DNA from: Halothermothrix sp.
GTDB taxonomy: Bacteria > Bacillota > Halanaerobiia > DY22613
DNA: 64,000 bases
NCBI GenBank assembly: GCA_016841825.1
Contig: JAENYK010000011.1
Coordinates: 1-64,000 of the forward strand
Reading direction: 5' to 3'
This document shows positions 1-64,000 of this stretch, in pieces. A model generated the notes under the pieces. That model made no database searches and was not told the DNA's origin. It saw only the letters and a program-made list of their open reading frames with translations. Numbering within the stretch: the stretch's first letter is position 1; every line of letters starts with the position of its first letter. The translations under genes were made by a program, and so were the position numbers.

Positions 1-166
1 ATTCAATCTTACTATCCTGGGGGTTGGACTACCGACCGCCAAAATTCAAATCTTATTATCCTGGGGGTTGGATTACCGACCGCCAATTCAATCTTACTAT
101 CCTGGGGGTTGGATTACCGACCGCCAATTCAATCTTACTATCCTGGGGGTTGGACTACCGACCGCC
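1..166. repeat. Tandem array of four 41-bp hairpin-forming repeats
   Basis: Four near-identical units begin at about 1, 44, 86 and 127, with periods of 43, 42 and 41. The core of each reads CTGGGGGTTGG, then AYTA, then CCGACCGCC. The two arms can pair as RNA over nine positions, with one G-U pair and one G-G mismatch around a four-base loop. The period is not a multiple of three and there is no variable spacer, so this is neither coding repeat nor CRISPR. The array touches the left edge of the window and may continue. Confidence 0.85.
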
Positions 167-177
167 TGTAATACTTT

Positions 178-215
178 AAGGGGGCTATCTCATTTGAGAC
201 AGCCCCCTTCTATTT
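178..215. terminator. Rho-independent terminator
   Basis: The stem AAGGGGGCT with TCTC pairs with GAGA and AGCCCCCTT around a short loop, with T-rich sequence on the plus-strand side and A/T-rich sequence on the other. It sits between the hairpin repeats and the end of the radical SAM gene, and could end transcription from either side. Confidence 0.75.
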
Positions 216-241
216 TAAATAATGTATTTTATTAAAAAAAT

Positions 242-1198
242 CTAATTTAGTTTATTTACAATCTCTTTACACATATCACAAATTGTATAATAACCAGTTG
301 AGTCTAATTGAATACCTGCTTGTTCAGCCAATTCTAGTAATCCTTTCATACCTTTTTCCAGAACACATCTCATCTCTCTTACCTGGTATGGGTCATAATT
401 TAATAACAATTCCTTTATATCTTCAGCCAAAGCGTTCCCCATAATGAAACTCGGACATATAGAAATATCACCATTTGGTTCGATACAAATACTTTTGAGG
501 TTATCCAGATTATAAGTATATGGTTGATCACTACATTCACCAGTTGGGTATATGATTTTTGCTGGCATAAATTCTGTCAGGTTTTTTACTGCAGCCCCAT
601 CTGGTGATATTACATTTCCCTTCCCCATAGATAATCCTAAATATTTCACATTTTCCAATAATTTCTTTGTCTCCAAATTATATTTATTATCATCACTATA
701 CGATTTGACCCAACATGGATTCCATTTTATCTTTTCTAATCCTAAATCCAAAAAAACCTGAGCTACTTCCGTCAAAATGTTTATAGATACATATGAAGCA
801 TGGAAAACATCAATGGAAATCAATAGTTCATTAACTCCAGAATCTACCACCATTGCTGCGATCTCTCTCATTCTATCTGAGTCTTTTGTCCATAAACCGT
901 TTGTAATAATTTGTCTAATTGGGATTCCCAATTCGGCAGCAGTTTGATGTATGGCACAAGTATCTTCTGGATATAACAATGATTCTCCACCAAAAGTCAT
1001 AACTGATTCAAGTTCATAAAGTTCTGCGACGTCTTTGACGATTCTTGCTCCTTCTTTCCCAATGTGACCAGGATACTTATTCTTTTTTTCTTCGTCAATA
1101 AAACAATGGATACATTGAGAACTACAGTTATAGGTCACTGCAAATTCTAATCTTCTCAAGTTTATCATTCTCTTCATACTAAACCCTGCTTTCTTCAT
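242..1198 (-). CDS. Radical SAM protein with C-terminal cysteine motifs
   Basis: This 318-residue protein carries the radical SAM signature CSSQCIHC (Cys25, 29, 32), followed by a GGE motif (TFGGES) that contacts S-adenosylmethionine. The C-terminal third has more cysteines, in CIEPNGDISICPSF and CDMC, resembling a reduced SPASM or twitch region for a second iron-sulfur cluster. Such proteins often modify peptides, but no substrate gene lies beside it. The first ATG follows AGGTAGG very closely; ATG at residue 8 follows AGGG at better spacing and is a possible start. The gene is monocistronic with its own promoter. Substrate unknown. Confidence 0.75.
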   Translation of the reverse strand: MKKAGFSMKRMINLRRLEFAVTYNCSSQCIHCFIDEEKKNKYPGHIGKEGARIVKDVAELYELESVMTFGGESLLYPEDTCAIHQTAAELGIPIRQIITNGLWTKDSDRMREIAAMVVDSGVNELLISIDVFHASYVSINILTEVAQVFLDLGLEKIKWNPCWVKSYSDDNKYNLETKKLLENVKYLGLSMGKGNVISPDGAAVKNLTEFMPAKIIYPTGECSDQPYTYNLDNLKSICIEPNGDISICPSFIMGNALAEDIKELLLNYDPYQVREMRCVLEKGMKGLLELAEQAGIQLDSTGYYTICDMCKEIVNKLN

Positions 1199-1216
1199 CC
1201 TACCTGTCTATCAATA

Positions 1217-1245
1217 ATTATAGCATAAAGATCCTATCTCAACAA
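1217..1245 (-). promoter_or_regulatory. Sigma-A-type promoter of the radical SAM gene
   Basis: On the minus strand TTGTTG, 17 bp, then TATAAT lies about 20 bp before the start codon. The -35 box falls in the loop of the nagB terminator, so the terminator and the next promoter overlap. Confidence 0.6.
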
Positions 1246-1263
1246 GAACGAGATAGGATCTTT
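1227..1263 (-). terminator. Terminator after nagB
   Basis: AAAGATCCTATCTC and GAGATAGGATCTTT form a perfect 14-bp stem with a 9-base loop, 15 bp beyond the nagB stop codon. It ends the long peptidoglycan-recycling operon. Confidence 0.85.
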
Positions 1264-1277
1264 AACCTCAAAGGTAT

Positions 1278-2003
1278 TTAATTGATCAACTTTGCTGCTT
1301 CTTCATCCACAATAATCGTTACATCAGAGTGAAGTTGCAGCAGCGATGCAGGAACAACTGTGGTTATTTCTCCACTGACGGCACGTGCGATAGCCTGTGC
1401 CTTACTCTCACCACTGGCTAAAAGAAGGATTTTCTTGGACTGCATAATAGAGCCCATTCCCATCGAAATCGCTTCCCTGGGAACCTCTTCTCTGGATGAA
1501 AAGAATCGACTATTAGCCTCAATGGTTTCTTTGGTTAAACGCACCATATGGGTCTCTGTCTTCAAGATATGATCTGGCTCATTAAAGCCAATATGACCAT
1601 TGCTGCCGATACCCAAAATCTGCAGATCAATTCCACCTGCTTTAAGGATCGCCCGATCATATTCTTTGCCAGATTTGTTAATATCACCATTACCTGTAGG
1701 AATGTGAATCGCATTCCGCAAAATATTGACATGATCTAAAAAGTTTGTGTGCATATAATAGTGATAGCTTTGAGGATGATCTGTATCCAAACCAAGATAT
1801 TCGTCCAAATTAAAAGTAACAACCTCACTAAAATCTAACATATCTTCCTGATAAAGCTTAACCAAATTTTGATACATTCCCAACGGTGTAGAACCCGTAG
1901 CCAATCCCAGGATAGAATCAGGTTTCATGATGATCTGACTGGCTACAAAACTGGCAGCTTTGCTACTTAATTGCTCATAATCTTTTACTATATGCAGCCT
2001 CAT
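1278..2003 (-). CDS. nagB: Glucosamine-6-phosphate deaminase NagB
   Basis: NagB converts glucosamine-6-phosphate to fructose-6-phosphate and ammonia, the last step of amino-sugar catabolism. At 241 residues it matches the short Firmicute form. Family motifs are present: the phosphate-binding GLATGSTPLGMY near residue 35, the active-site NLDEYLGL with its catalytic Asp, and GSNGHIGFNEP with the ring-opening His. The start ATG follows AGGAGG at good spacing. It is the last gene of the recycling operon, after anmK, with a 112-bp gap holding TATAAT-like sequences that could give a secondary promoter. Confidence 0.95.
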   Translation of the reverse strand: MRLHIVKDYEQLSSKAASFVASQIIMKPDSILGLATGSTPLGMYQNLVKLYQEDMLDFSEVVTFNLDEYLGLDTDHPQSYHYYMHTNFLDHVNILRNAIHIPTGNGDINKSGKEYDRAILKAGGIDLQILGIGSNGHIGFNEPDHILKTETHMVRLTKETIEANSRFFSSREEVPREAISMGMGSIMQSKKILLLASGESKAQAIARAVSGEITTVVPASLLQLHSDVTIIVDEEAAKLIN

Positions 2004-2115
2004 GCTTTTTCCTCCTAATTTAACTTCCTTATTATAGATATATTAGGCCCATTAATCAGCCTCTATTTGACCTTTACATTATACAATATTTCATATTATC
2101 AATGATTGAATAACT

Positions 2116-3309
2116 TTACCAATTCAAGTACTGATATAAATTCTGCCCTGGTGTAATTTCTCCTAATATTACAGGATGAGCAGCGCCAGTGACCTGCGGC
2201 AGATTGTTTGGGCATCCTTTCATAGTCTGATAAGCTAAGATTGCAAAAGCTATCGCCTCCTTAGCTTCACTGGAGAAACCAAGATCTTCTTGAGTCAAAA
2301 CTTCTACTTCTCCTAAAGTTGCTCGTCCATATTCTTTAATCATCCTCACCAGGGTCAGATTATAACTCCCTCCACCCCCAATGATAATTTGATCTATAGA
2401 GTCAGATATAAACCTCTGATATGCCTTAATAATAGAACATGCAGTGAACGCTGTAGTGGTGGCAACAATATCATCATCGGAAAGATTATATTCCTTTCCC
2501 CAACGAATTAATTGACGGGCATAATTCAACCCAAAAGCCTCTCGTCCTGTTGTTTTGGGAGCCGATTCTTGAATAAATGGATGACTCATCAATTTATTTA
2601 ACAATTTTTGGTTAATCTGTCCCTTGCTGGCCCACTTACCATTCTGATCATAGTGTAAATATCCGTCACTGAGAATTGATACCACTCCATCAATTAACAT
2701 ATTACCCGGGCCAGTATCCGACCCCTTAACACTGGTTACATCAGCTCCACAGGGTAGGTATGTGTAATTCCCGATACCACCAATATTTTGCAGCACACGA
2801 TTATGTTCAGAGCTGGTATAGATTAATTGATCTACATATGGAACCAATGGTGCACCTTCACCACCTGCTGCCACATCTCTGAGTCGAAAATTACTCACCG
2901 TAGTAATACCAGTTCTTTCAGCCAGAACTGCACCTGTGCCAATCTGTAGCGTTGAGATCAGAGACTTATCTCTGACATCATGATAAATAGTCTGACCATG
3001 AGAGCCGATAAGGTCTATCTCTTCAATACTCATATCTGCCTTTGCAGCGACTTGAAAAACACTCTTTGCCAACCATTCTCCCAGTTTAAAATTCATCCGG
3101 CAGACCTTATCAACTGTTCCCACCTGCTCATCGCAGCAATTCAAAATCTCCTGCCTCATCTGTTGAGAATATGGAATGGATATAAATTCCACCAATTCAA
3201 CGTCCATGTTTGTTGAAACACCGGTAGTTTCTGTGATTTTGACTAAAGCTGCATCAATTCCATCCAGAGATGTACCTGACATTAAGCCAATTACCAGTTT
3301 TGAATTCAT
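2116..3309 (-). CDS. anmK: Anhydro-N-acetylmuramic acid kinase AnmK
   Basis: AnmK hydrolyses and phosphorylates 1,6-anhydro-MurNAc, the sugar made by lytic transglycosylases, to MurNAc-6-phosphate, the MurQ substrate. The 397-residue protein has the N-terminal ATP-site motif IGLMSGTSLDGIDAAL, the active-site GSDTGPGNMLID, and GGGGSYN near the C-terminus. I chose ATG at 3309, which overlaps the upstream stop codon by one base and has AGGAGG seven bases before it; a GTG one codon upstream also exists. Overlap with the MurK-like kinase indicates translational coupling. Confidence 0.95.
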   Translation of the reverse strand: MNSKLVIGLMSGTSLDGIDAALVKITETTGVSTNMDVELVEFISIPYSQQMRQEILNCCDEQVGTVDKVCRMNFKLGEWLAKSVFQVAAKADMSIEEIDLIGSHGQTIYHDVRDKSLISTLQIGTGAVLAERTGITTVSNFRLRDVAAGGEGAPLVPYVDQLIYTSSEHNRVLQNIGGIGNYTYLPCGADVTSVKGSDTGPGNMLIDGVVSILSDGYLHYDQNGKWASKGQINQKLLNKLMSHPFIQESAPKTTGREAFGLNYARQLIRWGKEYNLSDDDIVATTTAFTACSIIKAYQRFISDSIDQIIIGGGGSYNLTLVRMIKEYGRATLGEVEVLTQEDLGFSSEAKEAIAFAILAYQTMKGCPNNLPQVTGAAHPVILGEITPGQNLYQYLNW

Positions 3310-4232
3310 CACTGCCCCTCCTTTAAGATGTCCAATTCCACATCTTTCTCTCTGGCTCCAAAGAAGACCGCACCATAGACCGGGGTATATCTAGGTTTGA
3401 TCACTTTATAATCCCCAGCTTCGCGCAGTTTTTGTTCAAAGAGTTCAAAAATTTTGGGGTTGTTAAATAAACCTCCAATTACTCCTGTTTCTATTGGCAG
3501 TTCTAACTCCTGATAAGCCGATTGGATAGTTAAAACCAATTCATCTAATCCATCTGCAACAATCTTTCTGGCTACCCCATCCTCTTCCATAACTTCTATT
3601 ACCAGAGGAGTCAGAGAAGCGATTAGCTTTCGGGGTAATTTTTCTTGATATACCAGTGGTATCAACTTTCGCAAATCCTGCAGCTCCAGGAATTCGCAAA
3701 TTCTCTCTGTAAGAATAGTAACAGGACCTCTCCTCTCTTCAGCCTTGATAACAGCTTTTAACGCCTTAAGACCGATCCAGAAACCGCTACCTTCATCACC
3801 TAAAAGAGGTCCCCAACCACCACGTCTGATCTTAGTTCCATCCCTTTTTAACCCATAAACTATAGAACCAGTTCCCGCAATGACGACTACTCCAGGTTTT
3901 CCAGCATGTGCTCCTAACACAGCAATCTCTCCGTCATCGGTCAAAAATAGTTCCTTCACCCCCGGAAGAAGATCCAGTTCATTCCTTATCTTCACCAGAT
4001 CATCAGGTCTACCTGCACCAGCCATTCCGATTCCCAAAATATCCACTTGTTCAATTCCCACTTTAATCAGAGCCTGAGTTAATGCTGTTTTTATCTCTTG
4101 AACAGCTAATCTTAAACCAACCACCTGGTAATTAGCTGGTCCTGCCTCACTCATAGCTAAAACTTTACCTTTTTCATCGACCAGGATACATTTAGTTGCA
4201 GTACCTCCGGCATCAATTCCACCCAATATCAT
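3309..4232 (-). CDS. murK: BadF/BcrA-type kinase, probable MurNAc/GlcNAc kinase (MurK-like)
   Basis: This is a 307-residue sugar kinase of the BadF/BadG/BcrA ATPase family. Visible motifs are GGIDAGGTATKC (phosphate 1), GIGMAGAGRP, VVIAGTGSIVYG and RRGGWGPLLGDEGSGFWIG. Clostridium acetobutylicum MurK, in this family, phosphorylates both MurNAc and GlcNAc at O6; the place between an AmiE-like hydrolase and anmK fits that role, but substrate choice cannot be read from sequence. The ATG at 4232 has AGGAG eight bases upstream and is preferred to the GTG at 4241. The stop overlaps anmK. Confidence 0.8.
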   Translation of the reverse strand: MILGGIDAGGTATKCILVDEKGKVLAMSEAGPANYQVVGLRLAVQEIKTALTQALIKVGIEQVDILGIGMAGAGRPDDLVKIRNELDLLPGVKELFLTDDGEIAVLGAHAGKPGVVVIAGTGSIVYGLKRDGTKIRRGGWGPLLGDEGSGFWIGLKALKAVIKAEERRGPVTILTERICEFLELQDLRKLIPLVYQEKLPRKLIASLTPLVIEVMEEDGVARKIVADGLDELVLTIQSAYQELELPIETGVIGGLFNNPKIFELFEQKLREAGDYKVIKPRYTPVYGAVFFGAREKDVELDILKEGQ

Positions 4233-4243
4233 AAACTTCACTC

Positions 4244-5329
4244 CTAAACAGATAAAAGTGTTGAAACAATCAGATTATGCAGCCTTGGTCGCAAGGTTAT
4301 AATTTTCGTATTCTCGCGAGATGGATGCACCCGATTAGAAAGCAAGATAACTCCTATCTTCATAGTTGGATCAACCCAGAGAGATGTTCCAGTAAATCCA
4401 GTGTGTCCAAAAGCTTCCTCACTTAACAACACACCTCCCGATGAGAACGGATTTTTGATCAAATCCCACCCTAAACCACGATGTTGGTTTAAGTTAAAAG
4501 TCCAGTCTTTGCGTATTAATTGAACTGTCTGAGGTAAAAGCACTCTTTCTTCCTTATAAGTTCCTTTATTTAATAACATCTGCAAAAAAATACACAGATC
4601 ATCTACGTTGGAAAAAAGTCCTGCATGCCCACTTACTCCATCAAAAGATGCTGCATTCTCATCATGAACCTCTCCCCGAACAATTCTTCCACGCCAGCTG
4701 CACATCTCTGTTGCTGCTAATTTCCGATTTGCCGGCAATTTTTTTAATGGATTGAAAGTAGTAGAGGTGAGCATCAACGGTTTAGAGATATTTTGTTCGA
4801 CATATTCATCGAGCCCTAAACCAGATATTTTCCTAACCAGATCACCCAGAAGAATATAGTTAGGATCACTATAAACAACCTGGCTACCTGTCTTATATTC
4901 CAGAGGTAGATTCAATATATATTCTATCTTCTCAGCATAACTTAATCCCGAATCCCACAGTTGAACTATAGCCTGAAAACCTGAAGTGTGAGTCATCAAA
5001 TGAAAAACAGTAATCTCACTCTTCTCCAGACTAACCTCCGGATAAAACTTAACCAAACTATCCCAGAGATTTAATTTACCCTGTTCGAGCAATTGCATTA
5101 TTGAAGTAGTTGTAGCTACCACCTTAGTTAATGATGCCAGATCAAAGATTGTATCAAGAGTCATCTCCTGTTTTTCTGGTTCTAATTGACGATAGCCAAA
5201 AGCCTCTTTATACAACACACCATTAGCATTTACAATCCCCAATACTGCTCCAGGAAAGACACCTTCCTCTATCGCCTGCCGCAGAAAACTATCAATCTTT
5301 TCTTTGTATTCATCTTGTAACATGAACAT
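4244..5329 (-). CDS. Serine hydrolase of the S12/beta-lactamase family (AmiE/YbbE-like)
   Basis: A 361-residue penicillin-binding-like serine hydrolase without signal peptide or membrane segment, so probably cytoplasmic. It has the SxxK motif SLTK (Ser66-Lys69), the YxN-like YSDPNY near residue 153, and a C-terminal HTGFTG in place of KTG. In Bacillus subtilis an S12 protein, YbbE/AmiE, sits in the murQ-nagZ-namZ operon and has been described as releasing peptide from MurNAc. The same context here suggests a MurNAc-L-alanine amidase or related muropeptide hydrolase. It lies 11 bp before the MurK-like gene. Confidence 0.75.
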   Translation of the reverse strand: MFMLQDEYKEKIDSFLRQAIEEGVFPGAVLGIVNANGVLYKEAFGYRQLEPEKQEMTLDTIFDLASLTKVVATTTSIMQLLEQGKLNLWDSLVKFYPEVSLEKSEITVFHLMTHTSGFQAIVQLWDSGLSYAEKIEYILNLPLEYKTGSQVVYSDPNYILLGDLVRKISGLGLDEYVEQNISKPLMLTSTTFNPLKKLPANRKLAATEMCSWRGRIVRGEVHDENAASFDGVSGHAGLFSNVDDLCIFLQMLLNKGTYKEERVLLPQTVQLIRKDWTFNLNQHRGLGWDLIKNPFSSGGVLLSEEAFGHTGFTGTSLWVDPTMKIGVILLSNRVHPSRENTKIITLRPRLHNLIVSTLLSV

Positions 5330-5423
5330 TTGATATCACCCATCTTTAGACTATTATAGTTTGTCTCTATTGAGACTCTAATTATACTCAATCCGTATAG
5401 TTCGATTTTTTGGTGCAAACATC

Positions 5424-6392
5424 TCAATTACTCAGATTGTGATAAAGAGTAATATATCTAATTACTGATTTGAATCCTAATCTGGCGTAGTAATCTACCA
5501 ACCCAGTCCAATCAATCACCATATGATTAAAATCCCGTTCTTTAAAAGAGTCAATCACTTTATCCATCAGATATAAGCCTCCACCATTACCACGAAAATC
5601 TTTACTTATTCCGATTGGGCCCAGACCGCAGTATCGTTCACCCCAGCGATTACCCCAATTGACATTAGGCCCCATATATGGGGATTCTGAAGTATTGGTT
5701 CTGGTAAAACCAACCGACTTATCGTGATTCCAGAGAAGCCAATAATCCTCTACACCTCCGGGTCGCTGCCGAATATTGTCGGCTTCATAAAACCATCGCC
5801 CCGGAAAATTATCCTGCAAAAAGGTCAACAAATATTCTTCTTCATCTTTGCTCACAGGTCTAGCCTGTATAGCTTCCTCCATATCCATAACCCTTGATGG
5901 AGTAATATATTCATCCAGGTTTGCATACATGTCATGCTCAATCCCCAATTTTACATAACCCATAACTTCCAATAAAGGTAAATAATCAGCGGCCAACTCT
6001 TCGGGTAAGCCAGGCAAAAAATTCTGAGGATCCCCACCAAAGCGAATCTTTGCAACTCCATGCATTTTTAGGTCAACTTCCAGAAGCTGAATAAGTTCTC
6101 TTCCAACTGTTTGCCGATCTGGAATGTCTTCAGGAATAACCAATAAACTAATCCATCCCTGATCCAAACAAGCACTATGGGGGATTGCCCGGGTAAGATA
6201 TTTAGCTAAACCAAAAGCCTTTAATTCTCCATCAGAAAAACCTCCCCAGGCGATAGAATTCACCCCACAGAAAGGAGAATAGATATTCTGTTCCACCAAA
6301 CGGGGGATAATTTGAAAATTTTGATGCTCACTATTCCAGAGATCAATTCCAGCATAAATATCTTCTCGTTTAGTCAATCTTTGATATAACAT
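5424..6392 (-). CDS. GNAT-family N-acetyltransferase in the recycling operon
   Basis: This 322-residue protein carries a C-terminal GNAT fold with the acetyl-CoA loop near GISKDFRGNGGGLYLM and a terminal YYARLGF motif; the N-terminal half looks like a second, degenerate GNAT domain. Clostridial GlmA, a tandem-GNAT glucosamine/glucosaminide N-acetyltransferase, is encoded next to MurK, so a role in re-acetylating de-N-acetylated murein sugars is plausible. ATG at 6392 is chosen because AAGGAGG lies six bases upstream, although the frame is open further upstream. It starts 22 bp after the nagZ-fusion stop. Confidence 0.7.
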   Translation of the reverse strand: MLYQRLTKREDIYAGIDLWNSEHQNFQIIPRLVEQNIYSPFCGVNSIAWGGFSDGELKAFGLAKYLTRAIPHSACLDQGWISLLVIPEDIPDRQTVGRELIQLLEVDLKMHGVAKIRFGGDPQNFLPGLPEELAADYLPLLEVMGYVKLGIEHDMYANLDEYITPSRVMDMEEAIQARPVSKDEEEYLLTFLQDNFPGRWFYEADNIRQRPGGVEDYWLLWNHDKSVGFTRTNTSESPYMGPNVNWGNRWGERYCGLGPIGISKDFRGNGGGLYLMDKVIDSFKERDFNHMVIDWTGLVDYYARLGFKSVIRYITLYHNLSN

Positions 6393-6414
6393 ATTCATCC
6401 TCCTTAAACTCTGA

Positions 6415-9400
6415 TCACAGATCAAGAGTTATCGGTAACACGCCCTTAGCCTCGCTTTTACCAGTTAAAATCTCACTGGCTACTAACAAATTGGCTGTGC
6501 TGTAATCATAAGTAGTCAGATAAGTCGATATCTCTGGAAAAGCCTGGAGGTCATAAGGATTTCTCAATGATACCACAATTACAGGTATATTCAGGTTGTA
6601 AATCTCCTTTACAACCCTGGACTGATCCGGATTTTGAAGCACACTGTAAGTGCAGATTACGATCTTTTCCACACCCGTCAGATCAGGAAGTTGAGTATCT
6701 CCTTTAGCAAAAAGATGATATTTGACATCAATTTTTTGTTTTTGCAGAAAGCTAACCAATGGACTACTGATTTTATTCTTATCTTCCACCAGCCCCAACT
6801 GGCCCATGTTAAATTCCATAATCATTACTTTTTCTTCCCGAGTAATTGGTAACAATCCATCCACATCTTGCACTAAAGTAACAGCCTTTTTAGCAATCTC
6901 GTAAGCTATCGCACCATCAGATTCCAGATCTATAAGCTGCCAGTCTGCAACTAATTGATCTGTAAGGCCAAAACGTTTTTCTTTTATCTCCAATATCCGT
7001 CGCACAGATTCTTCAATTCTCTCTTCAGAGATCCGTCCAGAACGTACTGCTTCAATCACTGCCTTAATGGCATTTTTTTGTCTATTTAACGTATGAGAGA
7101 TCAGTACCATATCACTTCCAGCATTAAGGGTCATGATAGATCCTTCAACTGTTCCAAAAGTACTGACAATGGCATCCATCTCCATACAGTCGGTAATAAT
7201 CAAACCTTCGTATCCCATCTCTTTGCGCAATAAGTCCGTCAAGACCGCATGAGATAAAGTAGCAGGAATTCCTTCTTTAGATTCGATAGCCGGAAAATAG
7301 ATATGGGCTGTCATAATACTATCCAGGCCTGCTTTAATAGCTTCTTTAAAGGGGTAGAATTCCACTTCCTCTAAACGTTCCCGTTCGTGTCTAATGATCG
7401 GAAGATCCAGATGTGAATCAGTATCTGTATCACCGTGACCCGGAAAATGCTTGCCGCAGGCGATAACCCCTTCAGCTTGCATTCCCTGGATAAATGCTGT
7501 TCCCAATGCTGCAACTTGCTGAGGGTCTTCACCAAAAGAGCGAACACCAATAATCGGATTCTCAGGATTGTTGTTCACATCCAATACGGGAGCCAGATTC
7601 ATATTAATTCCTGCCCCTCGCAACTCTCTAGCTACCGCCTGACCTGCTTTACGTGCCAATTCTATATCCCCAGCAGCACCTAAAGCCATATTCCCAGGAA
7701 AATGTGTACCACCAGTTAAACGGGTGACAATACCACCTTCCTGATCTGTAGAGATAAACAGTGGAACACCTGATTCTTTCTCCATAGCTAAACGCTGCAG
7801 TTCATTAGAAAGTCTGGTGACCTGCTCCAGTGACGAAATGTTTCGCCGAAAATAGATAACACCACCAATATGATAATCCTCAATCATCTCCTTTATCTCA
7901 GGAGTAACCGTTGTTCCGGTAAAACCAATCTGAAATAACTGTCCCACCTTCTCTTCTAATGTCATCTTTTTTAATAGCCTATCAGCATACATCTCTCTCC
8001 CACCTTCAACCGTCATGGTCATAAAATTTTGATAAACTTTAACCTCCCAAAGAGAATACCCAAGATCAGTCCCCTTTTCAACTCCGATAAGTTTCACAAA
8101 TTGAGCCTGAACCGCGTCAAAAAAAATATCCTGTCTCCCACCTGTACCCTCTTTTTCTACATAAATAGTCTCCCAATCATAGCCATCTACTGAATACTGA
8201 ATGATAAACTTGCGAGCATAGGCATACTCCCATTCCAACCCTACACCCTGAATCTCTTTCACTCCACCCAGATCAATAGTGATCCAATCTAAGTCAGTCT
8301 CTGCTGTAGAACACCAACGGGTTGAAAGATCATTATCCAGAACCTTATCACCTTCAAAACCTGCGTGAGTCACTGAAGAGACCTCAGCTATAGCTCCTAA
8401 TGCCAGATTTTTTAAAGTCTTGACAGCAATCTGTTTTTCTACTGTCTGCCCATATGGATCTACAATCTGAATTACTACTTGATAGTCGGTATCGCCAGTA
8501 AGATCCCGAAACCACACACTATGTTCTATGGTAAGTTCTGCGTGTTCAACAGTCTTAATCATTTCTCCAGCCTGAAATAATGAGATACTGGCTCCGGTTG
8601 GCGCAATAGTATCCCACCTAACCTGTAACCAATTATCACTGAGAAATGTGATCCCAGGTTCTGTAGAAAATTTAGGTTCAACATTTTGATACTTATACAA
8701 AGACTCCTCAGTTTCCTGCTGATCGTCAGTATAAGGATACAACATTGGAGAAACAAAATCTACAATCTCCGAAAATTTAGAAATATCCTGCCCCAATTGA
8801 GTTACAGGAGTTTTAACAGTCTCTGCAAAAACATTTGTCGAGATATCCACTCTGGAATCAATCCCACGGATTACGGCTACAAAACGTTGCAGAAAATCAG
8901 TCAACACTTCTACTCGATTACGGTTTTTAGTGATCGGCAAGCTGCTATCTCTTACTCCTGAAGGATAACGAATAGAATCCAGACTTAATCCGTCTATAGG
9001 GTAATGTTTGACCAGATCTGTCGCCAGATCAATCAGATAATCTTGCATTGGTTTATATGCCGGATCAACCCAATCAGTCCCCGGAATCCTGGCTTCCGGA
9101 AAAAGATTTTCTGCAGCATATTTGTCATTAAATGCCTGAAAAAGCACCATTACCGCCTGATGGGGACTTTCAGAATGAGCTCTGTTGATTACCTTTTGCA
9201 GAGGATTATCCTTATAAGAATAACTCATACCATTACCCGGAAGGGTCATAACCTCAGCATACTTCTCAGAATAATACCATATTCTTCCGTCAAATTGTTT
9301 AACTGTAACATAAATAGTATTTAGATGACCTAACTTTTGACTTAACATTACCTGATCCATAATATGCTCTCTGGATAAAGTAAGAACGCTGATTTCTCCA

Positions 9401-9501
9401 CCAGCCACCCAACCTATATCTTCCACAGCCTTTATCGAAGAATTTACCACACTAATCAAAACCAATAGAATAAATATTAGCATAACTTTGCGTCTATTCA
9501 T
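6415..9501 (-). CDS. nagZ: GHL10-FnIII-discoidin-NagZ multidomain hydrolase
   Basis: A 1028-residue exported fusion. Residues 5-21 form a signal peptide or anchor without a lipobox. Residues about 30-270 resemble the glycosyl-hydrolase-like GHL10/YngK (DUF187) barrel, with DGLSLDSIRYP. A beta-rich FnIII-like linker and an F5/8 C (discoidin, CBM32-like) domain at about 364-492 follow. From about 505 it is GH3 beta-N-acetylglucosaminidase: KHFPGHGDTDTDSH with the Asp695-His697 dyad, nucleophile Asp771 in ITDCMEM, then the extra C-terminal domain of Bacillus NagZ. NagZ removes GlcNAc from muropeptides. ATG at 9501 is preferred for its AAGGGAAG site. Confidence 0.85.
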   Translation of the reverse strand: MNRRKVMLIFILLVLISVVNSSIKAVEDIGWVAGGEISVLTLSREHIMDQVMLSQKLGHLNTIYVTVKQFDGRIWYYSEKYAEVMTLPGNGMSYSYKDNPLQKVINRAHSESPHQAVMVLFQAFNDKYAAENLFPEARIPGTDWVDPAYKPMQDYLIDLATDLVKHYPIDGLSLDSIRYPSGVRDSSLPITKNRNRVEVLTDFLQRFVAVIRGIDSRVDISTNVFAETVKTPVTQLGQDISKFSEIVDFVSPMLYPYTDDQQETEESLYKYQNVEPKFSTEPGITFLSDNWLQVRWDTIAPTGASISLFQAGEMIKTVEHAELTIEHSVWFRDLTGDTDYQVVIQIVDPYGQTVEKQIAVKTLKNLALGAIAEVSSVTHAGFEGDKVLDNDLSTRWCSTAETDLDWITIDLGGVKEIQGVGLEWEYAYARKFIIQYSVDGYDWETIYVEKEGTGGRQDIFFDAVQAQFVKLIGVEKGTDLGYSLWEVKVYQNFMTMTVEGGREMYADRLLKKMTLEEKVGQLFQIGFTGTTVTPEIKEMIEDYHIGGVIYFRRNISSLEQVTRLSNELQRLAMEKESGVPLFISTDQEGGIVTRLTGGTHFPGNMALGAAGDIELARKAGQAVARELRGAGINMNLAPVLDVNNNPENPIIGVRSFGEDPQQVAALGTAFIQGMQAEGVIACGKHFPGHGDTDTDSHLDLPIIRHERERLEEVEFYPFKEAIKAGLDSIMTAHIYFPAIESKEGIPATLSHAVLTDLLRKEMGYEGLIITDCMEMDAIVSTFGTVEGSIMTLNAGSDMVLISHTLNRQKNAIKAVIEAVRSGRISEERIEESVRRILEIKEKRFGLTDQLVADWQLIDLESDGAIAYEIAKKAVTLVQDVDGLLPITREEKVMIMEFNMGQLGLVEDKNKISSPLVSFLQKQKIDVKYHLFAKGDTQLPDLTGVEKIVICTYSVLQNPDQSRVVKEIYNLNIPVIVVSLRNPYDLQAFPEISTYLTTYDYSTANLLVASEILTGKSEAKGVLPITLDL

Positions 9502-9515
9502 TATATGCACTTCCC

Positions 9516-9835
9516 TTAACCTTTTAATCCTCCACCAACAGTTAAAGCTTCAGTCAAATATTCTGGAAAGCAAAGAAGAAGATAATCATTGGAACCGCAG
9601 AAAAAGCTGCTCCTGCCATTAATAGTCCATAGTTAGTCGCAAACTGTTGTTGTAAAACGGATAAAGATTTGAAATTCAGAAGCTCCGTCAATTCTTGTTA
9701 CATCAACGATCTTCAGTGGAAAGAGTTTAGTATATTGGTGCATTAAAAAAAATCCCAAAAACCCTTGCCATCTGAGGTAAGATAATAACCCAATGGCTGT
9801 TTAGTTAATGGTGTTTTTGGAAATTAATTTTGCAA
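9516..9835 (-). pseudogene. Decayed sugar ABC permease (MalG-like) fragment
   Basis: Minus-strand translation in pieces matches the MalG-type permease encoded at 15919-16818. Recognisable pieces are NSHWVIILPQMARVFGIFL, RIDGASEF (the EAA loop), NYGLLMAGAAFSAVPMII and a terminal ALTVGGGLKG followed by a stop. About 45 codons are missing between the EAA loop and the last segment, an in-frame stop interrupts the left part and a frameshift interrupts the C-terminus. No binding-protein or partner permease remains here. It is a relic of a second sugar transporter inside the recycling operon. Confidence 0.85.
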
Positions 9836-9919
9836 TATTTAATAGCTTGACATGATCCCATTCCAAATATGACATCCTTTAGTATCCTATCACCCCCTAT
9901 CATTCGCACTTCGACGAGA

Positions 9920-11071
9920 TTAATATAATAGATATTTATCCCTTATTTTGAGAAAAGTGGATAAGGGTTGATCCCAGGTTGATTTAAAATATGAATAAAG
10001 ACTTGTCAGATCTTCTCGCTTACTGATAACCTGACGGAGTCTATCACCGCCAGCCAGTTTATCTATAAAATAATGTTCTTTAAAAGTAAGCCAATCTGTT
10101 TTGGGATATTTAAAAGCCGTGATCAACATCTCAATTCCTACCTGTAAAGGGTTGATTTTGTCCCGATCCAGCACGTGCACCTGTACACCTTCTACCTGTT
10201 CTCCCTGATGTTTTGAGAAAGAAGGTGAAAAATATACCGGCCTGAAGCCAACTCCAGCTAAACCCAGACTATTTAGTTCATCTGCCCAATCTCTGGCATT
10301 AATCCAGGGAGCCCCAATCAGTTCGAAAGGTTTTGTGGTTCCTCGACCTTCTGAGAGATTGGTTCCTTCAAAAAAACAGGTTCCCGGATAAAGAATAGCT
10401 GTCTCCAGAGTAGGCATATTGGGTGAAGGATAGATCCATGGAAGCTGTGCCTCATCATACCACATCTCCCGTTTCCATCCTTCCATTTTTATAACTTCCA
10501 GATCAGCATTAATTGCAAAATATTGATTAAAATATTGCGCCAGTTCTCCTACAGTCATCCCATGAATGATCGGTAAGCCATAACCACCTACAAATGAAGT
10601 AAACTGTTCACTGATAATATTACCGACTACCTCCAGAGGGCTGATCGGGTTGGGGCGATCCAGAACAATAATTTTCTTTCCAGCCGCTTTAACCCCTTCA
10701 ATTGCATAAGCCAGGGTGTAAATAATTGTATAAAATCTAGCTCCCACATCTTGCATATCATAAATGATCACATCTAGATCTTCGATCATCTCTGGAGTCA
10801 AATGTTTGTTCTCTCCATAAAGGCTTTTCATTAGTAAACCTGTCTTCTCATCAATAATATCTTCCACTTTTACTCCTGCCTGAATGTCACCTCTAACCCC
10901 ATGTTCAGGACCAAATAGTACTTTTAAGTTCAAATCGGGGTGATTATGAATAAGATCAATGGTAGAGCGTAACTGATGATCAATACCTGACGGATTAGTA
11001 ATCAAACCAATTCTTGACCCTTTTAAAGATGGATAACCATCCTCCAATAGAACTTCCAGACCTAATTTCAT
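9920..11071 (-). CDS. namZ: Exo-beta-N-acetylmuramidase NamZ (DUF1343)
   Basis: A 383-residue DUF1343 protein, the family of Bacillus subtilis NamZ (YbbC), which removes MurNAc from the non-reducing end of peptidoglycan fragments. Conserved features include GLITNPSGID, LFGPEHGVRG, IIYDMQDVGARFYT, LDRPNP and SEGRGTTKPFE. There is no signal peptide, so the enzyme appears intracellular, unlike the secreted Bacillus enzyme, and would act on imported fragments. The start follows GGGAG at seven bases and lies one base after the LmbE-like stop codon. Confidence 0.85.
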   Translation of the reverse strand: MKLGLEVLLEDGYPSLKGSRIGLITNPSGIDHQLRSTIDLIHNHPDLNLKVLFGPEHGVRGDIQAGVKVEDIIDEKTGLLMKSLYGENKHLTPEMIEDLDVIIYDMQDVGARFYTIIYTLAYAIEGVKAAGKKIIVLDRPNPISPLEVVGNIISEQFTSFVGGYGLPIIHGMTVGELAQYFNQYFAINADLEVIKMEGWKREMWYDEAQLPWIYPSPNMPTLETAILYPGTCFFEGTNLSEGRGTTKPFELIGAPWINARDWADELNSLGLAGVGFRPVYFSPSFSKHQGEQVEGVQVHVLDRDKINPLQVGIEMLITAFKYPKTDWLTFKEHYFIDKLAGGDRLRQVISKREDLTSLYSYFKSTWDQPLSTFLKIRDKYLLY

Positions 11072-11072
11072 T

Positions 11073-11792
11073 TTATAACTCCCGACCCGGCAAATGGATG
11101 CCTTTAAATACTTTTGAGCCCTTCGGGCGCATCAATCCTACTGAATATTGACTACGATTCAAGCAACCCCGCATAATTGCCAGAGCTTTGTAATAATCCA
11201 TGTATCTAAAAGTGGAAATTTTCCCAGCAAAAAGTTCATATTGCTCCAAACCTTTGAGCCACAATTCATAACTTTCTGTAATATCTACATAAGTATCAAC
11301 TTCAAATCCTTCGGGATCTTCCCAGTTTTCAGCAAAGAATTGATTATAACAGCCATGAGCCGGTAAATCTCGCTTAATCGCTGGTAATGCAGCATAAAAG
11401 ATAGCATCCTGAACGATATAATGAGTATTTTCATGATCCTTATGGATACTGCCTTTCCAGTGAGTAATCATGGTATCAGGTTTTTCAGCCCGAATAATAT
11501 CAGCCAGTTGGTATTTTACTTCATCATTTACGGGAAGTTCAGCATCTTTATATGGTAAAAAGATAGCTTTAGTTCCCCATATCTCTGCTGCCTGATGACC
11601 TTCTTCGATCTTTTGTTTAGCATACTCTTCCGGAGAAAGAGTACGGTGTCCTTTTTCTCCCGGAGTCATATGAACCATAACTGCCTCATGTCCAGCCTGA
11701 GTATATTTGGCGACAATAGCTCCAGCCATAATCTCAGCATCACCCGCATGAGCACCAACAACCATAATCTTATGTTTCTTCTTGTCAGTCAT
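11073..11792 (-). CDS. PIG-L/LmbE-family protein, altered catalytic motif
   Basis: A 239-residue member of the PIG-L deacetylase family, zinc enzymes that remove N-acetyl groups from GlcNAc derivatives. The first metal motif, normally HPDD, reads AHAGDAE: the zinc-binding His and second Asp remain, but the first Asp, the general base in characterised members, is Gly. TPGEKGH and the later His ligand region SIHKDHENTH are conserved. It might be a specialised deacetylase or lack that activity. In this operon the likely ligands are murein amino sugars. The start has AAGGAGT upstream. Confidence 0.75.
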   Translation of the reverse strand: MTDKKKHKIMVVGAHAGDAEIMAGAIVAKYTQAGHEAVMVHMTPGEKGHRTLSPEEYAKQKIEEGHQAAEIWGTKAIFLPYKDAELPVNDEVKYQLADIIRAEKPDTMITHWKGSIHKDHENTHYIVQDAIFYAALPAIKRDLPAHGCYNQFFAENWEDPEGFEVDTYVDITESYELWLKGLEQYELFAGKISTFRYMDYYKALAIMRGCLNRSQYSVGLMRPKGSKVFKGIHLPGREL

Positions 11793-11810
11793 CTCAAATC
11801 TACTCCTTTT

Positions 11811-12743
11811 TTAGTCTAAAGTCTTTACCATTATTGCAGACTCTCTGGTCTGGTGTAAATTTCCTTTTTCCCGATAAAAACGGGCTGCATCTCCACCGGT
11901 CCAGGCCAACCAGATAAAGTGATGATCGTGTTCTTTCATCTTCTCCACCACTTTCCAGAAGAGTAACGAGCCAATTCCTTCACTTCTCAGTTTATGACTA
12001 ACTCCAAAAGGGCCAAAATGAGGACCTTCAAACTGACAATACCCCAATACTTCATCATCTTTTACAGCGATTACGATTTCATCTTCGCTTCCGGTTTTGA
12101 TCTTTTCAACAATAGTCCCTGCCCAGTCACCTGGAAATTCTGTACGCAAGAAATTTAACAGAGAATATGTATATTTCTTGTCAAAATCCATAATGGAAAT
12201 GCCCCGATCCTCAAGTTCAGCGAGCTTATCTCTGGATGACTCTGGCATAACCATATCTTGTAGTTCATTGCCCATACCCAGAGCACGAAGTTTGTCTTCA
12301 AATCCATTATGTTTCAAAAATTCATAAGCTTCGTGATAACACTCAATATCTACTCCCGGAAAGAAATAATTGGGTACATAGCTGGCGACATAGATCTTGG
12401 TACGTTGATTCGTTTTGAAATACTCCATTACCCCAGCTAACATCTTCTGGGCAATCCCTTGACCACGGTATTCAGGAGATACAAAGAAAGCAGTGATCCA
12501 TCCCATCTCTTCCTGAAGACCAATACTTTCTAGTGGAACTTTTCTGATTATTCCCAACATAAAGCCGATAATTTTCCCAGCATCCTCAGCTACCAGACAA
12601 CCCTGGGGATCAAAGTTACTATCTGCCAGTACTTTTTGTTGAAACGTACTGGATGAGATATAATCCCGAGTCAAACACCTATTCCACAAATTTATCACTT
12701 GATCAAAATCTTTTACCTGGTATTCTCTGATATTAATAGTCAT
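11811..12743 (-). CDS. Tandem-GNAT acetyltransferase, GlmA-like
   Basis: A 310-residue protein with two GNAT domains. The N-terminal one has an intact acetyl-CoA loop, VSPEYRGQGIAQKML at about 89-103; the C-terminal one has GVSHKLRSEGIGSLLFWKVVE and AARFYREKG. Size, tandem layout and neighbours resemble GlmA of Clostridium acetobutylicum, which acetylates glucosamine and glucosaminides during wall recycling. The match is from memory and context, not a computed alignment. GGAGGG precedes the ATG. It lies between murQ and the LmbE-like gene. Confidence 0.7.
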   Translation of the reverse strand: MTINIREYQVKDFDQVINLWNRCLTRDYISSSTFQQKVLADSNFDPQGCLVAEDAGKIIGFMLGIIRKVPLESIGLQEEMGWITAFFVSPEYRGQGIAQKMLAGVMEYFKTNQRTKIYVASYVPNYFFPGVDIECYHEAYEFLKHNGFEDKLRALGMGNELQDMVMPESSRDKLAELEDRGISIMDFDKKYTYSLLNFLRTEFPGDWAGTIVEKIKTGSEDEIVIAVKDDEVLGYCQFEGPHFGPFGVSHKLRSEGIGSLLFWKVVEKMKEHDHHFIWLAWTGGDAARFYREKGNLHQTRESAIMVKTLD

Positions 12744-12798
12744 CTCTTCTTCCCTCCTGATTAACTTATTATATGCAAACAGTTAGCTATCTATATAG

Positions 12799-13698
12799 TC
12801 ACCCAATAGCATTGGCTAGATAGCCATAATGTTCTTCCAGACTGATTATGGCTTCTTCCAGAGTAGCTCCTTTAGTGTACATAATTATCGCAGCTTTTAA
12901 GTTAAAATTAGATCTTTGCATAAAATCATCTGCAATATCGTAATCTGTACCGGTAATAGTCATGAAGATATTTTTAGCCCGCTCGCGTAGCTTATTATTA
13001 GATGGATTTAAATCAACCATTAAATTAGAATATGTTTTGCCCAGTTTGATCATTACAGTAGTCGAGATCATATTCAAGACCATCTTTTGAGCAGTGCCAG
13101 CTTTCATTCTAGTAGAGCCTGTGAGAACTTCTGGCCCAGAGATGGGTACAATAGCGATGTCCACAGCTTTTTCCAGAGGTGAATTCTCCGCACAACACAA
13201 ACCGATGCTGACAGCTCCAGACTTTTTCGCTTCATCTATAGCTCCTAACACATAAGGGGTAGTACCACTGGCAGCAATTCCCACCAGACTATCAACTTCC
13301 GTCAGCTTATAATTTCGAATCTCCTCAACACCACACTCAAATTTATCTTCCAGATCCTCCTGGGATTTGAACATAGCGTCTTTGCCACCTGCCAATATGC
13401 CAATTACCCGATCCGGCTCAATACTAAATGTGGGCATACATTCTACCGCATCCAAAACTCCCAATCTTCCCGAAGTTCCTGCTCCTATGTAAAAAAGTCT
13501 CCCACCCTTGCGCATTCCTTTACTTATCAGCTCTACTGCTTGAGTAATTGCAGGTAGTACTTTTCTAACCGCTAAAGCTACATTTCGATCTTCTTGATTA
13601 ATTAAATCCAGAATCTGTCTGGTCTCTAATTTATCAATATTCATACTGGATGGATTTCTTGCTTCAGTGATTCTCAATAATCCGTTCTCTGGTTTCAT
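12799..13698 (-). CDS. murQ: N-acetylmuramic acid 6-phosphate etherase MurQ (copy 1)
   Basis: MurQ splits the D-lactyl ether of MurNAc-6-phosphate, giving GlcNAc-6-phosphate and D-lactate. The 299-residue SIS-domain protein has LFYIGAGTSGRLGVLDAVEC with the catalytic Glu, GGKDAMFKSQEDLED with a second conserved Glu, and TGSTRMKAGTAQK. AGGAGG precedes the start. It is the first gene of the recycling operon, behind a promoter element shared with rpiR. A second murQ lies at 19385-20284. Confidence 0.95.
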   Translation of the reverse strand: MKPENGLLRITEARNPSSMNIDKLETRQILDLINQEDRNVALAVRKVLPAITQAVELISKGMRKGGRLFYIGAGTSGRLGVLDAVECMPTFSIEPDRVIGILAGGKDAMFKSQEDLEDKFECGVEEIRNYKLTEVDSLVGIAASGTTPYVLGAIDEAKKSGAVSIGLCCAENSPLEKAVDIAIVPISGPEVLTGSTRMKAGTAQKMVLNMISTTVMIKLGKTYSNLMVDLNPSNNKLRERAKNIFMTITGTDYDIADDFMQRSNFNLKAAIIMYTKGATLEEAIISLEEHYGYLANAIG

Positions 13699-13791
13699 CC
13701 CTATTCCCTCCTAAATATTTTTAAAAGTATTTTTGCTTTCTACTCTGAAAGATTCGGGTAAGTATTTGTCGATAATTTTTTGGTATACTAA

Positions 13792-13854
13792 ATATTTTGA
13801 CATTTTAATAAAAATTCCTTCTTATTTTTTTATAAATATTAAAAAAATTTTATT
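13792..13854 (-). promoter_or_regulatory. Promoter element of the murQ operon, shared with rpiR
   Basis: The minus strand reads AATAAAATTTTTTTA (13854-13840), 16 bp, then AAGAAGGAATTTTT (13823-13810). The same two blocks with identical spacing occur upstream of rpiR at 21376-21420. GAAGGAATT followed after 12 bp by an AAAT box resembles a sigma-H promoter; the upstream A/T block is a candidate operator or UP element. Confidence 0.6.
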
Positions 13855-13859
13855 ATAAT

Positions 13860-14095
13860 GAATGAAAACTTTATGTATGCTTAAAAATTGGGTTGGAATA
13901 GAGTATTGCCACTACTGAGATCTACTCACCCCCTTCCTGCCTCTCAAACAAAAAATAAATCCACCGTTACTCAAGATGGTTTTCTATTTTCAAGAAACTC
14001 CCCCTTAGCTTAGTATACAGCTTTTGATACCTGTTGCTCTCAACCATCCTTCATCCCCATTCTCAAAGCTATCTCACCTTTCATCCTCAAAAACA
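13860..14095. other. Intergenic stretch with no recognised gene
   Basis: This stretch lies between the murQ promoter and the terminator of the micro-ORF unit. I see no open frame with a credible ribosome-binding site on either strand, and the plus-strand frame running from 14034 crosses the terminator hairpin. Confidence 0.5.
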
Positions 14096-14123
14096 AGATC
14101 CCGGACCTTCTGGCCCGGGATCT
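14096..14123 (-). terminator. Terminator of the micro-ORF transcription unit
   Basis: AGATCCCGG pairs with CCGGGATCT around a 10-base loop, and on the minus strand the hairpin is followed by TTGTTTTTG. It closes the unit that starts at the promoter near 14662-14690. Confidence 0.75.
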
Positions 14124-14165
14124 ATTCTTAGAGGTTATGTTCTTTTTATTTATTGGGGGTTTAGC

Positions 14166-14243
14166 TTATCTCACATGTTTAACATAATTTCTTTCTTTTT
14201 CAACAACGATCGCTTTAGCTACTTCAAATAATTCTCTCATCAT
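14166..14243 (-). CDS. Micro-ORF C, 25 residues
   Basis: The peptide MMRELFEVAKAIVVEKERN plus six more residues begins with two ATG codons, six bases after AAGGAG. It is amphipathic and charged, with no known family. The same frame is open upstream to about 14330, so this could instead be the tail of a longer gene broken by a one-base frameshift relative to micro-ORF B. Third in a row of three small frames, each starting ATGATG behind a ribosome-binding site. Confidence 0.45.
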   Translation of the reverse strand: MMRELFEVAKAIVVEKERNYVKHVR

Positions 14244-14278
14244 ATTCAACTCCTTTGAAAGATATTTGAGGTGCTCAA

Positions 14279-14347
14279 CTATTTCATCCAACGCTGCTGG
14301 GCCTTCTTCATCCCAGACTGTTTAAGCATTTTTGGATCTAACATCAT
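14279..14347 (-). CDS. Micro-ORF B, 22 residues
   Basis: MMLDPKMLKQSGMKKAQQRW and two more residues follow a strong GAGGAGG site. The -1 frame, entered just after the first ten codons, is open and protein-like (VWDEEGPAALDEIVEHLKYL) and runs into micro-ORF C. So B and C are either separate peptides or the two halves of one frameshifted gene of about 60 residues. Confidence 0.4.
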   Translation of the reverse strand: MMLDPKMLKQSGMKKAQQRWMK

Positions 14348-14459
14348 AGTCAATTCCTCCTCATGATTCATAGTTATTCCTGATGTTGACCCCTTACTTC
14401 ATACGAACTACTTTGGGTATTATAAACTGTGCATTACTAACACTACTCTTGCACAATTA

Positions 14460-14555
14460 TTATTTGCACTTCTTTCTATAGTCCTCGGCTCCTTTAATTC
14501 TTTCTCTAATAATCTCTTTTGCCAGTAGATCATGTTCCATCATTATGAACATCAT
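14460..14555 (-). CDS. Micro-ORF A, 31 residues
   Basis: The frame starts ATGATG five bases after GGGAGG and encodes a basic, helix-prone peptide containing EHDLLAKEIIRERIKGAEDY. It is first after a consensus promoter, with a leader of about 100 bases. No family recognised. The strong ribosome-binding site and the closed transcription unit support real translation. Confidence 0.55.
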   Translation of the reverse strand: MMFIMMEHDLLAKEIIRERIKGAEDYRKKCK

Positions 14556-14589
14556 CTTCACCTCCCGAGGTTCTTTTTGATATTAACAT

Positions 14590-14635
14590 TTATGTAATCG
14601 TCACTTAACTTATGTTAAAATGACGTTGCATTCCC
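14590..14635 (-). promoter_or_regulatory. Inverted repeat in the micro-ORF leader
   Basis: TTAACAT and ATGTTAA form an inverted repeat about 22 bases apart between the promoter and micro-ORF A. It may be an operator or a leader hairpin; the evidence is weak. Confidence 0.3.
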
Positions 14636-14661
14636 TAATATTTCATTTATCTTACACACTC

Positions 14662-14690
14662 ATTATATTCACTTCTGAATAGAATGTCAA
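14662..14690 (-). promoter_or_regulatory. Consensus sigma-A promoter of the micro-ORF unit
   Basis: TTGACA, 17 bp, TATAAT on the minus strand is an exact consensus match, so strong constitutive transcription toward micro-ORFs A, B and C is expected. Confidence 0.8.
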
Positions 14691-14966
14691 TCCCTTTTTG
14701 AAAATAATTTAAAAAAAATTAATACTAAAATTGAGATATTCAAAATTATTCTTTTGAATTGTCTAAAAAATTAATCAATTTATTTATATAATTTTCAGAC
14801 AATTTATACAATATTGACAGTACTCACGTGAAGTATACTAACTAATTGTAGAATTTATGCTAATTTAACTCAACAAAATTCAGAAAAAATCAAATCCACT
14901 ACCTCAAACATAAAAGATGATTGAATAACTAAATTCTTCATCACTAAAGACAGTTTTACACAAAAA

Positions 14967-15000
14967 ATCTTCGAGACCAGCTTAAGCCGGTCTCGAAGAT
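14967..15000 (-). terminator. Terminator of the sugar ABC-amidase operon
   Basis: ATCTTCGAGACC pairs with GGTCTCGAAGAT, followed on the minus strand by TTTTTTG. It begins four bases after the stop of the DUF1460 gene. Confidence 0.9.
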
Positions 15001-15004
15001 TCAC

Positions 15005-15877
15005 TCAGTTCACTTCATTTATCTGAAAAAAGATAACTCCTTCCCAATCAGAATCCGGGAATACCTCACTAAAATAATTATCTATTCGATACAATCCAGT
15101 TGAAGGTGAACCCGAATGATATAGGTCACCATCTATTAATATACCTTCATGTCCCACCACTACCCCGATAGGCCAATTAGATTTTTTGACAAAAGCTACT
15201 CCCAGAGTTCTGGGAAGATACTTCAATTTATCAACAGTAAAATCCTTTCTCCTAATATACTTCACAGTCACTGGTTTACTCCAACCATCTAAACCTTCCA
15301 GTAGATAACCACCACTTTGTTTCACATTAAGATTAATAGAGACCTTCCAGAGGACAGACGGGTCACTAACATATTGCTCAGTCGCCTCAGTAAAATACCT
15401 ATTCTCTGGATCAGTAATCCGATCGGTAGTAAAGTGATATCTGGTCTTATAACCCACAAGCCCATCATGATAATGAATCTTCTTCACGTTCTCTAATGCT
15501 TTATCATAACTGGAGCTGTTCAAAAAAGTCGCCGCATAGATAACAAACATAGTACAGTTAGTTCTTGTATAAGGCAAAGGATCAGCCAGTTCATCAACAA
15601 AAGGCTCAGTATAATATTTTGCTCCCAGATACATCTCGGCAATCGCTTTCAAACGATCTTCCTTTATCGGAAACCTTCTGTGCAATTCTATCAAAATTAA
15701 GTCTAACTGCCGATGATCTGCCTGGTAAATATTGACCAGCTCGACAAACTCCTGGTCAGTCAACGATTCTAACTGTGTAAAATCTACAGCAGCGGCTATT
15801 GTTCGATTAGGCATAAAGATAACTCCGACAAGTATAACAAAGAAGATCGTGATTAATACTCTCATAGTTGCTCTCAT
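15005..15877 (-). CDS. Exported DUF1460 amidase (NlpC/P60-like)
   Basis: A 290-residue protein with an N-terminal signal peptide (MRVLITIFFVILVGVIFMP) and the DUF1460 fold, whose Bacteroides members have been described as N-acetylmuramoyl-L-alanine amidases. The probable nucleophile Cys is in RTNCTMFV, and the His is in VVGHEGILI, with LYHSGS after it. It would act outside the cytoplasmic membrane, cutting peptide from murein fragments. ATG at 15877 follows AGGAGGG; the frame is open further upstream. Last gene of the operon with the sugar ABC transporter, which suggests that the transporter takes up its product. Confidence 0.75.
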   Translation of the reverse strand: MRATMRVLITIFFVILVGVIFMPNRTIAAAVDFTQLESLTDQEFVELVNIYQADHRQLDLILIELHRRFPIKEDRLKAIAEMYLGAKYYTEPFVDELADPLPYTRTNCTMFVIYAATFLNSSSYDKALENVKKIHYHDGLVGYKTRYHFTTDRITDPENRYFTEATEQYVSDPSVLWKVSINLNVKQSGGYLLEGLDGWSKPVTVKYIRRKDFTVDKLKYLPRTLGVAFVKKSNWPIGVVVGHEGILIDGDLYHSGSPSTGLYRIDNYFSEVFPDSDWEGVIFFQINEVN

Positions 15878-15918
15878 ATTTACCCTCCTATACTTCTGCC
15901 TAAACATACAACTTTGAT

Positions 15919-16818
15919 TTAACCTTTCAAACCACCAAGAGTCAACCCTTTGATAAAATACCTCTGGAAGAACAAAAAGACGATGATCATAGGTATAGCC
16001 GAGATCGCTGCTCCACTCATTAAGAGTCCATAGTTCACCAGATTCTTATCCTGTAAAGTTTTTAACCCCACAGGAAGGGTATATAAATATGATTTGTTAA
16101 GCACAATCAGTGGCCAGAGAAAAGAGTTCCAGACAGACATAAAAGTCAGAATTCCCAGAGTTGCTAAAGCTGGTTTAGACAGAGGGATGATAATCTTCCA
16201 ATATGTTTTAAACTCCGAGGCTCCATCAATTCTGGCTGCTTCTATCAACTCAGTAGGAATAGTTTTCATAAACTGACGCATCAAAAACACACCAAAGACC
16301 ATAGCTAATGGCGGCAAAATTACCGACCATAAAGAGTTCTTTATCCCTAATTTGGTGACCAGAATAAACATTGGCACCAGCGTAACCTGTCCAGGAATCA
16401 TCATCGTACTAATCATTATCCAGAAAAGAAAATCCCTCCCCGGAAACTGTTTCTTAGCAAAAACATATCCTGCCATCGAATCTAACAGCAATATTCCCAA
16501 TGTTGCAGTAACACTTACCAGTACACTATTGAAAAACCACTTCGGTAATCCGATATCAGTAAATAATACTCTCACACTTTTAAACGACTCAGATAAAATA
16601 TGCAGCGCCTGATCTTTATCCCCCTGCAAATAAAGTGGAATGAATTTCTTCACCACAGTAGGAATCAACTTAGGCGGCATAGATAATACTTCATCAGGTA
16701 ATTGCAATGCTGTAGTAAATACCCAATATAAAGGCATCAAGGCAATGATCGCCCAGACAATCAGGATACAATAAGCCATAACTCTAAGACCAGTAGCAAA
16801 AATTTTTCTACTATTCAA
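15919..16818 (-). CDS. Carbohydrate ABC permease, MalG type
   Basis: A 299-residue inner-membrane permease of the CUT1 family with six predicted membrane segments and the ATPase-contact EAA loop, EAARIDGASEFKTYWKIIIP. It pairs with the MalF-type permease 12 bp upstream. The C-terminus ends GLTLGGLKG, as in the decayed copy at 9516-9835. No ATPase gene lies in the operon; CUT1 systems commonly use a shared MsmK-type ATPase. Likely substrate, from context, is a murein sugar. Confidence 0.9.
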   Translation of the reverse strand: MNSRKIFATGLRVMAYCILIVWAIIALMPLYWVFTTALQLPDEVLSMPPKLIPTVVKKFIPLYLQGDKDQALHILSESFKSVRVLFTDIGLPKWFFNSVLVSVTATLGILLLDSMAGYVFAKKQFPGRDFLFWIMISTMMIPGQVTLVPMFILVTKLGIKNSLWSVILPPLAMVFGVFLMRQFMKTIPTELIEAARIDGASEFKTYWKIIIPLSKPALATLGILTFMSVWNSFLWPLIVLNKSYLYTLPVGLKTLQDKNLVNYGLLMSGAAISAIPMIIVFLFFQRYFIKGLTLGGLKG

Positions 16819-16830
16819 TGCGCACCCCCC

Positions 16831-17790
16831 TTAATACTCTACATCTGTATTCAGGAACTTGAACTGGATAAAAGCAAAGATTAAGACAATCCCAAACAGG
16901 ACAATAGCCTGTGCAGATGCTAAGCCAAATTCAAAATCCCTGAAGGCTGATTTATATATAAGATGTACCAGGGTCGTCGTTGCATACCCAGGACCCCCAT
17001 CAGTCATCAACAGTACCTGAGCAAATACCTGAAATGAACCGATTGTTCCCAATACTACCAGATACAAGGTAGTTGGCTTTAGAAGCGGAAGGGTGATCCG
17101 CCACCAGGTAGTTATAGGACCTGCACCATCTATTCTCGCCGCTTCATATAACGACTCCGGAATCGATCCCATAGCTGCCAGATATAAGATAACTCCAACA
17201 CCAGGTGGTGTTAAGATAGCCATCATAATTATCGAAGTCAATGCCCAATTAGAACTACCTAACCAGTTGATTGCATCTACGCCCACAAGGCTCAAAATAT
17301 AATTTAATAGACCTCTAGAATTATACATCCAACGCCAGACCATAGAGATTACCACTACAGAAGTTACTGTTGGCAGATAATAAGCTGCTCTAAAAAAAGT
17401 CTGTGCTTTCCTATTCAAAGGATTAATCAAACTGGCTAGAATCAAAGCGATCATAACCTGACTGGGAACAACAACCAGTGTATAGCGAAATGTATTCCAC
17501 AATGCTTTATAAAAAAGATCGCCAGTAAAAACAGCCTTGAAGTTATCCAGTCCTACCCAGACTGTATCAAAAATCTGATATTCCTGAAAAGACAGAACAA
17601 AAGCCCAAACAACTGGTAATGCAATAAACACTAAAAAGACAGAAAATTTAGGAAGCAAGAAAAGATAATCCCATTTGTGTTTGCCAATCTGCTTAAGTAA
17701 GTGCATAGTTGGTTGTTTTTCTTTTCTCCTAAATAACCTTCTACGTGAACCTACCTCTGTTGGATTTATTTGCCCTTTGATAAAAATCAC
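16831..17790 (-). CDS. Carbohydrate ABC permease, MalF type
   Basis: A 319-residue CUT1 permease with six membrane segments and the loop EAARIDGAGPITTWWRITLP. The start is uncertain: GTG at 17790 follows AGGTGAG almost directly, while ATG at codon 29 has AGGAG too far upstream. It lies after the binding-protein gene, separated by a stable hairpin that probably lowers permease expression relative to the binding protein. Confidence 0.9.
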   Translation of the reverse strand: MIFIKGQINPTEVGSRRRLFRRKEKQPTMHLLKQIGKHKWDYLFLLPKFSVFLVFIALPVVWAFVLSFQEYQIFDTVWVGLDNFKAVFTGDLFYKALWNTFRYTLVVVPSQVMIALILASLINPLNRKAQTFFRAAYYLPTVTSVVVISMVWRWMYNSRGLLNYILSLVGVDAINWLGSSNWALTSIIMMAILTPPGVGVILYLAAMGSIPESLYEAARIDGAGPITTWWRITLPLLKPTTLYLVVLGTIGSFQVFAQVLLMTDGGPGYATTTLVHLIYKSAFRDFEFGLASAQAIVLFGIVLIFAFIQFKFLNTDVEY

Positions 17791-17800
17791 CTCACCTATT

Positions 17801-17838
17801 CAAAATCCCCCCTCCTACAGTATGGAGGGGGATTTTGG
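17801..17838 (-). terminator. Intercistronic hairpin after the binding-protein gene
   Basis: CAAAATCCCC with CTCC pairs with GGAG and GGGATTTTG. Its place between the binding-protein and permease genes is typical of a partial terminator or an mRNA-stabilising hairpin. Confidence 0.7.
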
Positions 17839-17856
17839 CTCTCTCATATTAAGAAA

Positions 17857-19182
17857 TTATTTATTCAAAAATCTTGCTGCTTCTTCACCGGCATTCTCTA
17901 AAGCTTCTTTTGCAGATTTCTCACCATTCAATACCAACTGTAACCAGGCCTGAATTCTTTCATCAATCTGTGGCCAATTAGAATGTTTTGGTATCGAGAC
18001 AGCATATTGTAACATCTCAGAAGCACGTTTCATATGTGAATTATCAGCAAATGGACCCATCTCCTGAGAAGATTTACGTGCCGGGAATGTTCCATACTCT
18101 GTAGCAAAAATGTATTGTTGTTCAGTATCAGAGATGAATTTAGCAAATTCCACTACAACAGCCTTTTTATCTTTATTACTTTGCTTAAAGACGACAAAAC
18201 CACCAGAACCACCAACTGTCACTGATTGCCCAGTTTCACCAATTGGATATTCAGCAACCATAAAGTTAGTTTGATACTTATCATTATTTCTTACACTGGC
18301 TATAGCCCAACTGGCCCATGGTTCAACCGCCACAGTTCTCAATTCTGGGTTAGCAAATGCCTGGAAACAGCCACCTACATCATTACCACCCATCTCCATA
18401 GGAGAGACATCATATTCAAATTTCAGAGAAGCAAATTTTTCTAAAGCTGAGATAGCTTCTGGACTGTCAAAGGTGTATTCTTCTCCATCTTCTGACAATG
18501 GTCTTGCACCATCCATCATTAAGAATGGCCATGCCTCATAATAACCTGGCATAATGTAAGTGGAGAATCCATACACATCAATTTTACCGTCATTGTCACG
18601 GTCAAAGGTTAATTTTTGCATTTTTTCTACAAATTCATCCCAGGTCCATTTCCCATTAACAGGTGGTTCAACACCACGTTCTTCAAAGATGTCAAGGTTT
18701 AATAACATGGCATGCACAGTCATCGAAGAAGGTATACCATATAGATGTTCCTTATATGTGTATGCTTCAAGTGCACCAGGGAAGAAGTCAGCTAATTCAT
18801 CTTTTGTAAAGTAATCATCCAATGGTTCAATAACGCCTTGTTCTAATTGCTTTAACTTAATAGCACCGCCACTAATATCAACCGGTGCCAGGTCTGGCCA
18901 ATCCATACCAGCGATAGCTATATTTAGCTTTTGTCCCAATTCAGCCCATGGTACTTCTACCAATTCGATTTCTACTCCAGGATGAGCAGCTTCAAATTCT
19001 GCAATTCTGGACTTCATCCAATGGAAGCGATCATCATTCTCATCAGGCCAACGCGGAGCATCCCAAACAACAATCTTGCCTTCCCAATCTTTGGCTATAA
19101 CCTGTGCTGGAGTGAAGAAACCAACCACTGCCACCAGAACAAATACTGCTAACAGACTCATAAGTAATACATTCTTTTTCAC
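17857..19182 (-). CDS. Sugar ABC substrate-binding protein (CUT1) without lipobox
   Basis: A 441-residue extracellular solute-binding protein family 1 member. The signal peptide runs to about residue 30 and ends AQVIAKDW with no cysteine, so the mature protein is predicted to be free rather than lipid-anchored. That is unusual in one-membrane Firmicutes and fits a periplasm. The body shows WTWDEFVEKMQKL and VGGSGGFVVFK, typical of this family. GTG start after GAGGGGGG. It feeds the two permeases downstream; the neighbouring murQ and rpiR genes suggest a MurNAc- or GlcNAc-containing ligand. Confidence 0.85.
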   Translation of the reverse strand: MKKNVLLMSLLAVFVLVAVVGFFTPAQVIAKDWEGKIVVWDAPRWPDENDDRFHWMKSRIAEFEAAHPGVEIELVEVPWAELGQKLNIAIAGMDWPDLAPVDISGGAIKLKQLEQGVIEPLDDYFTKDELADFFPGALEAYTYKEHLYGIPSSMTVHAMLLNLDIFEERGVEPPVNGKWTWDEFVEKMQKLTFDRDNDGKIDVYGFSTYIMPGYYEAWPFLMMDGARPLSEDGEEYTFDSPEAISALEKFASLKFEYDVSPMEMGGNDVGGCFQAFANPELRTVAVEPWASWAIASVRNNDKYQTNFMVAEYPIGETGQSVTVGGSGGFVVFKQSNKDKKAVVVEFAKFISDTEQQYIFATEYGTFPARKSSQEMGPFADNSHMKRASEMLQYAVSIPKHSNWPQIDERIQAWLQLVLNGEKSAKEALENAGEEAARFLNK

Positions 19183-19324
19183 TTTTTTTGCCCCCCTCAG
19201 TACGCGTGTTCGCGCAAATGTTTTTCACCTAACAATATTAACTATATGCAAATTAAACCCAGGAAAGACACCTCCTTTTACCAATATAATAAACAATTCT
19301 TTCAATATAAGGGGTCTCATATTT

Positions 19325-19376
19325 TTATTTAACCCCATATAGATAAAATCCTTTAAAAGTTATTTGAAAATTTTAA
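19325..19376 (-). promoter_or_regulatory. Sigma-H-like promoter of the sugar ABC operon
   Basis: AAAGGATTT, 12 bp, GTTAAATAA on the minus strand matches the sigma-H pattern except for AAAT in place of GAAT. A TTAAAATTTT block lies upstream, 23 bp from AGGA compared with 33 bp in the murQ and rpiR elements, that is, one helical turn closer. Confidence 0.45.
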
Positions 19377-19384
19377 CCAACCAT

Positions 19385-20284
19385 TTAATATTGAATAATT
19401 TTTGATAGAATACCATCACATTTTTCTAGCAACATTAAAGCTTCTCCAAAGGAATAACCGAATTTATACATTATTATCGCTGCTTTTAAGTTATAACTGG
19501 CATTTTCTAGATATTGATGTGCAGCATCCAGATCAGTTTCGGTTAAGGTCATAAAAATGTTAACTGCCCGTGTTCTTAATTTCTGATTGGAAGGTTTGAG
19601 ATCTACCATCAGATTTGAATAAACCTTCCCTAATTTGACCATCACAGTAGTCGAAATCATGTTTAAGACTATTTTTTGTGCTGTGCCTGCCTTCATTCTG
19701 GTTGAGCCAGTAATTACTTCTGGCCCCACGATAGGTGCTATGGCTATATCGGCAGCCTGCTCTACAGGAGAATTCTCCACACAGACCAGAGAGATAGTCA
19801 ATGCACCTGAGATTTTAGCCTTTCTAAGAGCTCCCAATACAAAGGGAGTAGTACCACTGGCAGCAATTCCTACTACACTATCCAGTGAAGTAATGTAATA
19901 TTGCTGTAAACTCTGGCTTCCCTTCTCACAACTGTCTTCAAGATTCTCTTGAGATTGAAACATAGCCTCTTTACCACCGGCTAATATACCAATCACTCTA
20001 CCCGGTTCCACACTAAAAGTAGGGATGCATTCAACAGCGTCCAAAACACCGAGTCGCCCACTGGTTCCCGCTCCTACATAGAAAAGTCGCCCTCCCTTTT
20101 GCATACGCTGAGTAATACCGTCAACAGCCTGTGTAATCTCCGGTATCACCTGTTGAACAGCCAAAGTTACTTTGGCATCCTCCTGATTTATTAACTTAAG
20201 AATCTGTTGAGTATCCAACTTATCAATCTCCATAGTGGCAGGATTTCTAGTCTCAGTAATTCTGGATAATTTATTATCAACCAT
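19385..20284 (-). CDS. murQ: N-acetylmuramic acid 6-phosphate etherase MurQ (copy 2)
   Basis: A second MurQ of 299 residues with all the same active-site segments (FYVGAGTSGRLGVLDAVEC, GGKEAMFQSQENLED, TGSTRMKAGTAQK). The two copies are clearly paralogous but diverge over much of their length. ATG at 20284 follows GGAGG at eleven bases; upstream in-frame ATGs lack a site. It lies between the RpiR-type regulator and the sugar ABC genes, so it likely processes sugar imported by that transporter after phosphorylation. Confidence 0.93.
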   Translation of the reverse strand: MVDNKLSRITETRNPATMEIDKLDTQQILKLINQEDAKVTLAVQQVIPEITQAVDGITQRMQKGGRLFYVGAGTSGRLGVLDAVECIPTFSVEPGRVIGILAGGKEAMFQSQENLEDSCEKGSQSLQQYYITSLDSVVGIAASGTTPFVLGALRKAKISGALTISLVCVENSPVEQAADIAIAPIVGPEVITGSTRMKAGTAQKIVLNMISTTVMVKLGKVYSNLMVDLKPSNQKLRTRAVNIFMTLTETDLDAAHQYLENASYNLKAAIIMYKFGYSFGEALMLLEKCDGILSKIIQY

Positions 20285-20424
20285 AGAATAACTAACCTCC
20301 ATCAAAATCAAATCTATGCAATAACTCGTTATCACATCTTCGTTTTAACGACTCTAGTAATAAAGTCTACTTAAATCTACAACCTTCGTAAATTGTCATA
20401 AGAACGTACACAACAATACAGTCT

Positions 20425-21300
20425 CTACTCAATCTTACTTCCACGCATAGCCAATCTAGTTTTGTTCAAAGCAGCCAGAGTATGATCATATTCTGCAGTA
20501 GCCACTCCCAAAAATAATACATCAATCACCGCCAACTGAGCCATTCTTGAAGCCAGAGCACTTCCTCTAAAGGGAGTTTCCTTAGAAGAAGTCAATAATA
20601 TGTGATGTGCTAACTGAGTCAAAGGTGAACCAAGATTTGAAGTGATTCCAATAATTTTAGCTCCGGTCCTTTTAGCAACCTCCAGAGAATCAATCAGTTC
20701 CCTGGAACGACCTGAATCGGAGATAGCAACCACTAAATCCTGCTCACTCAACAAAGCACTTACAGTTTTTTGCGAATGATTATCTATCAGAGCTTCCGCT
20801 ATATGATCTATTCGCTTAAATTTCTGCTCCGCATCTAAAGCCACAATTCCCGACGCTCCAAAGCCAAAGAAATAGATTCTTCGTGCCTGTAATATAAGTT
20901 TTACACAATTTTGAATATCAGCATTCTGTAATAGCTTTTTGGTATTGTTTAATGATTGGTTATATATCTGAAAAATTTTCTCAATGATCACATTCGGAGT
21001 ATCATCAGCTTCAATAGCTCCGTAAATATTTTCACTCTGTTGTTCTTCACTGGATTTGGCTAACATAATTTTTAATTCTTGATATCCAGAATAACCTATG
21101 TGCTGACAAAATTTAACGATAGTAGCTTCACTCACACCAACATTCTCAGCCAGCTTGGTAATGGACAGACGGATAGTCTCAGGTATGTTCCTCAATATAT
21201 ATTCTGCAACTTTCTTCTCAGCTGGCTTTAAAGCATCAAGATGACTCTCAATTCTTAAATAACCATGAGGTAGGCCACCTTTCCCTTGTTCTATTACCAT
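20425..21300 (-). CDS. RpiR/MurR-family transcriptional regulator
   Basis: A 291-residue regulator with an N-terminal HTH_6 domain (LSITKLAENVGVSEATIVKF) and a C-terminal SIS domain with YFFGFGASGIVA and ISDSGRSRELIDSL. SIS domains bind phosphosugars; MurR of this family is a repressor sensing MurNAc-6-phosphate. The adjacent murQ makes that ligand likely here. ATG at 21300 follows AAGGA; another ATG at 21324 has no ribosome-binding site. The promoter shares a 45-bp element with the murQ-1 operon, so it may control both and itself. Confidence 0.85.
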   Translation of the reverse strand: MVIEQGKGGLPHGYLRIESHLDALKPAEKKVAEYILRNIPETIRLSITKLAENVGVSEATIVKFCQHIGYSGYQELKIMLAKSSEEQQSENIYGAIEADDTPNVIIEKIFQIYNQSLNNTKKLLQNADIQNCVKLILQARRIYFFGFGASGIVALDAEQKFKRIDHIAEALIDNHSQKTVSALLSEQDLVVAISDSGRSRELIDSLEVAKRTGAKIIGITSNLGSPLTQLAHHILLTSSKETPFRGSALASRMAQLAVIDVLFLGVATAEYDHTLAALNKTRLAMRGSKIE

Positions 21301-21357
21301 TTTTTTCACATCCTTGATATTCATTTTTTTTAAATTAAAAATTTTCTCTCAATAATT

Positions 21358-21420
21358 TTATTGGACATCAACAGCAAAAATTCCTTCTTGTTTAGCGAAA
21401 TTCAGTAAAAAAATTTTATT
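21358..21420 (-). promoter_or_regulatory. Promoter element of rpiR, shared with the murQ operon
   Basis: AATAAAATTTTTTTA, 16 bp, AAGAAGGAATTTTT repeats exactly the two blocks found before murQ copy 1. GAAGGAATT, 12 bp, GTCCAATAA resembles a sigma-H promoter with one mismatch in the -10 box. Confidence 0.6.
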
Positions 21421-21495
21421 GGTTTTAAAAAAGTTTAAAAAAATTAATAATTCTCGCGAGATAAAATATCTATTTTCATAGAATTAACAAATAAA

Positions 21496-21516
21496 AAAAT
21501 GGCACTCAGCCATTTT
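21496..21516 (-). terminator. Terminator of the 21.5-21.9 kb unit
   Basis: AAAATGGC pairs with GCCATTTT around ACTCA, followed on the minus strand by TTTTTTTAT. It isolates rpiR from transcription coming from the right. Confidence 0.8.
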
Positions 21517-21519
21517 AGC

Positions 21520-21886
21520 AAAACATAATATAACAAAAAATTTCAATCATCAGTTATCCAACTCTCCAGGTAGATAATATATAATAGTCCTCTGTTCCTT
21601 TGAAACTCTCCCATTAGCGATCTTTAATCTCTCTATATAAATTCCGTCACTTTACTCTCCAAATTCTCTGAAGTTCTCTCTAAAACACTACAAATTAGAT
21701 TAGAATCGAAATACACCTCAAGCAATTACGTAACCTACCAGTCTCAACACAACTTGATCCCCTGAATTAAAGTCAAATTATTCCCACCCCCCTCTATAGT
21801 ATTGAGATCAAAAATTTACAACCTCCTCTATGACCAGTAGATAAGAAGATAATTCTAGACACATGCTCAAATGTCATCAGCATCCA
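21520..21886 (-). ncRNA. Candidate non-coding transcript or decayed gene
   Basis: About 370 bp lie between a strong promoter (21893-21922) and a strong terminator (21496-21516) with no long open frame. The last 33 codons of one frame look protein-like, with SDGIYIERLKIANGRVSKEQ and then a stop, so it may be the remains of a gene rather than a functional RNA. It lacks the T-box core, the RNase P RNA core and tmRNA landmarks. Identity unknown. Confidence 0.35.
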
Positions 21887-21892
21887 GTTTTC

Positions 21893-21922
21893 ATTATACC
21901 TGATTTTGGTTTTTAATGTCAA
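21893..21922 (-). promoter_or_regulatory. Consensus promoter into a gene-less region
   Basis: TTGACA, 18 bp, TATAAT on the minus strand lies just beyond the terminator of the 22023-25124 gene and reads away from it. Confidence 0.7.
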
Positions 21923-21973
21923 TAAACCAGACTACATTTCCTAGTAAAGTAGTACGAATTAATTTTTTTATAA

Positions 21974-22006
21974 TAAAACAGGATTCTCTCGGGAACCCTG
22001 TTTTAT
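21974..22006 (-). terminator. Terminator of the GNAT-fusion gene
   Basis: AAAACAGG pairs with CCTGTTTT around an inner partly paired loop, followed on the minus strand by TTTTATTATAAAA. It starts about 17 bases after the stop codon. Confidence 0.75.
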
Positions 22007-22022
22007 CATCAGATCCATTTTA

Positions 22023-25000
22023 TCAGATAAATCTCACCCGACGTAAATTCTTTATTAGATCCTCCTCAATGTACTGATCTGTAAAAATTAAGAACATTAC
22101 AGGTAAAGTTATCTTTTTTTGATTTTGTAAATTTACTGGCTGATAATAAAAGATAGCCGCATCTACCATATTTGTGAACGCTTCAAATCCCAGAGAATTA
22201 TCTTCCATACAAAACAGTAATCTATCCTGATGAGTATTAGCACCAAAGAGTACAGGTGATTTAGTCAGTAACTCGATACTGCCTTTACCAGTTTTGTACC
22301 TATTAAACTGATTATGCACATCTTTAGTGACAAACCATCCTTCAGTCAGTTCCTCAACAAAAGGCTTAAAGAAGCATCTCATAGTAATTGTCAGATCTTT
22401 TAAAGTACGGTTCAGATTTGAAATCAATTCGATCTGGCAGGCCAAAATTGGTACACCTGGCATCATCAAAAATGACTGTTCTATCTCCAGACCACGAAAT
22501 TCCTCATTTTTATCAATCTGAATTTTGGTCTTAATACCAGTCCATTTATTGTCAAAGATGTCTTCCCGTTCTACAAATTCACCAGTTATCTTCTCCTGTA
22601 AAATCATACTTTCCGATAATCCTCTACCACCTAAAGCCAGACCTCCCACCCACGGATTAAACCAGGAACGCGGGCCAGCCTTTGGAAAAGAAGATTCAAA
22701 CCATTCATGCCCATTATGTGTCAGTGAAAATAGGGCATGAGAGAATTCCGGAGCTGCCTTAATTCTCAGCTTCCCATTATCGGCAATCAACACCTTTAAT
22801 CCCTCTTCTGCACCAATCTCCGTTTTAATCTGCTCACTTTCCATTTTAAAGACCATAGTTTGGCGAGTCAATCCAAACAACTCCATATCCGCATCCAAAG
22901 TTATTACATCACTCTCCACTTCAGAAAGTTTGACAGCGAATTCTGCTTCTTTCTTCTTCTGAGCAGCCGTATATGTCAAGACCTGCGGCTCAAAAGCATT
23001 GGATTCAGAGTTCAAAGTCAACTGCCCTTCAAAATAAAAATTCCGCCTTTCTATAGCTTTAACTTCAAACGATTCCTGGACAAAAGGATTGTTGCCGTTA
23101 ACCTCTAAAGTAAATACATCCTTCACTGGAAGATAATCTGTTGAGTCACTTCCCCGAACAAAATTCCTAAATTCTTCCAATGTACGAAATGTTCCGATAG
23201 CAAAACTAATCGGCTTTGTTTTAATCGTCGATTTAGCAGGCAGCTGACCAAAACAAAGTTCAATCTCAAATGGATATTCGCCGACCATAACCTTATATTC
23301 AGGCGACCACCATATTCCCCGTGATATTGAGTGACCGTATGAAAAAAGCCAATTCTCAGTGAATTCTCCATGTCCCCAGGCTGGTGGTTCAGCACAAAAT
23401 GTGTCCACAATCTCTAGTAATTCGCCATTAAAGGGCAAGATTCCTCTGGAGAAATCAAATCGAAAAACTTCCTTCAAATAGACTTCATCGGAAATCTGAT
23501 CAGAATTATTATGTATCTCATAATAGTTCTCCACAATACCACTGGCAAACAAACGAGTTACGTAGACCAGTTCTAAACCCTCAAAATCTTTGGAACAATA
23601 AGTTGCTCGCAAGACCATAGCATCGTCTTCAGTAACATACTCTACCTTTTTGGGTGTAGTTTTAGAAAATTCCAGAGAATAAGGCTTACCAAATTGAGGA
23701 TAATTGAGAAAAATGTAGTCTACAGTGGATTCCCACTGATTAATCGTTGTAAAAGAACGGATATTATTATTCTTATACAGAGATACTTGTTGACCTCCAT
23801 TATAAATAACCCAACTTTTTTCTGTCTCTCCACCAACCATTCCGGTATTACCGGGGAAAGGTGTATTCAATTCTTTAACAAATTCCACAATCTCCCCACT
23901 TGCCAGAGTCACTTCTATAGAGATCTCTTCTGAGTAAAACGAGAAATCTTCTAAAATATAAGCTACCGGAATTGATCTCTTCTCTCCAGACTGCATTGAG
24001 ATGACAAATTCTGATTGATTAAAGGATAACCAATCGGTAGATGGCAGAGTAAAGTTGAATTTTGCCATTTCATCAAAGTTATTCTCAATATCCAGATAGA
24101 CTACACCCTGACGGTTTTTAGGAAATAAATTAGTTGGAGAAACCAATGACAATTTTGCGGGGAACTGGGGGATAACCCCTAATCTAAATAGAGCATGTTG
24201 ACCATTAATGTACACATCAGCAGAAACAGCAGGATGGGTTCTCCATTTGGAATACTCTGCTTTTATCTCTCCAAGAGTAAATTCTCCTTCTATCATCTGC
24301 TGATCTTGAACATCTATTGCCAGATCAAAGTCAAATTTTATATTTTTATCATCCAGACCTTTTATCACTATATGTAAAGGATCAGCTGTTTTATTGACAA
24401 CCTGATATATTATCTTATAGCTCCTACCAAAGACTAACTTTTGCTTTGGCATAATCGCACTAACCAGATAGTCATCAGTCTCGATTAATCTCAATCCCCG
24501 ACTACGTCTTTCAAATTCCATCCGCAGTCTGCTGCCATTTTTCTCCCAAAGATACTCATAACATTCGAAATCATTTACTTCCAGTGCATCTGGTTGAATT
24601 TTAATCTCTCTTTTTGAATCTTGGTACCAATCAACTTTCCGAAAGAACTCTGCAACAGCTTCTGTCTGCAAAACTGTTGGGATAAAATTCATCAGATGAG
24701 TAGAGTCATTCCGTCTTTCCCAGAAAAAACCACACTTTTTGTATAAAGGCACAGCTTTGGTATTACCCGGCCAGGTATATAGATCTAATCTGGGCCAACC
24801 CAATTCGATAGTTCGCTCTAAAACCTGTAAGACCAATGCTTTGCCAATCTTTTTCCCATGATATTCCGGAATTACATTCAATAATGGAATATATAAGCTT
24901 CCTTCATCTTCCCGATACTCTGAAAGACTACAAAATCCTACAACCTGCTCACCATCCAGAGCCAGATACATATTTAGGTTAGGTGAAACATCTTTTTTGG

Positions 25001-25124
25001 CCAATGTCTGTTCTTCAGTCATTGTCGTATTATCTCCACCCCAACTACTGCCACTCTTATTCCACATCTCGGCTAATCCTTTAGCATATAAAGGATCATA
25101 TTCAATAATTCTAATATCTGTCAT
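22023..25124 (-). CDS. GNAT domain fused to a very large beta-rich region
   Basis: A 1033-residue protein. Residues 1-150 are a GNAT acetyltransferase with the acetyl-CoA loop NVIPEYHGKKIGKALVLQVL and the closing VPLYKKCGF. The remaining roughly 880 residues are mostly predicted beta strands with immunoglobulin-like stretches and a region rich in Trp and Tyr (SYGHSISRGIWWSPEYKV) reminiscent of carbohydrate-active beta-sandwich proteins, but I recognise no catalytic family. There is no signal peptide, so it appears cytoplasmic. GGAGGG precedes the ATG. It is monocistronic, between the murein-sugar operon and an oligopeptide transporter. Confidence 0.7.
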   Translation of the reverse strand: MTDIRIIEYDPLYAKGLAEMWNKSGSSWGGDNTTMTEEQTLAKKDVSPNLNMYLALDGEQVVGFCSLSEYREDEGSLYIPLLNVIPEYHGKKIGKALVLQVLERTIELGWPRLDLYTWPGNTKAVPLYKKCGFFWERRNDSTHLMNFIPTVLQTEAVAEFFRKVDWYQDSKREIKIQPDALEVNDFECYEYLWEKNGSRLRMEFERRSRGLRLIETDDYLVSAIMPKQKLVFGRSYKIIYQVVNKTADPLHIVIKGLDDKNIKFDFDLAIDVQDQQMIEGEFTLGEIKAEYSKWRTHPAVSADVYINGQHALFRLGVIPQFPAKLSLVSPTNLFPKNRQGVVYLDIENNFDEMAKFNFTLPSTDWLSFNQSEFVISMQSGEKRSIPVAYILEDFSFYSEEISIEVTLASGEIVEFVKELNTPFPGNTGMVGGETEKSWVIYNGGQQVSLYKNNNIRSFTTINQWESTVDYIFLNYPQFGKPYSLEFSKTTPKKVEYVTEDDAMVLRATYCSKDFEGLELVYVTRLFASGIVENYYEIHNNSDQISDEVYLKEVFRFDFSRGILPFNGELLEIVDTFCAEPPAWGHGEFTENWLFSYGHSISRGIWWSPEYKVMVGEYPFEIELCFGQLPAKSTIKTKPISFAIGTFRTLEEFRNFVRGSDSTDYLPVKDVFTLEVNGNNPFVQESFEVKAIERRNFYFEGQLTLNSESNAFEPQVLTYTAAQKKKEAEFAVKLSEVESDVITLDADMELFGLTRQTMVFKMESEQIKTEIGAEEGLKVLIADNGKLRIKAAPEFSHALFSLTHNGHEWFESSFPKAGPRSWFNPWVGGLALGGRGLSESMILQEKITGEFVEREDIFDNKWTGIKTKIQIDKNEEFRGLEIEQSFLMMPGVPILACQIELISNLNRTLKDLTITMRCFFKPFVEELTEGWFVTKDVHNQFNRYKTGKGSIELLTKSPVLFGANTHQDRLLFCMEDNSLGFEAFTNMVDAAIFYYQPVNLQNQKKITLPVMFLIFTDQYIEEDLIKNLRRVRFI

Positions 25125-25285
25125 CTATAATCTCCCTCCTATCTCCACGAATAATTCAACTTTAAAATCAAAACACAACTAACTACAATATGACAAATAT
25201 TTTGCACCCCCTATAAAAATATATACTTTATATTAGACGGGAATTTTTTTTCTCCTTCATATAATATAAATTAAATAAATAAAAA

Positions 25286-25309
25286 AGGTTACAGACTTAA
25301 CTGTAACCT
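25286..25309 (-). terminator. Terminator of the oligopeptide ABC operon
   Basis: AGGTTACAG pairs with CTGTAACCT around ACTTAA, followed on the minus strand by TTTTTTATT. It starts eight bases after the DppC-type stop codon. Confidence 0.9.
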
Positions 25310-25316
25310 CCTCGCC

Positions 25317-26132
25317 TCAAGTAATCCGCGGATCTCGCAGATCGCGAATCCCATCTCCCAACAGATTAAACCCCAGGACTGAAATGGTAATCATAATTCC
25401 GGGAGATAGAGTGTACCATGGTGCTTTAAATATATAATTTTGAGCTTCATTAAGCATCCGTCCCCAGCTAGGATCAGGCGGCTGTACCCCCAATCCCAGA
25501 TAGCTCAAACCTGCCTCAGCTAAAACTGCACTGGCAAATCCCATTGAAGCTGCCACAATTAAAGGTGACATTACATTTGGTAGAATATGCAAGAACATAA
25601 TTCTAATCGTGCTAAGTCCCATCGCTCTGGCAGCCTCAACAAACTCAAACTGCTTATATTGAATAAACCCACTGCGGGAAATACGGGAAAATACAGGTAT
25701 TGAGACAAGACTCAAAGCCAACATGGTATTAACAGTACTTGGTCCAAAAACAGTAATAAACATCAGTGCCAAAAGAATTCCGGGAAAAGCCTGTAATGTA
25801 TCCGTTAACCGCATAATAATCTCATCAATCCAACCCCCCAGATACCCGGCAAAAGCTCCAATAAAAGTTCCTATAGTCAATCCAATGGAGACAGCAATGG
25901 TTCCTACAAGAAATGCTGTCTGAGACCCTTTCATGATTCGACTTAAGATATCACGTCCAAAATTATCTGTTCCCAACCAATGATTCCAGGAAGGTGGAGA
26001 AAACCGCTCCTGAATATTCATTTCATTCGGATCAAATGGAGTATACACAAAACTCACCAACATAGCTAATAGCTGGATTAAAATTAGTCCACCACCAATG
26101 TACAAGTTCAAATTTTTCTTCATCTTTCCCAC
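25317..26132 (-). CDS. Oligopeptide/dipeptide ABC permease, DppC type
   Basis: A 271-residue inner-membrane permease with an N-terminal segment before the core, the motif SPPSWNHWLGTDNFGRDILSR typical of DppC/OppC shortened here to its recognisable centre HWLGTDNFGRDILSR, and the EAA loop EAARAMGLSTIRIMFLHILP. It lies directly behind the DppB-type gene. Given the murein theme it might import muropeptides, as OppBC does with MppA in E. coli; this is inference. Confidence 0.9.
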   Translation of the reverse strand: MGKMKKNLNLYIGGGLILIQLLAMLVSFVYTPFDPNEMNIQERFSPPSWNHWLGTDNFGRDILSRIMKGSQTAFLVGTIAVSIGLTIGTFIGAFAGYLGGWIDEIIMRLTDTLQAFPGILLALMFITVFGPSTVNTMLALSLVSIPVFSRISRSGFIQYKQFEFVEAARAMGLSTIRIMFLHILPNVMSPLIVAASMGFASAVLAEAGLSYLGLGVQPPDPSWGRMLNEAQNYIFKAPWYTLSPGIMITISVLGFNLLGDGIRDLRDPRIT

Positions 26133-27083
26133 CTATTCTAAACGAATTCGTGGATCCAGCAAACCATACATTATATCGACAATAAAATTAATACAGGTTA
26201 CAATTATCGCAATATATAAGATCATCCCCTGAACCAGAGGGAAATCTCGATAACTGATAGAAGACACTAACAACCGTCCCATTCCAGGCAAAGCAAAAAC
26301 CTGCTCAATAATTAGACTTCCACCCAATACATCTGCAACAATCATCCCCAAAACTGTAACCACAGGAATTAAGGCATTTTTCAAAACATGTTTATTGACA
26401 ACCACATTCTGACCTAAACCTTTACCATAAGCTGTCCGTACATATTCTAGCTTTAATTGTTCTAAAACCGCTGCCCGTAAATATCTTACCAATACAGCAA
26501 TCTTAGGTATTGCCATTGCCAGTGCCGGCAGAAATAATCCTTTAAATGCTCCCCAAAAATCTTCCGACCAGGGTACATAACTACCCGGAGTGAACCAACG
26601 AAAGATCACCCCAAAGATAAACATTAGAATAATTCCTAACCAGAAGGAAGGGATAGCCATCCCTAACTGGGTTAACAGAGAGATCAAATAATCTAGCCAC
26701 TGACCTCGAACTTTAGCCGCCAAAATTCCCAGAGGAATTGCAATAATTATAGTAACTCCTAGAGAGATTAGGGCCAGAGATATTGTCACTGGTAATCTGC
26801 TCATCATCAAATCCAATACTGGTCGCGAAAAGCGTAAAGATTCTCCCAGATTTCCCGAAAAAACTCCCCCCATCCAGGAGATAAATCGCTGAAACAAAGG
26901 CTTATCCAGACCCAGCTTCTCCTGCAAAGCCAAAATCTGCCCTTTTTCTGCATCCATACCCAATATTGTCAGAACTGGATCTCCCGGAATAATCTGAAAG
27001 ACCAGAAAAGTTAGGAAAGAGATCAGAATCAGAGTAACCCCCAGGGTCAGCCCCCGACGTAAAACAAAATACATGCAAATCAC
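26133..27083 (-). CDS. Oligopeptide/dipeptide ABC permease, DppB type
   Basis: A 316-residue permease with six membrane segments and family landmarks IPGDPVLTILGMDA, VRTAYGKGLGQNVVVNKHVL (the ATPase-contact loop) and EQVFALPGMGRLL. It immediately precedes the DppC-type gene and follows the binding-protein gene by about 20 bp. DppD/DppF-type ATPase genes are absent from this cluster and from the window. Confidence 0.9.
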   Translation of the reverse strand: MICMYFVLRRGLTLGVTLILISFLTFLVFQIIPGDPVLTILGMDAEKGQILALQEKLGLDKPLFQRFISWMGGVFSGNLGESLRFSRPVLDLMMSRLPVTISLALISLGVTIIIAIPLGILAAKVRGQWLDYLISLLTQLGMAIPSFWLGIILMFIFGVIFRWFTPGSYVPWSEDFWGAFKGLFLPALAMAIPKIAVLVRYLRAAVLEQLKLEYVRTAYGKGLGQNVVVNKHVLKNALIPVVTVLGMIVADVLGGSLIIEQVFALPGMGRLLVSSISYRDFPLVQGMILYIAIIVTCINFIVDIMYGLLDPRIRLE

Positions 27084-27103
27084 CTCAAAAAATACCGTAA
27101 TGG

Positions 27104-28645
27104 TTATTCAGTAAAGTAAATAGTAGACATATCCAGTACGTCTAATGGATAAATAATATACCCCTGAATATTTTGCTTCATCGCCACCGCAAAATTGGGA
27201 TCCATAATATATACTGCTGCTGCATCTTCTGTCAAAATCTGCTGTGCTCTCCGGTATAATTCTGCACGCTGTTCCAGATCAACTGTCTTTGTGGCCTGCT
27301 TAATTAGTTCATCATACTCTGAATTGTTATAGTTTAAGAAATTGGCATCATAATCTGAAGTAAAACGCCCCAAAATCTTATGGGGATCTAGCTTTCCTGT
27401 AAATCCAATAATTGTCATCTCATAGTCTCGCCCGCGATAAATGCGATCTAACCATACACCCCACTCTACCAGTTCAATATCGACATCTATTCCAACCTTC
27501 TGTAATTGAGAGGCAATTACCTGGGCAGTATCAACGTGAAACTGATAATTTGCTGGTACAGAGATAACTGTTTTAAAACCATCTTCATAACCAGCCTCAG
27601 TTAATAATTCCTTAGCTCTCTCAATATTCAAATTATAAGTACTCTCTAACCCTTCCTGATAATATTGGGGCATAACCGGACTCATATTGGAACCTAACTT
27701 GGTACCAAGACCAAAGGCAACTGCCTCAATGATTTCATCGACATCAATCGCGTAGTTGATAGCTCTTCTCACCCGAATATCATCAAAGGGTTTATGGGCT
27801 ATGTTCATTGTCATTAATTGAACCATATTCTGCATGCCCTGAACATAGTGAAATTCAGACCCCAGTTCTTCCAGACGTTCATTAGCAATCCGGGGATAAA
27901 TATCAATAGCTCCTGATTTGAAACTCAGAAGAGCAGCCTCATTATCAGGTATAATTCTAAACTCAACTTTATCAACATAAGGCACTCCTTCTTTCCAATA
28001 ATCAGCAAACTTTTCGATGACTACCCGTTGTTCAGGTACATATTCAATAAACTTAAATGGCCCAGTTCCAATAGGATTCAGATTATGATCAGCATTATCC
28101 TCTGGCAAAATAGCTACTGTCAGATTAGCAAGAAAGGAAGCATCAAATTCTTTCAAAGTAATGACCACCGTCTGCTGATCAGGCGTCTCAATGTTATCGA
28201 TCACAGTAAAAGAAGCCGCCAACGGCTCTCCGGTCTCCACGCCCATCAAACGTTCTAAGGAATATTTGACATCATCTACAGTAACAAGATTACCATTGTG
28301 AAACTTAATCCCTTTTCTAAGTGTAAAAGTATACACCAATCCATCTTCAGAAACCGTATAATCACTTGCTACTGCAGGATGAATGTGTCCCTGGTTGTCT
28401 GGTTTAACCAGCCCCTCGAAAACGTTGAACATCATCTCCTGGGTTCCTGCTGCAGCTGCCAAATGTGGATCTAAGTAATCGGGATCCTGGGGAACCACTA
28501 CTACTACATTGCCACCACTCTTAATTTGGGAAGTAGAATCCTCTGAGACCACCTGTTTATCAGATCTCTGACCACAGCCAACAAAAACCGTCAAACTCAG
28601 AACTAATATCAGTATCAACATGACACCTTTGGAACTTTTCAACAT
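27104..28645 (-). CDS. Oligopeptide-binding lipoprotein (SBP family 5)
   Basis: A 513-residue family 5 solute-binding protein. Its signal peptide ends LTVFVGC, a lipobox, so it is a lipoprotein. Family features are YTFTLRKGIKFHNG, the RRAINYAIDVDEI block and the C-terminal region with AVAMKQNIQGYI. ATG at 28645 follows AAGGAG; the frame is open 24 bases further upstream. It is the first transporter gene, 55 bp behind the MBL hydrolase gene. Confidence 0.9.
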   Translation of the reverse strand: MLKSSKGVMLILILVLSLTVFVGCGQRSDKQVVSEDSTSQIKSGGNVVVVVPQDPDYLDPHLAAAAGTQEMMFNVFEGLVKPDNQGHIHPAVASDYTVSEDGLVYTFTLRKGIKFHNGNLVTVDDVKYSLERLMGVETGEPLAASFTVIDNIETPDQQTVVITLKEFDASFLANLTVAILPEDNADHNLNPIGTGPFKFIEYVPEQRVVIEKFADYWKEGVPYVDKVEFRIIPDNEAALLSFKSGAIDIYPRIANERLEELGSEFHYVQGMQNMVQLMTMNIAHKPFDDIRVRRAINYAIDVDEIIEAVAFGLGTKLGSNMSPVMPQYYQEGLESTYNLNIERAKELLTEAGYEDGFKTVISVPANYQFHVDTAQVIASQLQKVGIDVDIELVEWGVWLDRIYRGRDYEMTIIGFTGKLDPHKILGRFTSDYDANFLNYNNSEYDELIKQATKTVDLEQRAELYRRAQQILTEDAAAVYIMDPNFAVAMKQNIQGYIIYPLDVLDMSTIYFTE

Positions 28646-28699
28646 CCTGACATCTCCTTTCACATACAATTCTTAAAGTCACTATAACCACTCAGATAA

Positions 28700-29431
28700 C
28701 TATAATTCCCAGGATAAACCTTCAGATGCCAGATCAATCGGTCCGGCATAATGTTCTTTTGCTTCTTCCACCAACTGCAGATGATTACCATAGTGAGGCA
28801 GATGAGTTAATACTAAGCGTCCCACTCCGGCCTGTTTAGCAATTTCTCCGGCCTGTCCCCCTGTTAAGTGACCAGTAATCATGTCCTGTTGATCATTATA
28901 CAGACTAGCCTCACATAGAAAAAGATCAGCATCTTTAGCCAGAGAGATAATCTTATCGCTCCAACCCGTGTCACCGGTATAAACCAGAGTCTGGTCATCG
29001 TGTTGGATTCGCATGGACAGCGAATAGACAGGGTGAACGTTTTCTTCGAAATTGATCCTTAAATCACCTAACTCAAGTACTTGTCCAGGTGCGATAGAAT
29101 GAGCAAGGCAATGCTGTTTATAAGCTAGAGTAGCAAACTTCTGATCTTCTGCATGACCATAGATATCCAGAGGTTTCTGTCGCTTACTCAATTGACGTAA
29201 GATCATGATCCCATAATGCAGACTATAAATATCTGCCAGGTGATCGGCGTGATAATGAGACAGAATGACAGCATCCAGTTCTGTCAAATTAAGATAAGCT
29301 TGAAGTGTTGACAGAACTCCGGAACCACAGTCTAACAAAAGGTTAACTTCTTCCGTTTGAATCAGATAACCTGATGTAGCCTGATTCGCCTCTGGATAAG
29401 CTCCCCAATATCCAACAACTGTTACTTTCAC
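28700..29431 (-). CDS. Metallo-beta-lactamase-fold hydrolase (YhfI-like)
   Basis: A 243-residue MBL-fold protein of the RNase Z-like group, with the metal motif SHYHADH at about residues 58-64, YTGDTGWSD with the bridging Asp, and the final HLPHYGN. Bacillus YhfI has this architecture; substrate unknown. It leads the oligopeptide transporter genes with no terminator between, so they are probably co-transcribed. Confidence 0.8.
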   Translation of the reverse strand: MKVTVVGYWGAYPEANQATSGYLIQTEEVNLLLDCGSGVLSTLQAYLNLTELDAVILSHYHADHLADIYSLHYGIMILRQLSKRQKPLDIYGHAEDQKFATLAYKQHCLAHSIAPGQVLELGDLRINFEENVHPVYSLSMRIQHDDQTLVYTGDTGWSDKIISLAKDADLFLCEASLYNDQQDMITGHLTGGQAGEIAKQAGVGRLVLTHLPHYGNHLQLVEEAKEHYAGPIDLASEGLSWEL

Positions 29432-29454
29432 TTACCATCTTCCTTTCAAATAGT

Positions 29455-29680
29455 TCTTTTATAATTTTAGAATTCCACTTATCCCTACTAATCTATTCTA
29501 CATTATTAAAGTTACATACAAGATACTATAACGTAAATAATAATTTCAAATATTAAAAATCTTACTCAATTCTTTTTTACCACTAGTTCACTTCGACACC
29601 ATTAGTCAGTCCCCTGCTTCTCCGGATTATATTATGCTAAAGCTTTAATTTTCAGATTATTCCCCCCCCTATTTATCCAC
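29455..29680. other. Intergenic stretch upstream of the MBL gene
   Basis: I see no gene here. A TATAAT-like box with a weak CTGAAA -35 at 18 bp, near 29628, is a possible promoter for the MBL-oligopeptide operon. Confidence 0.35.
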
Positions 29681-29684
29681 AAAA

Positions 29685-29710
29685 ATAGAGATGCACCTAC
29701 ACATCTCTAT
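29685..29710 (-). terminator. Terminator of the diguanylate cyclase gene
   Basis: ATAGAGATG pairs with CATCTCTAT around an 8-base loop, followed on the minus strand by TTTTTGTGG. Confidence 0.85.
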
Positions 29711-29764
29711 GCCTGATCAGATCTTCTTCTCGATTAGAATAATTGACCATCATCTTCAGCTCTT

Positions 29765-30841
29765 CTAAGCCAAATTAGTTCGTAAACTCTCCACCTGTCC
29801 TATTCGATTTCTACCTTCAGATTTAGCCTGATATAAAGCTTCATCCACCTTTTTCATCATAATATCTCTGGTATCGCCTTTGACATATTCGGTAACTCCC
29901 AGACTAACGGTAACCTGCCCGACACGTTCAAAGTCATAATTTCCAACTTCAAACCTAATCCTCTCAGCTAATTTAACAGCTGCATCAATATCAGTTTCAG
30001 GAGCAAGAATCATGAATTCTTCTCCCCCCACCCTACAGAGAATATCGGTCTTTCGAATATTATCTTCCACAATCTGTCCCAGAGCCTGTAAAACATTATC
30101 ACCAGTATCATGACCATAATTATCATTAACAGTCTTAAAGTGATCAATATCAAACATAATTAAAGAAAGAGAACTGTTTTTCAGACCTTCTAATTTCTTA
30201 GTAATAAACTCTTCAAAAGCCCAACGATTCCAGAGACCTGTCAAATAATCATGGTAAACTGAATACTCCAGTTTGTCCCTAACTAATTTCTTTATCACAA
30301 GGATAATCACCAGCACCAGAATCAAATTGACAACCGTAACCAGGAAAAACAAGTGAAAATAGTGCATCTTATACTCAGAGATACTTTGGACCATCAAAAC
30401 ATAATCATTAGCCAATAGCCATAACTCTTCACTCTTTTGAATCATCTGGGCTTCATTCTCTGCAGTCGGATCAGCTCTATACTCATTAATAATCTCTTTC
30501 AGTTTTTCCCAATTATCATTGAGTAATTGTAGTGTCCACCGATAATCACCATTTTGGGTAAATGTCTTAACCTGATTCTCCCCATTAAGAAATCTTTTGA
30601 TTAATTCGTCGATCCCTTTAATTAAAACATTTAGAGTTTCTGGTCTAGTATGACTGATTTCCAGTTTTACTATTCTCTGAATTGATCCTCTGAGAATACC
30701 AGAATAATTAAGGATTTTAGCATCATCTTCAATATTTTCAATTAAAAAAGCCACTAATATACCATTTAAAGAAATAATTACCAATAATAATACAGCAATA
30801 ACTGTAATTCTTCTGGAAACCTTTAAACCTTTCAACACCAC
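29765..30841 (-). CDS. Membrane GGDEF diguanylate cyclase
   Basis: A 358-residue membrane signalling protein. Two membrane segments (about 13-33 and 168-188) flank an extracytoplasmic helical sensor resembling the PilJ type, starting ILNYSGILRGSIQRIVKLE. The cytoplasmic GGDEF domain has NRWAFEEFI, DIDHFKTVNDNYGHDTGD and the active-site GGEEF, so it should make cyclic di-GMP from two GTP. GTG start after AGGGAGAG. Monocistronic. Confidence 0.92.
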   Translation of the reverse strand: MVLKGLKVSRRITVIAVLLLVIISLNGILVAFLIENIEDDAKILNYSGILRGSIQRIVKLEISHTRPETLNVLIKGIDELIKRFLNGENQVKTFTQNGDYRWTLQLLNDNWEKLKEIINEYRADPTAENEAQMIQKSEELWLLANDYVLMVQSISEYKMHYFHLFFLVTVVNLILVLVIILVIKKLVRDKLEYSVYHDYLTGLWNRWAFEEFITKKLEGLKNSSLSLIMFDIDHFKTVNDNYGHDTGDNVLQALGQIVEDNIRKTDILCRVGGEEFMILAPETDIDAAVKLAERIRFEVGNYDFERVGQVTVSLGVTEYVKGDTRDIMMKKVDEALYQAKSEGRNRIGQVESLRTNLA

Positions 30842-31083
30842 TACAGTTCTCTCCCTTGATCGTTTTTACCTACAATTACTCATATTATTATTTTAACACA
30901 ATAAGCAAGCATACTACCAGACCTTTTTTCTGAAAAATATAGCTTATTTACCATTTTAAAGATTATTTCTCTTTGTAAAACAGTAAGGTTAAATAAAGCC
31001 ACACCAATCTCAGCCTATCATTCGACAGAATAATTTTAAATTCGACAATCAACTACATAAAAATACTTTTCTCAACTATTTTA

Positions 31084-32223
31084 TTAGCTTCCAATTACCA
31101 GATTAAAAACCCTGCCAATATTCTCACCCAATCGCTCCAGAAGAACTGCTCCGTGATCCATAGCTTTTTCTAAAGAGATTGGACTGTCAATAATAGAAAA
31201 GACAGCATCTACACCATGAGCGTAAACTTCCTCAAAACCATCTCCCAGGCTTCCGGCAACTCCTATCACAGGTATAGCATATTTTTTTGCTATCTGTGCA
31301 ACTCCAATTGGGGTCTTTCCAAATACTGTTTGCGAATCAATCATTCCTTCACCTGTGATAACCAGATCAATATCTTGAATCTTCTCCTCAATCCTTAGAG
31401 TGTTCAGTACTATTTCAATTCCAGCCATTAACTCAGCCTGTAAAAATGCAACTAGACCTGCCCCCAGACCACCTGCTGCTCCTGCCCCCGGCAAATTATC
31501 TACTACAACATTTAGATCTCGCCTAATTATCTGGGCCATATGGCGCAAACCCTGATCTAATTCCTGAACCATCTCAGAGGTGGCTCCTTTTTGTGGACCA
31601 TATATATAGGCTGCTCCTCGCTCACCATATAAAGGATTATCCACATCACAGGCTGCCCGGAAGATAGATTGTCTAACTCTCCCGTCCAGACCTGTACAAT
31701 CAATCCTTTGAATTCGCTGCAATTCCTGACCGCCATAGCCAACTTCCCGACCGTTTTCAGCAATAAATCTAACCCCCAGAGCCTGGGCCATTCCAATCCC
31801 ACAATCATTGGTAGCACTGCCGCCAATACCAATGATAAACTTTCTACATCCCCGGTCCAACCCTTCACGAATCAACTCACCAGTGCCATATGTAGTAGTT
31901 TTCAGAGGATTTCTTTTCTCTTCTGGAATCAGAGGTAAACCTGATGCCGCTGCCATCTCAATAACGGCAGTCCCCCCATCTGCCAAAATCCCCATAAACG
32001 CTTCGATCGGTTCACCCAATGGTCCAGTGACCATTTTGCGAATTATCTGACCAGCTGTCGCAGCCACTAATGACTCCACTGTGCCTTCTCCACCATCTGC
32101 CATAGGTAATTTTTCTATCTCAAACTGGGGATTAGCCCGCAAAAGCCCATTTTCTATAGCCTGGGCTACTTCCAGAGCTTTTAAACTTCCTTTGAACGAA
32201 TCTGGCGCAACTAAGATTTTCAT
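31084..32223 (-). CDS. Glycerate kinase (GlxK/GarK family)
   Basis: A 379-residue glycerate kinase of the bacterial type, phosphorylating D-glycerate to 2- or 3-phosphoglycerate. Motifs: MKILVAPDSFKGSLKALEVA at the N-terminus, MADGGEGT, GIGGSATNDCGIGMAQALG and the central GAGAAGGLGAGL. Family length is 370-380. No pathway partners are adjacent. Its promoter is at 32258-32285. Confidence 0.92.
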   Translation of the reverse strand: MKILVAPDSFKGSLKALEVAQAIENGLLRANPQFEIEKLPMADGGEGTVESLVAATAGQIIRKMVTGPLGEPIEAFMGILADGGTAVIEMAAASGLPLIPEEKRNPLKTTTYGTGELIREGLDRGCRKFIIGIGGSATNDCGIGMAQALGVRFIAENGREVGYGGQELQRIQRIDCTGLDGRVRQSIFRAACDVDNPLYGERGAAYIYGPQKGATSEMVQELDQGLRHMAQIIRRDLNVVVDNLPGAGAAGGLGAGLVAFLQAELMAGIEIVLNTLRIEEKIQDIDLVITGEGMIDSQTVFGKTPIGVAQIAKKYAIPVIGVAGSLGDGFEEVYAHGVDAVFSIIDSPISLEKAMDHGAVLLERLGENIGRVFNLVIGS

Positions 32224-32257
32224 CTTCGTTCACCTCCAATTAATAGTATCATCATTT

Positions 32258-32285
32258 ATTATAACTCAATTATCCTCATCTGTAA
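32258..32285 (-). promoter_or_regulatory. Promoter of the glycerate kinase gene
   Basis: TTACAG, 16 bp, TATAAT on the minus strand, about 35 bp before the start codon. Confidence 0.5.
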
Positions 32286-32356
32286 CTACATAAATTCAAT
32301 TAATAGGGGAGATTACAACTTCCCCATTAAAACACTCTTAATATTTATTTCATAAC

Positions 32357-33580
32357 TTACCATTCCTCTGCCATAAAAGTGACGATCTTTGGAAATAGTT
32401 GATCCAGTATCTGAATAGTTTCAGGAATCTTTTTAATCGAAAATACTATCTCTGCCTGCCCTGGAATCTCAAGCTTTCCAGCCAGATATAATTCAATAGC
32501 TGATTTGAAACCAGTTAACAATTGTCCCAGGTCAGTTGATCTAATGATCAAATCTTCTTTGAGTGAATCATCTCTGCTGACCTCACCAATTGTTGAGATA
32601 AAATATTTACCTTCCAACTCTGGCAGTGACTCATCTTTTATATACAAAATTAGCGGTCTAAGAGGATAAGCTACCATCAATTCTTCTACCAACCGCTGTG
32701 GATTCAGAATGCGCATCATTCTGCTGGAACTACTCTTTAATTCTGCATAGTTCCCAGCTCGCCAATGAGTATCCAGAATTAAAGACACAGGAAAATCAGG
32801 GGGAATTCTGGTGAATATTACTTTATTAACCTGATCAGTATAAGCTAAAATATGTTTTTTTAGAGCGTAAAATGCACTTAAATCTGCATATCGAAATGCA
32901 GAAACTTTTAACGTCCGATTTTTTTCCTGATAAAGCAGATAACCCCTGGCTTCTTTAGTTTGATCATAAGTTATGGCGATAATATTCTGACCATCATGGA
33001 ATTTACTGTCCTCATAAGGCTCAGGCATTTTCATCTCATTATAATGAGAATTATCCCGAAACCAACATCTCAGATTATGATAATCGACCTGTAATTGTTG
33101 ATTATCCTTCAGAAAATCCATACTGACTGTATAATCTGTAGGTTTGAGGTCTAAAGAAAGCAAATTCCAATCAGCACTCAGTTTAGTCGAATCCATTACC
33201 ATCTCAAATCCAAATTTACGATAGTATGAATGTTTAAATGGATCCAGCAGGATCATCGGAATCTGCTCTACCTTACATCTTTGTACATCTTGAGTAAAAA
33301 ACTTGCGCATAAAACCCTGATTACGATACGGAGGTAACGTAGCCAATCCATCAAGGTAATGAGCTTTAAATACCTCATCCCTGATTTTTACTTCTACATC
33401 AAAACTAATATATGTAGCCACTAGCTTATCATCTTCAATGATACCATATACATATTCCCAGGTCTGATCATGGTTAACGAAAAATTTGAAAGGATCATCA
33501 TCAAAACTATCTTCAAAGACCAATCTGAAAATCTTTCGTAGATCATCTTTATAGCTCTTATCTAACTTTACTATCTGCAT
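32357..33580 (-). CDS. Eis-like GNAT acetyltransferase with SCP2-type C-terminus
   Basis: A 407-residue protein with the Eis architecture: an N-terminal GNAT domain with the acetyl-CoA loop LATLPPYRNQGFMRKFF, a second GNAT-like domain, and a C-terminal sterol-carrier-protein-like domain with GQAEIVFSI. Eis proteins acetylate amines such as aminoglycosides or proteins; the substrate here is unknown. GGGGGACAG precedes the ATG. Monocistronic. Confidence 0.8.
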   Translation of the reverse strand: MQIVKLDKSYKDDLRKIFRLVFEDSFDDDPFKFFVNHDQTWEYVYGIIEDDKLVATYISFDVEVKIRDEVFKAHYLDGLATLPPYRNQGFMRKFFTQDVQRCKVEQIPMILLDPFKHSYYRKFGFEMVMDSTKLSADWNLLSLDLKPTDYTVSMDFLKDNQQLQVDYHNLRCWFRDNSHYNEMKMPEPYEDSKFHDGQNIIAITYDQTKEARGYLLYQEKNRTLKVSAFRYADLSAFYALKKHILAYTDQVNKVIFTRIPPDFPVSLILDTHWRAGNYAELKSSSSRMMRILNPQRLVEELMVAYPLRPLILYIKDESLPELEGKYFISTIGEVSRDDSLKEDLIIRSTDLGQLLTGFKSAIELYLAGKLEIPGQAEIVFSIKKIPETIQILDQLFPKIVTFMAEEW

Positions 33581-33695
33581 AGTTCTGTCCCCCTTCTCCG
33601 ACCCTTATTATTTGTAATCCACAGCCCCTCAGATAAAAATAAAAGAAAACAGTCATTGCCGAATATTTTAAAGCTACATTTAAGATTTCAGTAGT

Positions 33696-34271
33696 TTACT
33701 TTTTGACAAAAACCAGTCCATAAACAGTCTGTCCATCCAGATAGCTTTTCTCTAATTGATAATCATGTTCTTTAAAGATCCGAATTACCTCTTCTTTAGC
33801 AATAGCCCGACTGAGTGGAGGGCCATAACTTCTTGCTGTTTTGGTCCAATCAATGATTATCACCCGATGTTCAGGTTTAGAGATCCGTTTGATCTCCGGG
33901 ATATATTGTTCTGGATCATTTAATTCGTGAAAAACAGTCATTAAAAAAGATAGATCAATCAGATCGTCAGCGATAGGAATGTAGTTCTCCTCTGATTGAA
34001 TAACCCGAATATTTGTTAGCTGACCAATCCTTCCCCGTAAGACCTCCAACATCTCAGAGCTGATATCAATAGCATAAACCTCACCAGAATTAACTAACTT
34101 TTCTGCCAGAGGTAGAGAAAGATATCCTATGCCGCAGCCAATATCTGCGACCTTTATTTCTCTATTAAGATCATTTAAAGGTGTAAGAATCTCTTCTATA
34201 GGCAAAGCCTTTTTTCTCTCAGGACTTTCCAGTTTAATAAATCTATTCGCCTCAAATTTATGTCTAGGCAA
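33696..34271 (-). CDS. Class I SAM-dependent methyltransferase
   Basis: A 191-residue Methyltransf_11-type protein. Motif I is VADIGCGIGYLSLPLAEKL, the acidic end of strand 2 is VYAIDISSEML, and the post-motif region is DLSFLMTVFHELND. The small size and HELND suggest a small-molecule or UbiE-like substrate, but it cannot be named. AAGGGTG precedes the start. Confidence 0.8.
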   Translation of the reverse strand: MPRHKFEANRFIKLESPERKKALPIEEILTPLNDLNREIKVADIGCGIGYLSLPLAEKLVNSGEVYAIDISSEMLEVLRGRIGQLTNIRVIQSEENYIPIADDLIDLSFLMTVFHELNDPEQYIPEIKRISKPEHRVIIIDWTKTARSYGPPLSRAIAKEEVIRIFKEHDYQLEKSYLDGQTVYGLVFVKK

Positions 34272-34434
34272 TTCAAATCACCCTTTCTAATATTTTTAAT
34301 CTTTTAAATAAACTGTTCCTTAAATCTTATTAAATTATGGTATGTTTCCGCAAATATTCCAGTACCTCACCTTTCAAAGGTCTCAAATTTTGAAGTTTTT
34401 CTTTTTTAGTATCAATCTCCACACTTATCTCCAA

Positions 34435-35022
34435 CTAAACAGTTGGTATCTGCATGCCGCTTAGACTACCTACCACTATCCAAAATAGAATAAATAGAAC
34501 GCTAATCATTACTGAAGCCAGCAGAGTCTGCAAGATCGTCAATCGAAAAACAGCACGCATCTCGGCAAAATACAGAACAATTTTCCACAGTAAGAGAGAA
34601 ATCATAAAAGTAACCGTCAACAAAGTGAAGAATACTCCCAATTCAAATAAAGGAACACCTTCTGGTACCAGGGCATGACTGATCACAAGAAATAACCCCA
34701 GCCCCAATAGAGGATAATAACTAAAACCCCAGGTTGTGATAATCTGTCTGTAAGTAACCTCACTATGTAATAATCTTCCTACAAGATACAGAGCCAGACA
34801 GGATAATAGATATGTTCCACTAATCAGGAAAGTCAACAAGAATAAGCTACCCAGTATCTTTAAAGGACTTCCCCAGGCAATTCTGATAGGAAAGACAGCC
34901 AAAACCAGGATGGTCAAAACTATCGGAATTAAAACTTCAACCCAGTTTTCTTGTTCTGCTCTCTCAGTCAAAAAAGTATCTGGATGATTGATTAATTGTC
35001 GGAAATTTTGAAAAAACCTCAT
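34435..35022 (-). CDS. Yip1-family membrane protein
   Basis: A 195-residue integral membrane protein with five predicted membrane segments (for example VLIPIVLTILVLAVFPIRI and GSLFLLTFLISGTYLLSCLA), resembling the Yip1/DUF1282 family. Function in bacteria is not established. ATG at 35022 follows GGAGGG at seven bases; the frame extends upstream to a GTG at 35115 without a ribosome-binding site. The promoter TTGAAC, 17 bp, TATAGT lies at 35137-35165. Confidence 0.7.
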   Translation of the reverse strand: MRFFQNFRQLINHPDTFLTERAEQENWVEVLIPIVLTILVLAVFPIRIAWGSPLKILGSLFLLTFLISGTYLLSCLALYLVGRLLHSEVTYRQIITTWGFSYYPLLGLGLFLVISHALVPEGVPLFELGVFFTLLTVTFMISLLLWKIVLYFAEMRAVFRLTILQTLLASVMISVLFILFWIVVGSLSGMQIPTV

Positions 35023-35136
35023 ATTATACCCTCCATTTTCATCATTTGCGCTTTTTCCATCTAACATGATGCAGACTATACCTTGATCTACCGCTATAGA
35101 TTGAATATTGATCACCTTTTAATAGAAATCCCAGAC

Positions 35137-35165
35137 ACTATAGCAGTTCCAGGAAATATGTTCAA
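35137..35165 (-). promoter_or_regulatory. Promoter of the Yip1-family gene
   Basis: TTGAAC, 17 bp, TATAGT on the minus strand. The predicted leader of about 108 bases places the ATG at 35022 inside the transcript. The rest of 35166-35397 shows no gene. Confidence 0.55.
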
Positions 35166-35397
35166 AACTTCTAACCTTTGTATATTGTTATTTTCTGCTC
35201 TCTATCCCCTTTTTCCTGCTCTTTGAATTCATTTTACCGACCTCAGAATAGGATCAAGAATGAAAAAACGTTACTCTCGATAGAATCTACACAGATATCC
35301 AGATAGTTTTATTAAAAAACACAGAGAGAAATCTCCTCTTACCAGACTTCCCTCTATTTTATGGATGCTAATCTATAAATTTTAACAGATGCTCAAT

Positions 35398-37509
35398 TTA
35401 GTCAATCACCATTGATTTCAAATGTATCTCTTCAAATTTTGCATACTTCTCCACAGCACGCTTCGCCAGACGATAGAAATAATCCTGACTATTGATCTTC
35501 TGGCGACCTTCACTTTTCAATTTAATATATCTTCCATTTTCCAGTAATATTCTGGACTTTTCAGTATCCCGAAGACTTAACTCCAAAATCTCAATGACCA
35601 ATTCACGATTATCTGCATCTTCAATGGGGAATAGTAATTCTACCCTTCGATCCAGGTTACGGGGCATCCAATCTGCACTGGACAGATACACACTTTCACT
35701 ACCATCATTGTAAAAATAATATATTCTACTATGCTCTAAATATCTCCCGACAATACTTCTTACCCGAATATTTTCACTTAATCCCTCAACACCTGGCCGT
35801 AAGCAGCAGATTCCCCTGACAATTAAATCAATCTCAACTCCAACTTGAGAAGCTCCGTACAGTGCCTGGATAATCTCCTCATCTACAAGAGCATTCATTT
35901 TAGCAATAATCTGTCCCTTTTTTCCCCGTTTAGAGTTATCTCTCTCCTGATTGATTAGACTGATAAACTTATCGCGCAGACCTCCAGGAGCCACATCTAT
36001 TTTGTATAAATCAGGTAAATAAGAATATCCAGATAACATATTGAACAGAGCAGATATATCTGCCCCAAAATACGGATTAGATGTAAATAGACCCAGATCT
36101 GTATATATTCGTGCAGTAACATCATTATAATTACCAGTACCCAGATGTACGTAACGTTTGATTCCATCAGGCTCTTTACGAACGATAAGTAAAGCTTTAC
36201 AATGAATTTTCAAACCTATAAGACCATAGATTACATGGCAGCCAGACTTCTCCAGACGTCTGGCCCAGGCGATATTGTTCTCTTCATCAAATCTGGCTTT
36301 CAATTCCACCAAAACTGTAACCTGTTTACCTTTCTCTGCTGCGTGAGCCAATGCTTTAACAATAGGTGAGTCTCCACTGACCCGATATAATGTCTGCTTT
36401 ATGGCCAACACTTCAGGATCCTGAGTTGCCTGCCTTACTAACTCGACTACCGGATCAAAAGATTCATACGGATGATGTAGAAGAACATCTTCTCTGACAA
36501 TTACCTTAAAAATATTATTATTCTCCAGAAATTGAGGAATTGGTTGGGGACGGGCAGGTACATATCGCAAATAATCATACCCATCTATAGAACTAACTTT
36601 CATTAAAAATGTCAAATCTATAGGACCCTTTAGCAGATATGTTTCCAGATTCTGAACTTCCATCTCTTCCTGAAGAATTCTCAACAACTCCAAATTCATT
36701 CCCTCTTCTACTTCCAATCTGATGACAGCACTCCAACGCCTCATTCGCAAAGATTGTTCAATTGCTTCCAACAAATCTTCAGCACCTTCTTCATCATAAC
36801 CCAGATCAGCATTTCGTGTTACCCGATAACACCCCATAGCCAGAATATGATGACCTCTAAAAATCGTATCTATATACATTTTGATTATCTCTTCTAAAAG
36901 TACAAAATATCGTCCATCATCTTCTCCCGGTATCTCCACATATCTTCCCAGAACCGACGGAACTTGAACTGTTGCGAACAGAGGTTCATTGGAACCTTCC
37001 TGTTCTACCAGTAGAGCGACATTCAAACTTTTATTTAAAATTAAAGGAAATGGTCTACTCTGATCCACAACCATTGGTGTCAACACTGGATAAATAGTCT
37101 TCCAATAATAGTCATCAAGATATTGCCTTTGAGCCAGAGGAAGATTACCAGTTTTGATAAAATAAATCTTCTCCTGTTCAAGACCTGAAACCAGATCAGT
37201 ATTATAACATTGGTACTGAGCTTGAACTATCTCATTAACTCTAATTCCTATCTTTTGCAACTGCTCTTCTGGTGTCAATCCGGCAGGATCAGTTCGATTG
37301 AATCCAGCCAATATTTGATCTGCTAATGAAGCTACTCTGACCATAAAAAATTCATCCAGATTAGAACTAACGATAGCAGTGAATTTCAACCTTTCCAGAA
37401 GAGGGTTTGTCCTATCTAAAGCCTCCTCTAGTACCCGATAGTTGAATTCTAACCAACTGAGTTCTCGATTGATAAAATTTGCCTTTGATACTGTTGACAT
37501 CATTTGCAT
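35398..37509 (-). CDS. ppk: Polyphosphate kinase Ppk1
   Basis: A 703-residue Ppk1, which builds inorganic polyphosphate from ATP. N-terminal FINRELSWLEFNYRVLEEA, the catalytic region KARFDEENNIAWARRLE with LKIHCKALLIVRKE (active-site His) and VHLGTGNYND, and a second conserved His in VGRYLEHSRIYYF are present. The start lies five bases after the stop of the Ppx/GppA gene, so the two form an operon. Cytoplasmic or membrane-associated. Confidence 0.95.
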   Translation of the reverse strand: MQMMSTVSKANFINRELSWLEFNYRVLEEALDRTNPLLERLKFTAIVSSNLDEFFMVRVASLADQILAGFNRTDPAGLTPEEQLQKIGIRVNEIVQAQYQCYNTDLVSGLEQEKIYFIKTGNLPLAQRQYLDDYYWKTIYPVLTPMVVDQSRPFPLILNKSLNVALLVEQEGSNEPLFATVQVPSVLGRYVEIPGEDDGRYFVLLEEIIKMYIDTIFRGHHILAMGCYRVTRNADLGYDEEGAEDLLEAIEQSLRMRRWSAVIRLEVEEGMNLELLRILQEEMEVQNLETYLLKGPIDLTFLMKVSSIDGYDYLRYVPARPQPIPQFLENNNIFKVIVREDVLLHHPYESFDPVVELVRQATQDPEVLAIKQTLYRVSGDSPIVKALAHAAEKGKQVTVLVELKARFDEENNIAWARRLEKSGCHVIYGLIGLKIHCKALLIVRKEPDGIKRYVHLGTGNYNDVTARIYTDLGLFTSNPYFGADISALFNMLSGYSYLPDLYKIDVAPGGLRDKFISLINQERDNSKRGKKGQIIAKMNALVDEEIIQALYGASQVGVEIDLIVRGICCLRPGVEGLSENIRVRSIVGRYLEHSRIYYFYNDGSESVYLSSADWMPRNLDRRVELLFPIEDADNRELVIEILELSLRDTEKSRILLENGRYIKLKSEGRQKINSQDYFYRLAKRAVEKYAKFEEIHLKSMVID

Positions 37510-37514
37510 TCATC

Positions 37515-39062
37515 TCACCCTTTATATAGAAGTACTGGTTTCCAGCCCAATACTTCTTCAAAAAATTTAGCTCTATCATCAAAAAACCACTTTTCCAACA
37601 CCAGATCATCCCTCTTATCCACTATAAAATGCAGTTTTCCTTCTTGACTAACGATCTTTAAGTTTTCAATTTTCTGTTTATGGGAAACATCCAAAGTGTT
37701 AGCCAGTTTTAAACAGGCCACCAATTTCGAGATCATAATCTGATCCTGATAATCCAGAGAATTATAATTGTCATGAAAATGCTGTGGTTCTTCTTCATCA
37801 TGATAGCGTACAATATTTGAAATAATCCGTAACTCTCGATTGGATAAGCCTATTATATCCTGCGATCTAACAATCTCCCCCGAATAAATAGCATGAAAAT
37901 TATGATCAATAAATTTGCCCGTATCATGAAGAATTGCAGCGATCTGCAAATAAAGTCTTTCCCTTTCACCCAGGTTATGGATATCTTCTATCTGATCAAA
38001 AATAGTCAATGCCAATTCTTCCACCCTGGCAGAATGAACCTCATCAATACCAAATTTTTTACCCATGTAACGAGTTGAACTGATAATATCATTAATAAAA
38101 TCAGCCTTACGGACAGTATCATACATTCTATCAATAATATCTGCCAACACCCCATGACGTAATGAGATCAAAGGTGTAATAATTGTTTCAGCTGATACTG
38201 CTTGCAGAAAAGAATTTAACAAAATCACCGAAGGAAGTAGATTACGTGCCTGTTCATATTCCAGATGGTATTCTTTCATGATCTGCTCTACAGTCATCAC
38301 CATTAGTTTAGAGTAAAGCTCAATAACTAACACACTTTCTACATCTTTATCTTTGCCGATTGGTTTAACCCCTTTACATATATGATAAATATTCCTTAAT
38401 TCACCACCCAGGCCGATAAAATTTCGAATACCCAGAGATTGAATCTGTCTTTTCAACAGGTAGATTCTACTTTCTATATATTCTTCCATTACCTTTGGAA
38501 AATCAAGAGTTTTATGCTCTAACTCACCAATATTCTCCCAAAGCCGAAGAGAGCCTACCTTGAGATATTCCGTAAAATGCAGACTCCCATGATGGTAAAG
38601 CGAGATCTCCACACCTCCAGAACCGATATCTATGATAAAAACCCCTTCCTGTCGAATAACGGGCGACTCAGTGACATGTTCCCTGATTCCTTTATAGGTA
38701 AAAAATCTTTCTTCTGCATTATTAATAATGCGAACTTCTAAACCTGTAGTAACTCTAATCTGTTCCAAAATATAATTGCGATTCTTAGCCTCTCTAATAC
38801 CACTGGTTGCCACAGCCTCATAATACTTGACCCGATAATCCTTCATTAATTTGACAAAGTTATTTAAAATCTCACAGGTATCATGAATAGTAGGAATACT
38901 AATTCGTCCACTGGCAAAAGTATCTCTACCAATTCGCACAGACTTCTTAACATTCTCTAAAATTACAGATTTTCCTGTTGACTTAATTTCGGCAATTATC
39001 ATTCGCAAAGCATTAGAACCTACATCAATAACGGCTACTAGCCCCGGTCTGGTGTTCTCCAT
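37515..39062 (-). CDS. Ppx/GppA phosphatase with C-terminal HD domain
   Basis: A 515-residue protein of the exopolyphosphatase/guanosine pentaphosphate phosphatase family. The actin-like fold is shown by AVIDVGSNALRMIIAEI, AVATSGIREAKNR and FIIDIGSGGVEIS, and the C-terminal HD-type domain by AAILHDTGKFIDHNFHAIYS. It should remove phosphate from polyphosphate or pppGpp. It is co-transcribed with ppk and divergent from a second Ppx gene. Confidence 0.88.
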   Translation of the reverse strand: MENTRPGLVAVIDVGSNALRMIIAEIKSTGKSVILENVKKSVRIGRDTFASGRISIPTIHDTCEILNNFVKLMKDYRVKYYEAVATSGIREAKNRNYILEQIRVTTGLEVRIINNAEERFFTYKGIREHVTESPVIRQEGVFIIDIGSGGVEISLYHHGSLHFTEYLKVGSLRLWENIGELEHKTLDFPKVMEEYIESRIYLLKRQIQSLGIRNFIGLGGELRNIYHICKGVKPIGKDKDVESVLVIELYSKLMVMTVEQIMKEYHLEYEQARNLLPSVILLNSFLQAVSAETIITPLISLRHGVLADIIDRMYDTVRKADFINDIISSTRYMGKKFGIDEVHSARVEELALTIFDQIEDIHNLGERERLYLQIAAILHDTGKFIDHNFHAIYSGEIVRSQDIIGLSNRELRIISNIVRYHDEEEPQHFHDNYNSLDYQDQIMISKLVACLKLANTLDVSHKQKIENLKIVSQEGKLHFIVDKRDDLVLEKWFFDDRAKFFEEVLGWKPVLLYKG

Positions 39063-39282
39063 AAGCCACCTCTTCTCTGTATCATATTTAGAATAAAATA
39101 TCTGAGTTTTTCTGTGACTCTATGAATATTATTTCATTAATTACAATATAAAAACCATATAATATGATATGAATCAAAAAACCAATTTTATTATACAGGC
39201 TAACCTCAAAGTCAGTATTACTAAATTGCTAATATTATGTTAAAATTCGAGTAACCTGTATTAATTAAACGATCTAAAGTAT

Positions 39283-39288
39283 TATAAT
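39283..39288 (+). promoter_or_regulatory. -10 box for the plus-strand ppx gene
   Basis: A TATAAT box precedes the plus-strand gene by about 50 bp, with only a weak -35. On the other strand a TATAAT near 39195 may serve the ppx-ppk operon. No other feature is seen in this divergent region. Confidence 0.4.
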
Positions 39289-39339
39289 GAGAAAGAGACT
39301 AATTCTACTTAATGATTCGGGGCTGAGAGGAGATTTTAT

Positions 39340-40860
39340 ATGAAAAAAATCGGTATTATAGACATTGGTTCAAACTCTATGCGACTTGTTCTGGCAGAAA
39401 TTAAAGAGAATACTGCCTTTAAGATCATAGATGAATTAAAGGAGACCGTTAGGTTAGCAGAAGGTCTCACGATAACAGAAGAGTTGGATTTAGCACATAT
39501 TGAAAATGCTCTACAGACACTTAAAATGTTCAAAAAACTCTGTGATGCACAACCAACAGACAAAATAATAACAGTAGCCACAGCAGCCGTACGAAAAGCT
39601 ACTAATAGCCAGATTCTATTGTGCCGTGCAAAGGAAGAGCTGAATCTGGATATTCAGATTTTATCCGGAGAAGAAGAAGGATATTTTGATTTCTGGGGAA
39701 TTATTAATAGTATGGCACTACCAGACGGTCTGATTATCGACCTGGGGGGAGCCAGTACCGAACTTATCTGGTTCCAAAATAGAAAGATTATCGAATGTTT
39801 AAGTCTTCCCATTGGTGCAATCAATCTGACTCAGCGTTTTCAGTTAGATAAAGTAAACTGCCCACAGACCCAGGAAGAAAGAGAAGCAGATCTACAGAAA
39901 TACCTGTTAAATATCTATAACCAGATACCCTGGTTAAGCAAACTCGGGAAGATTCCCCTAATCGGTGCTGGTGGTACTTTTAGAAATATCGGTAAGATTG
40001 ATCGAAATCAAAAAAAATACCCATTATCGATTGCCCATAACTACGAAATGAATTCTAAAGACCTGTTCGACATCTATACCCAGGTGAGTATCACTCCACT
40101 CAAAAAACGTAAAAAGATCAAAGGTCTTTCCAGAGATAGAGCTGATATTTTTCTGAGTGCCATAACTACTATCTGGCTGCTAATTGATTTTTGTCAACTC
40201 GAGAGAATTCTCATCAGTGGTAATGGTCTTAGAGAAGGTTTAATCTATAAACTCCTGCTTACTGATCAACCTGTTGATGATGTGCTGGACTTCTCCATTC
40301 ATAATATCATCACCAATTATGATCTGAATCAATCTCACAGTATGCATATTTTCAAATTAACAAAATCACTATATTATCAGCTTATCGATATACATCAGAT
40401 AAAAATAAACCTGGATCGAGTTCTAAAAACCGCTTCTATGTTACATGATGCGGGGATCAATATTCGCTATTATGGCCATCAAGAACATTCTTTTTATATG
40501 ATCCTCAACGCTGGAATCAACGGCCTTTCCCAGAAGGAACTACTGATGAGTGCACTCCTGGCCTCAGCTCATCGAAAATCCCGCCCCGGGAAAAAGAGTG
40601 AATATAAAGGCATATTAAATAAAGAGGAATTGAAAGATATTTACAAAATTGGAATCTTGTTACGCATCGCAGAGAGTTTTGATCGCAGCCTGAATAGAAT
40701 CATTCAGGATGTCCAATGTGAGATCACCGAAGGTATAGTCAGAATCAAAACTATAGCTAAAGAAAAGCCGGAATTAGAGATCAAAGATGCTATGACTGCA
40801 GCTGAAGATTTCAAAAAATTATTTAAGAAGAGTTTGATTATTGAGCAAGGTGACCGCTAG
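39340..40860 (+). CDS. ppx: Second Ppx/GppA phosphatase with HD domain
   Basis: A 506-residue paralogue of the divergent gene at 37515-39062, with IGIIDIGSNSMRLVLAEI, VATAAVRKATN, SGEEEGYFDFWG and LIIDLGGASTELIWF (phosphate-binding loops) and the C-terminal HD motif ASMLHDAGINIRYYGHQEHS. Probably exopolyphosphatase. AGGAG lies before the ATG. With ppk and the divergent paralogue it forms a polyphosphate synthesis and breakdown cluster. Confidence 0.88.
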   Translation: MKKIGIIDIGSNSMRLVLAEIKENTAFKIIDELKETVRLAEGLTITEELDLAHIENALQTLKMFKKLCDAQPTDKIITVATAAVRKATNSQILLCRAKEELNLDIQILSGEEEGYFDFWGIINSMALPDGLIIDLGGASTELIWFQNRKIIECLSLPIGAINLTQRFQLDKVNCPQTQEEREADLQKYLLNIYNQIPWLSKLGKIPLIGAGGTFRNIGKIDRNQKKYPLSIAHNYEMNSKDLFDIYTQVSITPLKKRKKIKGLSRDRADIFLSAITTIWLLIDFCQLERILISGNGLREGLIYKLLLTDQPVDDVLDFSIHNIITNYDLNQSHSMHIFKLTKSLYYQLIDIHQIKINLDRVLKTASMLHDAGINIRYYGHQEHSFYMILNAGINGLSQKELLMSALLASAHRKSRPGKKSEYKGILNKEELKDIYKIGILLRIAESFDRSLNRIIQDVQCEITEGIVRIKTIAKEKPELEIKDAMTAAEDFKKLFKKSLIIEQGDR

Positions 40861-40865
40861 AACTT

Positions 40866-40902
40866 AAACCCCCTCTACTTTAGTACAAAATAGAGGGGGT
40901 TT
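40866..40902. terminator. Bidirectional terminator between ppx and a small membrane gene
   Basis: AAACCCCCTCTA pairs with TAGAGGGGGTTT. It serves the plus-strand ppx and can also end the convergent small gene at 40919-41047. Confidence 0.85.
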
Positions 40903-40918
40903 AGTCCTGAATGTTTAG

Positions 40919-41047
40919 CTATTTTTCTTTTCTGTGCTTGGGTAAGTGAATTACTTGATACAAAGAACACCACCACAAAAATCCAACTCCGGCAAAAAAC
41001 ACACCTAGTCCCGCAAAAAAGATGGCTAAACCTACCAGATTTTGCAC
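40919..41047 (-). CDS. Small 42-residue single-pass membrane protein
   Basis: The frame starts GTG a few bases after AGGAGGTGA, a near-perfect ribosome-binding site. It encodes one membrane helix, LVGLAIFFAGLGVFFAGVGF, rich in GxxxG-like glycine spacing, then WWCSLYQVIHLPKHRKEK with a basic end predicted to face the cytoplasm. I recognise no family. It sits behind the GNAT gene at 41109 on the same strand and may be its operon partner. Confidence 0.7.
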   Translation of the reverse strand: MQNLVGLAIFFAGLGVFFAGVGFLWWCSLYQVIHLPKHRKEK

Positions 41048-41108
41048 ATTAATCACCTCCTGAATAAAATATAGCCGGAAAAATCATTTGTTTATCCTTC
41101 TCCGGTAT

Positions 41109-41717
41109 CTATCCCAAATTGCTGATCTGTTCAGCAACATTTTTGACTAACCCGGGATTCACTGCATCAAACTGCTCCCGCTCAAGTCTAAAAGTTAATC
41201 CATCATAAAACTGACCATCAATCTCACGATAATTCGTCTTCCGCTGCACTTCTACAAATCCACACTTTTCAGCGAGCTTAACCATGCGAACATTTCCAGA
41301 CCATGTCTCAGTATAAAGACAATCCAGATCAGTTACACAAAAAAGATATGCCACCCATAAATTGACCGCCAGAGCACCTAACCCCTTACCCCAACAATTG
41401 GGCTCATATATATCTATTCCAATTGCTCGCTTTCGCTGATCTTCATCAATCAAGTATGTACTAACAGACCCAATATGTGCCCCTGATAGATGATTCATCT
41501 GTAACCTAACCCAGATCTCTGGTTTTGGACGATCCAAAATTCGCAAAATTAGATTTCTAATCTTCTGAGGGTCATCCTCTACTTCTTCCCAGGGTGCATC
41601 CCACTTTTTCCACTCACGATCACCATTATTCCAGGAGATATATCTGGGTATATCATCCTCCATTAATTCCCGTAAAACAATCTCTCCATTGTGTAAACAA
41701 AAATCCGTTCTGGTCAA
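41109..41717 (-). CDS. GNAT acetyltransferase, RimJ/RimL type
   Basis: A 202-residue GNAT with IGIDIYEPNCWGKGLGALAV as the acetyl-CoA loop region and NVRMVKLAEKCGFVEVQRK, typical of the RimJ/RimL/SpeG branch that acetylates protein N-termini or small amines. Substrate unknown. AGAAGGAG precedes the start. Confidence 0.8.
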   Translation of the reverse strand: MTRTDFCLHNGEIVLRELMEDDIPRYISWNNGDREWKKWDAPWEEVEDDPQKIRNLILRILDRPKPEIWVRLQMNHLSGAHIGSVSTYLIDEDQRKRAIGIDIYEPNCWGKGLGALAVNLWVAYLFCVTDLDCLYTETWSGNVRMVKLAEKCGFVEVQRKTNYREIDGQFYDGLTFRLEREQFDAVNPGLVKNVAEQISNLG

Positions 41718-42010
41718 TCAATATCACTCCTTCTAATTTTACTATATGCTGGCCAACAAAATTTTACATCTGAAAATTCCTCCATTAGGGTTAAATGCAA
41801 AATCCCTGATAAAATCTAATTCACCAGAAGAAAAAATTATCCTTTATTTCAAATTAAGTATATTAAAAAATTCCCAATCATCTGGGTTAAAAATATTAAA
41901 TTTTATTAAATAGCCAGTATTGTATGATATGAAACGAATCAGCCTATCAACTGCTTTTTACTTTTCTGAAAGACTCCAACCTAAAATAATAGATTTACTT
42001 TTCTACAAAA
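41718..42010. other. Intergenic stretch between alaS and a GNAT gene
   Basis: No gene is seen. It probably holds the promoter for the GNAT and small membrane genes; a TATAGT box lies near 41740 but no convincing -35 is visible. Confidence 0.35.
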
Positions 42011-42012
42011 AA

Positions 42013-42036
42013 AGACCTTACTCAATGAGTAAAGTC
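42013..42036 (-). terminator. Terminator of alaS
   Basis: AGACTTTACTC and GAGTAAGGTCT pair with one mismatch, followed on the minus strand by TTTTTTTG. Confidence 0.85.
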
Positions 42037-42070
42037 TCAAAAAATCATATTCTCAGCAGCACTATATTTT

Positions 42071-44695
42071 CTATTCCCGGATCATCTCCTCGGCTTTAGC
42101 TAAAGCTTGATCAATTTTTGCAGCGTCTTTCCCGCCAGCCTGGGCCATATTCGGGCGTCCACCGCCGCCGCCACCGACAACTTTAGCCACCTGACCAATG
42201 ATCTTGCCAGCCTGATACCGTTTAGTCAGATCATCAGTAACCATAGTTACCAACAATACTTTTCCACCCAGATCGGAGGCCAATACGATTACACCAGAGC
42301 CCAGTTTTTGTTTAAGCTCATCGCCTAAATTCCGCAGAGCATCACCATCAATACCTTCAACCTTTGCAGTCAACAACTTAACACCATTAATCTCTTTCAC
42401 CTGTCCCAGGAGATCTTCTACCTGAGAACCAGCCATCTTTTGTTTTAAGATAATAATCTCTTTATCCTTCTCCTTCATCTCCTGTACGAGTCTTTCCAGA
42501 CGTCCAACTAGATCTTCAGGATTAGCTTTAACTAACTCAGCAGCCTCTTCTAACAGAGTCTCTCTTCTTGACAGAAATTCCAGTGCACTTCTCCCGGTCA
42601 TAGCCTCAATCCTTCGAACACCTGCAGCAATACCTGTCTCACTAACAATTTTGAACAATCCGATCTCACCACTGGCAGATACATGGGTGCCGCCGCAAAG
42701 CTCCATACTATAGTCACCAACAGTCACTACCCGAACATCAGATCCATATTTCTCATCAAACAGTGCCACAGCTCCCATATCCTTAGCTTTATCCAGAGTA
42801 GTTACCGTAGTATTGACTAGAAAATTTAAACGGATAATCGCATTAACTCTTACTTCAATAGCCTTAACCTCATCTTTAGTTAATGCCTGAAAATGATTAA
42901 AGTCAAAACGCATCCGATTAGGCTCCACCAGAGAACCAGCCTGGTTTACATGTTCGCCTAATATCTCCTTCAAAGCTTTATGCAAGATATGGGTAACGGT
43001 ATGATTTCGACAGATATCTTTACGAATACCTTCTTCCACAATCGCTCTAACTCGCATGCCAACTTTCACTTCACCGTCTTCAACTAGGAGATCACTACAA
43101 TTAACTTCAGCAACCTTTCGGGTATCAGTCACAGTTACGGTTATCCCGTGTCCTTCCAGACGACCAGTATCACCAATTTGACCACCACTGGCAGCATAAA
43201 ATGGAGTAGTTTTCAAAATTACCTGACCAATCTCTCCGGCAGTCAAAGCCTCCACTAACTCCCCATCTTTAATCAGAGCCAGAATCTCTGTATCAGCATA
43301 CAAAGTTGAATAACCAACAAACTCAGGCATACCTTTTTCATCACGAATTTGCATATATAAATCAGCTCCAGCTTCGCCAAAGCCATACTCTTCTCTGGCA
43401 GATCTGGCCCGTTCCCGTTGCTCATCCATTGCAGCCTGGAAGCCTCGAATATCTACGTTCAAATCCTGTTCCTCTGCCAGATCCTGGGTCAAATCCAATG
43501 GGAAGCCAAACGTATCATACAGCTTAAAAGCTTGCTCACCAGTGATCTCATCGATACCAATTCTTTTCTGCTCGGAAATCATCTGATTCAAAATACTCAA
43601 ACCTTGATCTAAAGTCTCCTGGAAACGTTCTTCCTCATTTTTAACGATTCTGACCACCTGATCCATCTTCTCTTCCAACTCAGAATAGCCAGCTTTCATC
43701 ATCTCAACAACTACAGGAACTAATTTGAACAGAAAAGGTTCATTAATATTCAGTACTCTGCCCCAACGAACTGCCCGGCGCAAAATTCTCCGGATAACAT
43801 AACCCCGTCCTTCGTTGGAAGGTATAGCACCATCGCTAACAGCAAAGGTAATAGCTCGCACATGGTCTGCAATCACTCGATAAGCTGTCCGTACCTGCTC
43901 ACTCTGCCGATAATCAATACCTGTCATCTCCTGTACTCTGACAATTACAGGAAAAACCAGGTCAGTCTCGTAATTAGAATTAACTTCCTGAAGAACAGAA
44001 GCCAGACGTTCTAATCCTAAACCAGTATCAATATTTTTCTGAGGCAGCGGCAAGTATTCTCCCTCTTCAGTCTGGTTATACTGAGTGAACACATTGTTCC
44101 AGATCTCCAAATAACGATCACATTCACAGCCCATCTTACAATCTGGGCCACAGCTATACTCCTCACCCCGATCAAAATAAATCTCCGTACATGGACCACA
44201 TGGGCCAGTTCCGGTTCCAATCTCCCAGAAATTTTCCGGATCTTTCACAATTCGCTCCATCGGTAAACCAATAATTTCACGCCAGATTTTTGAAGCCTCT
44301 TCATCATCGGGGTGAACAGTCACCCAGAGACGATCTACCGGTAATTCCATCACCTCTGTGACAAACTCCCAGGCCCAACTAATAGCCTCTTCTTTGAAAT
44401 AATCCCCAAAGGAGAAATTCCCCATCATCTCAAAAAACGTATGATGTCTAGCGGTTTTGCCTACATTTTCAATATCCTTAGTTCTAATACATTTTTGAGC
44501 TGTAGCCAATCTTCTGGCTGGTGGAATAGCCCTGCCGTCAAAGAATGGCTTTAATGGTGCCATTCCAGCATTAATCCACAACAATGTGGGGTCATTTTTG
44601 GGAATCAGTGGAGCACTGGGCAAAATCATATGTCCTTTACTCTCAAAGAAATCCAAATAAGCTTTGCGCAGTTCATTACCTGTCATTTTCTTCAT
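42071..44695 (-). CDS. alaS: Alanyl-tRNA synthetase AlaS
   Basis: An 874-residue class II synthetase that charges tRNA-Ala. N-terminal catalytic part with LRKAYLDFFESKGH and WINAGMAPLKPFF, the editing domain with HTVTHILHKAL and the zinc-binding CGGTHV, and the C-terminal DHHA1 domain rich in Gly (GGGGGGRPNMAQAGGKD). ATG at 44695 has GGAGG upstream; the frame runs further upstream only because it overlaps the T-box leader. Expression is controlled by that T-box. Confidence 0.97.
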   Translation of the reverse strand: MKKMTGNELRKAYLDFFESKGHMILPSAPLIPKNDPTLLWINAGMAPLKPFFDGRAIPPARRLATAQKCIRTKDIENVGKTARHHTFFEMMGNFSFGDYFKEEAISWAWEFVTEVMELPVDRLWVTVHPDDEEASKIWREIIGLPMERIVKDPENFWEIGTGTGPCGPCTEIYFDRGEEYSCGPDCKMGCECDRYLEIWNNVFTQYNQTEEGEYLPLPQKNIDTGLGLERLASVLQEVNSNYETDLVFPVIVRVQEMTGIDYRQSEQVRTAYRVIADHVRAITFAVSDGAIPSNEGRGYVIRRILRRAVRWGRVLNINEPFLFKLVPVVVEMMKAGYSELEEKMDQVVRIVKNEEERFQETLDQGLSILNQMISEQKRIGIDEITGEQAFKLYDTFGFPLDLTQDLAEEQDLNVDIRGFQAAMDEQRERARSAREEYGFGEAGADLYMQIRDEKGMPEFVGYSTLYADTEILALIKDGELVEALTAGEIGQVILKTTPFYAASGGQIGDTGRLEGHGITVTVTDTRKVAEVNCSDLLVEDGEVKVGMRVRAIVEEGIRKDICRNHTVTHILHKALKEILGEHVNQAGSLVEPNRMRFDFNHFQALTKDEVKAIEVRVNAIIRLNFLVNTTVTTLDKAKDMGAVALFDEKYGSDVRVVTVGDYSMELCGGTHVSASGEIGLFKIVSETGIAAGVRRIEAMTGRSALEFLSRRETLLEEAAELVKANPEDLVGRLERLVQEMKEKDKEIIILKQKMAGSQVEDLLGQVKEINGVKLLTAKVEGIDGDALRNLGDELKQKLGSGVIVLASDLGGKVLLVTMVTDDLTKRYQAGKIIGQVAKVVGGGGGGRPNMAQAGGKDAAKIDQALAKAEEMIRE

Positions 44696-44737
44696 AACCC
44701 TTACCTCCTCTTTGAATAATCTTCCAGAATCCAAAAA

Positions 44738-45042
44738 TAAAAAACCCGTCCAACTGTCTTTTACAAACAGCAGGGACGGGATTGTAAACCGTGGTACCAC
44801 CCTGATTCGTCGATCTGTAAACACTACTTCTCGACCTCAGTAGGTGCAACTACTAGCACCAGTAACAGTTAACGCCTGTCAGACGGTAAACTTACTCCCC
44901 GAAAGTTTCGGCTTACAACTCAAGAAGGGCTTTCAGCTAGTCATGAACAGAGATCCTCACAGCCAGGGGATACTCCTCTCTGGGAACTGGAACTAACTTA
45001 CTTCATTTCTCTCATCGTCATTTTGAAACAATTTTTAACTTA
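44738..45042 (-). promoter_or_regulatory. T-box riboswitch of alaS
   Basis: The leader contains the T-box core GGTGGTACCACGG (about 44788-44800) followed by a terminator hairpin built on CCCGTCC and GGACGGG with TTTTTTATTTTT. Further upstream AGTA and CAGAGAGG elements of stem I are visible, and ACTAGCTGAA may hold a GCU alanine specifier. Uncharged tRNA-Ala should favour the antiterminator and turn alaS on. Confidence 0.9.
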
Positions 45043-45048
45043 GTTCAA

Positions 45049-45077
45049 ATTATATCTGATTACCTCTCATGAGTCAA
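45049..45077 (-). promoter_or_regulatory. Sigma-A promoter of alaS
   Basis: TTGACT, 17 bp, TATAAT on the minus strand, directly upstream of the T-box leader. Confidence 0.8.
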
Positions 45078-45105
45078 GAGGTTTTAGCTATTTTTTTACA
45101 ACCTT

Positions 45106-46140
45106 TTATTCTGGGTCAGGTATCTTATCAAAGATAAATCGTAAGATTACTTTGACTACTCCGGCAATCGGAACTGCCAGAATCATTCCCACTATTCCTC
45201 CTAACTGTCCTCCTGCGAGAACTGCAAAGATAACCGTTGTCGGATGAAGTCCTACCTTTTCACCAATTATTCGTGGAGAGATAAAACCTCCTTCAATCTG
45301 CTGAATAACAAAGGAAAGTGCTATAACCGCCACTGCCTTTATCGGTGATTTGATCAAAACAATCACCACAGCGGGGATAGCTCCAAGGACCGGACCCACA
45401 TAGGGAATAACGTTAAAAGCACCTGCGAGAATGCCCAACACAACAGCAAAATTAACTTTCAAAATAGTCAAACCAATTGTTGTCAAAACTGCGATAAAAA
45501 TAGCTACCAGAAACTGACCGCGCAAAAAACCGCTCAGCACACTATTAATCTCCAACCATAAACGATAAACATCATCCCAATAAACAACCGGAATCCAGCT
45601 ATTAATACTTTCACTAATAACCTCCAAATCTTTCAGGACATAAAAAGCGATGATTGGAGCCATCACCAGACTGAGCATATGGGATAATAAACTAAAGATA
45701 ATCCCAGTCAATCTATTTAAAAAATCTACACCTATCTCTTCTGCTCTCTGCAATGATTGATCAACAACCTGTTTAACGATAGACGGGAGCTTGATTCGCT
45801 GAATATCAACATAAAAATCGTCCACCTTCTCCTGTAACCCCTGCACATATGTGGGAAAGCTCTCGCTCAAACGATTCAGTTCATCCATAATCATCGGCAA
45901 ACCAAATATTCCAAAGATCAGACAGATAGTTAATAGCATACTAAACAACAAAACAATTGCTCCGATTCTGGTAAATCCCCGGGTGAGGAGTTTTTCAATT
46001 AATGGGTTCACCAGATAAGCGATTACCGCAGCCATAAAAAAAGGAAAAAGAATACCCCTGACCACATAAAGGAAAAAAAAGCCAGCCAGGAGTACTATCA
46101 TCAACATCAATAATTTCAAATACCTCTCTCGGAATTTCAT
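45106..46140 (-). CDS. AI-2E family permease (YdiK/PerM-like)
   Basis: A 344-residue membrane protein with about eight membrane segments, the N-terminal FPFFMAAVIAYLVNPLIEKL and the C-terminal FNVIPYVGPVLGAIPAVVIV typical of the family. Members export small molecules or act as sodium/proton antiporters; the substrate here cannot be told. Close to but transcriptionally separate from alaS. Confidence 0.88.
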   Translation of the reverse strand: MKFRERYLKLLMLMIVLLAGFFFLYVVRGILFPFFMAAVIAYLVNPLIEKLLTRGFTRIGAIVLLFSMLLTICLIFGIFGLPMIMDELNRLSESFPTYVQGLQEKVDDFYVDIQRIKLPSIVKQVVDQSLQRAEEIGVDFLNRLTGIIFSLLSHMLSLVMAPIIAFYVLKDLEVISESINSWIPVVYWDDVYRLWLEINSVLSGFLRGQFLVAIFIAVLTTIGLTILKVNFAVVLGILAGAFNVIPYVGPVLGAIPAVVIVLIKSPIKAVAVIALSFVIQQIEGGFISPRIIGEKVGLHPTTVIFAVLAGGQLGGIVGMILAVPIAGVVKVILRFIFDKIPDPE

Positions 46141-46290
46141 TCTCTATCACCTTAAGTCAATGCAATAGCTTTGTCTATTATACTTCAGATTAGACGATTT
46201 CAGAAAGTCTGTCACTCAAACTAAGATTTAAAGGTATCTGGTACTATCCTTTTTTAACTAAAGAAATTGCTCTTCTGAAATGCCGTCAAA

Positions 46291-46638
46291 CTATTGTTGA
46301 CTTAACTCCTCCAATCTTTGTTCCAGGATGGCTACACGCCGATCAATATTTTCTTTTCCGCCTTCATTATCTTTAGTACTACCTGTTTGATAATTTAGAT
46401 CCATCTCTGAATGATATTCTGTCTGGTCGGTAGGTTGATTCTCACGATGCAAAAGTTGACGCCCTCTATCCATCCAACTCTCTGCCACTCCCACACCTTC
46501 CTGAACTTTGCTAAACATATCACCACTATGATTCATCAAGTTTCTGGCTTTCTGTCGATATTCTGGATCAATCAACATTCCAGATACCGTACCCACAACT
46601 GTTCCTATAATCATACCTCTAAAAAATCCACCTCTCAT
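46291..46638 (-). CDS. YtxH-type small protein
   Basis: A 115-residue protein with an N-terminal hydrophobic glycine-rich segment (GMIIGTVVGTVSGMLIDPEY) like YtxH-domain proteins, then a charged helical tail ending in a short coiled coil (ILEQRLEELSQQ). YtxH proteins are small, membrane-associated and of unclear function. GGGGGAT precedes the start. Confidence 0.65.
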   Translation of the reverse strand: MRGGFFRGMIIGTVVGTVSGMLIDPEYRQKARNLMNHSGDMFSKVQEGVGVAESWMDRGRQLLHRENQPTDQTEYHSEMDLNYQTGSTKDNEGGKENIDRRVAILEQRLEELSQQ

Positions 46639-46726
46639 GCGTGTATCCCCCTTTCACATTTTCCAAGCACCGGCATTATCAACTCACATCAAATCAAAAC
46701 GCTTTCCAGGAAGAAAAAATTCCCGT

Positions 46727-47251
46727 TCAACTAATATTCTGCTCAATTCTTATTACTCCATAGCTCAGGGCACCCAAAATGATTAAACTTAACCAGGGTA
46801 TAACTATGGTCAGGATAGTTAAAACAATACCTGCCAGATTTTCAACTGTATCATATTCCAGATGATGGAATTGATAGACCTCTTCCTCCACCAGAGGTTG
46901 TAAAGCCAGTCGCGAAAAGATAAAAAATCCTGTAATCAATCCACCCAATATCATCCCGATCAGTGGAGCGATTCTTAATGCAGAACTAAAGAGAATTCCA
47001 CCAATAATTACTTTAACTGCGGTGTACACAGAAGAATGAAAAAAACTCACACCCGGAAAATGTTGTAACAAAAACTCTCCACCCATCAAAACTAAAAGAA
47101 TTAATAGTACCGGGGTAGAACTAAGCCACTCCAGGGCTGGAGGATAATCTATAATTCCGGTCAAAGATGCTAAAATTAGTGGAAAAAAACCTCTAAAGGC
47201 AGCAGATCCCGCCAATCCACAGGCAATACTTATCGCTAATAACAGATTCAT
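46727..47251 (-). CDS. DUF4126 membrane protein
   Basis: A 174-residue protein with about five membrane segments and the N-terminal ACGLAGSAAFRGFFPLIL typical of DUF4126 proteins. Function unknown. It precedes the YtxH-type gene on the same strand with a gap of about 90 bp. Confidence 0.7.
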   Translation of the reverse strand: MNLLLAISIACGLAGSAAFRGFFPLILASLTGIIDYPPALEWLSSTPVLLILLVLMGGEFLLQHFPGVSFFHSSVYTAVKVIIGGILFSSALRIAPLIGMILGGLITGFFIFSRLALQPLVEEEVYQFHHLEYDTVENLAGIVLTILTIVIPWLSLIILGALSYGVIRIEQNIS

Positions 47252-47412
47252 TAATCATCCTCCAGCCTTTTCTAAAGTTTACCACAATACTACGCCCTGT
47301 GTAGTTCATGGTCTTGCCTTTAGTATAGCCTGAAAGACTATTTTTGATTCATCTTTTCTTATGACCAGCATAAGATCCCGATTAACAAAATCCTAATTAC
47401 ATTATTTTCCTG

Positions 47413-47443
47413 CATATATTCAGAACAAAAGTAACATATTATA
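47413..47443 (+). promoter_or_regulatory. Sigma-E/K-like mother-cell promoter of the coat gene
   Basis: CATATATT, 14 bp, CATATTATA matches the Bacillus sigma-E pattern (ATATT, 14 bp, CATANNNTA) and precedes a spore coat gene, which supports it. Confidence 0.55.
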
Positions 47444-47479
47444 CTTTGGAAAAATCAATTTTGTCAAAGGAGGAATACA

Positions 47480-48112
47480 ATGAACTACAATGTTAACAAA
47501 AATCAAATGAGGCAAGGCAACATCTCTGTACAAGGCACTGTTCCACAAAACATGGCTCGTTTTGGAGCTCATGAACTCCTAATGACTCATGAAATCTTAT
47601 CAAATGACATTAACTGTATCAATCATCTTGAAATGCTACGTCCCCATGTCAATGATCCAGAATTGGCTCAGATCCTTGACAATCAACTAAATTTCAAAAT
47701 TCAAGGTTATAACAATCTGGTTAATTTTCTTCACAATAGTGGAGGAACTCAGGCAGTTCCTTATCGATCACCGAAACATGGAAATGTTCAGTATGGTTTA
47801 AGAAATCCTTCCCCAGATAAACCTAATACTGATCCAAATCAACTGAATGATCAAGATATTTCCGCAGCTATATTAGGATGTGCAAAAACTTCTGCAGTCT
47901 GGGATACTCAAGCCACTATTGAATGTGCTGACCCAACTCTCCATGAGATGATGAGTAATTGTGTTCAGTCTTCTATCAATATGGTATATGAAACCTTCCA
48001 ATATATGAATAGAAAAGGTTACTACCAAGTCCCAACTCTACAGGAAAATACAACTCAAACTATCATTGATAGCTATCAACCTGCACAGATGGCTCAGATG
48101 AACTTTCTTTAG
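47480..48112 (+). CDS. Spore coat protein, CotF family
   Basis: A 210-residue protein with the CotF-like ferritin-type helices: FGAHELLMTHEILSNDINCI, LAQILDNQLNFKIQGYNNL, and after a Pro/Asn-rich linker DISAAILGCAKTSAVWDTQA with HEMMSNCVQSSINMVYETFQ. Such proteins lie in the endospore coat. AAAGGAGG precedes the ATG. It is one of few plus-strand genes and stands alone, behind a sigma-E-like promoter. It implies a spore-forming ancestry or ability. Confidence 0.85.
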   Translation: MNYNVNKNQMRQGNISVQGTVPQNMARFGAHELLMTHEILSNDINCINHLEMLRPHVNDPELAQILDNQLNFKIQGYNNLVNFLHNSGGTQAVPYRSPKHGNVQYGLRNPSPDKPNTDPNQLNDQDISAAILGCAKTSAVWDTQATIECADPTLHEMMSNCVQSSINMVYETFQYMNRKGYYQVPTLQENTTQTIIDSYQPAQMAQMNFL

Positions 48113-48145
48113 AAGATAATTTGCAAATATCTCCCTTGAAAAACC

Positions 48146-48176
48146 ACTCCCGCCATGAGTTTTCGGTGGGAGTTTC
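48146..48176 (+). terminator. Terminator of the coat gene
   Basis: ACTCCCGCC pairs with GGTGGGAGT (one G-T pair), followed by TTTCATTAT. Confidence 0.65.
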
Positions 48177-48183
48177 ATTATAA

Positions 48184-48214
48184 AAAAAGTACCCAACATG
48201 AAGTCAGGTACTTT
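48184..48214 (-). terminator. Terminator of hflKC
   Basis: AAAGTACC pairs with GGTACTTT, followed on the minus strand by a T run, just beyond the hflC stop. Confidence 0.8.
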
Positions 48215-48228
48215 AAACATTAATTAGT

Positions 48229-49104
48229 TTATTGATTTATGGAATCTAAAGAGATATTGTTTAAATACTTTAGAAAATCAGATTCTCCATCAAGCATAAT
48301 GGTAGTGTCAGCATCTAGAGTCTTCTCATAAGTTTCCAGAGTCCTCAGGAACTTATAAAACTCAGGATCCTGATTATAGGCTTCTGCATAAATCTGTAAT
48401 GCTTCTGCATCACCTTCACCCATTAACTCTCTGGCAGTCCGTTGTGCTTCTGCCAAAATTATCTGTTGGTCTTTATCAGCTAAAGACCTGATCTGATTGG
48501 CTTGCTCTTCACCTTCAGCACGGTATTTGTTAGCTTCCTGTTGACGGGCAGTTTTCATCCGCTCATACACAGAATTAGCATTTTCTTCAGGTAGATCTGC
48601 TCTTTTAATCCGCACATCAACAATCTCAATACCCAGTGATTGTAGAGCCTTGGCATTACTCTCCCGGGTTACCGCTTCCATAATCTTCTCCCGTTCTACA
48701 GAGACAATCTCCTCTAGAGTATAGTTACCTAATTGAGCTCTCATCTCTGAATAGATAATATCATCTAACTTAGATTGTACTGCAGTCATCACTCCAACTC
48801 TCTTGTAGAATTCTTCTGCATCAGCAATCCGCCAACGTGCATAATTATCTACAACCAGATTCTTACCATCTTCAGTATAGATAACTTCTGGATTAACATC
48901 ATATTCCATCAATCTCTTTCCAAATATACGTACATTTTGAATAAAAGGTATTTTCCACTTCAGACCCGGAGCATCGTATTTGGCAACAATTTTACCAAAT
49001 TGGCTTACGACAGCCAGTTCTGTCTCCTGCAAAATAATTACACAGGTATTAGCTACAAACAAAATCAATACAATAAAGAGAATAGTTAAGATTATTTTCC
49101 GCAT
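48229..49104 (-). CDS. hflC: HflC, SPFH-domain protease modulator
   Basis: A 291-residue SPFH (band 7) protein with one N-terminal membrane anchor (IILTILFIVLILFVANTCVI), VVSQFGKIVAKYDAPGLKWK and EERE-rich helices (MKTARQQEANKYRAEGEEQ). With HflK it forms a large membrane cage around FtsH in E. coli. Two bases after hflK, hence an operon. Confidence 0.93.
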   Translation of the reverse strand: MRKIILTILFIVLILFVANTCVIILQETELAVVSQFGKIVAKYDAPGLKWKIPFIQNVRIFGKRLMEYDVNPEVIYTEDGKNLVVDNYARWRIADAEEFYKRVGVMTAVQSKLDDIIYSEMRAQLGNYTLEEIVSVEREKIMEAVTRESNAKALQSLGIEIVDVRIKRADLPEENANSVYERMKTARQQEANKYRAEGEEQANQIRSLADKDQQIILAEAQRTARELMGEGDAEALQIYAEAYNQDPEFYKFLRTLETYEKTLDADTTIMLDGESDFLKYLNNISLDSINQ

Positions 49105-49106
49105 TA

Positions 49107-50120
49107 TTATTCTCCCCCTTTCTCTTGATTGAGATTGAGGAGCTTTAAGACTCCCTCACTGTCCTGGGGAACAATGATCTTATTCAAGCCTGGTAAGACT
49201 TTTTCCATAGTCTCTAAGTATAAACGGGTTCTGGTAACATCCTCACCCATTCTATAGCGTGTTAACAGTTCGTTAAATCTCGCCACATCACCTTGAGCCT
49301 GAGCAATTCTGCTGGCTTTATATGCTTCTGCTTGATTGAGAATTTTAGCAGCTTCACCTCTAGCTTTAGGAATAATCTGATTCTGATATGCTTCAGCCTC
49401 ATTAATCTGTTTTTGTTTATCTTCTTTGGCACTGGCTACATCAAGATAAGCTTTTTCAACCATCTGAGGTACATCTACATCCTGTAACAGGAAGTTATCA
49501 ATGATAATTCCAGATTGGTAACTATCCAAAATTTCCTGTAAAATATCCCTAATTTCAATCTGAATTGCACTTTTTTCAGTGGTCAAGATATCATTAATCG
49601 AATTCTGACCGACTACTTGCCGCAAGGCAGCCTCAGAAGCCACCTTTACAGTCTCTTCTGGAGCCTGAATCTTAAAGATATAATCAGACGCATTCTTGAT
49701 CTTGTACATCACAGTAGCACTAACTGAGACGATGGACAGATCTCCAGTTAACATCAAAGATTCATCAGGTACTTCCTGATATCTACCCTGGGAGACAGTT
49801 CTAAACCCAATCTCAGCCCGCTTAACGTCAGTTACATTAACAACCCTGACAGCCTCAATGGGATATGGTAGATGATAATGTAATCCAGACTCTGTAGTAG
49901 TTGTGTATTCACCAAGTCTGGTTACCACACCTACTTCTTTCGGCCCAACTGTATAAATTCCAGTTGCCATATACACGGCCAGTATAACTACTATTACTAA
50001 ACCCAATGGAACTTTGTATAGCAGACTATAGTTAAACCGCTTGGGAGGTTCTCCCCCACCATCACTGTTATTATTCTCTACTATGTCTTTGAAAAAATCA
50101 CTCAAACTTTCCACCTCCAT
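49107..50120 (-). CDS. hflK: HflK, SPFH-domain protease modulator
   Basis: A 337-residue partner of HflC: a short polar N-terminus, one membrane segment (GLVIVVILAVYMATGIYTVG), the SPFH start EVGVVTRLGEY and YPIEAVRVVNV, and a helical C-terminus. GGAGG precedes the ATG. The promoter upstream resembles sigma-H. Confidence 0.93.
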   Translation of the reverse strand: MEVESLSDFFKDIVENNNSDGGGEPPKRFNYSLLYKVPLGLVIVVILAVYMATGIYTVGPKEVGVVTRLGEYTTTTESGLHYHLPYPIEAVRVVNVTDVKRAEIGFRTVSQGRYQEVPDESLMLTGDLSIVSVSATVMYKIKNASDYIFKIQAPEETVKVASEAALRQVVGQNSINDILTTEKSAIQIEIRDILQEILDSYQSGIIIDNFLLQDVDVPQMVEKAYLDVASAKEDKQKQINEAEAYQNQIIPKARGEAAKILNQAEAYKASRIAQAQGDVARFNELLTRYRMGEDVTRTRLYLETMEKVLPGLNKIIVPQDSEGVLKLLNLNQEKGGE

Positions 50121-50138
50121 TATTTTATCTTACTATTT

Positions 50139-50167
50139 TTATTCACCTTCCAGAGAAAAACTCCTAC
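50139..50167 (-). promoter_or_regulatory. Sigma-H-like promoter of hflKC
   Basis: GTAGGAGTT, 11 bp, GGTGAATAA on the minus strand fits the sigma-H consensus with a single mismatch. Confidence 0.5.
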
Positions 50168-50233
50168 CTATAAAATGAAAAAATTGATTATAAAAATTCT
50201 CCAATAATTCAGAGAACATAATAGATCCTTTAG

Positions 50234-51481
50234 TTAGTATTTATCCAGATGAACGTTAAAAACTTCATCTTCCAGGCTAACTCTCCCTTTCAACTCTCCA
50301 ACACCGGAAACTTTGACGAGATCACCTTCTACTACAGGCGGATATTCCACGAATATCTCCAGAGCACTTAACAATTGCATATCTTCTGAAACATGGGTTG
50401 ATAAAACTTGATTGTGGATGAAAAAATTTTGTTGAGCAATATCTATTCCCAAAAACGTCTCATGCAAAACCCGGTCACCTAATGGAATAACCATCATCGG
50501 ATTGAATCCTGTAATCCTGATATCACCTTTAAGGACAACTCTATAGCCTTTCTGATAATAAAATTCCCTTAATTTTGTCTGTCTATATTTATCTTCCTGA
50601 TTAACCAGAAATTCTGCTGGACTAACAGCTGTAACCTCCACAGATTGGATACTATAAACAATCTTACTGCAAAAATAATCGTATAACATTTTATCAGATT
50701 CAACAAACTCCTTTTGCCAATCTAATTCCAGTTGATCCATCAATAAACAAATAAACATTCCGGATGAGTAACAGCTGGTTCTAAACATCTTCAGGTTCTC
50801 AGGATAACCTGACAGATTCTTACCATACATAGCAAGAGTAAAGTTATCAGGCAGTGAACTCACTTCCCAATAAGCTTTAGACTCCACATATGTCGCTGTT
50901 CCTTCCCGGCTCTCTATACCTAATTCATAATTAATTAGCTCACCCAATATTCCTCTTCTCTGTTGGCGTATGGAGATAAAGCGGGCAATATGATGCTTTT
51001 TTATTGCAAATTCACTCGCATATACAGCTTTGAGTAATTCTTCTCTCTCCATAACCCGTAAGGCTAGATTATCAACAGTAATTGGATATTTTAAAAATTG
51101 CCATTCACTGTACTGAAAACTAAGGTTTAAGTTGTTTTGAAAAGCATGAAACATCTCGTGAACAACCAGAGCATAAAGATTCTCCCTGGTCGTAAGCGGG
51201 GTTAAATAATTAAGATTAACAATTCCTATATTTTCTCCAGCAAAATTTACTGATGTATTGGCAACAAAACCTTGACGCCAATCTCCTACCCAGACACCAT
51301 CTATCTCAACAAAATCTTTTGGTGGGTTTTTATGACCAACCAGGTAAATTTTTTGATCATCATATAAAGCAAAAGGTAATTTAGTATAACCTTTCCAGTA
51401 TTGATTCAATAGATCGTCATTAAGTTTTTTATTAAGGGATTTTATAACGTTAAATATACCATCCCGATCATGCAAGTTCAT
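50234..51481 (-). CDS. Gluzincin-like HExxH protein of unknown function
   Basis: A 415-residue protein with a zinc-peptidase signature: HEMFH at 108-112 and, 80 residues on, EGTATYVE (193-200) that could supply the third ligand, as in gluzincins. No signal peptide or membrane segment, so intracellular. The C-terminal 120 residues are beta-rich. I recognise no named family. The start overlaps the HTH gene by 14 bp, so the two are translated together; a peptidase acting on, or controlled by, that regulator is one possibility. Confidence 0.65.
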   Translation of the reverse strand: MNLHDRDGIFNVIKSLNKKLNDDLLNQYWKGYTKLPFALYDDQKIYLVGHKNPPKDFVEIDGVWVGDWRQGFVANTSVNFAGENIGIVNLNYLTPLTTRENLYALVVHEMFHAFQNNLNLSFQYSEWQFLKYPITVDNLALRVMEREELLKAVYASEFAIKKHHIARFISIRQQRRGILGELINYELGIESREGTATYVESKAYWEVSSLPDNFTLAMYGKNLSGYPENLKMFRTSCYSSGMFICLLMDQLELDWQKEFVESDKMLYDYFCSKIVYSIQSVEVTAVSPAEFLVNQEDKYRQTKLREFYYQKGYRVVLKGDIRITGFNPMMVIPLGDRVLHETFLGIDIAQQNFFIHNQVLSTHVSEDMQLLSALEIFVEYPPVVEGDLVKVSGVGELKGRVSLEDEVFNVHLDKY

Positions 51482-51959
51482 CGTTATCTCTCCCTTTGTG
51501 ATAATCCTCGATAATTTTTAATACCAAGCTAATATACTCAACTCCACCGGAAAGAATAAATCTGGCTTTCATCTCTTCTGGTTCGAAAAAAAAATTAAAA
51601 TCAATCCCACTCCATTGATTAACACTAATACTCTCGGTCACTAAATCGGCTAACTTCCTGGCATCATTAGGTCTGTCAACAAATATATCCAGGAGCGTAA
51701 AAAGCTGAATTTGTCCCTTCTCCCGGTTGCTTTTGCCTTCAATAAACTCATTTAACCTATTTTTCCAGTGATTCTCTAACTCTGCTTTAAATTCATTATT
51801 ACCATCCATAAAGTTTGTTAATTCAATCTCCCGAATCCGCCACTGACCACCAATTTTATGAGCCTGCAAATTGTTATCTTTGATATATCTCCGAATTGTT
51901 TTTGGATGCATTCCAAACATCTGTGCAACCTGTTTGACCGTATATAATTTATCATTCAT
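51468..51959 (-). CDS. HTH regulator (excisionase/MerR-like HTH_17)
   Basis: A 163-residue protein with an N-terminal winged helix-turn-helix: LYTVKQVAQMFGMHPKTIRR, then HKIGGQWRIREIELTNFM, as in excisionase-type domains. The C-terminal 100 residues have no recognised fold. ATG at 51959 has GGGAGG eight bases before it. It leads an operon with the HExxH gene. Direct repeats in its promoter suggest autoregulation. Confidence 0.75.
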   Translation of the reverse strand: MNDKLYTVKQVAQMFGMHPKTIRRYIKDNNLQAHKIGGQWRIREIELTNFMDGNNEFKAELENHWKNRLNEFIEGKSNREKGQIQLFTLLDIFVDRPNDARKLADLVTESISVNQWSGIDFNFFFEPEEMKARFILSGGVEYISLVLKIIEDYHKGRDNDELA

Positions 51960-52008
51960 TAATTTCACCTCCCTGTTATCAACTAAAAAATTACTTAATT
52001 ATAGGACT

Positions 52009-52049
52009 ATTATATAGGACAAAAGGTAATAAGTCAACCCAAAAAGTAA
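52009..52049 (-). promoter_or_regulatory. Promoter with direct-repeat operator before the HTH gene
   Basis: TTGACT, 17 bp, TATAAT on the minus strand. TTACTTTTTG and TTACCTTTTG are direct repeats exactly 20 bp apart that bracket the -35 box, a candidate binding site for the HTH protein. Confidence 0.6.
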
Positions 52050-52161
52050 CAATTTGAGATTAGTAAATTAACCTACTATATCAAAAACAATGCTTTTTAG
52101 TTCGCTAAAAGATTGCGAAATTCTCTTCCCTGTTCTAATCTAAAATTTATCGAACAAAAAA

Positions 52162-52203
52162 GGCTGTTAGAGAATGATTTTCATAAATCATTTTCCGACA
52201 GCC
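52162..52203 (-). terminator. Terminator of leuS
   Basis: GGCTGT and AATGATT pair with AATCATT and ACAGCC over a long, slightly interrupted stem, followed on the minus strand by TTTTTTG. Confidence 0.85.
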
Positions 52204-52213
52204 CTTCACTTAA

Positions 52214-54646
52214 CTATTTCACGACCAGATTAACAATCTTCTTCGGTACATAAATCTCTTTAACCACTCGCATTCCTTCCATGTTTCTGACCACATTGGG
52301 CAGTGCTTTAGCAGCAGCCAGAATATCTTCTTTACTGGCATTGATATCGATAGTTAGTGTATCTCTGATCTTTCCATTTATCTGCACAGGAAGTTCCATC
52401 TCATCAGCTACCAACTTCTTAGGATCATATTCAGGCCACTTCTCTTTGAACACACTCTCTTCATGACCTAGAATTTGCCACAACTCTTCACTAAAATGAG
52501 GAGTAAATGGGGACAACAGGAGAACCAAGGTCTCTAAGGATGCCCTATCAATACCATTCTCTTTCTCCTTATTCAGAAAGTTGACATAGGACATAAAGGC
52601 ACTAACAGCAGTGTTTAATTTCATATCTTCCAGACGCTCAGTCACGTCTTTAATCAGACCATGACATTCCCGTTCTAATTCCTTAGTTGGCTCAATAAAT
52701 CTATCATCTTCAATGATTTCAGTGATCAGATTCCATGAACGATTTAAGAATCGAGCCACTCCTTCAAAACCTTGATCACTCCACTCTACATCAACCTCTG
52801 GTGGGCCTATAAAGAGTTCATAGAGTCGGATTGAATCACGACCATATCTGTCGATGAGTTCATCAGGGCTCACAACATTTCCCTTCGATTTACTCATCTT
52901 GGCACCATCTTTATAGATCATCCCCTGATTGAAAAGTCGATTAAATGGTTCTTCAAAGCTTACTATACCCAGATCATGCAAGAATTTGGTGAAGAAACGT
53001 GCATAGAGCAGGTGAAGAATGGCATGCTCTACCCCACCGACATATAGATCCACAGGCATCCATTTCTCCATCGCCTCTTCACTCCAGGGTTTTTCGGAAT
53101 TGTGAGGATCTGGGTATCTCAAAAAATACCACGATGAACCAGCCCATTGCGGCATCGTATCAGTCTCCCTTTTTGCAGGGCCACCACACTCAGGACAGGT
53201 AGTATTCACCCATTCCTCTATTCTCGCCAGAGGTGATTCTCCGGTACCGGTAGGCTCATAGCTCTCTACATCCGGTAAACGTACTGGCAAATCTTCATCT
53301 GGTACTACTACCATTCCACATTGCTCACAATGAATAATGGGAATTGGCTCTCCCCAATAGCGCTGACGGGAGAACACCCAGTCACGAAGTTTATAATTAA
53401 CCATAGCTTTACCGATACCACGACTTGCCAGACTATCGGTAACCTTCTTCTTACCCTCTTCCCATGCCAGACCATCAAATTCGCCAGAGTTAACCATCTT
53501 TCCTGGGCCAGTATATGCTTCCGTCAGATCATCCGCCTCAAAGGTCTCACCATCAGGTCGAATAACTACCTGTAATGGTAGATTAAATTCTTTCGCAAAA
53601 TCAAAATCTCGCTGATCATGGGCGGGTACGCTCATAATCGCACCTGTACCATAATCCATTAATACATAGTCAGAGATCCAGATTGGTACTTTCCCGTCAT
53701 TGATCGGATTAATGGCAAAAGCACCTGTGAAAACACCAGTCTTCTGCTTATCTTCAATCATCCGCTCCACATTAGACTTTTTCAATGCTTCCTCCACATA
53801 ACTCTTGACAGCACCATTCTGTTCAGTAGAGGTAATAGCTGAGACTATTGGATGCTCTGGAGCCAGTACCATATAGGTTGCACCGAAGAGGGTATCAGGA
53901 CGAGTGGTGAAAACAGTGACAGTCTCTCCATGACCCTCGATTTCAAAGGTAATCTCCGCACCTTCACTCCGACCAATCCAGTTCGACTGCATCTTTTTCA
54001 CTCTTTCAGGCCACTCCAGACTATCCAGATCAGTTAACAATCGCTCGGCATACGCGGTTATCTTTAACATCCATTGATTTAGGTTCTTTTTGGTAATCTC
54101 AGCACCACAGCGTTCACAGGCACCATTTACTACTTCTTCATTAGCCAGACCAGTCTTACAGTCAGGACACCAGTTAATCGGCATCTCTTTTCGATAAGCC
54201 AGACCTTTCTTAAACATGTTGGCAAAAATCCATTGGGTCCATTTATAGAACTCAGGATCAGTAGTATTAACCTCCCGATTCCAGTCATACATAGCTCCAA
54301 TATCATGGAGTTGACGTTTAAAATTCTCTACGTTAACTTTCACTGCCTTAGCTGGATGAACCTTGTGCTGAATTGCATAATTCTCTGCCGGAAGACCAAA
54401 AGCGTCCCATCCCATTGGATGTAATACCTGATATCCCTGAAGAGTTTTGTAGCGACTCCAGACATCGCTTAGAACATACCCACGCCAATGACCTACATGA
54501 AGTCCAATACCAGATGGATATGGAAACATATCAAGACAATAATAGCCGGGTCTGGAATCATCTTTTTTTACAGTGTGCATCTCTTTTTCTGCCCAGTATT
54601 TTTGCCATTTAGGCTCGATCTCCTGGGGATTGTACTTTCGTGCCAT
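52214..54646 (-). CDS. leuS: Leucyl-tRNA synthetase LeuS
   Basis: An 810-residue class I synthetase charging tRNA-Leu. The HIGH motif appears as HVGH in PYPSGIGLHVGHWRGY, the editing domain carries TVFTTRPDTLFGATYMVLAP, and KMSKS is in GAKMSKSKGNVVSPDE. Zinc-type cysteines occur in CPDCKTG and CERCG. Controlled by a T-box leader. GGAGGTAAGG precedes the ATG. Confidence 0.97.
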   Translation of the reverse strand: MARKYNPQEIEPKWQKYWAEKEMHTVKKDDSRPGYYCLDMFPYPSGIGLHVGHWRGYVLSDVWSRYKTLQGYQVLHPMGWDAFGLPAENYAIQHKVHPAKAVKVNVENFKRQLHDIGAMYDWNREVNTTDPEFYKWTQWIFANMFKKGLAYRKEMPINWCPDCKTGLANEEVVNGACERCGAEITKKNLNQWMLKITAYAERLLTDLDSLEWPERVKKMQSNWIGRSEGAEITFEIEGHGETVTVFTTRPDTLFGATYMVLAPEHPIVSAITSTEQNGAVKSYVEEALKKSNVERMIEDKQKTGVFTGAFAINPINDGKVPIWISDYVLMDYGTGAIMSVPAHDQRDFDFAKEFNLPLQVVIRPDGETFEADDLTEAYTGPGKMVNSGEFDGLAWEEGKKKVTDSLASRGIGKAMVNYKLRDWVFSRQRYWGEPIPIIHCEQCGMVVVPDEDLPVRLPDVESYEPTGTGESPLARIEEWVNTTCPECGGPAKRETDTMPQWAGSSWYFLRYPDPHNSEKPWSEEAMEKWMPVDLYVGGVEHAILHLLYARFFTKFLHDLGIVSFEEPFNRLFNQGMIYKDGAKMSKSKGNVVSPDELIDRYGRDSIRLYELFIGPPEVDVEWSDQGFEGVARFLNRSWNLITEIIEDDRFIEPTKELERECHGLIKDVTERLEDMKLNTAVSAFMSYVNFLNKEKENGIDRASLETLVLLLSPFTPHFSEELWQILGHEESVFKEKWPEYDPKKLVADEMELPVQINGKIRDTLTIDINASKEDILAAAKALPNVVRNMEGMRVVKEIYVPKKIVNLVVK

Positions 54647-54686
54647 TTTCCCTTACCTCCTTATTGGTAATAAATTTGGAAAAATA

Positions 54687-55066
54687 AAAAAAGCCTTTCA
54701 TCTCAATTAAGAGACGAAAGACTTTACTTCCGCGGTACCACTCTCATTGGTAGAGTCACTCTACCCTCTCAAAGCTGTTACCTGTTCATCGTTAGTGTCG
54801 TGTTTGCATCTAATAAAGAACACAGCAGTCAGGTTACAGCGGCAGGATTAACGGTCTGCATCCGTTCAGGATTACTCAATAGTTCCCGAAAAAATCTTTA
54901 AGAGATTTTCGAGAACTAGACCAAGAGAATCTCTCAATCAGTTCACCCTGACAGCTCCAGGGCCAGTTCACCAACAAAGAAGACTGTCTCTCACCGACCG
55001 ACAGTTCTCTGAGACTTCTTATAGATGGCTACTCTTCCCTATCAATGCTTTTGAATACACAAATTT
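54687..55066 (-). promoter_or_regulatory. T-box riboswitch of leuS
   Basis: The core GTGGTACCGCGGAAG (about 54728-54742) precedes a terminator in which AAGTCTTTCGTCTC pairs imperfectly with GAGATGAAAGGCTT and is followed by TTTTTTTATT. AGTA and stem I elements lie upstream; CTG in GAACTGG is a possible leucine specifier. Uncharged tRNA-Leu should relieve termination. Confidence 0.9.
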
Positions 55067-55072
55067 TGTTTT

Positions 55073-55101
55073 ATTATAGCAGACTTTCCTCTCAACGTCA
55101 A
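55073..55101 (-). promoter_or_regulatory. Sigma-A promoter of leuS
   Basis: TTGACG, 17 bp, TATAAT on the minus strand immediately upstream of the T-box leader. Confidence 0.8.
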
Positions 55102-55286
55102 GCCCTCTTTAGTTTGTCACACTTTTTCTATACTATGCGCAAGTATAAAATATTACAATCTGTTACTCAAAATTATAGGATTTTCATCCCACTGCCAGAG
55201 CACGTGGGATTATTTCTCGAATTCTTTAAGATTACCAGACAATAATTGCTATTTGAAGCTCCAGGAGTAAACTGTCAAAAATCTCT

Positions 55287-56156
55287 CTAATCTTCTATTC
55301 TCTTTTGAATCTTAATTGTTAGGATGGCAGCAAATAAACTCATAATAACAAATATCCCAACATAAGCAATAAATTGCCCAAGACTAATATTTACACCATA
55401 TATCTGTTGACAAACAGTTTGCAATATTACTATTACACCAATGAACATATTTAGCATAAGTAAAATCGAGGCCATCAGGTAACCAGCAGGCTTTCTTTTT
55501 AAAACCAGAACGACAGCCGTAAAAGCACTGGGGGCAATAATACCCAAATCTAAGACAAATGTAGGTTCTGTCGTGTACATACCTAAAGTTGACGGAGGAT
55601 TACCCGTTTTTAACGATCCAACTATTTCTATTAGCCAAACGAAAACTGACAAACCAGCAAAGAATAAATATGCCGCCAGTCCCCTGCGTGGTAACCCTGG
55701 TTTCAATTTATTCTTAAAAATCTCCATATCAAAACTAAAAATACTCAGTACAAAGCCAAATAAACATAAAGAAAAAAACAAGATATAAACGAGAAATAAA
55801 CTATTGTATGCAACCCCAAAAGCCAATGAAGAAGCATAGTATAACAAATATGATAATACTCCTAAGTGAAGAATTCTTAGTTTTAATGTGTTACGTTTAA
55901 TTAAAAAAATAAGAACCAGAAATACCGGAATAACCAGAAAAAGTGTTCCAACATCAGTTCCCTTATTGATTGGTGCCTTAAAGTAACTGTCATGAGCATA
56001 TAAACCATTACCAAATAGCTTTATCTGCTCACCATAAATATTTTCAACAGAAAATGGTTCACCTTCGTTTTGCCAAAATATCCCAACTCCACTTATTACT
56101 ACAGTAAGTAAGACAATAATAATTGATAGAATTCTCAGCGTTTTAATAGTTTTCAT
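55287..56156 (-). CDS. Multi-pass membrane protein of unknown function
   Basis: A 289-residue protein with about eight predicted membrane helices (for example LFLVIPVFLVLIFLI and AYLFFAGLSVFVWLIEIVGS) and one longer extracytoplasmic loop after helix 1. No family recognised. ATG at 56156 follows AGGAGG. It lies 52 bp behind the NdpA-type gene on the same strand and may be co-transcribed. Confidence 0.6.
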   Translation of the reverse strand: MKTIKTLRILSIIIVLLTVVISGVGIFWQNEGEPFSVENIYGEQIKLFGNGLYAHDSYFKAPINKGTDVGTLFLVIPVFLVLIFLIKRNTLKLRILHLGVLSYLLYYASSLAFGVAYNSLFLVYILFFSLCLFGFVLSIFSFDMEIFKNKLKPGLPRRGLAAYLFFAGLSVFVWLIEIVGSLKTGNPPSTLGMYTTEPTFVLDLGIIAPSAFTAVVLVLKRKPAGYLMASILLMLNMFIGVIVILQTVCQQIYGVNISLGQFIAYVGIFVIMSLFAAILTIKIQKRIED

Positions 56157-56208
56157 CTTTGTCCTCCTGATAACCATTCAATTTTTCCCTTACACTTCAA
56201 TAATTACA

Positions 56209-57285
56209 CTATTCTTCATCATTAAAAAATATTTTATAAAAGTACATTCCCTTTTCTTCATCATAACCTCTTTCAATAAATTGAGTGTTATTTTCATCAG
56301 CTGAAGGATTTTTTATCTTAATTTCTACATCAGTATCCAACTTAATCAAATTTTTAAATTTTTTCTTCATAGTTTTGACCGTCGGATCTGAGATATAAAA
56401 ATCACTTCTTACCTGTATTGCATTTGCTTCTTCATAATCCTGCTTATAGTTTTTAAAACTCTCAATTATTTTAGAGTCCTCTATAACTTCATCAGCAAAT
56501 TGATCTAAATCAAACTCCTGATTGATGTTAAAGTAATTCAAAGTCTTATTAACAAAAGCAGCCTGATCTTTTTTGTCTGCCCGATGAAGAGTTGCATAGA
56601 CATCTTCACAATAGTTTTTACATAAATTGAGATAGGTTTTAGTGTGAAAGTTATCATCCTGAATCTCAACCAATCTAAGGAAATCATCCTTCCAATACTG
56701 AGCCTCTTCACCATCCTTATTCACTGTATCCACAATACACACTTTATACCCATTTGGAGAAAGTTGATTAAATATCAGACACCCTTTATCCAGCTTTTTC
56801 ACATTAATCCCCTTTTCGCAATTAAGAGTAAATTCCCGTCGATTCTGCTCTACTTTCAGATAAACATCTTTGTTTTCCGATTTGAAGATTCCAATAACAT
56901 CCGTCAACTGCTCCTCAATAGAACAATTTTTGAAATAGATCAGATAGAATTCTCCGGATTTAATTCTGGGATGGTCTGATTTTTCATAGAGATGTTTCAA
57001 AATATTGATTGATTCCTGATAAAAATTATCTTTATTCAAAAAGATATTAGAGACATACATATAGATTTCATTTAAATTAAGATTGGTCTCATGGGAAAAT
57101 CTATATAAAGTAGTCTGGTTTTTAAATGGTGACAAAAAATATTTTAGTAGAACCTCCTCTAGCCCTTCATCAAGTAAATCAGACATGCCCTCAGAGATTA
57201 CAATTCCCTGATTATCACTCTTATTACCCACTTTATGAATAATCATCTGATTCAATTCTGCACCCGTAAAATCAATCATTCCCAT
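56209..57285 (-). CDS. NdpA/YejK-family nucleoid-associated protein
   Basis: A 358-residue protein resembling the 37-kDa nucleoid-associated NdpA (YejK) family, with DVIGIFKSENKDVYLKVE, KLDKGCLIFN and QYWKDDFLRLVEI. In Firmicutes and Bacteroidetes such genes often sit in accessory or mobile regions. AAGGAG precedes the start. A sigma-H-like box (GCAGGATAT, 12 bp, GCGAAATTA) lies at 57322-57351. Confidence 0.75.
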   Translation of the reverse strand: MGMIDFTGAELNQMIIHKVGNKSDNQGIVISEGMSDLLDEGLEEVLLKYFLSPFKNQTTLYRFSHETNLNLNEIYMYVSNIFLNKDNFYQESINILKHLYEKSDHPRIKSGEFYLIYFKNCSIEEQLTDVIGIFKSENKDVYLKVEQNRREFTLNCEKGINVKKLDKGCLIFNQLSPNGYKVCIVDTVNKDGEEAQYWKDDFLRLVEIQDDNFHTKTYLNLCKNYCEDVYATLHRADKKDQAAFVNKTLNYFNINQEFDLDQFADEVIEDSKIIESFKNYKQDYEEANAIQVRSDFYISDPTVKTMKKKFKNLIKLDTDVEIKIKNPSADENNTQFIERGYDEEKGMYFYKIFFNDEE

Positions 57286-57321
57286 AATATCTTCTCCTTC
57301 GCCTTATTACTTAACTTAATC

Positions 57322-57351
57322 TAATTTCGCCAATATAAGATTATATCCTGC
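57322..57351 (-). promoter_or_regulatory. Sigma-H-like promoter of the NdpA-family gene
   Basis: GCAGGATAT, 12 bp, GCGAAATTA on the minus strand: same layout as the boxes before pulA, hflK, rpiR and the sugar ABC operon, with one mismatch (AAAT for GAAT). Confidence 0.4.
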
Positions 57352-57471
57352 TTCTAATTGAAAATGCTATTATTCCCTATTTATAAAACAAGAATCATTC
57401 AACAAGGCTCATTCCAGACTGTTCTGATGCAAAATTAGTCAGGGAGCAGAGTAAAAATAAACATTAAGCTC

Positions 57472-57500
57472 TTTACCTAATATGTATTTAATGGTATAAT
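57472..57500 (+). promoter_or_regulatory. Sigma-A promoter of the Cys-repeat peptide gene
   Basis: TTTACC, 17 bp, TATAAT on the plus strand, about 60 bp before the start codon. Confidence 0.65.
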
Positions 57501-57563
57501 TTATATATGGAATAATTTTTATTATTATAAATTTTTCAAAATTAAATGAAAGGAGGTGTTATT

Positions 57564-57749
57564 ATGTATCTAAAAACTAAAAAAAATCTTCTGAATTCAG
57601 GAATAATGCAACCTCAAGGCTGTACTGACTGCGGCAATGCCTGTAGTGATGGCTGCGGTAGTGCCTGTTTCTATGGGTGTAGAAGTTTTTGTCAAGCAAG
57701 TTGTTATTCGACATGCGCCATAGGCACTGGTCCAGTTGACCCAGTCTAA
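57564..57749 (+). CDS. Cys-X3 repeat peptide, candidate RiPP precursor
   Basis: A 61-residue peptide with a basic leader-like N-terminus (MYLKTKKNLLNSGIMQPQG) and a core of nine cysteines at 20, 23, 27, 31, 35, 39, 43, 47 and 51, eight of them spaced exactly four residues apart. CXXX-repeat and Clo7bot-type peptides modified by radical SAM enzymes look like this; a metal-binding or cross-linked coat peptide is another option. ATG at 57564 follows AAAGGAGG. It is monocistronic with its own promoter and terminator, and no maturase or exporter gene is adjacent. Confidence 0.75.
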   Translation: MYLKTKKNLLNSGIMQPQGCTDCGNACSDGCGSACFYGCRSFCQASCYSTCAIGTGPVDPV

Positions 57750-57810
57750 TATGCATATATTGTACACATATTCTGCATTTATTTGACTAAATTCGTGGCA
57801 ACATATATCG

Positions 57811-57852
57811 AAAGACCTCCCCAGTGAATATTATCAGGGAGGTCTCTTTTTT
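57811..57852. terminator. Shared terminator of the Cys-repeat peptide gene and pulA
   Basis: AGACCTCCC pairs with GGGAGGTCT, followed by CTTTTTT on the plus strand and TTTCGATAT on the minus strand. It lies between convergent genes and touches the pulA stop codon. Confidence 0.85.
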
Positions 57853-60800
57853 ATCTATAGATTACCACGGCAGAAACAGCCGGTACAGTAACTGTACCAT
57901 TACCCAGTATTACCTCTGTATCCATCAGTGGAATAATACCTGCTCTTTCACCATCAACGACAACTTTCCATCCGGAATCTACACCGTCGACAGTGATAGT
58001 CCTGGCAGTTCGATTAGCATTATAAATCACAACAATCTTCTGCCACTCATCAGTTCCATCCTGTTCCATTAATCTGAAAGCGATCAGATAATCTTCGTTT
58101 TCATTGATGAAAGTCAGACCTTTCTTAATCTCCTCCATGGTTTCCATTCTAAATGCTTCATGAGATTTCCTCAGTTCAATTAAACCTTTATAATATTCTA
58201 CAACTTCAGCATATTTATCTTTGCGGGACCAGTCGATCTGATTAGTCAGATCTCCTGAATCATAACTATTATGATCAATGCCCGACTCAATATTATCTGG
58301 ATCAGGTTTGGTTCTCAACATCTCTTCGCCACCATGCATAAATGCTTTACCTTGAGAAGTGAAAATAATAGCAGCAGCCAATTTATTTGTCTTGATCTGC
58401 TCTCTTGCGATACCATTTGGTGTAGAACCAACAATCTTGTCCCAAATAGTATAACCATCATGACAGTTGACATAGGTAATAACTTCTTCCGGATCATCAG
58501 CAAACCGATGATAAGCACCTTTTTCTATTGGTAAATCTGTCGTATAATCAATCATACCGGCAATAATCCCAGCTCTGATCAGTTCTTCTTTTCCCGGATT
58601 AGCTGCCTGAATAAAACCACCTTCTGGAAGAGGAGATGCGTAATATTCTTGAATCAGTGCATCGCGAATAGTATCATTAAACGCAGCTACAGCGTGTTCC
58701 ATCTCTAATAATGACCAATTATTACCGACATTTTTAATATAACGATCAGTCTCTGGCAGTGTTCCCATATTCCATGCTTCACCATGGAGTTCAATATCTG
58801 GATTAATTTTCCGTAAAGTAGCCGCAATCTCCTGGATTGTAGCCTCATCATGTAAACCCATTAAATCGAAACGGAAACCATCAATGTGATATTCTTCTAC
58901 CCAATATTTGGTGGATTCCACCATAAATTTTCTCCACATCTTTCTCTCCGATGCAGTATCATTGCCACAGCCAGATCCACTGGTAAAACTTCCATCAGTA
59001 TTTCTGCGATAGTAATAGTTGGGAACAAGATTCTCCAAAGGCTCAGTTTTAGCTGTATGATTGTAAACCACATCAAGTACCACACCTATACCTACATCAT
59101 GCAAAGCTTTAACCAATTCTTTGACTTCCTTAATCCGGAGATGTGGGTCTGCAGGATTTAATGAATACCAACCTTCGGGAGTATTGTAGTTATGAGGATC
59201 ATAACCCCAATTATAGTTAGCTTCACCCTGACTACCAATATTTTCAAAAGACCTGTCAAACTCATTACCATAATAGAAATTCTGAATAGGCTGCAGTTGA
59301 ACATGGGTGATGCCCATTTCTAACAGATGAGGGATTTTCTCAATGAATCCCAGATAAGTACCCCGTCTTTCCAGAGCAACACCTGAGTTCTCAGCTATTG
59401 TAAAATCGCGGACAGACATCTCATAAAGCACTACATCTTCCAGATCTTCGATACTCACATAAGTGTCATTCTCCCAACCCGTTGGGTCTGTTCTCTCTAA
59501 ATCGACGACCGCCCCTTTACCAATTGGGTCATTGCCGTTGATGTCAAAAGCTGCCATTGATTTGGCATAAGGGTCTAAGCCAATTCTGATCTCACCCGCA
59601 TTGGTCACAGCATATTGATAAAATTTACCTGCAAGATCACCTTCAACCGTAACACTCCAGATGCCCTGTTCTTTTTTAGTCAGATCAATAATCTGGTTCG
59701 GTTCTACTGCCTGACCATCAGCAAATAGATACAACTGTACAGCAGATGCAACTGGTGCCCAGACTTTGAAGATAGTATTATGTGGTGAATAAAAATTACC
59801 AAGCTCTCCATCATAGGCAAATCTATCATCAATTGCTGCCGCACTCAGAACGGTCATACTAGTTAATTTTCCTATCTCAATCCGATAACTTTTGTCAAAA
59901 TCCAATTCTTCACGCACTTCAACCAAGTAAATTGGTTCTCTGGAAGAATCCAATTTAGACAACGGTACTGGTTTTTTGCCATCCAGAACACGAATCGCAT
60001 CTTTGAGTGGAGCACTTAAACGAATCTCAATCTGTTTTGAACCGACAATCACAGCACTATCAATCTTATTGCCCATAGCTTTCAGCGCAGCCAGACGACT
60101 GGTATAGGCGTCCAATTCAGCCGACACTGCCCACAATTCTCTATTATTTGCTGGGTCAGTATATATCCGATCACCATCTGGATCTTTCACATTACCCCGA
60201 TGAATAATAAAATTCAAATCACCTTCCCCAGCATATGGAATATCCCAATATGCACCATATGTATCCATTCCGCTAATTGAAACAGGACTACCCCATTGAA
60301 TCTCTAAACCAGCATAACCGGAACCCCACAGATGAAGTCCCCAACCATCATATAGACCATCCGAACGAAAATAATGCAGACGAACATACCCTTCCGGAAC
60401 TGCAGGAATGTCTAGTCTCTCTTTCCCCAGAGCAGTCAGACTCTCATCAAAGTTCAAATAAGCAGTACTATCACCAGTTATACAGAAAATCTCTCGATTA
60501 TTATCAGGGTTAGGATATTTACGATCACCATCTGGATCTTTGATATCTCCACGATGAATTATAAAATTCAAATCACCTAAACCTTGATTGTATGGGATAT
60601 CCCAATAAACACCATAATCATTAACCCCACTGAGCAGCAGTGGAGAAGTCCAGGTAACTTCTGGTCCGACATAACCGGAACCCCACAGATGAAGTCCCCA
60701 GCCTTCATATTGGCCATCTGTACGGAGATAGTGTAGACGGACATGGCCTTCGGGAATTGGAACAGAAACTGGCCCAGATTTAGCCTCAATCTTTACCGTA

Positions 60801-61126
60801 GAGATAGCAGTAGGTATAGGCAGTTCTAAAACAATTTCTATCGTGACCATCTCTCCGGCGTTTACTTCTACCACTCTGATAACAGAAGTCTCACCTTTTG
60901 CAATACCAATCTCTCTTAAACCTATTTCAGCAAAAATTTCAAACTCACCTCTAGCATTTGTGGTAGCTATCTGATCGACCACTGTTATAGCTGCTCCTTC
61001 AACAGGATCTCCCACAGGATTTACCACCTTACCGACAATCATGCCAACCTTCTCCGCATCCTGACAGGCCATCAGGCTAATTGTCAATATCAGTAAAAAG
61101 GCGATAACTATAAACTTTTTCCACAT
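57851..61126 (-). CDS. pulA: Type I pullulanase, lipoprotein
   Basis: A 1091-residue lipoprotein (signal peptide ending SLMAC) that cuts alpha-1,6 bonds in pullulan and branched glucans. Order: carboxypeptidase-regulatory-like domain (about 27-105), two CBM41 starch-binding repeats (about 125-235 and 243-345, each with YEGWGLHLWGSG-like centres), an E-set region, then GH13. Catalytic features: YNWGYDP (pullulanase signature), nucleophile Asp754 in GFRFDLMG, acid/base Glu783 in HGEAW, and NCHDGYTIWDK. ATG at 61126 follows AGGGGGAAGG. Expression likely depends on the palindrome at 61156-61175. Confidence 0.95.
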   Translation of the reverse strand: MWKKFIVIAFLLILTISLMACQDAEKVGMIVGKVVNPVGDPVEGAAITVVDQIATTNARGEFEIFAEIGLREIGIAKGETSVIRVVEVNAGEMVTIEIVLELPIPTAISTVKIEAKSGPVSVPIPEGHVRLHYLRTDGQYEGWGLHLWGSGYVGPEVTWTSPLLLSGVNDYGVYWDIPYNQGLGDLNFIIHRGDIKDPDGDRKYPNPDNNREIFCITGDSTAYLNFDESLTALGKERLDIPAVPEGYVRLHYFRSDGLYDGWGLHLWGSGYAGLEIQWGSPVSISGMDTYGAYWDIPYAGEGDLNFIIHRGNVKDPDGDRIYTDPANNRELWAVSAELDAYTSRLAALKAMGNKIDSAVIVGSKQIEIRLSAPLKDAIRVLDGKKPVPLSKLDSSREPIYLVEVREELDFDKSYRIEIGKLTSMTVLSAAAIDDRFAYDGELGNFYSPHNTIFKVWAPVASAVQLYLFADGQAVEPNQIIDLTKKEQGIWSVTVEGDLAGKFYQYAVTNAGEIRIGLDPYAKSMAAFDINGNDPIGKGAVVDLERTDPTGWENDTYVSIEDLEDVVLYEMSVRDFTIAENSGVALERRGTYLGFIEKIPHLLEMGITHVQLQPIQNFYYGNEFDRSFENIGSQGEANYNWGYDPHNYNTPEGWYSLNPADPHLRIKEVKELVKALHDVGIGVVLDVVYNHTAKTEPLENLVPNYYYRRNTDGSFTSGSGCGNDTASERKMWRKFMVESTKYWVEEYHIDGFRFDLMGLHDEATIQEIAATLRKINPDIELHGEAWNMGTLPETDRYIKNVGNNWSLLEMEHAVAAFNDTIRDALIQEYYASPLPEGGFIQAANPGKEELIRAGIIAGMIDYTTDLPIEKGAYHRFADDPEEVITYVNCHDGYTIWDKIVGSTPNGIAREQIKTNKLAAAIIFTSQGKAFMHGGEEMLRTKPDPDNIESGIDHNSYDSGDLTNQIDWSRKDKYAEVVEYYKGLIELRKSHEAFRMETMEEIKKGLTFINENEDYLIAFRLMEQDGTDEWQKIVVIYNANRTARTITVDGVDSGWKVVVDGERAGIIPLMDTEVILGNGTVTVPAVSAVVIYR

Positions 61127-61155
61127 CTTTCCTTCCCCCTTTAACTTTATACACA

Positions 61156-61175
61156 TTATGCAAACGATTGCATAA
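61156..61175 (-). promoter_or_regulatory. LacI-type operator of pulA
   Basis: TTATGCAA, ACGA, TTGCATAA is a perfect 8-bp-arm palindrome resembling MalR/LacI-family sites with a central CG. It lies just downstream of the predicted transcription start, where a bound repressor would block pulA. Confidence 0.7.
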
Positions 61176-61188
61176 TTCCATATTATAT

Positions 61189-61217
61189 ATATTCAGTTTA
61201 ATTCTAAAAAATCCTTC
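61189..61217 (-). promoter_or_regulatory. Sigma-H-like promoter of pulA
   Basis: GAAGGATTT, 11 bp, ACTGAATAT on the minus strand matches the Bacillus sigma-H consensus at every defined position. A TATAAT also overlaps the region, so sigma-A use is possible. Confidence 0.55.
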
Positions 61218-61450
61218 CAGATTATTAATAGAGAATTTTATATTTTCGTAAAAACAAAAATAAAAGAGAGTGACCATAAAAGAGACTAGCGGAAATGCGG
61301 AGAGTAAGAATTTGGTCACTCTAGAATAAGGGGATATATTGTTATATCAACAGTATACATGTTAGTTGTGTAATTGTCAATAGGAAAGTTGCCTATTTCT
61401 CACTTTTTATTCAATATTTAAGCTTCGCTGAGCAATGTTAGCTTGCTCAA

Positions 61451-61480
61451 CAAAAAAGACTTCAGCGCTCTCCGAAGTCT
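61451..61480 (-). terminator. Terminator downstream of tlyA and the IS remnant
   Basis: AGACTTC pairs with GAAGTCT around a 10-base loop, followed on the minus strand by TTTTTTG. Confidence 0.75.
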
Positions 61481-61487
61481 CTCAAGA

Positions 61488-61570
61488 GTGAACTCGTTCA
61501 GCTAAAGCTGAACCTCGGGGCTTCAGATGGGGATTCAACCCCACCTGAAGGAGTCATAGAACTCAGATAT
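61488..61570 (-). mobile_element. IS200/IS605-like right-end remnant with omega-RNA-type hairpins
   Basis: On the minus strand CTTCAGGTGGGG and CCCCATCTGAAG form a hairpin with one mismatch, then GTTCAGCT and AGCTGAAC form a perfect hairpin with a 2-base loop, followed by GAGTTCAC. A subterminal hairpin followed by a GTTCAC-type cleavage site is the layout of IS200/IS605 right ends. No tnpA or tnpB remains; the adjacent gene is tlyA. The assignment rests on pattern memory, not alignment. Confidence 0.4.
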
Positions 61571-61577
61571 ATTAAGC

Positions 61578-62384
61578 CTACCCAATCTCCATCACTTTCT
61601 CAATTGCCTGCTCAATCTGTATCCCTGGATCATCGGGAACTGTAGCATGGGGATCTATTGAGATATGCATGAAAAATTCTCTTGTCCCATTATTTCCAGT
61701 GATTGGACTATTAGTTACTCCCAAAGTTGTTAAACCAATCCCGGTTGTATAATCCACTAACTCCTGTAATATTGTCCTGAAGTCAGCAGCGGATTCGATT
61801 CTACCGTTTCTGCAGGCAGTAGAATCATGGATTTCAAAAAGGGGTTTGACAAGACAGAGCATCTCTCCATCATCAATTAACAGACGACGAAAAATCGGAA
61901 TAGCTTTCTTTAAAGACAGATAAGACAGATCTACTGATGCTATGTTTGGCTGGGGATCCAACTCTTCCGCCTTAACATCACCAATATTCATCCTCTCCAT
62001 ATTTACTACCCGTGAATCAGAACGTAGTTTCCCAACTAACTGTCCATATCCAACATCCACAGAATAGACTTTCAGAGCCCCATGTTGTAACAGACAATCG
62101 GTAAATCCTCCAGTTGATGCTCCTGAATCTATGGCTATTTTTCCGGCTATGTCTAACTGAAAATCATTAAGGGCTCCTTCAAGTTTATACCCTCCCCGAC
62201 TAACATATTTTTGCTCCAATCCTTTTACTATAATCTTCGCATCCTGGGCAACTTTATCGCCTGCCTTGTCAACACGCTGCCCATTAACCAATACGTTTCC
62301 CATCATAATCCAACTGGTGGCAGTTTTTTTATCTTCAAAAATATTACGATCCACAAGTATCTTCCATAAAGGTTCTTTTTTCAT
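61578..62384 (-). CDS. tlyA: TlyA-type rRNA 2'-O-methyltransferase
   Basis: A 268-residue protein with an N-terminal S4 RNA-binding domain (ATSWIMMGNVLVNGQRVDK) and a C-terminal FtsJ-type SAM domain with AIDSGASTGGFTDCLLQ and SVDVGYGQL. TlyA methylates rRNA; some members are called haemolysin A. In Firmicutes it often lies with sporulation and recombination genes, but here it is alone. ATG at 62384 follows GGAGG. Promoter at 62431-62459. Confidence 0.92.
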   Translation of the reverse strand: MKKEPLWKILVDRNIFEDKKTATSWIMMGNVLVNGQRVDKAGDKVAQDAKIIVKGLEQKYVSRGGYKLEGALNDFQLDIAGKIAIDSGASTGGFTDCLLQHGALKVYSVDVGYGQLVGKLRSDSRVVNMERMNIGDVKAEELDPQPNIASVDLSYLSLKKAIPIFRRLLIDDGEMLCLVKPLFEIHDSTACRNGRIESAADFRTILQELVDYTTGIGLTTLGVTNSPITGNNGTREFFMHISIDPHATVPDDPGIQIEQAIEKVMEIG

Positions 62385-62430
62385 CACTAATTCCTCCACT
62401 TAAAATAAAAATTCAGCTCTTTTTTCCTTA

Positions 62431-62459
62431 ATTGTATCATTGTCTGTTAGTGAATTCAA
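62431..62459 (-). promoter_or_regulatory. Promoter of tlyA
   Basis: TTGAAT, 17 bp, TACAAT on the minus strand. Confidence 0.65.
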
Positions 62460-62643
62460 CAATTGGTCTTTTCACTCATAGTTTTTTCTAAATTTCTTCA
62501 TCTTAGAACACTTAGTGATAAATTTGTACCTTTACCCATTCGAAACATTTTAGAATATCCATCTACTACATATACTAAGACTGTCATCAAGAATCATTTT
62601 GCTCATGCCAGTTATGCCCATAACTTCCAAGGAGGTAACACCC

Positions 62644-63591
62644 ATGAAACTAGAACTTCCCAATATCAATTTTGGTTATGCCTGTATCAGTTCCATGATC
62701 AAAAATTGCTCTACCGCAAAAACTGTACCACTGTCCCAACTTAAAAAAATTGAAGATGATGCAGCTCGTATCTGGCGTTTAGAACGAGTCGCCAGGGAAA
62801 ATCTGAAAAACACAACACGCTTACTCTGGCACAATACTACTGAAGGATTTAAACTCTATCGTTTTTCTTCTCAGCTTATCCCTTTAGCTAACCATCCCCT
62901 GGGCCAGATCTGGGATTTTGCTCAAATTCTTTCACCAGAATTATCAAAAATTGGCCAAATCGTTCATAGTAATAATCTCTGGGTAAGTTCACATCCAGGA
63001 CAATATTCGGTAATCAATACCAAAAATAAAACAACTTTCGAAAATACGATCAGAGATCTCGAATATCATGACAAATTCCTAACAGCTATGGGACTGGATA
63101 AAAATGCAGTTATGGTTGTTCACGTAGGGGGAGTTTATAACGCAAAAAAACAATCGCTGGAACGCTTCATCACCAATTTTCACCATCTTCCCAAACCAGT
63201 TCAACAGAGAATAGTCATTGAAAATGACGATACTTCGTATTCAATCAAAGATGTTCTCTATCTCTGTGAAACCCTAAAACGCCCAATGGTTCTGGATGTC
63301 CATCATCATAACTGTTACAACCAAGGGGAAGATCTCAAAGAATATCTACCTCAAATCTTTGCAACCTGGCATGAACTGCAGAGACCACCCAAAATTCATT
63401 TTTCCAGTCCAAAAAATAAAAAAGATATCTTGAGCCATGCTGATTATATCAATCCCGATGCTTTTATGGCTTTTCTAGAGATCGCTATTGACTATACTTT
63501 TGATGTAATGATTGAAGCAAAAAAACAGGATAAGGCTGTTATACAGCTCTTTAAGGATATTAACTTAGTAGTTCCAGATCGGGCATATTAA
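62644..63591 (+). CDS. uvsE: UV damage endonuclease UvsE (UvdE family)
   Basis: A 315-residue UVDE-family TIM-barrel endonuclease that nicks DNA 5' to UV photoproducts. Conserved metal-ligand segments are SSHPGQY, VVHVGG, IENDD, LDVHHH and HFSSP. ATG at 62644 follows AAGGAGG at six bases; upstream in-frame ATGs lack a site. Lone plus-strand gene. Confidence 0.92.
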   Translation: MKLELPNINFGYACISSMIKNCSTAKTVPLSQLKKIEDDAARIWRLERVARENLKNTTRLLWHNTTEGFKLYRFSSQLIPLANHPLGQIWDFAQILSPELSKIGQIVHSNNLWVSSHPGQYSVINTKNKTTFENTIRDLEYHDKFLTAMGLDKNAVMVVHVGGVYNAKKQSLERFITNFHHLPKPVQQRIVIENDDTSYSIKDVLYLCETLKRPMVLDVHHHNCYNQGEDLKEYLPQIFATWHELQRPPKIHFSSPKNKKDILSHADYINPDAFMAFLEIAIDYTFDVMIEAKKQDKAVIQLFKDINLVVPDRAY

Positions 63592-63669
63592 GATTATTTA
63601 TTGATTTCTATAATTTTCCAAAACAGAATTACCCATCTATCCATCCCTGAAGAAATTGATAATAAAAAA

Positions 63670-63703
63670 ACAAACCTTTCCCCAGATTTAGAAAAAGGTT
63701 TGT
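63670..63703. terminator. Terminator between uvsE and the ferritin-like gene
   Basis: ACAAACCTTT pairs with AAAGGTTTGT, followed on the minus strand by TTTTTTTATT. It ends the convergent ferritin-like gene and may also serve uvsE. Confidence 0.8.
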
Positions 63704-63708
63704 CAAAT

Positions 63709-64000
63709 TCAAACTTTTTGTCCATAACAAAATTCACCATATACTTTTTCAAACAAAGCCAGATGATGTCTTTCATCTAAAATAATTCTCTCCAATATCT
63801 CTGTTACATGAGGATCTTTAATTATTTTAATCTGTTGGTGATATGCATTGATCATATCTTTTTCAGCTTTTATATCTAACAGTAATCGATCACAGATATT
63901 ATTTCCATCAGCAGAGAAATTATCACGCCAATAATGATGATTTGTAGATATATAACCACCATACTGCGGATGTCCACCAAGTTTGATGATTAGTTCAGCC
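63709..64000 (-). CDS. Ferritin-like protein, partial (5' end beyond window)
   Basis: The last 96 codons of a gene that enters from the right edge. Two helices with metal-ligand spacing are visible: LLLDIKAEKDMINAYHQQIK (ExxH-like) and ILERIILDERHHLALFEKVY (DExHH), typical of bacterioferritin/rubrerythrin-like domains. Ends GEFCYGQKV before the terminator. A shorter frame covering the same bases is a shadow. Iron storage or a peroxide-linked role is possible; a coat-associated catalase-type role cannot be excluded. Confidence 0.75.
   Translation of the reverse strand, partial: AELIIKLGGHPQYGGYISTNHHYWRDNFSADGNNICDRLLLDIKAEKDMINAYHQQIKIIKDPHVTEILERIILDERHHLALFEKVYGEFCYGQKV

Follow-up and report, generated by a model that had tools for sequence, protein, structure and literature searches.

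The stretch of DNA analysed here, 64,000 nucleotides of a Halothermothrix sp. contig (hereafter the window), carries on its minus strand a short unit of three micro-ORFs enclosed by a consensus promoter and a terminator, as the original prediction had claimed. The sigma-70-type promoter (TTGACA-17-TATAAT, 14662..14690) matches the consensus at 12 of 12 positions and is followed by ORF A (MMFIMMEHDLLAKEIIRERIKGAEDYRKKCK, 14460..14555, 31 aa), ORF B (MMLDPKMLKQSGMKKAQQRWMK, 14279..14347, 22 aa) and ORF C (MMRELFEVAKAIVVEKERNYVKHVR, 14166..14243, 25 aa), the last of which occurs in the window copy only. Each ORF starts with ATGATG behind an SD sequence (GGGAGG at 14566-14561 for A, AGGAGG at 14361-14356 for B and AAAGGAG at 14256-14250 for C), and the unit closes with an intrinsic terminator (AGATCCCGGGCCAGAAGGTCCGGGATCT, 14096..14123) of 12 pairs, 8 of them G-C, with a folding z of -6.3. 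By shuffling the 539-nt transcript 4000 times at the dinucleotide level, we found that ORFs of at least 20 codons with an SD and an ATG arose at a mean of 0.13 per shuffle, and that none of the 4000 reached even two ORFs of the SD and ATGATG type against the three observed; the repeated start architecture is therefore not due to chance, which bears out the earlier expectation. The rest of the 64-kb window contains a single small ORF of the same kind.

On one flank of the unit lie genes for a MurQ-like SIS protein, NamZ and a GH3 (NagZ-type) enzyme, and on the other genes for an AmiA-like protein, a sugar ABC transporter and a second MurQ-like protein. These neighbours fit cell-wall sugar recycling, in agreement with the proposed position between two murein-recycling operons; this context is nevertheless incidental, being neither part of the unit nor a guide to its function, because the probable ancestral copy of A and B lies in an unrelated neighbourhood. 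Several further features were seen in the window. The two MurQ-like SIS genes lie within 7 kb of each other (12799-13698 and 19385-20335, minus strand), with different cell-wall-sugar genes beside each. At 6415-9510 (minus strand) a 1031-aa ORF combines DUF4015 glycosidase-like, F5/8 type C and GH3 (NagZ-type) domains. Between the NamZ and GH3 genes (9554-9758, minus strand), in-frame remnants (IDGASEF and YGLLMAGAAFSAVPMIIFFF) resemble the C-terminus of the sugar ABC permease at 15919-16818 and are probably what is left of a decayed permease gene. A T-box leader (RF00230; 54707-55054, minus strand) lies upstream of a leucyl-tRNA synthetase-like gene (52214-54646).

Copies of the unit and their distribution

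The family of the window was sampled by two genomes, that of the window itself (G000) and one other (G001), and the A-B unit was found in three copies across two genera: in the window, on a second contig of the same genome (C10) and in G001. The window and G001 units align at 72% over 247 nt through promoter, leader and A (E 8.7e-28), and the G001 unit continues with a B of the same ending and then a terminator similar to that of the window (TCCCGG..CCGGGA). As in the window, the G001 and C10 units each have their own promoter, SD sequences and terminator. The C10 pair (A'B') and the G001 pair are syntenic, both located between a radical-SAM gene, which we take to be of the TIGR01212 type, and a MATE-transporter-like gene, with an S9-peptidase-like gene beyond. 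Since the two pairs occupy the same place, the radical-SAM/MATE position is probably the ancestral site of A-B, which would make the window unit an additional copy.

Outside these copies, no convincing A was found in the class (59 genomes searched, 57 of them besides the window genome and G001), in a 398-genome sample of the phylum, or in the genome contigs, viral contigs and plasmids searched, and the phage DNA searched gave short chance matches only. In 28 relatives having the radical-SAM gene the corresponding intergenic region contained neither A nor B, and nor did 21 further loci examined. Searches of Pfam, NCBIfam and PHROGs gave no match for A, B or C, and no relative of A turned up in the PDB. 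As judged from these searches, the A-B family is a narrowly distributed, lineage-specific small-protein operon that belongs to no known family.

ORFs A and B are conserved as proteins

The A of the window shares 57% amino acid identity with that of G001 and 71% with that of C10. Between the window and C10 copies synonymous sites are saturated, nearly all of them differing, while pN is 0.21; within an ungapped block of 18 codons, 14 residues are identical against 6.7 expected at the same DNA divergence, a value reached in 0 of 5000 simulations. The G001 and C10 copies likewise share 14 identities against 7.7 expected (p 0.0004), and for the window and G001 alone, conservation at the protein and DNA levels is not separated (p 0.15). 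Indels in A are of 3 or 6 nt and hence in frame, and most of the conserved residues are charged ones (E, H, R, K). The C10 copy of A begins TTGATG with Met-Met retained, which indicates that the Met-Met of the protein, and not a start motif in the DNA, is what is kept.

B follows A in both other copies, with a common MML(D/E)P start, an RW-type end and a stop, and pS exceeds pN in all copy pairs; B is itself very short and weakly conserved. With three copies in all these tests are small, yet the substitution patterns show A and B to be genuine protein genes under purifying selection in three copies and two genera, B less strongly so than A. A relation of the ORFs to one another as tandem duplicates was rejected, with alignments not clearly above shuffles for either A and C (best p 0.07) or A and B (best p 0.02) after many pairs had been tried.

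Promoter dyad and leader hairpin

Between the promoter hexamers, and partly over them, lies a dyad (TATTCA-GAAG-TGAATA, 14666..14681, strandless) of 16 bp with perfect 6-bp arms, of which 0.03 would be expected in the 64-kb window and one was found. The G001 unit has an equally perfect dyad (TATACA-GTTA-TGTATA) in which both arms have changed together. The position of the dyad within the promoter suggests a repressor site, and we treat it as a probable operator. Across 61 genomes the combination of promoter and dyad is matched exactly at only three places, namely in the units of the window and G001 and in an ORF-less unit on C10 described below. The promoter of the C10 A'B' pair is good (TTGACT-17-TATAAT) and has no dyad, so the operator is not universal in A-B units, and the C10 pair may be regulated differently. 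The dyad promoter pattern is likewise matched exactly in 11 viral contigs, where it precedes unrelated genes; the pattern alone therefore does not identify the regulator. The window dyad does not resemble a Fur box. Among the viral contigs, several related phage-like or mobile-element contigs carry a near-identical dyad between the hexamers (often TATACAATATTGTATA) before small genes, and these dyad promoters are probably the target of an unrelated mobile-element repressor.

A leader hairpin (CGTCA..TGACG, 14599..14625, minus strand) follows the predicted transcription start by ~30 nt and is supported by a two-sequence consensus fold with changes on both sides of the stem. All three A-B units have a hairpin at this position, its lower stem showing paired changes, and that of the C10 A-B leader reads CACCA-TCAT-TGGTG. 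The unit has no match in Rfam to any known RNA family or riboswitch, and a known element of that kind was rejected on this ground.

An ORF-less sister unit and a possible RNA function

The third dyad promoter belongs to a unit of ~210 nt at C10:181947-182190 of the window genome (G000; L044:1948-2190), just before the same radical-SAM gene that adjoins the C10 A-B pair. It has a perfect dyad (TATACA-AATC-TGTATA), a homologous leader and a strong terminator, and contains neither A nor B. Promoter, dyad and leader align with those of the window unit at 76% over 83 nt (E 8e-14), and its terminator region aligns with that of the G001 unit at 74% over 69 nt. Two CCCCC motifs are present, one of them predicted to be fully single-stranded. 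It could represent a small RNA or a derivative copy that has lost its ORFs; G001 showed no counterpart.

The existence of such a unit raises an alternative in which the transcript acts mainly by base-pairing, in the manner of SR1 or SgrS, and encodes small proteins besides, the ORF-less unit being its pure RNA form. The sharing of promoter, dyad and leader with the window and of the terminator region with G001 is consistent with this, as are the CCCCC runs that precede the terminators of the window, G001 and ORF-less units, and a window transcript more structured than its shuffles (z -3.7), although much of that excess is probably due to the terminator. However, in the coding copies the predicted folds have the C runs mostly paired, the leader stem retains its pairing and not its sequence, and all that is preserved between A and B is a 4-pair helix. 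Pairing of the ORF-less RNA with the window transcript was rejected as well, its duplex energy lying within that of shuffles (19%), and this, with the absent Rfam match, leaves a dual-function RNA unlikely in our judgement. SR1/SR1P of B. subtilis (PMC7430163) resembles the window unit in its short transcript, its intrinsic terminator and a tiny protein possibly acting on a larger partner; it differs in having one ORF where the window family has two or three, no homology was found, and base-pairing is putative here.

A related and still more doubtful possibility is a family-specific regulon, in which one putative repressor would control both the ORF-less C-rich small RNA and the A/B proteins, the latter aiding the pairing of the RNA with its target messages. 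It would parallel the iron-sparing response of B. subtilis, where the C-rich FsrA RNA and the separate small basic proteins FbpA, FbpB and FbpC share a regulator (PMC7430163), and would have evolved independently with a different regulator. The likeness is one of layout only: a single switch apparently stands over an ORF-less C-rich RNA and separate tiny proteins, of which B is basic. In contrast, no sequence relation was found (Rfam, Pfam, NCBIfam), the ORF-less RNA is without a G001 counterpart, and A, B and C are shorter than the 48-aa FbpB.

Properties of the encoded peptides

All three peptides are hydrophilic, with net charges of +2 (A), +5 (B) and +2 (C), and lack both a signal peptide and any hydrophobic or membrane segment. 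A is predicted to form a single helix (mean pLDDT 83), which for 31 residues shows little beyond helical capacity. The hydrophobic moment was within that of shuffles for all seven peptides tested, and an amphipathic identity of the phenol-soluble-modulin type was rejected on this ground. No processing or export gene and no antisense-RNA partner was seen beside the window unit.

These properties bear on a reading of the products as secreted or membrane-acting peptides, whether a pheromone, a phenol-soluble-modulin-like peptide or a type I toxin. Several small, positively charged peptides from one strong promoter would be in keeping with it, and the staphylococcal phenol-soluble modulin alpha operon does encode several peptides of 20-30 aa in a short, strongly expressed operon. 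The resemblance lies in the tiny peptides from one short operon; A, B and C are charged and not notably amphipathic, and no dedicated exporter was seen. With no hydrophobic segment or signal, no partner gene, and conserved A residues that are mainly charged, we regard secretion or membrane attack as very unlikely. Intracellular binding of a partner is favoured instead, because the peptides are hydrophilic, lack a signal and are not amphipathic. Of the two roles first suggested for them, signalling thus finds no support in a signal peptide, a hydrophobic segment or a processing or export gene, while a regulatory role is possible and is the one that we prefer.

Leader peptides and the status of ORF C

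Translation of the micro-ORFs could itself be the signal, as in attenuation, with peptides that have no role of their own. Short ORFs with strong SD sequences and a structured leader are what such a sensing device would look like, but in the window a strong terminator closes the unit behind its last ORF and no gene lies directly beyond, which argues against its being an attenuator or leader peptide for a gene further along. The MATE gene that comes next in the other copies has the opposite orientation, neighbours differ between copies, and the ORFs are kept at the amino-acid level, all of which makes a leader function highly improbable.

ORF C stands apart from A and B. Comparison of the frames and of synonymous bias among relatives, which retained A and more weakly B at the amino-acid level, gave no homologue of C in the 20 relatives searched. 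Either C is a gene of recent origin or it is a fortuitous ORF whose start happens to be good, and it is unproven as a gene. The proposal of three translated micro-ORFs in one unit is accordingly well supported for A and B by their homologous copies and purifying selection, and plausible for C. That B and C are a single ancestral gene split by a frameshift, an option raised at first, deserves almost no credence: the C frame is open for 51 codons and reaches back through most of B (14321-14169), but this extended frame also has no homologue in the 20 relatives, the three copies of B all finish alike, with an RW-type end followed by a stop, and C is missing after B in the G001 and C10 units.

A probable regulated small-protein operon

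Taken together, we think it likely that the unit forms an operon of small proteins, complete in itself and strongly expressed, which a DNA-binding regulator turns on and off through the dyad. In this small-protein operon, a putative repressor would occupy the dyad within the promoter, and on its departure the perfect promoter would yield a burst of transcript, whose RNA the 5' hairpin may protect. Soluble, helical micro-proteins, A and B and in the window copy alone also C, would then accumulate in the cytoplasm, where they may exert their effect by binding to a larger protein or RNA. The same switch would also control a small RNA at the C10 dyad-promoter locus that lacks A and B.

Genes of 22-31 codons such as A and B fall below the usual length limit of gene finders and are without a Pfam, NCBIfam or PHROGs family. 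Conservation, duplication and a perfect, apparently regulated promoter make A and B a well-defined small-protein target, and the ORF-less sister unit offers a natural comparison of the role of the RNA with that of the peptides.
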